34,069 nt of DNA from positions 1-34,069 of the IMG/VR virus record IMGVR_UViG_3300046722_000215. One strand, written 5' to 3'. Below the pieces are notes generated by a model that was given only the letters and a program-made list of their open reading frames with translations, was not told where the DNA came from and ran no database searches. Positions 1 through 34,069 of the stretch are shown one piece after another; the first letter of the stretch is position 1; each line of letters begins with the position of its first letter. Position numbers and translations under genes: made by a program. The DNA comes from a virus.

Positions 1-20
1 ACACGACGCTCTTCCGATCT
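1..20 (+). other. Illumina sequencing adapter remnant
   Basis: The first 20 bases, ACACGACGCTCTTCCGATCT, match the 3' part of the Illumina TruSeq read-1 adapter exactly. This is not phage DNA; it is untrimmed read-through from short inserts kept in the assembly. Biological sequence starts at about base 21. Confidence 0.97.
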
Positions 21-161
21 GGCAGATTTTTATATCCACAAATCAGAGTTCTGACTCTCGAGGGGCTAATTTGCCCATTATTCAAAGGCGCGATTACGGG
101 CGTGATTGCGGCACGCCGGCGCGCCGAGGCGCGCGTATCATGTTCTCGGAGGTGATTTCGA
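21..161. other. AT-richer leader upstream of terminase; possible packaging-site region
   Basis: No convincing gene lies here. The segment is clearly AT-richer than the following genes and holds two small hairpins: AGAGT/ACTCT around a four-base loop (45-58) and GGGC/GCCC around TAATTT (63-76). A GC-rich run containing GGCGCGCC follows at about 118-135. In HK97-type phages cos sites commonly lie just upstream of the small terminase gene and near an HNH gene, so this is a reasonable place to look for cos or terminase-binding sites. That is inference from position only. Confidence 0.4.
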
Positions 162-626
162 ATGCCGGCGCGCAGGAAACCAACGGTATTGCTTGAGGCG
201 AGCGGCGCTTTTCAAAAGAATCCGAGCCGGCGCCGCGATAGAGAAGATGAGCCGGTGCCCGAGGGGCCGCTCGGCGGGCCGCCTGAGGAATGGCTCGAGG
301 CCGCAAAGGCCGGCAATTCTCAGTTTCAGGCCTGGGTAAAACTATGGGACGAAGTGACCGAGATGGCGCAATTTGGCGTGCTCTCTTCGATGGACCGGAT
401 TCACGTCGAGAATATTTGCTATCTCGAGTATCGTATTCGGCGCATGGCGCGCGGCTATATGAAATGGGCAACGTCAGATTTTGCGGAGTGCAACAAACAC
501 CTGGGGCAAATTGGTTGCATTCCGAGTGAGCGCTCGCGTGTCAAGGGACAAACAAAGACGGCCGAGGTTGCCGGCGAATGGGCCGAGCTCGCCGCTGAGC
601 AGCAGAAACGGCCGCCCGTCCAATAG
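162..626 (+). CDS. terS: Terminase small subunit (P27-like)
   Basis: The 154-residue protein would recognise phage DNA at the packaging site and hand it to the large terminase. It has the layout of P27-type small subunits: a basic N-terminus with RRKPTVLLEASGAF, an R-rich stretch before an acidic-proline segment (EPVPEGPLGGPPEEW), then a helical region (about 45-120) likely to oligomerise. The ATG at 162 is fixed by an excellent Shine-Dalgarno GGAGGTGA at 148-155. The large terminase follows after a single base. Length is normal for the family. Assignment rests on pattern and on the neighbouring large terminase, so the role is more certain than the exact family. Confidence 0.85.
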   Translation: MPARRKPTVLLEASGAFQKNPSRRRDREDEPVPEGPLGGPPEEWLEAAKAGNSQFQAWVKLWDEVTEMAQFGVLSSMDRIHVENICYLEYRIRRMARGYMKWATSDFAECNKHLGQIGCIPSERSRVKGQTKTAEVAGEWAELAAEQQKRPPVQ

Positions 627-627
627 T

Positions 628-2337
628 GTGCCGCCGAGTCGCGATTACGCGGCTATCTGCAATCAGTACGCACGGGATGTGCTGGCCGGCCGTATCGTGG
701 CATGCAAGTGGATCCGGCTCGCCTGCAAACGTCATTTAGATGACCTGGCGCGCGAGCGCACGCCGGATTATCCGTATCGCTTCGACGCCGGCCGGGCCGC
801 AAAGGCCTGCAGGTTTATCGAATTGTTGCCGCACGTCAAAGGCCAGTGGGCACGGCCGGCGCCGGGCGAATCGAACCGCATTCGGCTCGAGGCCTGGCAG
901 GTTTTCAAAACTGCGAACCTTTTCGGTTGGGTAGAGAAAGCAAGCGGCTTTCGCCGCTTTCGCCGGATGTACGAATGTGTGGCGCGCAAGAACGCCAAAA
1001 GCACATGGGCCGCCGCGGTGGGCCTATACATGTTTGCGGCCGACGGGGAATACGGCGCCGAGGTCTATTCCGGCGCCACGACTGAAAAACAGGCCTGGGA
1101 AGTATTTCGGCCGGCCTGGTTGATGGCGCAGAAAACGCCGGAACTACAGCAATATTTCGGCGTGACTATCAACGCCAAAAGTTTACTTATCGATGCCGAT
1201 TATTCGCGATTCGAGGCCGTCATCGGCAAACCGGGCGACGGTGCGAGCCCGTCGTGCGCGATTATCGATGAGTATCACGAGCATTCGACGCCGGAGCTCT
1301 TGGAAACGATGGAGACGGGCACGGGAGCCCGTCAACAACCGTTAATTATGGTAATCACAACCGCGGGCTCGCTGATCGAGGGACCGTGTTACATCATGCA
1401 ACAAGAGGCGCAGCAGGTCCTCGAGGGTACGCTCGATAATGATCGTTTCTTTGTGCTGATTTTTACCCTTGATGAAGAGGAAGAATGGAAAACCGATGCC
1501 GGCATTTTCAAGGCGAATCCTAACGCCGGCGTGTCGGTTTCGCTCGAGTTTCTGCGCTCACAACAACGAGAGGCAATGCAGTCGGCGCACAAACAGGCCA
1601 CGGTCAAGACAAAACATTTCGATTGTTGGGTGAACGCGCGGCGTGCCTGGATGAATATGGAGGCCTGGCGCCGGTGTGGAGATGCCAGTTTGCGCGTGGA
1701 TGATTTTCGCCATGAACCGTGTTACGAGGGCGCCGACCTGGCCGCCAAAATTGATTTGGCGAGTCGCGTCAAGGTTTTTATCCGCGACGAAGAGGGGGTC
1801 CGGCATTATTACGTTTTTGCGCGTAGTTACGTGCCGCGGGATAGAGCGCTAGATACGCGGCATCCACATTACGAAAAATGGGTACACGCCGGCGCCCTGA
1901 TTGCACACGACGGGCCGGAAATTCAATTGGCGAAGATTCAACGCGAAATCGAGGATGAGCTCGAGCGCTTTCAATTTGCGGCCATTGCCTTTGACCCGTG
2001 GTCGGCTTTGCAGATGCAGCAAGAGCTCGCCGCGCGCACCAGTAACGACGTGGTGATTTCCATACCGCAGACGGTTCAATATCTTTCGCCGGCCATGAAA
2101 GAGCTCGAGGCCGCGGTACTTTCGGGGCGTTTTCATCACGACGCAAACCCAGTTCTGACCTGGGCGATTTCGAACGTGATGGTGCGCGAGGATGCCAACG
2201 AAAATATTTTTCCACGCAAAGAAACGACGGGCGCCGGCTTGCAAAAAATCGATCCGGCGAGCGCTCTATTCAATGCCATGAATCGGGCTATGGTCGGCAA
2301 TCCGGCCGCCGCCGGCGATTGCTTTTTCCTGGGGTAA
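628..2337 (+). CDS. terL: Terminase large subunit (ATPase/nuclease packaging motor)
   Basis: This is the ATP-driven motor that fills proheads and cuts concatemers. With the GTG at 628 the protein has 569 residues, normal for the HK97-like family. The opening (YARDVLAGRIVACKW) is typical of these proteins. The ATPase domain shows a Walker A-like RKNAKS at residues 120-125 and Walker B IIDE at 212-215, followed by YHEH. The nuclease domain shows acidic residues in GADLAAKIDLAS (about D370) and FDPWSA (D456), which fit the RNase H-like metal site. The reading frame is open back to a TTG at 481, but that would overlap the small subunit by 146 bases. The GTG one base after its stop is the more natural, coupled start. 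Confidence 0.95.
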   Translation: MPPSRDYAAICNQYARDVLAGRIVACKWIRLACKRHLDDLARERTPDYPYRFDAGRAAKACRFIELLPHVKGQWARPAPGESNRIRLEAWQVFKTANLFGWVEKASGFRRFRRMYECVARKNAKSTWAAAVGLYMFAADGEYGAEVYSGATTEKQAWEVFRPAWLMAQKTPELQQYFGVTINAKSLLIDADYSRFEAVIGKPGDGASPSCAIIDEYHEHSTPELLETMETGTGARQQPLIMVITTAGSLIEGPCYIMQQEAQQVLEGTLDNDRFFVLIFTLDEEEEWKTDAGIFKANPNAGVSVSLEFLRSQQREAMQSAHKQATVKTKHFDCWVNARRAWMNMEAWRRCGDASLRVDDFRHEPCYEGADLAAKIDLASRVKVFIRDEEGVRHYYVFARSYVPRDRALDTRHPHYEKWVHAGALIAHDGPEIQLAKIQREIEDELERFQFAAIAFDPWSALQMQQELAARTSNDVVISIPQTVQYLSPAMKELEAAVLSGRFHHDANPVLTWAISNVMVREDANENIFPRKETTGAGLQKIDPASALFNAMNRAMVGNPAAAGDCFFLG

Positions 2338-2372
2338 GTTTTCTTTCCCGACAAAAAGAGGCGAGCAGGAAA

Positions 2373-4040
2373 ATGAAATTCATGTCGCGAATTCGCGAGT
2401 GGATGAGCGCGCGCGCGAGTCTTGAAAATCCGAGTGTGCCGCTTTCGCTCGCGGCTTTCCTGGGATGGCTCGGCGCCGGCGAGCCGACGGCGAGCGGCGA
2501 GATTATCAACGTTGCGAGCGCTCTGCAGATTACGACGGTTTACCGTTGCGTGCGCTTGCTGGCCGAGAGCGTTGCCAGTTTGCCGATTGTCATCTATGCA
2601 TCGAAAGAGAGCGGCGGGCGGGCGCGCGTCGACCACGATTTAACCTGGATCCTATCGAACGAACCAAACGACGAGATGAGCGCGGCAACGTTTTGGGAGG
2701 CCTTTACCGGCAATATGGCCGCGACTGGCAACGGTTATGCCGAAATCCTTCGCACGCGTGGCGGCTCGGTTGTGGGGCTCTATCCCTTGAGCTCGGGAGT
2801 TACGACGCCGCGGCGCAATGCGCAAACCAACGAGCTCGAATATGTGACAAGCGTCGGCGGCCGTGAGCGCGTGATTTCTAAAAGCGATACGATCCATTGC
2901 CCGTTACTCGGATTTGACGGGCTCAAAGGTTTCAATCCGATTACTTTAGCGCGGCAAATGCTGGGCGTGGCAAAGGCGACGGAAAAATTTGGAGCGAAGT
3001 TTTTCGGCAATGGCGCTTTTCCGAGTGGCATCCTGACGCCCGACGCGGGGAGTGTGATTACCGACAAGCAAAAGGCCGATTTGAAGGAATCATGGGAGCG
3101 CAATTACGGCGGCGACAATCAACGGCGCGTGGCCGTTCTCACGGCGCCCTGGAAATGGCAGGCGCTCGGTATCTCTCCCGAGGATTCGCAGTTTCTCGGC
3201 ACGCAACAATTTACGCGTTCGCAAATCGCCGGCCTGTTTGGAGTGGCGCCGCATAAGGTCGGCGATACTACGCGGCTATCAAACAACAACCACGAGCAGG
3301 AATCGCTCGCGTTTGTGACCGATACGTTGCGGCCTTACTTGAATCGCATCGAGCAGGAACTCGAGCGCAAATTATTGCCGCGCTCGGGGCCGAATGCCTA
3401 CACGTTGCAAATTGAATTCGACGTATCGGAACGGTTGCGCGGCGATTTTGTGACCACGCAAGAGGGCATGGCGCTGGGGCGTCAATGGGGATGGTTGAGC
3501 GCCAACGACGTGCGCCGAGGAATGAATTTGAATCCTATCGGCGCCGAGGGCGACGTGTATCTCTCGCCACTCAACATGATTGATGCGCGCAAGATTGACG
3601 AGCAGGGGGCGCCGGCGCCGGCGGCCGGCGGCCAGGCCGCGGCCGAACTCGACTCGGAAGAGGGGAGCATGCTGGGCCGGTATGCGGCGCAGCATGGCGC
3701 CGGTTTTGTGCGTGCGTTTCGCGCGGCTAATGGCGACGTGGAACGGTTGCGCGCCGGCCTGGTGAGCGTGGCCGCCGGCCTGGCCGATGCCGCGGCGCGT
3801 GAGCATCCGTTTATTTTCTGGCCGGATGAGACGCAACAACGTATCGCCGGCGAAGGGCTCGAGGGGAGTTTACGGCGCGTGCGGCGCGCATCGGTAGGCA
3901 ATCAATTTCGCTTGAGCGAGCAATTTTGTCGGGAGGAATTTCGCCGCCTGGTTCGCAGCATTCACATTCAAACCGCGCGCGAGGGCGCGGCCATTCAGGC
4001 CGAGCAAGAGGTGCGCGGAGGGGGAGACTTTTTGCCATGA
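2373..4040 (+). CDS. Portal protein (HK97 type)
   Basis: It forms the dodecameric ring at the capsid vertex through which DNA passes and onto which the connector and tail assemble. The hallmark stretch near residues 50-80 (ALQITTVYRCVRLLAESVASLP) is characteristic of HK97 family portals, and FGVAPHKVGDTT with later VYLSPLNM supports this. At about 555 residues it is longer than the roughly 400 usual. The extra C-terminal 130 residues are helical, start after an Ala/Gly/Pro linker and have no recognised function. The ATG at 2373 follows an AGGA; ATG 2382 is an alternative. The frame runs back to a TTG at 2319 inside the large terminase gene, which is less likely. Its stop overlaps the protease ATG (ATGA). 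Confidence 0.93.
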   Translation: MKFMSRIREWMSARASLENPSVPLSLAAFLGWLGAGEPTASGEIINVASALQITTVYRCVRLLAESVASLPIVIYASKESGGRARVDHDLTWILSNEPNDEMSAATFWEAFTGNMAATGNGYAEILRTRGGSVVGLYPLSSGVTTPRRNAQTNELEYVTSVGGRERVISKSDTIHCPLLGFDGLKGFNPITLARQMLGVAKATEKFGAKFFGNGAFPSGILTPDAGSVITDKQKADLKESWERNYGGDNQRRVAVLTAPWKWQALGISPEDSQFLGTQQFTRSQIAGLFGVAPHKVGDTTRLSNNNHEQESLAFVTDTLRPYLNRIEQELERKLLPRSGPNAYTLQIEFDVSERLRGDFVTTQEGMALGRQWGWLSANDVRRGMNLNPIGAEGDVYLSPLNMIDARKIDEQGAPAPAAGGQAAAELDSEEGSMLGRYAAQHGAGFVRAFRAANGDVERLRAGLVSVAAGLADAAAREHPFIFWPDETQQRIAGEGLEGSLRRVRRASVGNQFRLSEQFCREEFRRLVRSIHIQTAREGAAIQAEQEVRGGGDFLP

Positions 4041-4852
4041 GCACACGCGAGAGACGTTTTATTTCCGGCGCAGGCCTGCGCGCGGCCGAGGGCGCGACGC
4101 CCGGCATTCAGGGAGTGGCCGCAGTGTATTCGCAACAGTACGATACCGGATGGTATGTCGAGAGCATTATGCCGGGCGCCTTTACGCGCGCCCTGGTCGA
4201 ACAACAAGACGTGCGGTGCCTGTTTAATCACGACGTCAATCAAATTCTGGCGCGCACCAAAAACGGAACCTTGCGCCTGGCCGATTCAACCGCGGGCCTG
4301 AAATTTGAGGCCGATACGGATCCGGCCACGAGCGTGGGGCGCGACGTGCCGGCCATGATTAGCCGCGGCGACATTGACGGTTGTTCGTTTTCATTCAATG
4401 TGCGTATGGCATCCTGGCGCGACGAGTACGATGCCAACGGCAATTATGTGCAGAGTTATCGCGAGATTGAGGACGTGGATTTGTTCGACGTCGGGCCGGT
4501 GACGTTTCCGGCCTATACGGCGACGAGCGTTGACCTAAAAGCGGCGCGCGCGGCCGTGGGCGAGCTCGAGCAGGCGCACGGGCTTTGGCCGGAAGGATTG
4601 CCGGCCGATGTGCGGCGCTACGTCGAGCGCCGCCAGGCCGGCCAGGGCAGCCAGGCGCCAGGGCGCCGCCGGCGCCCGGTACGCGCGAGCGGCGAGCCCG
4701 GTTATTGCACTTGCGATTGTGCCGAGTGCATGGCCGGCGATTGCGAGAATTGTTCGCACGTCGATTGCGATTGCATGGATTGCTTATGTGATGCGGCGCA
4801 AGGCCTGGCGCGCGATCAACTGCGCGCGCGGGCGCACATGGGCGCAGTGTAA
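4037..4852 (+). CDS. Prohead protease (HK97 gp4-like) with Cys-rich tail
   Basis: It would cleave the scaffold-like delta domain of the capsid protein during maturation. The 271-residue protein has the expected N-terminal core: a GVAAVY strand, the FNHD motif giving His65, and DGCSFSF giving Ser117 or Ser119 as nucleophile, matching the His-Ser arrangement of this protease family. The start overlaps the portal stop as ATGA and is preceded by a GGAGGGGG ribosome site at about 4017. Beyond residue 185 there is a basic linker and then ten cysteines between residues 224 and 251, many in CxC or CxxC pairs. This tail is not needed for the known protease fold and may bind metal. Confidence 0.92.
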   Translation: MSTRERRFISGAGLRAAEGATPGIQGVAAVYSQQYDTGWYVESIMPGAFTRALVEQQDVRCLFNHDVNQILARTKNGTLRLADSTAGLKFEADTDPATSVGRDVPAMISRGDIDGCSFSFNVRMASWRDEYDANGNYVQSYREIEDVDLFDVGPVTFPAYTATSVDLKAARAAVGELEQAHGLWPEGLPADVRRYVERRQAGQGSQAPGRRRRPVRASGEPGYCTCDCAECMAGDCENCSHVDCDCMDCLCDAAQGLARDQLRARAHMGAV

Positions 4853-4854
4853 AG

Positions 4855-6268
4855 AAACGTTTTGCCGGAAATTTCCCGTGCGCTCTCGCGGCGCCGCCTT
4901 CACTGGTTCGCGGCAAATTTCCTTGTCGATGCCGGCCTTTGCTTTTCAAACGGCGAGGGCGTTCCAGATTGAGCGATAACGCGCGAAAGCGAGAAACGAG
5001 AAAAACGAATGCCACAAATTAACGATGTTAAATTGAGGCGCGGGCAGCTTGGAACCGAGGCGCACGCATTACTCACGGCGCCTAAATGCTCGGCCGAGCA
5101 GCGGGCCAAGGCCGCGGTTATGCTCGATGAGGCCGACGGGCTTACTGAGCAGATTCAATTGCTCGAGCGTAGCGGAACCTGGCAAGAGATGCCGCGGCCG
5201 GCGCGGCCGGCACCCGGCGCCGACGACGATGGTTTGTCTGATGAAGGCGCCGCGCGCGCGCGCGACTATCAGAACGCCTTCGAGGTGTACATGCGCGGCG
5301 GCGAGCGTGCTCTGCGCGAGAATGAGCGCGCTCTGCTCACGAGCGGGCAAAGAAAACTCGACAAAAATCCCATCCTGATTGGCGGCGAGAAACGCGATAT
5401 TACCGTGGGCGGCACAGGAAACTATATCGTGCCGCAACAGTTCTACAACGAGCTGATTTCAGCCCAGAAATACATTGGCGCCCTGTATGGCAACGTGCGG
5501 CACAAGACAACGCCAGGCAACGGCGCGCCCATGAAAATCGGCTACGAAAACGATACGGCCAATACGGTTGTGCTGGTGGCCGAAAATACGCCGGTCACCG
5601 AAAGCGATCCTCTGTTTTCAGGAATCATTCAGTCGACCGATACGCTCGCAACCATGATAAAAGTGAGCCGGCAAGAGCTCGCCGACGCCGGTTTCGATTT
5701 GCCGGGGCTGTTTCGCGATAGACTCGGCAAGCGCTTTTTGCGCGGGCTCGAAAATTTCATTGCCAACGGCGACACGGCAAACATTGCCGGCCTGGTTGCG
5801 GGCATTACAACCTTTGCCACAACCGCGGCGGCTACCGGGCCGACCTATCCCGATTACGTGGCCTGCGAGACATTGCTCGACGTAGCGTACGAGCCAACCG
5901 CGGCCTGGTACATGAACAAGGCCACGCGCAATTACACCATGGGCCTGCTCGATACGCTCAATCGGCCGCTCTTTTTACCCAATCCACAAACCGGCGTGCT
6001 CGATCAAATTCTAGGCTTTCCCATTCGCTTAACGGCCTATTTGCCGAATTCGACAACGGCGACGGCGCTCGGTATCGTGTTCGGCGATTTAGAAGAGGCC
6101 TATTTGCTGCGCGACGATGGCGAAATGACCATGCAGCGGCTCGACGAACGGTACGCGGATCAATTGATGGTTGGTTTCCTGGCTTACATGCGCGCCGGCG
6201 GCAACGTGACCGATCCCGGCACGCATCCTTGCGTGGGTCTAAAAACGCACGTCTAAAACGTTTTGCCG
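4855..6268 (+). repeat. 13-bp direct repeat flanking the capsid gene
   Basis: AAACGTTTTGCCG occurs at 4855-4867, just after the protease stop, and again at 6256-6268, starting on the last base of the capsid stop codon. The two copies therefore bracket the 156-base intergenic gap plus the capsid gene. The gap 4868-5008 holds no other supported gene. The copies may mark a recombination boundary of a swapped capsid cassette or belong to transcript-end signals. Confidence 0.55.
5009..6256 (+). CDS. Major capsid protein (HK97 fold)
   Basis: This 415-residue protein builds the icosahedral shell. Residues 1 to about 120 form a charged, helical delta domain acting as internal scaffold, expected to be removed by the upstream protease. 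The mature part begins near residues 128-150 (GGTGNYIVPQQFYNEL) and continues with family-typical segments including TLATMIKVSRQELADAG, about 280 residues, normal for the fold. Portal, protease and capsid order is the standard HK97 arrangement. The ribosome site is weak (GAGAAACGAGAAAAACG), although this should be the most highly made protein. A hairpin terminator follows at 6272. Confidence 0.95.
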   Translation: MPQINDVKLRRGQLGTEAHALLTAPKCSAEQRAKAAVMLDEADGLTEQIQLLERSGTWQEMPRPARPAPGADDDGLSDEGAARARDYQNAFEVYMRGGERALRENERALLTSGQRKLDKNPILIGGEKRDITVGGTGNYIVPQQFYNELISAQKYIGALYGNVRHKTTPGNGAPMKIGYENDTANTVVLVAENTPVTESDPLFSGIIQSTDTLATMIKVSRQELADAGFDLPGLFRDRLGKRFLRGLENFIANGDTANIAGLVAGITTFATTAAATGPTYPDYVACETLLDVAYEPTAAWYMNKATRNYTMGLLDTLNRPLFLPNPQTGVLDQILGFPIRLTAYLPNSTTATALGIVFGDLEEAYLLRDDGEMTMQRLDERYADQLMVGFLAYMRAGGNVTDPGTHPCVGLKTHV

Positions 6269-6271
6269 AAA

Positions 6272-6320
6272 AGCGCGGCGCCGGGCCTGCTAAAACTGTT
6301 TAGCGCCGCGCTCTTTTCTC
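6272..6320 (+). terminator. Probable intrinsic terminator after the capsid gene
   Basis: A perfect 10-bp stem, AGCGCGGCGC at 6272-6281 and GCGCCGCGCT at 6303-6312, encloses a 21-base loop and is followed by CTTTTCTCTC. The loop is long and the T tract is interrupted, so termination may be partial, setting capsid mRNA above the downstream connector genes. Confidence 0.6.
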
Positions 6321-6338
6321 TCAGGAGGATTCTTTTCA

Positions 6339-6581
6339 ATGCGCGTGATTGCCGTCCAAAACTTTCAATGGCCGAGCATGACGCGGCCGGCGCGGCCGGG
6401 CGAAGTGCTCGAGCCGGCCGACGAGCTCGGACAGGAGTGGATCCGGCTCGGCCTGGTGCGGCGCATGGATGAGCCGGGCGAGGAACAGGCAATTCGCGAG
6501 CCGGGGGAAAAGGCGATTCAAGAGCCGGGGGAAAAGCCGGCGCGCAAACCGCGCGAAAACGCCGCGCGTTCGAAACGGTGA
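6339..6581 (+). CDS. Small protein downstream of capsid with EPGE repeats
   Basis: The 80-residue protein begins with a short beta-rich segment (MRVIAVQNFQWPS, RPGEVLEPADELG) of the kind found in small proteins encoded directly after capsid genes, where some act as capsid decoration or head-completion factors. Its second half is a charged repeat in which EPGE recurs three times about every nine residues, then a Lys/Arg-rich end. The repeat is visible in the DNA (6471-6540) and probably arose by slippage. Start ATG 6339 has a strong AGGAGG at 6321-6326. I do not recognise the family with confidence. Confidence 0.7.
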   Translation: MRVIAVQNFQWPSMTRPARPGEVLEPADELGQEWIRLGLVRRMDEPGEEQAIREPGEKAIQEPGEKPARKPRENAARSKR

Positions 6582-6584
6582 CGC

Positions 6585-7481
6585 ATGCTGAATGCTTATC
6601 CGATTACCGAGGCAATTCTCGAGCCCGTGACGCTGGCGCTCGCTAAGCAGCAATGCCGCATAGATCCCAGTTTTGGCGATGACGACCAACTGTTGCTTGT
6701 CTATATCGGGGCCGCGCGGCGCCTGGCCGAGAAGAAAGTGCAGGGCTCGTTTTTTAATCGCACCTGGCGCCGCACGATTGATAACTTTCCTCTGGCCGCG
6801 AATTACGACACCACGATTTCGCCGGCCGATAGGGCGGGCTGGCCGTTCGCGGCGCAGATATGGAATCGCATCGTCATTGATTTGCCTGGCGGGCGTACGC
6901 GCAAAATCAATTCGCTTTCTTATCTCGACGGCAACGGCAACCTGTTTACCGTGGATCCGAGCGTGTACCGAGCCGACCTGGCGAGCATTCCGGCGCGGCT
7001 CACGCCGGCCAAGAATTCTTTGTGCTGGCCGTGGCAAGGGCAATATTTGCCAGGCTCGGTAGAAATTCTTTACGAGGTTGCGAACTATACCGCGGCCATT
7101 ATCGGCGAGGCCTTTACCGTGCCCGTGGCCGGCTCGGGGGGCACGTCGAACTATGAACTGAAAAAGACCTGGGCAACCGGGCTCGAGAGGTTGGTGAATG
7201 GAAGCGGCGCCGCGGTGGCCGGCGCCTTGCTCCAAACGGATCCGGCGACGGGCACGAGTTCTCTCGTATTGCCGGGCGCCCTGGCCGGCCAGGCCTTGAC
7301 GGTGGATTACGACGTTAAGAATGTGCCCGACGACATTACGAATGCTTTACTGATGCTGATTGCTCACTGGTATCGGAATCCTGAGGCGACTACAGATTTG
7401 ACTTTAAAAACGGTGCCGATGGCGGTGGATTGCCTGCTCGAGGGGCACGCGATTACCTGGGGAGACTATCGCCCGTGCTGA
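6585..7481 (+). CDS. Head-tail connector (phiE125 gp8 / HK97 gp6-like) with internal insert
   Basis: It forms the ring below the portal. The N-terminus (PITEAILEPVTLALAKQQCRID, then a DDQLLLVYIGAARRLAEKKVQG helix) and the later DDITNALLMLIAHWYRNPEA helix are hallmarks of the gp6/gp8-type connector. The protein has 298 residues where about 190-230 is common. The extra length lies between the beta strand ending near YEVANY (about residue 168) and the C-terminal helix, a segment of roughly 75 residues rich in Gly, Ala and Thr that looks like a beta domain. Its stop overlaps the next gene's GTG. Confidence 0.85.
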   Translation: MLNAYPITEAILEPVTLALAKQQCRIDPSFGDDDQLLLVYIGAARRLAEKKVQGSFFNRTWRRTIDNFPLAANYDTTISPADRAGWPFAAQIWNRIVIDLPGGRTRKINSLSYLDGNGNLFTVDPSVYRADLASIPARLTPAKNSLCWPWQGQYLPGSVEILYEVANYTAAIIGEAFTVPVAGSGGTSNYELKKTWATGLERLVNGSGAAVAGALLQTDPATGTSSLVLPGALAGQALTVDYDVKNVPDDITNALLMLIAHWYRNPEATTDLTLKTVPMAVDCLLEGHAITWGDYRPC

Positions 7482-7840
7482 GGTCTATAAGCAATCCGTC
7501 TATCGGCGCCGGCGAGCTCGCGCACAAAATCGAAATTCAGCAACCGCAGACGGCGCCCGGCGATTCGTTCGGGCAATCGATCACGCCCGACACGTGGAAT
7601 ACGGTGCTCACAGTGCGCGCGGCTATCGAGGAAGTGGCAAGCGGTGAGCGCAGCGAGGCCGGGCAATTAGTGAGCGAATCGTCGACCCGTATCACGATTC
7701 GATGGACGCCGACATTTATCGGCGCGAATTTCCGCGTGCTCTGGGGCACACGCGTTTTTGCCGTGCATGATGTGACGAATTTATTGGAGCGTAATCGCGT
7801 GCTGGTACTTTCCTGCAGCGAGGTGAATCAACAAGCATGA
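7475..7840 (+). CDS. Head closure / head-tail adaptor protein
   Basis: The 121-residue protein matches the head-tail adaptor pattern: AGELAHKIEIQQP near the start, a Trp (DTWNTV) before AAIEEV, the TRITIRW strand, and a final VLVLSCSEV strand. These proteins plug the connector after packaging and receive the tail. The GTG at 7475 overlaps the previous stop by seven bases and has GGGGAG about ten bases upstream. It is followed by an ATGA overlap with the tail terminator, so the three are translationally coupled. Confidence 0.87.
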   Translation: MLRSISNPSIGAGELAHKIEIQQPQTAPGDSFGQSITPDTWNTVLTVRAAIEEVASGERSEAGQLVSESSTRITIRWTPTFIGANFRVLWGTRVFAVHDVTNLLERNRVLVLSCSEVNQQA

Positions 7841-8238
7841 TGCAAGAAGGGCTCGCCGCCTTACTCGAGAACAATGCCGGCGTGCATGCAATTACGACGC
7901 GCGTCTTTGCCATTCAGGCGCCCGACCAGGGCGAAGTTTATCCATGCCTGGTTTATAAGTGCGCCGGCGGCGAGGGAGCGGCGATTTTCGAGGATGGCGC
8001 CGGCATGATCCGGCAACGTGTCGAGATAACGGCATTCTCGACGAGCGCCGCCGAGGCCATGCGCCTGCGTTATGCGGCCACGGTGGCGCTCAAGCAGTGG
8101 AGAAAGCAACTATTGCCCGACGGCACGTTTATCGACACGTGCAATTTACTCGACCCTGGTACTGATTTCGAGCCGGGCATCACGCGCTATTTCTCTTGTA
8201 TGTGCGAGGTTTACGTTTTTTTCACCATGCCAGTTTAA
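7837..8238 (+). CDS. Tail terminator / tail completion protein (DUF3168-like)
   Basis: The 133-residue protein caps the tail tube at the head-proximal end. It carries the DUF3168-like pattern: GLAALLENNAGV at the start, YPCLVYKCAGG near residue 35, then RVEITAFSTSAAEAMRLRYA. Position between head closure and tail tube is canonical. It starts at the ATG overlapping the previous stop; a second ATG follows immediately. I saw no unusual insert. Confidence 0.82.
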   Translation: MMQEGLAALLENNAGVHAITTRVFAIQAPDQGEVYPCLVYKCAGGEGAAIFEDGAGMIRQRVEITAFSTSAAEAMRLRYAATVALKQWRKQLLPDGTFIDTCNLLDPGTDFEPGITRYFSCMCEVYVFFTMPV

Positions 8239-8256
8239 GAAGGGAGCGAAAAGACA

Positions 8257-8724
8257 ATGGGAACAGTGACGCCAGAAGTAGGAGGGTACGCGGGAACGCT
8301 CGCGCAAACCGGGGCCGGAACAATTATCAGCATCGGAACGACGCCGGGCACGGTCATCGGCGAGGCTTCCGATTTGCCGTTGAATCGTCCCAAGTGGGCG
8401 ACGGCCAACGTCACCAATTTTCAATCGGGCAAAGATGCCGAATATATCGGCACGGTACGCGAGGGCGCAACCGTGAACGTCAAGGGAAATCGCGTGAGTG
8501 CCGATGCCGGCCAGGTTGCGGTGGAGACGGCCTATCAATCGGGACTGGCAACCACCTTTCTGGTAACTCTGCCCAAGACGAAAACGCAAACGTCGGCCGG
8601 CGACACGATTACCTTTTCAGCCATTGTGCAATCGTTCGATTTTTCAGTTTCGCCGACCAAGCAAGTCGAATTCTCGATCGACCTGCAGGTTTCAGGGCCG
8701 TCGAACGTGACACCTGGCACTTAA
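8257..8724 (+). CDS. Major tail (tube) protein
   Basis: The 155-residue protein is small, beta-rich and Thr/Val/Gly-rich with few cysteines, as expected for a tail tube subunit. The region around residues 50-120 (AEYIGTVREGATVNVKG and DTITFSAIVQSFDFSV) resembles the beta-barrel of siphoviral tube proteins. Its place between the tail terminator and the tail-assembly chaperones is diagnostic. A GGGAGCG ribosome site lies about 10-14 bases before ATG 8257. It lacks the extra C-terminal Ig-like domain seen in some tubes. Confidence 0.85.
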   Translation: MGTVTPEVGGYAGTLAQTGAGTIISIGTTPGTVIGEASDLPLNRPKWATANVTNFQSGKDAEYIGTVREGATVNVKGNRVSADAGQVAVETAYQSGLATTFLVTLPKTKTQTSAGDTITFSAIVQSFDFSVSPTKQVEFSIDLQVSGPSNVTPGT

Positions 8725-8742
8725 CTTTAAAGCGAGGAATCG

Positions 8743-9141
8743 ATGAAGCAGAGAAACATTGCCGGCACGATTGCCGACGCGACGTTGCCGAAAACGCCCA
8801 TGGAGATTGACGGCAAAACTTATTACTTGTGTTTTACGCTGGGGGCGCTTTCAGAAGCGGAGACGTCGATCAACGTCGAGCTCGCGCGCCAGGGCTCAGA
8901 AGAGCGCGTCAACTTGCTCTATGCGTTGCCGGCCGGCAATCTGGCGAGCACGCGCGTTGTCTTTGCGGCCGCGGCGCGCACGTTTCAGCCCGAGCTTACT
9001 TTTAAAGAGGCCTGCGACCTGCTCACGTTTGAGGATATTTACACGGTGGCCGTCAAGGTGCGCGAGGCCTGGAACGAGGCGCGGGCCAAACCGCGCGAGG
9101 ACGAAAGCGAAAACCCTACTCCGGCCGCGGCCGTCGCGTGA
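8743..9141 (+). CDS. Tail assembly chaperone 1 (GTA/TAC type)
   Basis: The 132-residue protein is predicted to bind the tape measure protein during tail assembly and is not expected in the finished virion. It has the short beta start followed by helices typical of this class: GKTYYLCFTLGALSEAETSIN, then TFKEACDLLTFEDIYTVAVKVREAW. The C-terminal 20 residues are charged and Ala-rich. It ends in an overlap with the next frame (GTGA), and a slippery heptamer near its end could fuse it to the next product. Ribosome site AGCGAGGA precedes ATG 8743. Confidence 0.78.
   Translation: MKQRNIAGTIADATLPKTPMEIDGKTYYLCFTLGALSEAETSINVELARQGSEERVNLLYALPAGNLASTRVVFAAAARTFQPELTFKEACDLLTFEDIYTVAVKVREAWNEARAKPREDESENPTPAAAVA
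9111..9117 (+). promoter_or_regulatory. Candidate -1 ribosomal frameshift heptamer AAACCCT
   Basis: In the chaperone-1 frame the sequence reads gaA-AAC-CCT, a canonical X-XXY-YYZ heptamer, with AAC as codon 124. A -1 slip continues through TAC TCC GGC and on into the frame of chaperone 2 without a stop, giving a fusion of about 244 residues. Paired tail chaperones made by frameshifting at this genome position are widespread in siphophages. CCC-type heptamers are not the most efficient, so this is a candidate only. Confidence 0.5.
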
Positions 9142-9476
9142 GCGTGCCGGCCTGGCTCGATTTGTGGGCGTTCGCGCGGATCCGCATGGGGTTCTCGAAA
9201 CGGGAATTCTTTGCGCTCACGCCGCGGGCGTTTTTCAAAATGCATGAGACGTGGCTGGAGCAGCAAAAAGACGTGCATCGCATGATTGCCCTGTTGCGCG
9301 TGGATCTAATCAATCACAGTTTGTATCGGCCGGCGAAACCGCTGGAGCTCGCCGACCTGATGCCGGGCGGCGCCCGGCCAGCGGCGGCCAGAAAACGCCG
9401 GCTCACAAAGAAATTGCGCGGCGAGATTGCCGATCGATTTCGGCAACTGTTCGGGGCGCCGGCGCCGAAGGATTGA
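9138..9476 (+). CDS. Tail assembly chaperone 2 (second frame)
   Basis: The 112-residue open frame sits one base back (-1) relative to chaperone 1. It begins VPAWLDLWAFARIRMGFSKREFFALTP, which fits the second-frame chaperone pattern (a W, an aromatic-rich helix, then an LTPRAFF turn), and ends in a basic region. It may be expressed alone from the GTG at 9138 overlapping the preceding stop, or as the C-terminal half of a frameshift fusion. Its role would be to tether the chaperone to tube subunits or tape measure during assembly. Confidence 0.72.
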   Translation: MSVPAWLDLWAFARIRMGFSKREFFALTPRAFFKMHETWLEQQKDVHRMIALLRVDLINHSLYRPAKPLELADLMPGGARPAAARKRRLTKKLRGEIADRFRQLFGAPAPKD

Positions 9477-9477
9477 T

Positions 9478-9981
9478 ATGGGCGGCTTTACGGCACAAGT
9501 GACAGGCCTGCGCGAGCTCGACCAAAAACTCGGTGAGCTCGGCGACAAAGCGGCGAAGCGCATTATTCATGCAGCGCTCAAAGAGGCGGGCTATGTTTTC
9601 GAGGCCGCGGTGCGGGCCAGGGCGCCGGTACGTGCCGGCGGCGCGAGCGGCACGGCGGCGCCGCCGGGCGCGCTCAGAAACGATATTCGTTCCATTGTGA
9701 CTAGAACTGAGGACGGGGGGCAATCGTTGCCGGCCGTGATTGTGTACCCTGGTCAATTCACCCGCCGCATTGCCAATTGGGTGGAATACGGGCATCGGCA
9801 AGTGCGCGGCGGCTATTCGAAAATCATGCCGGGCGGCCGCCGGCGCGGGCCAGGGCATGAAACGGGCGCCGTGCCCGCGCACCCGTTTATCCGGCCGGCG
9901 TACGAGGGCGTGCGCGAGCAGGCCGTGCAGGTTTGTTGTAACGCCCTGGCCGCGGGGGTGGAAAAGGCGGCCAAAAAATGA
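9478..9981 (+). CDS. HK97 gp10-like neck / tail-joining protein
   Basis: The 167-residue protein has the HK97 gp10 family pattern: TGLRELDQKLGEL, AAKRIIHAALKEAGYVFEAAVRARAPV, and a later PAHPFIRPAYEGVREQAV. These proteins help join head and tail. It is usually encoded between head closure and the tail terminator; here it comes after the chaperones. The ATG at 9478 begins one base after the previous stop. Pro/Gly/Arg-rich loops (about 115-140) look disordered. Confidence 0.82.
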   Translation: MGGFTAQVTGLRELDQKLGELGDKAAKRIIHAALKEAGYVFEAAVRARAPVRAGGASGTAAPPGALRNDIRSIVTRTEDGGQSLPAVIVYPGQFTRRIANWVEYGHRQVRGGYSKIMPGGRRRGPGHETGAVPAHPFIRPAYEGVREQAVQVCCNALAAGVEKAAKK

Positions 9982-10010
9982 ATCGCGCATTGTTGCGGAG
10001 GGTGTGACAC

Positions 10011-10358
10011 ATGGTGCCAAAAGAATGGCTTAAATCGGCGGCCGTGGCGCTGCTCGGCGGGGCGTGCGCGGCGCTCTCGGCGGCGGTCATGGATCCTACT
10101 AAGTTCAACCTTGCGAACGGCATCAAAGATGAACTCTTGATTGCCTTGCAGGGCGCGGCGGTGGGCCTGGGTGCGCTCTTTATACGCTCGCCTTTAGGCA
10201 GCAGTTTGATGAAAGCGCTCGCCGACGCCCGCCAACAACAGGCCGACGATAGGGCCGCAATCAGCAAGCTAAAAGCGGAAATCAAGTCGCAACCCGGCCA
10301 GGCCGCGGCGCCGGCGCCCGATCCGGCCGGCGGGCCGCCGGGCGGGCCGCCAAAGTGA
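10011..10358 (+). CDS. Small membrane protein, holin candidate
   Basis: The 115-residue protein has two likely membrane helices, about residues 9-27 and 43-59, followed by a charged coiled-coil-like segment (ADARQQQADDRAAISKLKAE) and a Pro/Gly-rich end. Size and two-helix topology fit a class II-like holin, but no endolysin is recognisable beside it, so the role is open. The start has GGAGGG about 8 bases before ATG 10011. The Pro-rich tail repeats in the next protein, and the two genes overlap as GTGA. Confidence 0.65.
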   Translation: MVPKEWLKSAAVALLGGACAALSAAVMDPTKFNLANGIKDELLIALQGAAVGLGALFIRSPLGSSLMKALADARQQQADDRAAISKLKAEIKSQPGQAAAPAPDPAGGPPGGPPK

Positions 10359-10512
10359 ATTGCAAATGCGGGGCGCGGCACGATGGTTGGCCGGGAAAAG
10401 GCGGCGGTTTATTGTGTCAAATGTGCTGGGAAGCGGAGTGCTCCGAATCGTGGTGGGCGATGGTCGCCGGCCAGGGCGAAGAGGCGGCGCCAGATCCGGC
10501 CGGCGGGCCGCC
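10320..10512 (+). repeat. 20-bp direct repeat in two adjacent genes
   Basis: GATCCGGCCGGCGGGCCGCC occurs at 10320-10339 and 10493-10512, in similar flanking sequence. Both copies are read in frame as DPAGGPP, ending the membrane protein and sitting mid-way in the zinc-ribbon protein. It suggests local duplication or a recombination hot spot. Confidence 0.8.
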
Positions 10513-10765
10513 TGGCAGGCCGCCGGCGCTCGGAGAACGGTTCTCGCCATACCTGGGGCCGCCTGCAGGCCTGGCGGCGTCTCCTGGGGCATCTGCGAGG
10601 CTTTTGGGGGTCGTTTATACTAGTGGCAGGGGAGAGTTTCAAAACGAAATGACAGAACAAGAAAAACCGTTGACGATTATGCGTATTGCCTGGGGCGTTT
10701 GCATCGGCAATCTGATTGCCGCGTTGATTATCGCGATTATTTATTCCGGCTTTAATCACCACTAA
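10355..10765 (+). CDS. Zinc-ribbon protein with C-terminal membrane helix (possibly two genes)
   Basis: The 136-residue frame opens with a compact Cys cluster (C3, C5, C21, C24, C29; DGWPGKGG between), a small zinc-ribbon type seen in phage proteins. A Pro/Gly-rich linker follows. The last 38 residues start at an internal ATG (10650) with its own GGGGAG ribosome site and encode one membrane helix (IAWGVCIGNLIAALIIAIIY). The 10650-10765 part may therefore be made separately as a one-helix peptide, perhaps a lysis accessory. The GTG at 10355 overlaps the previous stop. Function is unknown. Confidence 0.6.
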   Translation: MNCKCGARHDGWPGKGGGLLCQMCWEAECSESWWAMVAGQGEEAAPDPAGGPPGRPPALGERFSPYLGPPAGLAASPGASARLLGVVYTSGRGEFQNEMTEQEKPLTIMRIAWGVCIGNLIAALIIAIIYSGFNHH

Positions 10766-10790
10766 AGCCGGCAACCATCAAAGGAAAAGA

Positions 10791-10822
10791 AAAGGCCGCC
10801 CGCGGGCGGCCTTTCGTGTTTT
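10791..10822 (+). terminator. Strong intrinsic terminator before the tape measure gene
   Basis: A perfect 24-base palindrome at 10791-10814 (arm AAAGGCCGCCCG) forms a stem with A:T closing pairs and is followed by CGTGTTTT. It separates the head/neck/chaperone block from the tape measure gene, only 26 bases before its ATG, leaving no room for a normal promoter after it. Confidence 0.85.
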
Positions 10823-10840
10823 CTGGAATGAGGGGGGCGT

Positions 10841-13156
10841 ATGGCCGAGGCCGCAGGTTCGGTAAAAATCATCCTGGCCGTCGACTCTACGTCTTATTCG
10901 GCGGCGCTCGAGAAAGCTAAAGCGCAGTTAAAGCAATTAGAGGGGCATGTCAGTTCGGCCGCGTCTACGACTAAGCATGAGATGGGAGAAGCTAAGGGCG
11001 CGATTGCCTTACTTGGCGAGCAAATCGGGGTTAATTTGCCGCGGCACATTCGCTCATTTATTGCTGAATTGCCGGGCGTGGCGTCGGCTATGGCCGCGGC
11101 CTTTTCCGCGGTGGCGATTGTCGGTATCGGCCTGGCGATTTACGAGACGGGCAAAAAAGTTTACGAATTTGCGCAGAAGAATCGCGAGGCCGCCGAAAAG
11201 AACGCCGAGGCCTGGGAGAAATCGCGCCAGTCGTTACATTTACAGAATCTCGAGCTCGACGCGTCGACCATTCATTTACAGAACGAGCTCGCTAAACTCG
11301 AGCACAAGCCGGAAAACAAACTGGCCGAGGAAATGGCGAAAACGGCCGTCGAGGTGGCAAAACTCGATCAGGAATTAGTGCGCGCCATCGATGACGCCCG
11401 CAAGCTACTGACCGAGCAAGAGCCGGGATGGATAGCGCAAACATTTCTTCACAAGGGGGGCACGCAATACGAACAAGAGTTAGCCAAAACGCATTCCAGG
11501 GCGCTTTCTGAAACGACGTCTTTAGAGGATCAACTAAACAAGAGCGTCAAATATCACAATTCGCTGATCGAGCGCCGCAACGAGCTCGAGGCCGCGCAGG
11601 CCGGCAAGGGTACCTATCTCACCGCAACCGGGGAGACAAAGACGCTCGACAAAGGCCGATTCACATTGGCGACGGGCCTGCAAAGCGAGATTGATGCGAC
11701 CAACGAATTGCTCGCCAATCAACGGCCGGAGCAGGCGCGCATTCAAGCGCAGATGAATCAAGATACCGCGCAGGCGGCGCTCGATAAAAAACAACAGCAA
11801 ATCGCGGCCGCGGCGTGGGAAAAACAGGCCGCCGAAAAACAAATGCAGGAATGGCGCCGCGCGCTCGACGCCCAAAAAGCGGTGCGCGCTCTTTCGGTGC
11901 AGGATGAGGCCAATTACTGGCAGGGGCTGGCGGCAACCGTCAGGAACAATGCGCCCTTGCTGGTGGCGGTGACCGATCAGGCCAACAAGGCAGTCGCGGC
12001 CGCCAACAAAAAGTTTCAAGAGGATTTATTCGGCGGTTGGGTGGCCGCGAATACCATTTTCCAGCAAGAGCAGGCGCAAGACGCGCGCATCCACGATGCC
12101 GTCATGGCGGGATGGGAGCAGGCGCAACGGGGGCTCGCCGAGCAAGTGAGGGAACAGCGCGACGCGGCGCGCGAGAATTTCGAAAATACCGCGGCCGAGA
12201 TTGAGGCCGCCGAGCGGATCCAGGCGGCGGCGATTCAATTACAAGAACAGCGCGGGCAATTGTCGCACCTGGCCGCGGCGCTGGCGACTCAGCAATTGCA
12301 CGAGTTATCGGCCGCGCAGTGGCAAGCGGCGCTGGGCGTGGCGCAAGAGGCCGGCGCCGGCATTGGCTTGCGGGATATCGAGCGGCACGGCGGCGGCGTG
12401 GGGCGCCAGGCCGAGACAGATAGCGCCGCGGCTAAATCGGCAACCGCGCTCGGCGCGCTCCAGGATTCGGCGAGTCAACTGGCCGCGCAATTTACCGATT
12501 TGCCGGCGCACATTCGCGAGACGTTGACGCAAACCGTGGACACCATCAACGGCGCACTCTTGCGCACCCTGACCGATCCGTACCACCGCGGGCAATGGAA
12601 AGATGCAGGCAAACAAATCTTTACCGGCATCGCCGGCACAGGGCTCAAGATGGCCGAGGGTTCGCTCGGCAAACTAGTGCCAGGCCTGGGGAAATTGGGC
12701 GCCAGTGCGGCCAATGCAATGTGGGTGAGGATGGTTGAGGGCGCCGCTCTGGGGGCGGGCGCCGTGCCCGGCGCTATCGGCAAGCTATTTTCAGGCAAAA
12801 ACATCAGTTCCGCAAGTTCGGCCAGTGGTTCAATCTGGAGTCAATTGTTTGGTGCGCTGCTTCACTTTCAGGGCGGCGGCGATATTCCTACCGGCATGCC
12901 GGCGATTGTGGGCGAATCGGGGCCGGAGCTCTTTGTGCCGTCGACGTCGGGCCGCATCATTTCCAATCGCACCATGAACATGGGCGGCACGTTTTCGCAC
13001 GTGGTCAACGTGGACGCCCGCGGCGCCGGTGATCCGGCGGCCGTCGAAGCCGCGGTGCATCGCACCATGGGCGTCTATTTACAGCAGATTCCGGCCATGA
13101 CGGTGGAGACGATGCGCAACTACAATGCTCGCCGGCCGAGCGGCGCGAGGGTTTAA
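10841..13156 (+). CDS. Tail tape measure protein
   Basis: This 771-residue protein sets tail length and travels inside the tube. It shows the expected composition: a beta start (VKIILAVDSTSY), long Ala/Glu/Gln/Lys helices and coiled coils (about 150-490), a hydrophobic helix near residues 84-105, a Gly/Ala-rich hydrophobic region (about 575-670), and the C-terminal GGGDIPTGMPAIVGESGPELF motif common to tape measures. At about 0.15 nm per residue the tail would be about 115 nm. The ATG has GAGGGGGGCGT upstream. It lies immediately after a strong terminator, so its mRNA probably depends on read-through or antitermination. Confidence 0.93.
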   Translation: MAEAAGSVKIILAVDSTSYSAALEKAKAQLKQLEGHVSSAASTTKHEMGEAKGAIALLGEQIGVNLPRHIRSFIAELPGVASAMAAAFSAVAIVGIGLAIYETGKKVYEFAQKNREAAEKNAEAWEKSRQSLHLQNLELDASTIHLQNELAKLEHKPENKLAEEMAKTAVEVAKLDQELVRAIDDARKLLTEQEPGWIAQTFLHKGGTQYEQELAKTHSRALSETTSLEDQLNKSVKYHNSLIERRNELEAAQAGKGTYLTATGETKTLDKGRFTLATGLQSEIDATNELLANQRPEQARIQAQMNQDTAQAALDKKQQQIAAAAWEKQAAEKQMQEWRRALDAQKAVRALSVQDEANYWQGLAATVRNNAPLLVAVTDQANKAVAAANKKFQEDLFGGWVAANTIFQQEQAQDARIHDAVMAGWEQAQRGLAEQVREQRDAARENFENTAAEIEAAERIQAAAIQLQEQRGQLSHLAAALATQQLHELSAAQWQAALGVAQEAGAGIGLRDIERHGGGVGRQAETDSAAAKSATALGALQDSASQLAAQFTDLPAHIRETLTQTVDTINGALLRTLTDPYHRGQWKDAGKQIFTGIAGTGLKMAEGSLGKLVPGLGKLGASAANAMWVRMVEGAALGAGAVPGAIGKLFSGKNISSASSASGSIWSQLFGALLHFQGGGDIPTGMPAIVGESGPELFVPSTSGRIISNRTMNMGGTFSHVVNVDARGAGDPAAVEAAVHRTMGVYLQQIPAMTVETMRNYNARRPSGARV

Positions 13157-13798
13157 ATGCAAGCGATCACCATCGGCAATAACACCTATAATCTCGTGAT
13201 CCTACCGAGCTCGCCGGGCGCCGCGGAAATGTCGCTGGGCATGAGCGACGCTATCGCGATGGTGCAATCGCCTTACGTGCCGGCGCAGATGCAGGCGCAG
13301 GCCTGGCCGGGCGCCGATGCCTGGGATGGCGCCGTGATATTGCCGCCGCTTAGCAACGACCAGGCGGCCGAGTGGGAAGGATTTCTGGCCGAATTACGCG
13401 GCCAACTTAACGTCTTTCAACTGGGAGATCCGCGGCGCCAGCAACCGCGCGGCAACGCGCAGGGGAGTGCGCCCAAGATGAGCGGAAGCGACATTGCAAC
13501 GGCCACGCAGATTACCACAACGGGATGGAAAGCGAACAATTTTCGCGTGCTCCTGCGCGGCGATTTATTCCAAGTCGGCTATCACCTGTACCGCGCCTGC
13601 GAGCAAGTTAACGCCGACGCGTCGGGCCACGCCACTATTAGCATTTGGCCAAGTTTGCGGGAATCGGCGGCCGCCGGCGCGCCGCTCGTGCTTGCTTCGC
13701 CGGTGGGCGTTTGGCGCCTGGCCGACAACCGGCGCGAGTCGCAATTTTCGCCCATGCGGTTAACCACGATGAGTTTCAAAATTCTCGAGGTTCGTTAA
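13157..13798 (+). CDS. Distal tail protein-like
   Basis: The 213-residue protein directly follows the tape measure (no gap). Beta-rich sequence with WDGAVILPPLSNDQAAEWEGFLAELRG and a C-terminal half similar in style to distal-tail proteins fits the ring that joins tube to tip. In HK97-like and gene-transfer-agent-like gene order, this position is the distal tail component, followed by hub, peptidase and large hub. The call rests mainly on that order. Confidence 0.65.
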   Translation: MQAITIGNNTYNLVILPSSPGAAEMSLGMSDAIAMVQSPYVPAQMQAQAWPGADAWDGAVILPPLSNDQAAEWEGFLAELRGQLNVFQLGDPRRQQPRGNAQGSAPKMSGSDIATATQITTTGWKANNFRVLLRGDLFQVGYHLYRACEQVNADASGHATISIWPSLRESAAAGAPLVLASPVGVWRLADNRRESQFSPMRLTTMSFKILEVR

Positions 13799-13801
13799 AG
13801 C

Positions 13802-14362
13802 ATGCCGCGCAATTTGCCGGCGGCCATGATTTCGGGGCCGGGCTCGCTTACCGACAATCTTATTCGGCCGGCGCTACTGGCAGAAATTCATTTTAAATCG
13901 CAGGTTTCCTATATCTGGTCGGGGGTCGGGAGTCTGGTTTGGAACAGTCATACGTATCTCGGCGTGGGCTCGCTGGGGCGCATTTCTCACGTGAGCGCCG
14001 GCGTCGACCTGGCCGCCGGCGGCGTGGTGGTTTCCTTGAGCGGCATCGATTCTGAATTGTTCGCCGAATCGATGACCGATATTCAACTAGGTGCGCCGGC
14101 CATTATCAGCTTTGCGTTGTTCGATGCCGCGGGCAACATTCTCGGGGCGCCGCGGCTATTTGGGGGCGTGGTCGATAAACCGAGCATCACGCCCGGCTTA
14201 CAGAGCATCACCATTTCACTCAGTCTGGAGACGCGTTTTACAAACCTGCAGAGGCCGAATGCGCGGCGTTATACGGCCGCCGATCAGCATATCTACTATC
14301 CCAACGACACGGCTTTTCAATGGGTCGAACAACTAAACGATCAGGCATTGAAGTGGGGCTGA
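13802..14362 (+). CDS. Tail tip / hub-like protein
   Basis: The 186-residue beta-rich protein begins MPRNLPAAMISG, a start similar to proteins in the GTA gp13 / DUF2163-like slot. It has a strand series (LLAEIHFKSQVSYIWSGVGS, SHVSAGVDLAAGGVVVSLSG, TISLSLETRF) and a C-terminal YTAADQHIYYPNDTAFQWV. This slot normally makes the hub ring linking distal tail protein to the central hub. It is shorter than full DUF2163 proteins. It abuts the peptidase gene without a gap. Confidence 0.55.
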   Translation: MPRNLPAAMISGPGSLTDNLIRPALLAEIHFKSQVSYIWSGVGSLVWNSHTYLGVGSLGRISHVSAGVDLAAGGVVVSLSGIDSELFAESMTDIQLGAPAIISFALFDAAGNILGAPRLFGGVVDKPSITPGLQSITISLSLETRFTNLQRPNARRYTAADQHIYYPNDTAFQWVEQLNDQALKWG

Positions 14363-14851
14363 ATGGCGCTTGAACGCAAACCCTATTGGGACACGCGCGA
14401 GCTCAACGATTTCCTGATAGCGCGCGCCTTTGCGCCGTTTTCCTGGGGCGTGAACGATTGCGCCCTGTTTGTGGCCGACGCTATCGAGGCCATGACAGGC
14501 ACTGATATTGCCGCCGATTTCCGCGGCTATACAGACGAGGTCGGCGCCTGGGATGCGATTCGGCGCGTGCGCGGGGCCGATGCCGCGGTGACGGTCGACG
14601 CCGCGGCCGAGTATTGCGCGCAAAACTTCGGGCTCGAGGAATGCGTTTTTCCGCTCGAGGCCAGGCGGGGCGATTTTTGTACGTTTATGCACGCGGGCCG
14701 GCTCATGCTCGGATTGATTCACTTGAACGGCCGCGATATTGTGACGCCCGGCGACAAGGGACTAGAGCGCGCCGCGATGGCTGAGATTGCCATTGGCGAG
14801 GATGGTACCGAGGTTGTAACGATGGCAATTCGGCGGGCCTGGCATGTCTAA
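14363..14851 (+). CDS. Tail-associated NlpC/P60-type peptidase (DUF6950-like)
   Basis: The 162-residue protein shows the WGVNDCALFVADAIEAMTG pattern around residues 28-46 with a candidate nucleophile Cys33, and candidate histidines at 110 and 120 (LMLGLIHLNG). This fits tail-tip peptidases that cut peptide cross-links of the cell wall during DNA entry or help tip assembly. Its place between the hub-like protein and the large hub is the standard peptidase slot. It overlaps the next gene by eight bases. It is not an obvious stand-alone endolysin. Confidence 0.75.
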   Translation: MALERKPYWDTRELNDFLIARAFAPFSWGVNDCALFVADAIEAMTGTDIAADFRGYTDEVGAWDAIRRVRGADAAVTVDAAAEYCAQNFGLEECVFPLEARRGDFCTFMHAGRLMLGLIHLNGRDIVTPGDKGLERAAMAEIAIGEDGTEVVTMAIRRAWHV

Positions 14852-17810
14852 GGCCATCATGGGCGCGGCCATGATTGCCGGCGCGGTCATCATTGACGCC
14901 GTGGCGTTATATGCCACGGGCGGCATTGCCGCCTTCTGGCAGCCGGTGTTTTGGGCGCTACTCTCGGGCGGCGTTTCGATGGAAGCGAGCGCTATCGCGC
15001 AGGCCTTGACGAGCAACCGCGGCATGGATATTTCCACGCGCATGGCGGCCGGCTTTCGGCAAATTGTTTATGGAACGCAACGCATCGGGGGCACGACGAT
15101 TTATCAGTCGACCACAGGCGCCGGCGGTTCGGGCGGCGCGTACGTTTACAACATGGTGATTATTCTGGCGACGCATGAGATTGATTGCGCGCAGAATCTC
15201 TATCTCGACGGCCGGCAAGTTTTCTTTCGTTCCGATGGCAGCATCGGCAACGTGGGTGCCGGGAAAGTTTCGAGCCCGCCGGCGACCACGGTCGCCATTG
15301 CCGGCGGCCAGGTTACCGGGATTACGGCCAGCGGCGGCGCCGGTTTTTCGAGCGTGGCGCCGGCGCGCTATCGCGTGCGCATCTATGGCGGCGCCGGCGC
15401 CGGCGCCGCGGCCTATGCAACCGGCGGGCCGGGCGCCTGGTCGGTACACGTGACGGCCGGCGGCGCGGGATATACGACGGCGCCCACGGCCGAGATTCAG
15501 GGCGCCTACACGTTCGGTGGGCACGCGCGTTCTGATGACCCTAATCCGTCCAGCGGCGGCTATCACCTGGGGTATGGTATCGGGCCAGGCGGCCAACATT
15601 ACAACTTCGACGGCAAAGTGTATGCCGAGATTCGATTCGGCGACCAATTGCCGGGGGATGTGATTCAAGAGCTCGCGACCAACGACCCGCAATGGCAGTC
15701 CTATACGCCGAGACAAAATGGGACGCCCTACGTGGGCGGTTGTGCTTATTTGTACGTGAACGTGGGGCGCGATGCGGCCATGTTTCCCACCTATCCCGAG
15801 ATACGCATTACCGTCAACGGTAAAAATCGGATTTACGATCCGCGCACGGGCCAACTAACTTTCACGAGCAACTGGGCGCTTTGCGTGGCCGACGTTTTGA
15901 CCGATACGCAATTTGGCGTGGGTGACCCTGGCGTTAACCTGGCGCAATGGATTGCCGCGGCCAACGTTTGCGACGAGCACGTATTGACGAGCCAGGGCAA
16001 CGAGGCGCGTTATACGCTCAATCTTCACTACGACACGAGCACGAGCGCCGGCGACGCGCTGGGCATGATGATGCCCTGCGCCGCGGGCCGGCTGAGTTAC
16101 ATTGCCGGGGAGTGGTTCATCTGGCCGGCATACTGGCAGGGGCCATCGTTTTCGTTCGATCAAAGCGCCTTGATCGATGCGCCGGTTTGGAATCCTTACC
16201 GGAGTTTTCGCGAGTTAATCAACCGCGTGACGGGAACCTATACGGCGCCCAATTTCCCTTATTCAGTGGCCGGCAATTTCTATGATCGCAACGGTTGGTA
16301 TTACGGGACGAGAGACAACGTTTGGGCGTTCGCTTTTCAGCCTACCAACTTTCCTCAATACGCCGCGGATCCGTTGCACGGGTTTGCGAGCGACGTATTT
16401 CTCGAGGCCGACGGCGGCGTACCGTTGCCGCAAGACATTAGCCTGCGCGGCGTGATTTCGATTGTGCAGGCGCAACGCATCGCCAAAATAACCTTACTGC
16501 GCAACCGGCAACAGGGCTCGGGCAGTTTCCACATGAACCTGGCCGCCTGGCAGATGCAAGAGGCCGATGTTATGCAGTTCACGTTTCAGCAAATGAGTTG
16601 GGCGAACAAGTATTTCGAGATTACCAGAGTGGAGTTTGTGCCTGAGCCGGGGGGCGGGGAGGGCGGCGCGGTGCGGCTCACAACCGCGGTAAGCGTGATA
16701 GAGACGGCGCCCGCGGTGTACGAGTGGGGCGTGGGCGAGGAATTGACGCCTTACGACGTGGCCGCCAATCCGGGCTTTATTCCGGCCAATCCGTTGCCGC
16801 CTACCAATCTCAATCTCGAGGACGATGCGGCCACGCGTCTGGTGCTGGCGAACGGGTTCTCTATTCCGCGGTTGCTGATTTCCTGGACGCCGCCCGACGA
16901 CGCGTATGTAAACATCGGCGGGCACATTCAAGTGCAGTATCAAGACTCGACAGGGCTGTTACTAAGCGGCGCCTGGATCGATGCCGGCCTGTTCGATGGC
17001 GATTCGAGTTATTGCTATATCGACGGCATCGATGCGGTTACTTATCTGAATGCGCGCGTGCGTTCGATGCGCGGCAATGGGGCCGTCAGCGATTGGGCTT
17101 ATTACTCTAACTATAACTGGCAGCATCCCCCCGTCGGGCCGCTTACGGGCACGTTAGTGGTGGTGGGCACGACGCCTAATCCACCTGTATCGACTACCGG
17201 CATGGCCGGCCTGCCGGAGCTCGACAGCATCGCCGTCAACCTATCTGGCAATCCGGTATTTCTGGCGCTTAATATGCAGTTTGCGGCGCGCGGCGCGGGC
17301 GGCGCGGTGACGGGTATCGGCACGTCGTTCGGAAATGCTAAAGGCTCGGCGCCGCCCAATGTCAATATCTCCATCAGCGGCGACGGATCCGGCGCGACGG
17401 CCAGCGTTTCCTTTTCGCCCGGCATTCCGGCCGGCGCCAATACGATTTGGGCGCCGACCCTGACGCTGGTCGGCGGCTCGAATTACAGCGTGGCAACGGC
17501 GACGGTGACCATTGTTGCCGGATCGAGCGATTACACGTCGGGCACGCACACGTATGCCTGTACGGTTGCGGCGATTACGCCCAGTGCCAATGTTCCGGTG
17601 AGCGTGCAAGTGCTCATGGATGGCGCCGCCATTCTCGGGCCGGCGACGGTTTCGACAGATGCAACCGGAATTGCGCGCCTATCGCCGTCGGAATTGATGA
17701 CGCCGGCGCCCGCGGCCGGCAATCACGTTTTCGCAGTGCAAGCGTCGACCACATCGAGCACGCCGGTGGTTTCCACGTCGCGCACCTTTTCGCTTATGAA
17801 TATGGCCTGA
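14844..17810 (+). CDS. Central tail hub / host-specificity protein (J-like)
   Basis: The 988-residue protein starts with a hydrophobic segment (about 1-50), then the [23 protein letters not shown] motif common in J-like hubs, where the phrase before VYG marks the first hub domain. Downstream it has beta hub domains, a region with [16 protein letters not shown] (fibronectin-like, about 670-750), and a Thr/Ser/Gly-rich C-terminus. A Gly/Ala-rich block (about 145-220, with [13 protein letters not shown]) is inserted inside the first hub domain, and a related [13 protein letters not shown] piece occurs near residues 870-895. It anchors the receptor-binding fibre encoded next. Confidence 0.85.
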
Positions 17811-17844
17811 TTTCCGGCCTGATTTCTTTTTCTGGGGGCAGCTT

Positions 17845-20800
17845 ATGCAATGCAGAAATTTGTGGGCGGCCGGCGCCCTGGCCGCGGTGATGTGTTTGTC
17901 GAGCGCGGCGCAAACGCCCGGCGTGGGTTATGTCTCGATGACGGCCGCTCACGTGAGCGACGCAACCGGCGCCTTGCTCGCGAGCGGCACGATTTCGTTT
18001 GCGCCCGTCGATAACAATGGAAAGCCGATAAGTTTCAGAACCGGCGGGCCGGGCGGGCAAGTTATCTCGGCGCCGGTAACTACGCCGGTGACCAACGGCG
18101 CCTATACGCTGATTTTGGCCGATACTGCTCTAACTTCGCCCGTCAATGTTTGTTACTCGGTGACCATTATCGACAACGTGACAGGCTTTAACTTGCTGGG
18201 GCCAGGTTATACGTGCGTACAGCCGGCCGGCTCGGGGCAGGCGGTGACGGGCTCGCAGTCGTGGTGTACGGCCGCCGGTGGATCCGCGGGCGGCGCCTGC
18301 AATTGGGACCAATACATTCCCAACCTGGCCGGCCAAATTGTGACGCAACCGGGACCGACGGGGCCGGTGGGACCGACGGGGCCGGTGGGACCGACGGGGC
18401 CGGTGGGACCGACGGGGCCGGTGGGACCGACGGGGCCGCTGGGACCAATAGGGCCGAATGGGCCGCCGGGCGGCTCGCTCTCTTATCCGGGCGTGGTTTC
18501 AGATGGCTCGAACGGCATGAATATCGCGGGCAGCTTGAAAATTAGTGGCACATCTATAACTTTTCCCGACGCAACGACTCAATCGACGGCCGCAAAGGGT
18601 GGCGTGCCATCAGCCAATATCATTCGTGCAGGCAACACAGGTGCTAACGGTTCTCCCATGCCGCAACAGGTATTCGCTCATCTGGGCAATTCGCTGGTGG
18701 CTGCTGACACTGGGTTTATGACCGAGTTTTGTTCTGAAACAGGAACGGTGCTTAGTTCTACTCCGCTTTCTCCAAATATGATGATTGGTCATCAGTGCCG
18801 TTCGTCTACTAATATCACTGTGAATTCAGGCAATGTGGTCACGCTGCTTCTCAATAATGCCGACGGATACTTGCAAGTAGGAACGCGCTTCACGGCATTC
18901 GGAAGTGCGGTTGTTGACGGAGGATGCCTCTATGATTCTTATGTTGCTATTGCGCCTACTAATGCGACTACTCTAACCTTCTCAACTGCTTCACCTGCCA
19001 ATCCTTGCCCTCCTTTGGTGAGTACTCCAGCAACGGTAATTATAACAACCTCCTATCAGAAATTCGGAATGAATGGGGGGACGCTCGATTCGTGGTTTAC
19101 TGTGCCAGCGGCTACTTTTCCTTGGGGTTACAACGCTTACAAAGCATGGGTGCAAGGTGCTATCGCAGCAGGGCAAACTCCCATCACGATCTGGGAGGAT
19201 GCGGGGATCATGACCAACAGTACCCGCTTGAGCGCAATGGATTACCGTACGTGGATGGCTGATTTCCTGCCCAAGCTGGCGGCAATGGAAGCCATCACCG
19301 CAACCAATCCAGCAGGACAGACGGTTGCAGTATCGAGTTTTCCCATGTACATGACGACCGGGAACCCCGAAGCCTGTCAGACAGGTACTACCACGGCCAA
19401 TCTATCTCCTTGCTCGGGAGGCTCTAATACAGGTGCGGGCGGCGTTTATGTTCCGCCCTCTCAGATGGTGGCAGGGATTCAATACGTTTTTCCCTATGGT
19501 ACTACCGGGAGCACATTCACCACTCCAGCTACGATCACATCAGGAGCGTTTGCAGCAGGAACAGTAACAGCCACGCTGGATGTATGCCCACCTGATCTTT
19601 GGGGCGGTCCCGGAGATGCTCTCTTCACCACTACTGATGCTGGCGGCTTGCTGCGTCATCATGGGAATCTTGTACAGATGGTGCTCGATACGGCGGGAAG
19701 CGGCGTGCAAGAGTTAGTCAGTCTGACAGCCATCATTCCGACTGGAGTTACAGGGCTGCATGGATTTCAGACCTGCCAAACTACCTTTACAGCGGCGTTC
19801 GCTCATGGGGCCAATGCCCCAATTGTGACCACGCAATTTACAGCAGACCAGACATGGACAGATTGGAAACTGGAAATTCCTTATGATGTAGCCGCGTTAT
19901 ATCCAAATATCAAAATAATCGACACCTTGAGTGCCATGGGGCGACAGGTTATCAATCCCGGCCTTTGGACTGCGAATGAGTTACACCCGACTCTTACGGG
20001 TTATGGTCTAAGAGCCTCACGTATTCTATTAGCAGCAGCACCCTTTCAAGTCGCGCCACAGACCCCGCCTACACCTAATCCTGAAACCTTCATGCAGGAT
20101 GTTGTTTGGATCACGCAGAGCAAACCAGCACTCGATATAGCATTTGATCCCGATGTTGCTGTAAGAGCAAGAGGTTTAGCTTTAGGTAACAACTGTGGTG
20201 CCTACTATTCCAAATGTAATCTTGATCCAAACTTCTTTTATCCAAGCCAGATTGGAAATCAAAACACAGCAAGTGGTACCGCTGGTGTTTATGGTTCCAG
20301 CATGCCTGCGGCTACAGGGCAAATACTCACAGCGGACGGACAGACAGGCGATTTCATTTGTATGGCCGTAGGCGGCTGTTGGCAGCCAACAACTATACCT
20401 ACACCAACAGTTTTAGCTGCGAATAACGTGCGTATCACCTACACCGGCACTCCCACCAACACCCTGCAAGGCAGGCTCGATATTATGCGTGCCTATTATG
20501 TCGATCCTGTACAGGGTTCATTCTTCGCCGCGCATCAGATGACTTATCCCTTGAGTGGAACCTATAACCTTACGATCAGTTCGAGTACCACCACAACGAT
20601 TGTGTTTACTGTCCAAAAAGGCCAGAATCCGGCTATTATCGGCGGTACAAACCTGAGTTGCCAACAGATCGAGATGCAAACCGGAGACTGGATTCTTTGG
20701 GCGGGAAATCTACCGGGATTGTCAGGCACGGCGGGAGGCAAGACGCAGCTTGCAGCTACGGGAAGTTGGAACCCAACCACTTGTACATGGACCGATGCCA

Positions 20801-21624
20801 GCGCCAGCTTTCCAGCTATCACAGCGGGAGTCATGGCGAATCTGGTGCAGCAGTACCGGGCGGGAGATGCTTCTTTCAACACCGTCACTGCGGCCAGCCT
20901 AAATGTCGCGGTGCTTACCCCCAGTGTGGGAGTATCCATTGCCGCGACTCCAGCATACCCGACAGGTGGCTTCTTGCTCGGTTCCACTGCCGCAATTACG
21001 GGTGGCAACTGCGCCAATGGGACAGCTTATAGTTTCAAGACTGCCTACATGCCCCTCTACTGGGGTACGAATTACGCTCATGCGGGGGCAATCGGGACTA
21101 CTGTAGGGAACTGGACGCCAGTAACAGGAACCACTACAGACACCATCAGAATATCATTTAGCGGGGCAGGGTCAATAGCACCATACGGCTACACAATTGT
21201 GCTTTACTTGCAAATTGCAGGTATCTATTATGCTGTTGGTAGTGCTCCGACAGCATCAGTCGTTACGACATGCCCCGCAACCGGGGCGGGTTTGTCTCCT
21301 GCCAATGCAGCCGACAACAGCAGCCTTGGATACACGGGAGGAACTTTCAACTCTACAGCCAGTCAGACCACGGTGAACTGTGGGACTTCCGGCACCGCGA
21401 TCTTCGCGCAAACGCAGGCGGGGACTTCAGAGAAGAAAGTTTTAGTTCATTTGGCCGCGTGCAACGGCGCGGCCAGTTATACGTTCCCCACGGCGTACAC
21501 CAACACGCCCGGTATTTTCCCGTCCAGCACGGCGGCGGCGGCATTGGTGACGGCGCTCTCGAATACGGCGGTGACAGTCACGGGGAGTACGAGCACGGGC
21601 ACGATTGTGTTAGATGATTTTTGA
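17845..21624 (+). CDS. Mosaic receptor-binding tail fibre with collagen stalk and SGNH-like domain
   Basis: The 1259-residue protein has five parts. Residues 1-23 look like a Sec signal peptide (basic start, hydrophobic core, SAAQ). A beta domain follows to about 165. Residues 169-208 are collagen-like Gly-Pro-Thr/Val repeats. Residues about 250-720 contain SGNH-hydrolase-like blocks: LGNSL (Ser283), [12 protein letters not shown], and [10 protein letters not shown] (His714). The rest is Ser/Thr/Gly-rich beta sequence ending in a [15 protein letters not shown] domain. DNA from about 18540 to 21440 is distinctly lower in GC than the rest of the window; both ends return to high GC. This is the likely host-recognition and possibly glycan-deacetylating protein, acquired by domain replacement. 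GGGGG precedes ATG 17845. Confidence 0.82.
18352..18441 (+). repeat. Five tandem 18-bp units encoding the collagen-like stalk
   Basis: GGACCGACGGGGCCGGTG is repeated five times without interruption; the last unit has one change (GCTG). It encodes (Gly-Pro-Thr-Gly-Pro-Val)n and continues into degenerate Gly-Pro-X units. Copy number is likely to vary by slippage and would change stalk length. Confidence 0.97.
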
Positions 21625-21656
21625 GCAGGGGCGTTTATCTTTAGGGAGGGGAAAGC

Positions 21657-22313
21657 ATGATACGCGCGCAGATACTCGAGCTCGAGCACGAGCAGTGGAC
21701 GGCCGAGGTGGGGCCGGATATCAACGAGCCGGCCGCCGAGAATTACCGCATCGCGCAGGCCAACGATGCGCTGAGTCTGGTGATGTGTTCGTCAAAGGCT
21801 TATTCGGGATGGTTGGCGAAGCAGGTATCGCCGCTGGTGTTCGAAAGTGCCCGGATTAAATTTCACTATGCCATGATGACCGACGATGCTACGCGGATCT
21901 GCGCGCAGGTAGCGGAAACCGACGCCAAAATCACCGACGGCCAGGGGTGGACCTATGATTTAAGCGCGCAATGGGAGATGGTGAAAAGCGCCGAGGGGTG
22001 GATGTTTCAAATTGACGATGCCGATTGGAAGTGGACCGATACGGGCATCGTGATTCCCGCCGCCACGGCTTATGACACGCAGGAGTTCGTCATTCACTAT
22101 CGGCTCGACTACCAACAAAAGGCCAGCGCCGTCGTTTCCGTAGAGGTGGACAACGAGGGTTTCGAAGTGCCGGAAAGTTTGTGGTGGATTCCCGCCCGCG
22201 AAGTAGGTTGGGCGCCGAGTGAGATTGTGACTCAACTACAGCAGTGCAACCGCGGCGAGCCGGGTGGCTACACTCTGCGCTTTTCGAACATCGGTTACGT
22301 GCTCGAGGCCTGA
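21657..22313 (+). CDS. Protein following the tail fibre, unknown function
   Basis: The 218-residue acidic protein is rich in Trp and aromatic residues in its second half (DADWKWTDTGIVIP, YDTQEFVIHYRLDYQQ, ESLWWIPAREVGW). That fits a beta-sandwich, perhaps a fibre-associated or chaperone-type tail component. It has a strong GGGAGGGG ribosome site nine bases before ATG 21657. GC returns to the phage norm here, so it is not part of the low-GC insert. I do not recognise the family. Confidence 0.75.
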   Translation: MIRAQILELEHEQWTAEVGPDINEPAAENYRIAQANDALSLVMCSSKAYSGWLAKQVSPLVFESARIKFHYAMMTDDATRICAQVAETDAKITDGQGWTYDLSAQWEMVKSAEGWMFQIDDADWKWTDTGIVIPAATAYDTQEFVIHYRLDYQQKASAVVSVEVDNEGFEVPESLWWIPAREVGWAPSEIVTQLQQCNRGEPGGYTLRFSNIGYVLEA

Positions 22314-22318
22314 ATGTG

Positions 22319-22483
22319 TCAGTCGTCGCGGCGGTATTCGAGCGCAAAACCTTCGTCGACGCCCAGGCGGTAGAGGGCCAACTTTAAGACGCTGGTACGG
22401 TCAAGGCCGAGTTTGCGGGCCAGTTTATCGAGCAGGCGAATGTGCGCCATAGGTAAGCGGATATGGACACTCTGTGTTGGCAT
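22319..22483 (-). CDS. Ribbon-helix-helix DNA-binding protein
   Basis: The 54-residue minus-strand protein has a beta strand (TQSVHIRLP) followed by two helices (HIRLLDKLARKLG and RTSVLKLALYRLG), the CopG/Arc-type ribbon-helix-helix fold that dimerises and reads DNA with its strand. Besides the integrase it is the only supported minus-strand gene. The frame runs back to a GTG at 22525, but ATG 22483 gives the compact domain; the ribosome site is weak and a TATAAC lies just upstream, so a leaderless message is possible. It probably regulates itself or the rightward genes. Confidence 0.75.
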   Translation of the reverse strand: MPTQSVHIRLPMAHIRLLDKLARKLGLDRTSVLKLALYRLGVDEGFALEYRRDD

Positions 22484-22888
22484 GGGGTTATACTCACGGC
22501 TAATGTGTGGCCACGGTGTAGCCACATGAGGACCACGCTGTGTGAATAAGAGATGACAAATTTTTCTCTTGACTTTTAATTACGCGCGCGGTTACTTTAG
22601 GTCGGTTGTTAAGTTTGTAGGGTACTTGTGATTGAATTACCAGGCGATTTCTAGAAGTTAGAGTTAGTCGAAAGGGTTCGATTTAAATTTCGAAGCGGGC
22701 GCTATAGCGCGTGAGTGATTCCGCGTTGATATTGAATGGCGTCATGCCGAATTTCGCGTGCTTGGCCTGCGCCCGGCATGCGAACGCCTGGCGCAGTATG
22801 AACGACTCTGCGCGTTTCCAGGCAAAACTTATGCCTCAATCTTTGCGTACGGCTCAATCTTGTTATCGATTACAAGGGGGGCGCCGAG
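22484..22888. promoter_or_regulatory. Divergent regulatory region with inverted repeat and promoter-like elements
   Basis: This 405-base, AT-richer gap separates the minus-strand regulator from the next + gene. TGTGGC (22506-22511) and GCCACA (22521-22526) form an inverted repeat with nine bases between, a plausible operator for the ribbon-helix-helix protein. TTGACT at 22569-22574 could be a -35 box, with TACTTT 18 bases later as a poor -10. From about 22711 to 22888 two frames are open (from 22711 and 22758), but neither has a ribosome site and both run into the next gene, so I left them unannotated. Confidence 0.5.
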
Positions 22889-23485
22889 ATGTGCGAGAGG
22901 GAATTTGCGCGCGCGGCCATGCCGGCGCTCATCCAGGCTTTGCCGGTTTTTGAGGGCGCGCCGGTGCCGTGGTTCGCGGCCTGGCGTGAGCATCGGCCGG
23001 ATTTCGCCGCCGGCATTTCCAACCAAAAATTCGAACGGGCCAACTATCAGCACGTCTGCGTGGTATGCGGCCGGCGCCTGCGGCCGCCGGTGGGTTTTTT
23101 CGGTTATGTCTTGACGCCCATGGAACGGGCGGCATTCTGGCCGCCGGCGCACGTCGATTGCGCCACGTGGTCGATGCGCCATTGCCCGTTTATTCGCAGT
23201 GTAGAGGATAACGATCCGCACGTGAAAATGGTTTGGATCACGCGCCGCTGGTCGACGGTGCCGTATGGGGCCGGGCCGGATGGGCGGCGGGCCTGGTTTC
23301 TTTTGGGGCCGCCGCGGGGCGTCGAATGGTACGTCGGGGGGCGCGCCGCCACGCGCGCCGAAGTTTTACACGCGTTGCGTCTCGAGTTGCGCGGGCTCGA
23401 GTGGGGCGAATCGGGGCAATATGGCCGCGTGTTTGGGCTCGGCCGGCGTAAGCGTCAACTGCAGCGCTGGTTGCCTGCTAGCTAA
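22889..23485 (+). CDS. Zinc-binding protein of unknown function (CxxC...HxxC)
   Basis: The 198-residue protein has a recognisable phage-type pattern in its first half: HVCVVCGRRL (C57, C60), a hydrophobic segment GFFGYVLTPMERAAFWPP, then HVDC (H88, C91) and CPF (C99), which together make a likely metal site. The second half contains VKMVWITRRW and an aromatic-rich region. Similar proteins occur in other actinobacterial and soil phages as far as I recall, without known function. AAGGGGGGC precedes ATG 22889. Confidence 0.7.
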   Translation: MCEREFARAAMPALIQALPVFEGAPVPWFAAWREHRPDFAAGISNQKFERANYQHVCVVCGRRLRPPVGFFGYVLTPMERAAFWPPAHVDCATWSMRHCPFIRSVEDNDPHVKMVWITRRWSTVPYGAGPDGRRAWFLLGPPRGVEWYVGGRAATRAEVLHALRLELRGLEWGESGQYGRVFGLGRRKRQLQRWLPAS

Positions 23486-23515
23486 TTGCAGCAATTTTTC
23501 CCTGGAGGTGTTGGC

Positions 23516-23620
23516 ATGTTCTGGATAGAGATTTTGAAATTTCTTTTCTGGCCGGCATTGGTGGCTTTCCTTCTAACCTTTGTGCCGTGGCCGCGGAGAC
23601 GGGAGAAACGGAAGTTATGA
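23516..23620 (+). CDS. 34-residue single-helix membrane peptide
   Basis: A short frame with GGAGG at 23503-23507, eight bases before the ATG, encodes MFWIEILKFLFWPALVAFLL followed by a basic end (PRRREKRKL). It has one membrane helix and a positive cytoplasmic tail. It stops directly before the next ATG, so the two are likely co-translated. Such peptides can be spanin, holin-antagonist or membrane-stress proteins; nothing here decides. Confidence 0.6.
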   Translation: MFWIEILKFLFWPALVAFLLTFVPWPRRREKRKL

Positions 23621-24028
23621 ATGGGTTCGATATGGATACACGCCATTTGTCACCAATGTTGGAACCGGCGCCAACCGGATAAGCGAATCCCGGTTGTCGA
23701 GGGCGACGAGTTTTGTTGTTTTTGCCATGCGCGGCGGGCGGCCGGCATTTACGTGCGCGAGAATCCGGCGCACCTGGCCTGCAGGGGGGAGCATCGGGCG
23801 CCGCCGGCGCGCTCGGTGAGTTATGCGGCGCCGGCCGCGGCCGCGGCCGAGTCATTCATCGGCAATGGTTGCCAGCACGAGCCGGCCGACCCGGATGCGG
23901 GCGGGGGGACGTTGTGTTGGCATTGCGGCGCCATGATTTGCTATGACGGCGGGCAATGGCGGTCGCTCAAGGTCGGCGCCGGCGGGAAATTCTCAGAGCT
24001 CGGGCCAAGGGTAAAGAATCCCGCTTGA
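23621..24028 (+). CDS. Double zinc-ribbon protein, unknown function
   Basis: The 135-residue protein has two Cys clusters. The first is C10, C13, C32, C33 and C35 (CHQC...CCFC), and the second is C84, C99 and C102 (CWHCGAMI), separated by an Ala-rich linker. Pairs of CxxC suggest two zinc ribbons, as in small nucleic-acid-binding or adaptor proteins. It begins immediately after the previous stop and is followed by a terminator. Confidence 0.65.
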   Translation: MGSIWIHAICHQCWNRRQPDKRIPVVEGDEFCCFCHARRAAGIYVRENPAHLACRGEHRAPPARSVSYAAPAAAAAESFIGNGCQHEPADPDAGGGTLCWHCGAMICYDGGQWRSLKVGAGGKFSELGPRVKNPA

Positions 24029-24053
24029 GAAGGGTTCTGCTCTTCGGTTCGGG

Positions 24054-24085
24054 AAAAGGGCGTTTCCCGTCATGCGCCCTTTTTT
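24054..24085 (+). terminator. Intrinsic terminator after the zinc-ribbon gene
   Basis: AAAAGGGCG (24054-24062) pairs with CGCCCTTTT starting at 24075, with a 12-base loop, and runs straight into a T tract. It separates the zinc-ribbon gene from the leader of the triplicated family. Confidence 0.75.
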
Positions 24086-24154
24086 GAGTCGCGGCGTTGA
24101 CTATCCCCCGATTGGTTTACGCCGCGGCTATCAGGCACGAAGGGAGCACCAACC
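24081..24154 (+). promoter_or_regulatory. Conserved hairpin leader, copy A
   Basis: The leader contains an 8-bp inverted repeat, CGCGGCGT at 24090-24097 and ACGCCGCG at 24119-24126, around a 21-base loop, then GAAGGGAGC as ribosome site before ATG 24155. Nearly the same sequence is repeated before the third paralogue (24861-24934). Conservation of both stem arms and of most of the loop suggests a functional RNA or operator. Confidence 0.65.
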
Positions 24155-24460
24155 ATGCGCGGCGTATTGACGCAAGCGGAGCACGAGGCGATTTGTCGGG
24201 CTTTAATCGATGAAGGAAAATTGGTCGAGGTGGGGTTTGAGAGTCTGCGCTTTCTTGTCATGGCCGCCGATGCGCCCGAGGTTCAAGTAAATGAAATGCG
24301 TATGGCGTTCTTCGCCGGCGCGCAGCATGTATTTGCCAGCATCGTATCGATGCTTGAGCCCGGCGCCGAGGCTACCGATAACGACCTGATGCGTATGAGT
24401 CTGATTCAGATCGAGCTCGAAATATTTGTGCAGCAATTCAAGGCTAGATCTGCCGGCTAA
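24155..24460 (+). CDS. Paralogue 1 of a triplicated helical protein family
   Basis: The 101-residue, mainly helical protein shares a pattern with the next two: (T)xAEHxAICRALIDxGKL, LRF near residue 33, FFAGAQHVFASI, MLEPGAE, then an ELExFVxQ end. It has no Cys cluster, membrane helix or known catalytic motif. A FF-GAQ-xxF-I core like this occurs in phage proteins of unknown function. It is preceded by leader copy A and is about 22 bases from paralogue 2. Confidence 0.75.
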   Translation: MRGVLTQAEHEAICRALIDEGKLVEVGFESLRFLVMAADAPEVQVNEMRMAFFAGAQHVFASIVSMLEPGAEATDNDLMRMSLIQIELEIFVQQFKARSAG

Positions 24461-24482
24461 AACAACGAAGGGAGCGCAAACC

Positions 24483-24821
24483 ATGCGCGACTACCGCTCA
24501 AGGCGATGCTTTGCCAGATCATCTTACCTATTGACGCCCGCCGAGCATGAGGCGATTTGTCGGGCTTTAATCGACCAGGGAAAATTGATCGAGGCGGAAT
24601 TTATGGCTCTGCGCTTTTGCGCGATGGACGCCGATGCACTCGAGGTTGAAGTAAGGGAAGCGCGCCAGATTTTCTTCCTCGGAGCGCAGTATGTATTTTC
24701 GCGCATCCGTTTGATGCTCGAGCCGGGCGCAGAGGTTACCGAGAACGACCGGACGCGTATAACCCTGTTTCAGACCGAGCTCGAAACATTTGTGGAGCAA
24801 TTGCTAAAATCTGCCGGCTAA
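24483..24821 (+). CDS. Paralogue 2 of the triplicated family
   Basis: The 112-residue protein carries an extra 14-residue basic N-terminus (RDYRSRRCFARSS) before the shared TPAEHEAICRALIDQGKLIEAE block, then FFLGAQYVFSRI and MLEPGAEVTEND. ATG 24483 has GAAGGGAGC upstream, the same ribosome site as the siblings, but the hairpin leader is absent; the gap to paralogue 1 is too short for it. It is probably translated from the paralogue 1 message. Its trailing sequence (CGTGGCCTGCA...) recurs after paralogue 3. Confidence 0.75.
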   Translation: MRDYRSRRCFARSSYLLTPAEHEAICRALIDQGKLIEAEFMALRFCAMDADALEVEVREARQIFFLGAQYVFSRIRLMLEPGAEVTENDRTRITLFQTELETFVEQLLKSAG

Positions 24822-24860
24822 TCGTGGCCTGCAAGGAGGGCGGGCCGGCCTGGTTTCTTT

Positions 24861-24934
24861 TTTTGAGTCGCGGCGTTGACTATCTCCCGAGTGGTTTACG
24901 CCGCGGCTTATCCAGCGTGAAGGGAGCACAAACC
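24861..24934 (+). promoter_or_regulatory. Conserved hairpin leader, copy B
   Basis: This is the second copy of the leader found at 24081. The stem arms CGCGGCGT (24869-24876) and ACGCCGCG (24898-24905) are identical to copy A, the loop differs at two positions, and the ribosome site is the same. The 3' part between stem and ribosome site is less conserved. Confidence 0.65.
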
Positions 24935-25327
24935 ATGCACGTAACGACGCAAGCGGAGCACAAGGCGGCATGTCGGGCTTTAATCGAGCTGGGAACATTG
25001 ATCGCAAACACCAATGCGCGCGTATTGACGAAAGCGGAGCACACGGCGATTTGTCGAGGTCTAAGCGACCGGGGAAAATTGCTCGAGGCGGGGTTTAAGA
25101 GTCTGCGCTTTCTTGTCGAGCCCGCCGATGCGTCCGAGCTTCAGGTAAGCGAAATGCGCATGGCGTTTTTCGCCGGCGCGCTGCATGTATTTGCCAGTAT
25201 TCAATCGATGCTTGAGCTAGGCGCAGAGGCTACCGATAACGACGCCACGCGCATGCGCGCGATTGAGGCCGAGCTCGAGACGTTTGTCGAGCAATTTGAA
25301 GCGAGATTGCGAAAATCTGCCGGCTAA
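24935..25327 (+). CDS. Paralogue 3 of the triplicated family, N-terminal motif doubled
   Basis: The 130-residue protein has the shared core (FFAGALHVFASIQSMLELGAE, ELETFVEQFEAR) and two copies of the N-terminal helix motif: TQAEHKAACRALIELGTLI and TKAEHTAICRGLSDRGKLL. The family thus grew both by gene duplication and by internal duplication. The start is ATG 24935 with GAAGGGAGC; the frame extends upstream through the leader, but that part has no conserved counterpart. The sequence after its stop repeats that after paralogue 2. Confidence 0.75.
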   Translation: MHVTTQAEHKAACRALIELGTLIANTNARVLTKAEHTAICRGLSDRGKLLEAGFKSLRFLVEPADASELQVSEMRMAFFAGALHVFASIQSMLELGAEATDNDATRMRAIEAELETFVEQFEARLRKSAG

Positions 25328-25416
25328 TCGTGGCCTGCAGAGGGCGCGCCGGCCTGGTTTCTTCGTTTTGGCATGGGGGAGCGAGGCCGCGCGGCCTTTG
25401 AGGAAAAGGCGAGTTT

Positions 25417-25440
25417 GCCTGTTGAAAAACATAAACAGGC
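25417..25440. promoter_or_regulatory. Inverted repeat, possible operator
   Basis: GCCTGTT (25417-25423) and AACAGGC (25434-25440) form perfect arms around ten A-rich bases. It lies in the 222-base low-GC gap before the 25550 gene and could be a regulator-binding site or small hairpin. The palindrome AGGCCGCGCGGCCT just upstream (about 25384-25397) lacks a T tract. Confidence 0.4.
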
Positions 25441-25447
25441 GCGTCGA

Positions 25448-25516
25448 ATGTACAGATTACGAGCGGAAAAAATGGGGTTTGCTTTTGGATTGGTTTTCTT
25501 CATTATCTTGCTTTAG
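25448..25516 (+). CDS. Possible 22-residue membrane peptide
   Basis: A short frame encodes MYRLRAEKMGFAFGLVFFII plus LL: a basic start followed by a single hydrophobic helix. A second ATG lies at 25472. The ribosome site is poor and there is no comparative support, so it may be chance. Base composition is lower in GC than the neighbours. Confidence 0.25.
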   Translation: MYRLRAEKMGFAFGLVFFIILL

Positions 25517-25549
25517 CTCTTTTGTCAAAAAATGTCGGAGGCTAACGAA

Positions 25550-25780
25550 ATGAAGATCACGCTCAAGAACACAGACAAAATTGTGGCCGTCGAAAGTCTC
25601 AGTGGCGCAGTGCCGGGCCGCATCTGGGAGGGGCAAACCGATGAGGGGATTTACGTGCAATGCGTGATTACGCGCATCGCGGCGCCGAGCCACGAAAACC
25701 TGGGGCAATTCGAGCGCGAGCTCGAGGAATGCGCGCCGCCGCGGCAAGCGATAGCGTTTCCTTCGTACATGGTGATTTGA
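25550..25780 (+). CDS. Small conserved-type protein, unknown function
   Basis: The 76-residue protein (MKITLKNTDKIVAVE, GRIWEGQTDEGIYVQCVITRIA, then FERELEECAPP) matches a pattern I have seen in many phage small proteins of unknown role: a beta-rich start, a RIWEG turn and a FERxL helix. ATG 25550 is chosen over 25532 because GGAGG at 25537-25541 is eight bases upstream of it. Its stop overlaps the excisionase start (TGATG). Confidence 0.7.
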   Translation: MKITLKNTDKIVAVESLSGAVPGRIWEGQTDEGIYVQCVITRIAAPSHENLGQFERELEECAPPRQAIAFPSYMVI

Positions 25781-26052
25781 TGCCCGATATTGCCGAGCAA
25801 TTAGAGTCGCGCCGCGGCGCCATGAAATTGTCAGAATTCGCCGCGACCATGGGCGTTTGCTATATGACCGCGTATCGATGGGTGCGAAATGCCGGCCTGC
25901 CGGCGACCAAAATTGCGGGCACTCACTGGGTTGACCCGCATAAGGCCGCGGCCTGGTGGCGCGCGCACTCGATGGCTGTGGTTAAACCGCCGCAAACAGC
26001 GCGCCGGCGGGGGAGGGCCGCCGGCGAGAAGAGGGTGAGCGATGCGGCGTAA
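25780..26052 (+). CDS. Excisionase-like / MerR-type helix-turn-helix protein
   Basis: The 90-residue protein has a winged helix-turn-helix of the excisionase type: KLSEFAATMGVCYMTAYRWV, then GLPATKIAGTHWVDPHKAAAWW, followed by a basic Ala/Arg tail. Such proteins bend DNA at att sites and tip the integrase toward excision. Its place directly convergent with the integrase gene (four bases between the ends) supports this. ATG 25780 overlaps the previous stop. A plain transcription factor is the alternative. Confidence 0.72.
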   Translation: MPDIAEQLESRRGAMKLSEFAATMGVCYMTAYRWVRNAGLPATKIAGTHWVDPHKAAAWWRAHSMAVVKPPQTARRRGRAAGEKRVSDAA

Positions 26053-26056
26053 AAAA

Positions 26057-27430
26057 TCAATCGCCGAATGCGGAGGCGAAAACCTGGTTGATTTTTTCGC
26101 GCGCTTTGCCTTCCGCGATAGTGCTCAGGTAACCGTTGGTGGTGCGCAGGTCGGCGTGCCCGGCAATATCTTTCACGGTGCCAGGGTCGGCGCCGTTGTG
26201 CAGGGCCAGGGTTACGAACGAGTGGCGGAATTTGTGAATGCTCCACTGCCGGCACTCGAGGCGCGTGCAGGGCTCATTGCCGGGCGCCGCCTGGCGGCAT
26301 TTGAGGCGCTTGGCGCAGGCGTCGCAGCGATGGCAGCGGCAATGCCGGCAACGGCCGCAGGGGGCCAGACAAGCGTCGCAGGCGCCGCAGTTCAAGCCGG
26401 CGTGGCAGATGGCGGTGCGGATCTTGGTGCGCAGGCTGAAATCGGGATTGCCATTGGCGGTAGGGAACACAAAACGATCGTGGGGATGACTCTCGCGCCA
26501 GGCCTGGAGGCGCCCGAGCAGGCCATCGGACAAGGGAATGCCGAGCTCGCGATCCCGGCGCGCCTTGGTGCGGAAGGTTTCTTTTCGGACCCGGCCATGC
26601 ACGCGCAAAGTAACTTCGCGGTTGTCGAGTTTGCGGATAAAGCCGGCCTTGAGGTCGATCACATCCCACGTGAGATAGGCGAGCTCTTTGTTGCGCAGGC
26701 CGGTTTTCAAATACATTTCGGCGATCAGCGCCAGGCGGCCGTATTTACGCGGCCGCGCGTTGAGGAAAGCCAGAAACCGGGCCGCATCTTCTGCGCTGTA
26801 GCTCGATTTCGAGTGCTTGGGCGCCGGCGGCCGGTACTCGCTCAGGAGCTCGGCGAGCGCTTTGTCGGTATAGCGCAAAACGGCGCTCACGGCGATATAA
26901 CGCCCGGCGATGGTTTGGGCGTGCAGGCCGCGGCGTCGCAGGCCGGCGAGATAAGCGACCAGAACGGCCGCGGTGACGTCTTTGGAGTGGCCGGCGCCCG
27001 TGACGCTAATAAACTCGCTTACCGCGCGGCGGTAGCTTTCGCCCGTCTCGTCGGCGGTGTGTTTGCCTTTGGCCTGGCGGGCGGCGCAAAAAGTTTCCAT
27101 CTGCTCGAGCAAGGGCGGTTTTGCCTGGGGCGCGACAGGCAGGGGGGCGCCGGCCAGGCGGGCCGCACGGGTGAGGTTCACGTGCGCCACGCGGGCGTCG
27201 TAGAGGGCCGCGGCCTGGGCGTAGGTATCGCCGCCCGGCTCGTATTGCGTCTTGCGGTTTTCGAAACGGCGGATTTGGTAGCTACCCAAATCGAGCACGT
27301 CGGGGCCGAAGAATTGCGGGTCGGCGTCCATGCGCTGTTCCCAGTTGCGATGTTTGCCGGGGATGACGCGGCGGCGTTCCCAACCTTTAGCGGTGCGCAC
27401 GCTGCGCAGAAGGACCACGGTATGTTTCAA
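26057..27430 (-). CDS. int: Tyrosine recombinase (phage integrase) with Cys-rich insert
   Basis: This 457-residue enzyme would integrate the phage at a chromosomal att site. The full catalytic set is visible: R246 (TGLRNKEL), K289 (FRTKARRD), H399 and R402 (HKFRHSF), H425 (IAGHADL) and Y434 (TNGYL). The N-terminal 100 residues are an arm-binding-like domain and 105-205 the core-binding domain. Between K289 and H399 there are 13 cysteines from 342 to 393, after GLNCG, probably binding zinc. It begins with a TTG at 27430 (minus strand) with AGGAG seven bases upstream. The long + strand frame over it is a shadow. Confidence 0.93.
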   Translation of the reverse strand: MKHTVVLLRSVRTAKGWERRRVIPGKHRNWEQRMDADPQFFGPDVLDLGSYQIRRFENRKTQYEPGGDTYAQAAALYDARVAHVNLTRAARLAGAPLPVAPQAKPPLLEQMETFCAARQAKGKHTADETGESYRRAVSEFISVTGAGHSKDVTAAVLVAYLAGLRRRGLHAQTIAGRYIAVSAVLRYTDKALAELLSEYRPPAPKHSKSSYSAEDAARFLAFLNARPRKYGRLALIAEMYLKTGLRNKELAYLTWDVIDLKAGFIRKLDNREVTLRVHGRVRKETFRTKARRDRELGIPLSDGLLGRLQAWRESHPHDRFVFPTANGNPDFSLRTKIRTAICHAGLNCGACDACLAPCGRCRHCRCHRCDACAKRLKCRQAAPGNEPCTRLECRQWSIHKFRHSFVTLALHNGADPGTVKDIAGHADLRTTNGYLSTIAEGKAREKINQVFASAFGD

Positions 27431-27456
27431 CTTGTTTCTCCTGTTTTTAGTTCGAC

Positions 27457-27708
27457 AAAACTCTACAACGAGTCTACAACAGGCAAAACGCTCTCTGCAA
27501 CCTATTCATTTATTAGGGTTTCCGGCGTGGGGTTCGTTAATGCGCCACAACGCCAGCACACGGTTTATAGAGCGTCTTTAGAATCAGTTAAACTAATGGA
27601 AAATCAGTCATTTGCGGCTTTAACTGTTCTTAACTTGTTTTGCTGTTTTTGCCTCATTTTCACCCTTTCTCGACCTAAAACTCTACAACAGAGCGAAAAC
27701 TCTACAAC
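27457..27708. other. Putative attP with paired arm-type repeats
   Basis: AAAACTCTACAAC occurs at 27457-27469, 27677-27689 and 27696-27708, and a variant ending GTCTACAAC at 27470-27480. They form two pairs in the same orientation, 11 and 19 bases apart, flanking about 195 bases of lower-GC DNA next to the integrase start. The middle contains CAGTTAAA (27585-27592) and TTTAACTG (27619-27626), an inverted repeat with a 26-base loop, a candidate core. Integrase arm sites are typically paired direct repeats beside a core. The core cannot be fixed without an attB. Repressor operators are an alternative. Confidence 0.55.
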
Positions 27709-27753
27709 GGCGCCGCGGTAAAAAGCCGGTTTCTACAGGGAGGAATTTGCTGC

Positions 27754-28497
27754 ATGGAAAACGTTCAAAATATCGCCGATGCTGCCGCCGGCGGGCGCCA
27801 ACTTGAAGCCTTTGTGGGCCTACTCCTGGCCGCCCGCAGAGTGCTCTTTTGGGTCTGCTATTGCCGGGCCGGCGCGAGTCTCTTGTATTGCTCTTGTTGC
27901 GATGCCGAGCTCGACGAGCATCGCGCCGCCCAAGGGCACGCGCCCAATTGTCCGGTGGGCGGCCTGGCACATGCGGTGGAGGAAATCTATCGGCGCGTAT
28001 CGATTGAGACACTGGCGGCCATCTGGCCGCTCGATGCCGCCGACGCGTGGAGTTATGAGACAGATAACGCGCCGAGGAAACCGCCGGCCAGGGCGGCGGC
28101 GGCCGGCGCCGTGCCTGTCGACCTGGCGCCTAATACGCTCGAGGATTTTGGCGAACCGTGGCTAGTTGGTGAGGATGGTGCGTTAGTGGAAGAGGGCGAG
28201 GCCTGGGGGGGGTCGAACGGGCGAACGGTGATAGACCGCAACCGGCAATTGATGCCGGCCAATTTCGAGCAGGCGCGCCGTATCGCCGCGGCCGTGAACC
28301 TTTGCGCCGGCGCGCCGACGGAAGCGCTCGAGCGCGCCTTTATAGAGATTGCCGCGGCCACGCCGCAATGGGCGCTTTTGGCGCTCGATGTTTCTAATTT
28401 GCATCGCGGGCACTTGGCCGCGATTCGCGATTTTATCGATGGAGTGGTGAAAGAGGCGGCCAGGCCGGCGCCGCCCGAGTACGGCCGGCCGCAATAG
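27754..28497 (+). CDS. First gene of the rightward early operon, unknown function
   Basis: The 247-residue protein has an N-terminal Cys-containing part (WVCYCRAG, YCSCCDAELDEH, HAPNCP) that could bind metal, an Ala/Pro linker, and a helical C-terminal part with RQLMPANFEQARRIAAAVNLCAGAPTEALERAF, a pattern found in phage early proteins of unknown role. GGGAGGAA about 10 bases upstream supports ATG 27754. It is divergent from the integrase across the attP-like segment. Confidence 0.72.
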   Translation: MENVQNIADAAAGGRQLEAFVGLLLAARRVLFWVCYCRAGASLLYCSCCDAELDEHRAAQGHAPNCPVGGLAHAVEEIYRRVSIETLAAIWPLDAADAWSYETDNAPRKPPARAAAAGAVPVDLAPNTLEDFGEPWLVGEDGALVEEGEAWGGSNGRTVIDRNRQLMPANFEQARRIAAAVNLCAGAPTEALERAFIEIAAATPQWALLALDVSNLHRGHLAAIRDFIDGVVKEAARPAPPEYGRPQ

Positions 28498-28527
28498 GGG
28501 GGCGCCATACATCAAGCTATCGCCGGC

Positions 28528-28803
28528 GTGTGTCGTTATTGCCGTTGTACTGAGGCGAATCCTTGCCATTTGCCCGACGGCGAGGCCTGCAACTGGTTCG
28601 ACTCGACGCGCACGTTATGCTCGGGGCCGGCTTGCCTGGCGGCTCATTTTCGCGAGCTCGAGCGCGAGCGCCGGCGACAGGCGGCGCCAGGGCCTCGGCG
28701 CCGTTCGCCGGCCGAGATATTCGCTTTGCAAAAACAAGAGCAGCGAGCGCGCCGGCGGCGGGCTTACCTGGCGCGCCAGGTTCACAAAAACGCAGGGAAA
28801 TGA
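28528..28803 (+). CDS. Small Cys-rich protein, unknown function
   Basis: The 91-residue protein has seven cysteines in the first 36 residues (CRYCRCTE, NPC, EAC, LC, PAC), typical of a small zinc-binding domain I recognise from phage proteins of unknown role, then a long Arg-rich helix. The start is uncertain: GTG 28528 lacks a ribosome site, whereas an in-frame ATA at 28507 follows GGGGGG (28497-28502) by four bases. A non-standard start is possible. Confidence 0.65.
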   Translation: MCRYCRCTEANPCHLPDGEACNWFDSTRTLCSGPACLAAHFRELERERRRQAAPGPRRRSPAEIFALQKQEQRARRRRAYLARQVHKNAGK

Positions 28804-28804
28804 A

Positions 28805-29002
28805 ATGCCGCAGCATTACACGCGTAATACGGTTTCGGTTTCGGTATGGTGCCAGGTTTGCCGCAAGGAAACCATGCATCGCGTCGACGACAAGCGCCGC
28901 GGGCCATGCCTTGAATGCCTGGTCGAGCGTACGCGTACGGCGGCCTTGCGGCGCCTGGCCGAGAAACAACCACAACCGAAGCAGGGAGATTTATTTCAAT
29001 GA
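28805..29002 (+). CDS. Small zinc-ribbon protein
   Basis: The 65-residue protein MPQHYTRNTVSVSVWCQVCR, then HRVDDKRRGPCLEC, has C16, C19, C35 and C38 (plus H25), a four-Cys zinc ribbon of a type common in phage early regions. The YTRNTV start and RRGPCLEC motif are stereotyped; function is unknown. It begins one base after the previous stop and overlaps the next gene by ATGA. Confidence 0.75.
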   Translation: MPQHYTRNTVSVSVWCQVCRKETMHRVDDKRRGPCLECLVERTRTAALRRLAEKQPQPKQGDLFQ

Positions 29003-29394
29003 CCGAGAAAAACGCCAGTATGACCGAGCCGGCGCCGATCAATCTCACTAACGTCTCGCGCGGCGCCGCGCTCGAGGCCTTTGCGCATGATCTTGGGCTC
29101 GTGCTCGAGAATATTGCCGACCTGACTACATCGGCGACGGCCAAACGCTCGATTACGCTCAAGGTCGATTTCACGCCGACGCCTGACCGAGTGAAAGTAG
29201 ACACGAGTTTTTCGTGTACCACTAAACTGGCCGGCATGGACGCGCGCCCTGGGCAAATGTTTATCGCGCGGCGCCAGGGCGGCGGCTTTGTGGCGCTCGA
29301 TGACGACCCGCGGCAAATGGCTTTATGGCCGGCGCCGGCGCCGCTCGAATCGAACACCATCGAATTTAAGCCGGCCACAACTAAAACCAATTGA
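28999..29394 (+). CDS. Conserved-type phage early protein, unknown function
   Basis: The 131-residue protein (INLTNVSRGAALEAFAHDL, VLENIADLTTSATAKRSITL, then STKLA-like CTTKLAG) fits a family usually found next to DUF2303-type genes in phages. ATG 28999 has GGGAG upstream and overlaps the previous stop. The longer frame from 28915 lies within the previous gene and is rejected. The next gene fits the same pairing. Confidence 0.65.
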   Translation: MTEKNASMTEPAPINLTNVSRGAALEAFAHDLGLVLENIADLTTSATAKRSITLKVDFTPTPDRVKVDTSFSCTTKLAGMDARPGQMFIARRQGGGFVALDDDPRQMALWPAPAPLESNTIEFKPATTKTN

Positions 29395-29412
29395 CGGAAG
29401 GGAGCGAACGAA

Positions 29413-30159
29413 ATGCACGAGTGGTTGGGGTATCTTTTAGACCGTTTGAAGAATGAACGGCCGGTGGTTTGGGATGTTGACGGGCAAACCTATGCCGTGC
29501 AAGAGAACGGCACGTTAGGCGCCGCGGTGCGTGACCTGGCGCCGCAATGGATTAAACCAACGTTCGAAGCATCGACGCTCGGCGTCCTGGCCGAGCTCTA
29601 TCGCGCGCGTCTCGATGACTTTGAGCCCGATAGCGCGTTTCACGTGGTCGACTATCGTAACGTGCGCCTGATTAGGCTCAAGGCCGACGAGTACGGCCGC
29701 CGGCACGTCTACGCGCAAGCGAAGTACGGCGACGAAACAGCTTTCCGGTTTAATCAATTTCAGGCGCCTGACAAATTTATGATCGATTTCCGCAGTTCGT
29801 TTTTTTGGAACGACGAGGCGGTGAAAGTTTGCACGCTGGTTTCGCATCTTGAGAGTTCGCACAGTATCTCGGTGGCCGATGATGGCTTGAGCCAAAAAAT
29901 CGAGATTACGCAAGAGACGCGCGCCGGCAAAATCCCAGTGACGTTGCCGGCCGAGGGCGTGCCGTTGATTCCGTGGCGCACGTTTCGCGAGGCGGCGCCC
30001 GTCGAGAATCGTTTTCTTTTGCGCCTGGCCGCGGGCGCCAAAGATGCGCCGCCCAACGTGGCACTTTTCGAAATCGATCAGAAATGGAAACTAGATACCG
30101 TTTTGAGCGTGGCCGCCTGGTTGCATGAGCAATTGCCCGAGGCGAGAGTAATTGCGTGA
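29413..30159 (+). CDS. DUF2303 / YfdQ-like early protein (tentative)
   Basis: The 248-residue protein is mixed alpha/beta, with segments such as FHVVDYRNVRLIRLKADEYG, PDKFMIDFRSSFFWNDEAVKV and IPWRTFREAAPVENRFLLRL. Length, composition and the upstream partner resemble the DUF2303 family of phage early proteins, often near recombination or replication genes, function unknown. GGAAGGGAG precedes ATG 29413. The family call is from memory of neighbourhood and pattern, so low certainty. Confidence 0.5.
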   Translation: MHEWLGYLLDRLKNERPVVWDVDGQTYAVQENGTLGAAVRDLAPQWIKPTFEASTLGVLAELYRARLDDFEPDSAFHVVDYRNVRLIRLKADEYGRRHVYAQAKYGDETAFRFNQFQAPDKFMIDFRSSFFWNDEAVKVCTLVSHLESSHSISVADDGLSQKIEITQETRAGKIPVTLPAEGVPLIPWRTFREAAPVENRFLLRLAAGAKDAPPNVALFEIDQKWKLDTVLSVAAWLHEQLPEARVIA

Positions 30160-30365
30160 GAGTGGAGATTGATACTGAAAAACAAATGCTTGTTATCGAT
30201 GGCGTGCGCTTTAGCCGTGAGGTGCTGTTGGGAATAACTCGGCCAGATAATGACAACCTATATCAGTTTCGACGCACAGGGAGCGGACAAGACGTGATCC
30301 TAATGGCATACAGGCTCGTTGATGGTGTTCTCAATCCGACGACGGTATTGAACGATGGACGTTAA
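30156..30365 (+). CDS. Small protein, unknown function
   Basis: The 69-residue protein is beta-rich (VEIDTEKQMLVIDGVRFSREVL, YQFRRTGSGQDVILMAYRL). It starts at a GTG overlapping the previous stop (GTGA) and is therefore probably coupled to it. No motif is recognisable. Its GC content is lower than that of the neighbours. Confidence 0.6.
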   Translation: MRVEIDTEKQMLVIDGVRFSREVLLGITRPDNDNLYQFRRTGSGQDVILMAYRLVDGVLNPTTVLNDGR

Positions 30366-30393
30366 AAAGGGTTCCATGCGAAAAAAGGATTCT

Positions 30394-30606
30394 ATGCGTG
30401 AATACAAAGTGTATTTGAAAGGTGAAACAGATCCGCTCATAGTGCGCGCTGACGATGTGAATCTAGTTTCGGCCGAGGGTCCGAGCGTGGGCGTCTTTTT
30501 GAATTTCTGGCAGTTTGCCGGTGACGCCGAGGCGGCCGGCTCGCACGATGATGTGACGGTGGCCGCGGTGCCGCTTGATGAGGTGCGCTATGTGCTTTCA
30601 GTGTGA
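30394..30606 (+). CDS. Small protein with duplicated start region
   Basis: The 70-residue protein begins MREYKVYLKGETDPLIVRAD and is beta-rich; function unknown. Three in-frame ATGs exist (30355, 30376, 30394). The last two each follow an almost identical AAGG(G/A)TTC(C/T) ribosome site by four bases, a tandem 18-bp duplication of the start region. ATG 30394 gives the simplest protein; 30376 adds six residues and 30355 overlaps the previous gene. Confidence 0.6.
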   Translation: MREYKVYLKGETDPLIVRADDVNLVSAEGPSVGVFLNFWQFAGDAEAAGSHDDVTVAAVPLDEVRYVLSV

Positions 30607-30613
30607 GGAAACG

Positions 30614-30811
30614 ATGCGGCCGACAAGTGAGCTTTCGCCGGTGTTGAGAGGTCGGCCGGTTGGTAAAAAAAGCATACGTATGGCCGTTTATGGCGATCGC
30701 TACGGGGTATCGTGGCGAGTGGTTCGGCGCGTGGGGCTCGAGCAATTAATACGTTGCAAAGATGACGACGCGCGGCGCGTGCTTTTGAATGCTGTAAACC
30801 GCAGGCGATGA
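30614..30811 (+). CDS. Small basic protein, unknown function
   Basis: The 65-residue basic protein (RPTSELSPVLRGRPVGKKS, YGVSWRVVRRVGLEQLIRCK) has no recognised domain. GAGGA four bases before ATG 30614 decides the start over the upstream TTG at 30575. It may bind nucleic acid, judging only from charge. Confidence 0.55.
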   Translation: MRPTSELSPVLRGRPVGKKSIRMAVYGDRYGVSWRVVRRVGLEQLIRCKDDDARRVLLNAVNRRR

Positions 30812-30812
30812 A

Positions 30813-31076
30813 ATGCCTTTAGTATGCATGCCGGCCGATTGGTCGACGGTGGGCACATTGGTGGCCGTGAGCGAATGGTTACGGCGCGAGAGCGGCGCTC
30901 TTTGTGTGCTCGTGATTCGCGTCAATGATTCGACCCTGGCCGCGGATCCTGGCCTGGCGCCGGCCGATGCGTTGGCCTTGATTGAGGAATATGCGCCCGG
31001 CCTGGCCGCGGAGCTCGAGCAGGCGCGCCAGCAAAAACGCGGCGCTTGTTTGAAATTCGAGGGCGGGCCGCGCTAA
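30813..31076 (+). CDS. Small helical protein, unknown function
   Basis: The 87-residue protein starts one base after the previous stop. A beta strand (ALCVLVIRVNDST) is followed by Ala/Leu-rich helices (DALALIEEYAPGLAAELEQARQQK). I recognise no motif. It precedes the initiator-like gene by 12 bases and likely shares its message. Confidence 0.6.
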   Translation: MPLVCMPADWSTVGTLVAVSEWLRRESGALCVLVIRVNDSTLAADPGLAPADALALIEEYAPGLAAELEQARQQKRGACLKFEGGPR

Positions 31077-31088
31077 GGGGTACAGGTT

Positions 31089-31946
31089 ATGTCTTGGCGC
31101 GCGAGCGGGTATGTTAAAGAACTGCAGGAGTGTCCTAACGGTGAACTGATTTCCTGTCACGAGAAATGTGTGGCGTTTGTGCTGGCCGACTCGCATCAAG
31201 ATAAGACGGGACTCTATACGTATCCGAGTCTCGAAACAATTGCGCGGGATGCGCGTGTTGATACGCGCACCTGCCGGCGGCTGCTCGCCGCCCTAGAGCG
31301 AAAAGGCATCATCGAACGCATACAACCGGAGCACTACGGGCGTGGCCTGCTCACGTTTTACAGCTTTCCAGCGCTCGATCAGGCGCGGGAAATTAACGGC
31401 CAAGTGCATATAAAAGGGGGGCAAGGTGCCCGCCTTTTTTTTGCGAAAAGGGGGGCAAAAGGGGGGCAGAAGGGGGACAAAACGGTACCGCACACTAAAG
31501 GTAGAATAGTAACAGGAACTAAAAAGCAAAAGATTCCCCCCTATAATCCCCCCGTTGTCACGGGGGGATGTTCGAAACCAAGCGTGTCGACGCGTGGTTT
31601 GTTTGACGACGAGCCGACGCCGGCCGGCAATGGGCCGCCGGGCGAGGCGCGGGCGGCCATCGAGCGGGCCATCGAGCAGACGATGAGCGGTTGTAGTTGG
31701 ACGAAAAAACGCCTGCGCGAAAAACTGCGCGCCGTGATTCGGCTCGAGTGCGACAAAGGCCAGGCCGCGGCCACAACCGCGCTCGCAATCATGGCGGCGT
31801 GGAAATGTCAGGCCGAGAATGCTCGGTTATTGCGCGGTACGTTCGGGCCGGCGAATTTTCTCGAGCTCGGAATTTGGAAAGATTCGAATTTGCTGCTATG
31901 GGACCACGCCCGCGTAGAGATGAACCGCGGCGGGGCGCATCTATGA
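31089..31946 (+). CDS. Replication initiator-like winged-helix protein
   Basis: The 285-residue protein has an N-terminal winged helix-turn-helix (about 15-95; CVAFVLADSHQDKTGLYTYP, LETIARDARVDTRTCRRLL, KGIIERIQPEHYGRG) like phage replication organisers. A low-complexity linker (about 108-160) is encoded by the G-run repeats described below, followed by a helical C-terminal domain (AIERAIEQTMSGCSWTKKRLREKLRAVIRLE) that could recruit a helicase or loader. This N-domain / origin-linker / C-domain plan resembles lambda O. No separate helicase gene was found. It overlaps the next ATG. Confidence 0.68.
   Translation: MSWRASGYVKELQECPNGELISCHEKCVAFVLADSHQDKTGLYTYPSLETIARDARVDTRTCRRLLAALERKGIIERIQPEHYGRGLLTFYSFPALDQAREINGQVHIKGGQGARLFFAKRGAKGGQKGDKTVPHTKGRIVTGTKKQKIPPYNPPVVTGGCSKPSVSTRGLFDDEPTPAGNGPPGEARAAIERAIEQTMSGCSWTKKRLREKLRAVIRLECDKGQAAATTALAIMAAWKCQAENARLLRGTFGPANFLELGIWKDSNLLLWDHARVEMNRGGAHL
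31412..31442 (+). terminator. Terminator-like hairpin inside the initiator gene
   Basis: AAAAGGGGGGC at 31412-31422 pairs with GCCCGCCTTTT (about 31428-31438) with one G-G mismatch and a five-base loop, followed by further Ts. It has the form of an intrinsic terminator but lies in coding sequence, so it may attenuate initiator transcription or be part of the origin. Confidence 0.4.
31412..31567. other. Candidate replication origin with iterons and G/C-run hairpin
   Basis: Within the initiator gene, AAAAGGGGGGC-type units start at 31412, 31446, 31457 and 31468; the last three are tandem with an 11-base period and the fourth is AGAAGGGGGAC. An A-rich stretch follows (31490-31534), then CCCCCCGT (31548-31555) and ACGGGGGG (31560-31567), a perfect 8-bp stem with a four-base loop. 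The iterons, AT-rich spacer and hairpin are in the order expected of an origin. Confidence 0.6.
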
Positions 31947-32257
31947 ACGTGCGGCGTCGCAGTGAGCGCGAGCAGCGCTTTAATTTCGCGCTCGGTCAAG
32001 CGATTGCGCAGGCCAGGAAAAGGCTCGGCATCAGCGGCGTTCAACTGGCGAGTTATCTCGAAATTTCTCAGAACAGTCTTTACGGAATCGAGCTCGGCCG
32101 CCGATGCTCGTTTTTTCTGGTTGTGGAAATTGCGAAAACACTCGGTATAAACCTGGCCGAGCTCATGCCTGATGTGAGTTTATTTTCTTCGTCGTTCCGC
32201 TCTAATCAGAAAAATGACAAAACACTAGGCGCGCACGGCGAACGTGCGGTAGGCTGA
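31943..32257 (+). CDS. Cro/CI-type helix-turn-helix regulator
   Basis: The 104-residue protein has an XRE-type domain at about 15-75: ALGQAIAQARKRLGISGVQL, ASYLEISQNSLYGIELGRRC, FFLVVEIAKTLGINLAELMP. The C-terminal 25 residues are polar. It has no protease-like cleavage domain, so it resembles Cro or a short repressor rather than a full lambda CI. It starts at an ATG overlapping the initiator stop. Confidence 0.82.
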   Translation: MNVRRRSEREQRFNFALGQAIAQARKRLGISGVQLASYLEISQNSLYGIELGRRCSFFLVVEIAKTLGINLAELMPDVSLFSSSFRSNQKNDKTLGAHGERAVG

Positions 32258-32331
32258 GAAACGAATTTTTAATCTTCTCAAAGTTTTGTTGAGCGGTATG
32301 CTTCCCGTTCGAAGCAGGAGTGCAAAAAGAG

Positions 32332-32778
32332 ATGCAGCGTCGCGTCTACAACGAGGCCGGAGAGAGTGAGCTCAAGACGTATTATTTGTGGGGCTCAGAC
32401 GAGGGCGGTTGGCGCGTGATTCGGCGCGTGCGCCGGCTCGAGACCGGCCGCCGGCAATGCGAGCGCGGCGCCTGGCGCGAACAGTTCAACGAGGAAAGCG
32501 GCGAGCTCATCGGATGGCGCCTGGTTTCGCCCGAAGAGATGACAGGCGACCAGGCGATGCAAACCGCGGCCGGCTCAACGGCTGCCATTGTCGCGGCCGA
32601 GATGGAAACAAATGCAGGTCTGCGTGGCCGTTCGTATACGGCGCGTTTGAGTGAAGATGAACGACTCGAGCGCCAGGCGCCTGAGGATTTCATCGAGCGC
32701 ACGACGGCAAAGGTTCGCGTATGGCCGGATGTGCATGGGGCGCCCGGCGATATTCTGCGCGCCTGGCCGCGTACGTAA
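32332..32778 (+). CDS. Hypothetical protein before a terminator
   Basis: The 148-residue protein contains YYLWGSDEGGWRVIRRVRRL and a mixed C-terminal part; I do not recognise it. A GCAGGAG lies about 12 bases before ATG 32332, and a GTG at 32320 is an alternative. The 74-base gap before it is AT-richer. It is the last gene before a clear terminator. Confidence 0.6.
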   Translation: MQRRVYNEAGESELKTYYLWGSDEGGWRVIRRVRRLETGRRQCERGAWREQFNEESGELIGWRLVSPEEMTGDQAMQTAAGSTAAIVAAEMETNAGLRGRSYTARLSEDERLERQAPEDFIERTTAKVRVWPDVHGAPGDILRAWPRT

Positions 32779-32799
32779 GAACGTTTTAGCGATGCATCG

Positions 32800-32828
32800 A
32801 GGCCTGCAACCTGCAGGCCTTTATTTTT
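32800..32828 (+). terminator. Intrinsic terminator
   Basis: AGGCCTGCA (32800-32808), loop ACC, TGCAGGCCT (32812-32820) and then TTATTTTT: a perfect 9-bp stem with a short loop and T tract, ending the early operon's 32332 gene. Confidence 0.88.
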
Positions 32829-32843
32829 GAAACGGGGGAAATC

Positions 32844-33251
32844 ATGGCGAGCGAGACTTTCGAAGTGACGTTGACCGATGAGCAATTAGAAGCGGCGCGC
32901 GCATCAGCGGCGGCACGCGGCGTGAGCTTGCACCCTGTTGGGTCAATGAATCGCGATTTAGTCACAGTGAATTACACCATTACAAGCGATGGCGACGGCT
33001 CGCTAAAGAATCCCCCAGACGCTGGAAATAACGTTGTGGCGGTGACAATTCTGCATCGGCCGTTTTACGTGCCCTTCGATACGGTGCAAACGCTTCTTAC
33101 GGAATTTCTGATGAATCCACCATTGCCGGCCGGCGACTCGGTGCCGAAAGAATTGCACCAGGCGGCCGAGCGGGCGCCGCACGCCGAGACGGCCGAGGCG
33201 GCGCCGCATGGGCTACACAGTGAGACGAGCCGGCGCCCTGGCCGGCGCTAG
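32844..33251 (+). CDS. Hypothetical protein upstream of HNH gene
   Basis: The 135-residue protein begins ASETFEVTLTDEQLEAARAS, a helix pattern like short DNA-binding or adaptor proteins, with a beta core (DLVTVNYTITSDGDG, VVAVTILHRPFYVPFD) and a polar, Glu/Ala/His-rich end. No family recognised. CGGGGGAAATC precedes ATG 32844. It overlaps the HNH GTG by one base and follows the terminator by 15 bases, so a promoter would have to lie within the terminator region. Confidence 0.6.
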   Translation: MASETFEVTLTDEQLEAARASAAARGVSLHPVGSMNRDLVTVNYTITSDGDGSLKNPPDAGNNVVAVTILHRPFYVPFDTVQTLLTEFLMNPPLPAGDSVPKELHQAAERAPHAETAEAAPHGLHSETSRRPGRR

Positions 33252-33628
33252 TGAGTAAGCATCCATGCCCGCGTTGCTCTCGCGTCCTAGTGACTGAGGG
33301 TTATTGCCAGGCCTGCAGGCCGGCGAGCTCGAGCGCAATCAATGAGCGCGAACGGGGGAGCGCAAGCGCGCGCGGCTATGGTGCCGCCTGGGTGCGGGCA
33401 CGGCGTAATTATCTTTCAGTACACGTGCTTTGCGTCGATACGTACAAACGCCATGCGGGCGTGATTGTGCCGGCAAGCGACGTCGATCACATCATTGCAG
33501 TACGCGGGCCGGATGACCCGCGGTTTTGGGATGTGTCCAACTGGCAGGCGCTTTGTCATGCCTGCCATGCCTATAAAACGGCGCGCGTTGATGGCGGCCT
33601 GGGGCGATTGAAGGGCGGTGAATCGTGA
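33251..33628 (+). CDS. HNH endonuclease, packaging-associated type
   Basis: The 125-residue protein has an N-terminal zinc knuckle (C6, C9, C19, C22) and an HNH motif: DVDHI (D79, H80), NWQALC (N97), CHACHAYKT (C102, C105, H106). HNH proteins next to terminase genes are known to help packaging in many siphophages. It lies near the right end of the window; on a circular map it is a few genes from the small terminase at the left end. It starts with a GTG overlapping the previous stop by one base and ends with a GTGA overlap. Confidence 0.9.
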   Translation: MSKHPCPRCSRVLVTEGYCQACRPASSSAINERERGSASARGYGAAWVRARRNYLSVHVLCVDTYKRHAGVIVPASDVDHIIAVRGPDDPRFWDVSNWQALCHACHAYKTARVDGGLGRLKGGES

Positions 33629-33777
33629 GTATCTGGATTGCGTGTATGGTTTGCCTGGTCGGCCTGGTTGTGTATGCCTTGAGCAACAACGGCAAAGTGC
33701 AGGCGCTCGCGTTGCACACGTATTGGGTCGGCTTGTTGGTGTTCCTGTTGCGGTGGGCGGGCGCCATGCCGCATTAG
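33625..33777 (+). CDS. 50-residue two-helix membrane protein
   Basis: A GTG overlapping the HNH stop starts a 50-residue protein with two membrane helices (SIWIACMVCLVGLVVYALS and WVGLLVFLLRWAG) joined by a short NNGKVQALALHTY loop. Similar small two-helix proteins with an NxKVxxL loop recur in phage genomes, in my memory. A small holin or membrane factor is possible. Confidence 0.6.
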   Translation: MSIWIACMVCLVGLVVYALSNNGKVQALALHTYWVGLLVFLLRWAGAMPH

Positions 33778-33789
33778 GCCGGACCTGAA

Positions 33790-33867
33790 ATGCAACTGAG
33801 TCTCGCGGTGTTGCTTGTGGTTGCGGCTGCCTTATTGAGTGCTTTGTTATGTCGAAAGGGCCGCGAT
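33790..33867 (+). CDS. Possible 25-residue membrane peptide
   Basis: ATG 33790 opens a 25-residue frame, MQLSLAVLLVVAALLSALLC plus a short basic end: a single hydrophobic helix with a lipobox-like LSALLC. GGACCTG upstream is a weak ribosome site. It could be a tiny spanin-like lipoprotein, but the evidence is slim. Confidence 0.35.
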
Positions 33868-34064
33868 TGATAAGGCGGCGAAGCCCCGCGCTAGGCAGGG
33901 CTGATTGGGAATTGGAATACTCATTTTGTCGCTTTGTCAGGTTGTGGTTGACACGATGGCATTTACCTCAATACCCTGCGCTCGAATCAGTCCACGCTCG
34001 ATTAGCGAGGGAGAATGAGCGACGCGGCGGCGCAGTTGGCGGAGGCGCTGGTGCGGATGCATGA
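33849..34064 (+). CDS. Hypothetical basic protein at the right end
   Basis: The frame encodes 71 residues with WELEYSFCRFVRLWLTRWHLP and ESVHARLARENERR; the first 55 look protein-like. It overlaps the 33790 peptide by 19 bases and the 34015 start by 50. The final Gly/Ala-rich stretch is probably fortuitous or overlapping. Confidence is limited because it overlaps on both sides. Confidence 0.4.
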   Translation: MSKGPRLIRRRSPALGRADWELEYSFCRFVRLWLTRWHLPQYPALESVHARLARENERRGGAVGGGAGADA

Positions 34065-34069
34065 GCAGG
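34015..34069 (+). CDS. Start of a gene cut by the window end
   Basis: ATG 34015 follows GAGGGAG at a good distance and opens MSDAAAQLAEALVRMHEQ, running off the window. Only 18 residues are visible, apparently helical. It would continue toward the small terminase if the map is circular. Confidence 0.5.
   Translation, partial: MSDAAAQLAEALVRMHEQ

Follow-up and report, generated by a model that had tools for sequence, protein, structure and literature searches.

Initiator Gene of an Uncultivated Tailed Phage

The stretch of DNA analyzed here, referred to as the window, is a 34,069-nt IMG/VR virus record with a tailed-phage gene set. Genes for the terminase large subunit, portal, protease, major head, tail, and fiber proteins occupy its left part, and small early genes lie in its right part. 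The product of the initiator gene (Table 1) matches the Pfam family HTH_36 (E 8.6e-7; 29.1 bits, above the curated cut-off of 25) and several PHROG replication-initiation (O-like) families (phrog_270, E 2.2e-8; phrog_391, O-like, E 4.9e-5), the O-like families weakly. Phage_rep_O is absent among its Pfam matches up to E 0.05; the remaining ones are weak (DnaD_N, LexA, MarR) and include no RepA/RepE/TrfA-type Rep. LexA is the best structural match of the N-terminal domain (Z 8.1), the other PDB folds being general winged helices. The C-terminal domain yields a confident helical model in AlphaFold2, for which no convincing Pfam, PDB-sequence, or fold match was found; its weak viral matches include two replisome organizer proteins at E above 1. 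Of the window genes scanned, none was recognized as coding for a helicase or a loader. The adjoining gene (31943-32257) overlaps the initiator stop codon and encodes an HTH_3 regulator, and 28915-29394 matches PHROG 997, annotated as 'replication terminator'.

TABLE 1. Coordinates of the initiator gene and of the sequence features within it
Feature	Position in window	Strand	Remarks
Initiator gene	31089..31946	+	285 aa; HTH_36, PHROG replication initiation, AlphaFold2 model
Initiator protein layout			Winged helix 1-98; disordered linker about 100-182; helical C-terminal domain 184-282 (AlphaFold2)
Predicted recognition helix, coding part	31263..31301	+	Residues 59-71 (AlphaFold2); Arg63 codon 31275-31277
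Iteron 1, AAAGGGGGGCA	31413..31423 (AAAAGGGGGGC from 31412)	+	Read from sequence; left half of dyad
Inverted iteron, AAAGGCGGGCA (AAGGCGGGCA), both as read on minus strand	31427..31437	-	Right half of dyad; 13-nt offset, conserved
Eight-T run after dyad	31435..31442	+	Length varies among relatives
Array iteron 2, AAAGGGGGGCA	31447..31457 (AAAAGGGGGGC from 31446)	+	
Array iteron 3, AAAGGGGGGCA	31458..31468 (AAAAGGGGGGC from 31457)	+	11 bp from iteron 2
Array iteron 4, GAAGGGGGACA	31469..31479 (AGAAGGGGGAC from 31468)	+	11 bp from iteron 3
A-rich, T-poor stretch with GGAAC	about 31496..31535	+	Candidate unwinding element
C6-TATAAT-C6	31536..31553	+	In relatives C5-6, two to four bases (mostly TA or TAA), C5-6
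Palindrome/hairpin ATCCCCCCGT(tgtc)ACGGGGGGAT	31546..31569	.	Perfect 10-bp stem, 4-nt loop

Iterons and a Dyad in the Linker-coding Region

Four AAAGGGGG(G/A)CA units lie inside the initiator gene, three of them in exact 11-bp register. An initial annotation had reported these units together with an A-rich stretch and a C6/G6 hairpin and had placed them where the gene, taken to be that of a winged-helix initiator, codes for the linker. Direct reading of the sequence found the units where they had been reported, the A-rich stretch and the hairpin with its perfect stem are present, and the gene assignment agrees with the HTH_36 score, the PHROG matches, and the disorder predicted by AlphaFold2. 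A fifth, inverted unit had been overlooked; it pairs with iteron 1 as a dyad. The iterons encode residues ~109-130, within the disordered stretch 100-182.

The motif AAGGRGGRCA occurs six times in the window, where 0.12 occurrences are expected and none of 100 shuffles reaches six. Four of the matches fall in the iteron cluster, and single others are found at 11453 and 19006. When the gene was shuffled among synonymous codons, with protein and codon usage held constant, 2 of 1000 shuffles produced four exact sites, and none of the 1000 produced the 11-bp pairs.

Profile searches of viral contigs and genomes recovered another 23 genes that share this N-terminal domain, from IMG/VR phages and Acidobacteriota genomes; two of them, L043 and L044, are distant relatives. 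The phage probably belongs to soil Acidobacteria, since the named cellular matches are Acidobacteria MAGs. No matches were returned by tblastn of the initiator protein against named phages, by tblastn of the relative L011 against plasmids, by blastn of the iteron array, or by a genome scan with the single initiator sequence; a scan with the alignment instead recovered Acidobacteria loci. Exact tandem G-run iteron patterns in viral contigs proved to be mostly unrelated non-coding arrays, the exception, L008, being the L003 contig again. The contig L004 carries several head-to-tail 11-bp GGGGGGCAAAA repeats at ~6555-6610 (reverse complement) with no ORF over 60 aa, as does L006; unit and period are those of the window array, and neither contig shows an evident initiator gene at this place. 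In L007, an unrelated phage, three GGGGACAAAA-type units (GGGGACAAAAGGGGGACAAAAGGGGGACAAAA) lie beside the end of a methyltransferase-like gene at ~705-740 (reverse complement).

All 23 relatives keep the linker repeats; loss of the repeats from relatives that retain the gene, which the initial annotation had named as evidence against an origin, was not seen. The geometry is likewise maintained across 24 genes, counted with the near-identical L026 and L031 excluded: 21 of 22 representative genes share a dyad offset of 13 nt, and 52 of 60 array spacings measure 11 bp (three are 12 bp, three 22 bp, and two other). With an 11-bp spacing, successive copies are therefore placed in different reading frames, and the array copies use the three frames evenly (28/26/29). 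An 11-bp unit cannot preserve one peptide, and selection has thus acted on the DNA; as judged from these sequence comparisons, it is the iteron DNA and not the encoded peptide that is conserved. Array and dyad sequences change together between phages.

The repeats travel with the winged helix, because L016 and L019 have exchanged their C-terminal domain and retained the iterons, and L045, L047, and L057, which are related in the C-terminal domain only, combine unrelated N-terminal domains with repeats of another kind or spacing. The linkers of L045 and L047 contain palindromic TGTCGCTCNGAGCGACA-type repeats, another apparent origin design.

Elements Downstream of the Iterons

The last iteron is followed by a stretch of 47-102 nt that is A-rich and mostly T-poor, and then by two C5-6 runs with a few bases between them and a stem-loop. 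At the position of the A-rich stretch, most relatives contain GGAACA-type repeats. Their stems, in most cases 58-84 nt past the last iteron, are of other sequence than in the window, and pairing persists as the sequence varies (CCCCCCGT/ACGGGGGG, CCCCCTCG/CGAGGGGG, GTCCCTCGC/GCGAGGGAC, TCTTGCTGGTTC/GAACCAGCGGGA). The stem-loop is common and not universal, as an automated stem search chose a different or weak stem in L009, L043, L044, and L078. In named phages (L059 and L061-L066), the linkers of O-like genes carry GAACC(A/G)TCA-type repeats just past the iterons, where the window family has its GGAACA repeats. Perhaps both represent a general unwinding or strand-loading element.

Residue 63 Covaries with Iteron Position 7

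We compared the N-terminal domains of the 21 core members with their iterons and found that column 63 is the sole column separating the iteron types. In the nine genes that encode Arg63, all 48 sites carry G at iteron position 7; in the nine that encode Gln63, 55 of 56 sites carry T or C there. These counts refer to sites and correspond to about three independent events. The tree requires at least three changes of type (the starred branches). L014, with Gln63 and T/C sites, is placed in an Arg clade (support 97/97), and L042, with Arg63, is the sister of the Gln63 member L038 (support 95/92). At three of its four array positions L042 carries G; its last site and its dyad are of the other type, as though the array had been captured midway between types. 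L078 combines Tyr63 with T at position 7. The rule is confined to the core family, because L043 and L044 break it, having Arg at the aligned position and GGGTCGC/GGGTAGC sites.

Residue 63 is located within the recognition helix predicted by AlphaFold2, and we take it to correspond to Glu44 in the recognition helix of Escherichia coli LexA, based on a manual, by-eye rather than computed LERKG/LARKG alignment. It seems from the sequence pairs that residue 63 sets the iteron that is recognized, with Arg preferring G and Gln preferring T or C at position 7. That position 7 follows residue 63 across phages indicates that the repeats are the predicted binding sites of the initiator. The G-run would then be the Arg-type version of a site that is AAAGGGTGACA in other members.

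Alternative Explanations for the Repeats

If the repeats formed an autoregulatory operator, the initiator would control transcription of its own gene, and replication would start elsewhere. In several members the dyad is followed by a T-run, and two facing sites next to a directly repeated array recall the operator and iterons of plasmid Rep systems. The sites, however, lie ~320 nt inside the gene and not at a promoter, the length of the T-run is not conserved, and an A-rich stretch and a palindrome follow the sites as in lambda ori; we regard an operator as improbable. Two further readings were rejected and appear less probable still. Selection for the peptide KGGQKGDK, with the DNA repeats being secondary, could account for the recurrence of Lys/Gly-rich linker peptides in the family, but the reading frame shifts from one copy to the next (KGGQ, KRGA, KGDK), the frames are used evenly, and the repeats are lost in synonymous shuffles that encode the same protein, making this explanation hardly credible. 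An intrinsic transcription terminator composed of dyad and T-run, the rest being incidental, would fit the folding energy of the window dyad RNA (-16.5 kcal/mol) and the eight T that follow. In L025, L036, L075, and L076, however, the dyad halves mismatch at the variable position while each half fits the iteron consensus. The T-run is variable, and a terminator would leave the array, the hairpin, and the link to residue 63 unexplained, so that we give this reading almost no weight.

The mechanism favored in the initial annotation, an origin working through G-quadruplexes formed by the G-runs, did not withstand comparison with the relatives. The window does contain five G5-6 runs on one strand, three of them separated by 5 nt, but only these three are close-set, and the fourth is 28 nt away. 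A canonical four-run motif with loops of up to 7 nt is absent from the window linker and was found in 3 of 24 linkers, in one of which, L018, it lies outside the iterons. Moreover, the G-run is not conserved: many relatives break it (GGAGGAC, GGGCGGC, GGGTGAC, GGGCTAC) and keep spacing and dyad. Since iterons with interrupted runs, such as GGAGGAC in L010 and GGGTGAC in L025, leave geometry and dyad intact, the G-run is a feature of the Arg63 subtype, and a role for quadruplexes is very unlikely. The lambda iterons are bound as a duplex, with O contacting G residues in G-tracks (PMC7466680), which by analogy would be sufficient precedent for duplex recognition here.

A Predicted Replication Origin within the Initiator Gene

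From the sequence evidence, we conclude that the iteron cluster is very probably the replication origin of this phage; its plan is of the lambda type, and its site geometry, one inverted pair in addition to direct 11-bp repeats, is new. Cumulative GC skew increases over nearly the whole window and points to no origin. In the mechanism that we propose, the N-terminal winged helix would bind the 11-bp iterons as double-stranded DNA, and this is the step with the strongest support. Three neighboring sites one helical turn apart would be occupied next to one another on the same helix face, with residue 63 in the recognition helix reading iteron position 7, and two more sites would face each other on the dyad, which could bind a dimer in analogy to plasmid Rep proteins. 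By analogy with lambda, initiator assembled on the array may then open the adjacent A-rich stretch in negatively supercoiled DNA. In the most tentative step, the C-terminal helical domain, tethered by the linker, would bring a helicase or helicase loader to the exposed strand, and a loading, priming, or boundary site might be marked by the conserved hairpin that lies beyond the A-rich stretch. Helicase recruitment is something we infer, because the C-terminal domain has no useful match.

A different division of labor, which we consider possible though rather unlikely, would combine the lambda location with plasmid-type sites. Monomers on the array would open the DNA, dimers on the inverted pair would act as a brake or handcuff, and residue 63 would re-target the initiator. 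If true, new origin specificities would arise within one gene, with protein and site inherited together.

Phage origins outside a few model systems are mostly unmapped. Our literature searches found the lambda, Stx, and PICI origins, nothing on the initiator family of the window, and no experimental work on origins of Acidobacteria phages. For the predicted iteron origin, sequence alone yields sites, geometry, and a one-residue specificity prediction. As site and protein lie in one gene, the family provides a natural series of matched pairs for studying how initiator and origin change together.

Comparison with Known Origins

The lambda-like plan proposed in the initial annotation finds support: the annotated lambda ori has the same order within O, and the repeats occur in all relatives with the initiator domain. 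As in lambda and the Stx phage O origins, the elements lie where the gene of a winged-helix initiator codes for the linker, with iterons followed by an A-rich stretch and a palindrome (in lambda, ACAAAAGAAAAAAGAAAAGATT and then TCGTCAGAGAATTCTGGCGA). The window initiator differs from lambda O in having no Pfam Phage_rep_O match. Plasmid iterons are found outside coding sequence, about 22 bp apart, and their initiators belong to a different protein family. In the origins of the iteron plasmids P1, F, R6K, and RK2, an A+T-rich region adjoins direct repeats that are in phase with the helix (PMC5043065). The window family likewise has direct repeats in helical phase, given the 11-bp spacing in 52/60 cases, and in site geometry it stands nearer to these plasmids than to lambda. 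The lambda iterons are used in several reading frames (PMC7466680), as are those described here. In contrast to lambda, where 18-19 bp inverted repeats are bound by O dimers and lie 20-24 bp apart (PMC5043065), the window units are 11-bp direct repeats one turn apart, plus a separate inverted pair.

The HTH_36/O-like initiators of named phages (for example, Bordetella phage PHB09, Pseudomonas phage PotUPM1, Aeromonas phage 56) similarly consist of a winged helix followed by repeats in the linker DNA, with a dyad and AAAGGGTGCA units in PHB09. They differ in that those sampled with clear repeats have a spacing of 17-23 bp and no contiguous 11-bp array. Iteron-like CCCCCGCA/CCCCCGAA repeats with the G-run on the other strand and a 17-22 bp spacing are present in L061, L062, L065, and L066, phages of Sphingopyxis, Stenotrophomonas, Pseudomonas, and Microcystis. 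The named-phage HTH_36 genes are annotated merely as replication or hypothetical proteins, with no origin annotation in the stretches fetched. As they too carry linker repeats, origins inside HTH_36 O-like genes may be general and under-annotated.
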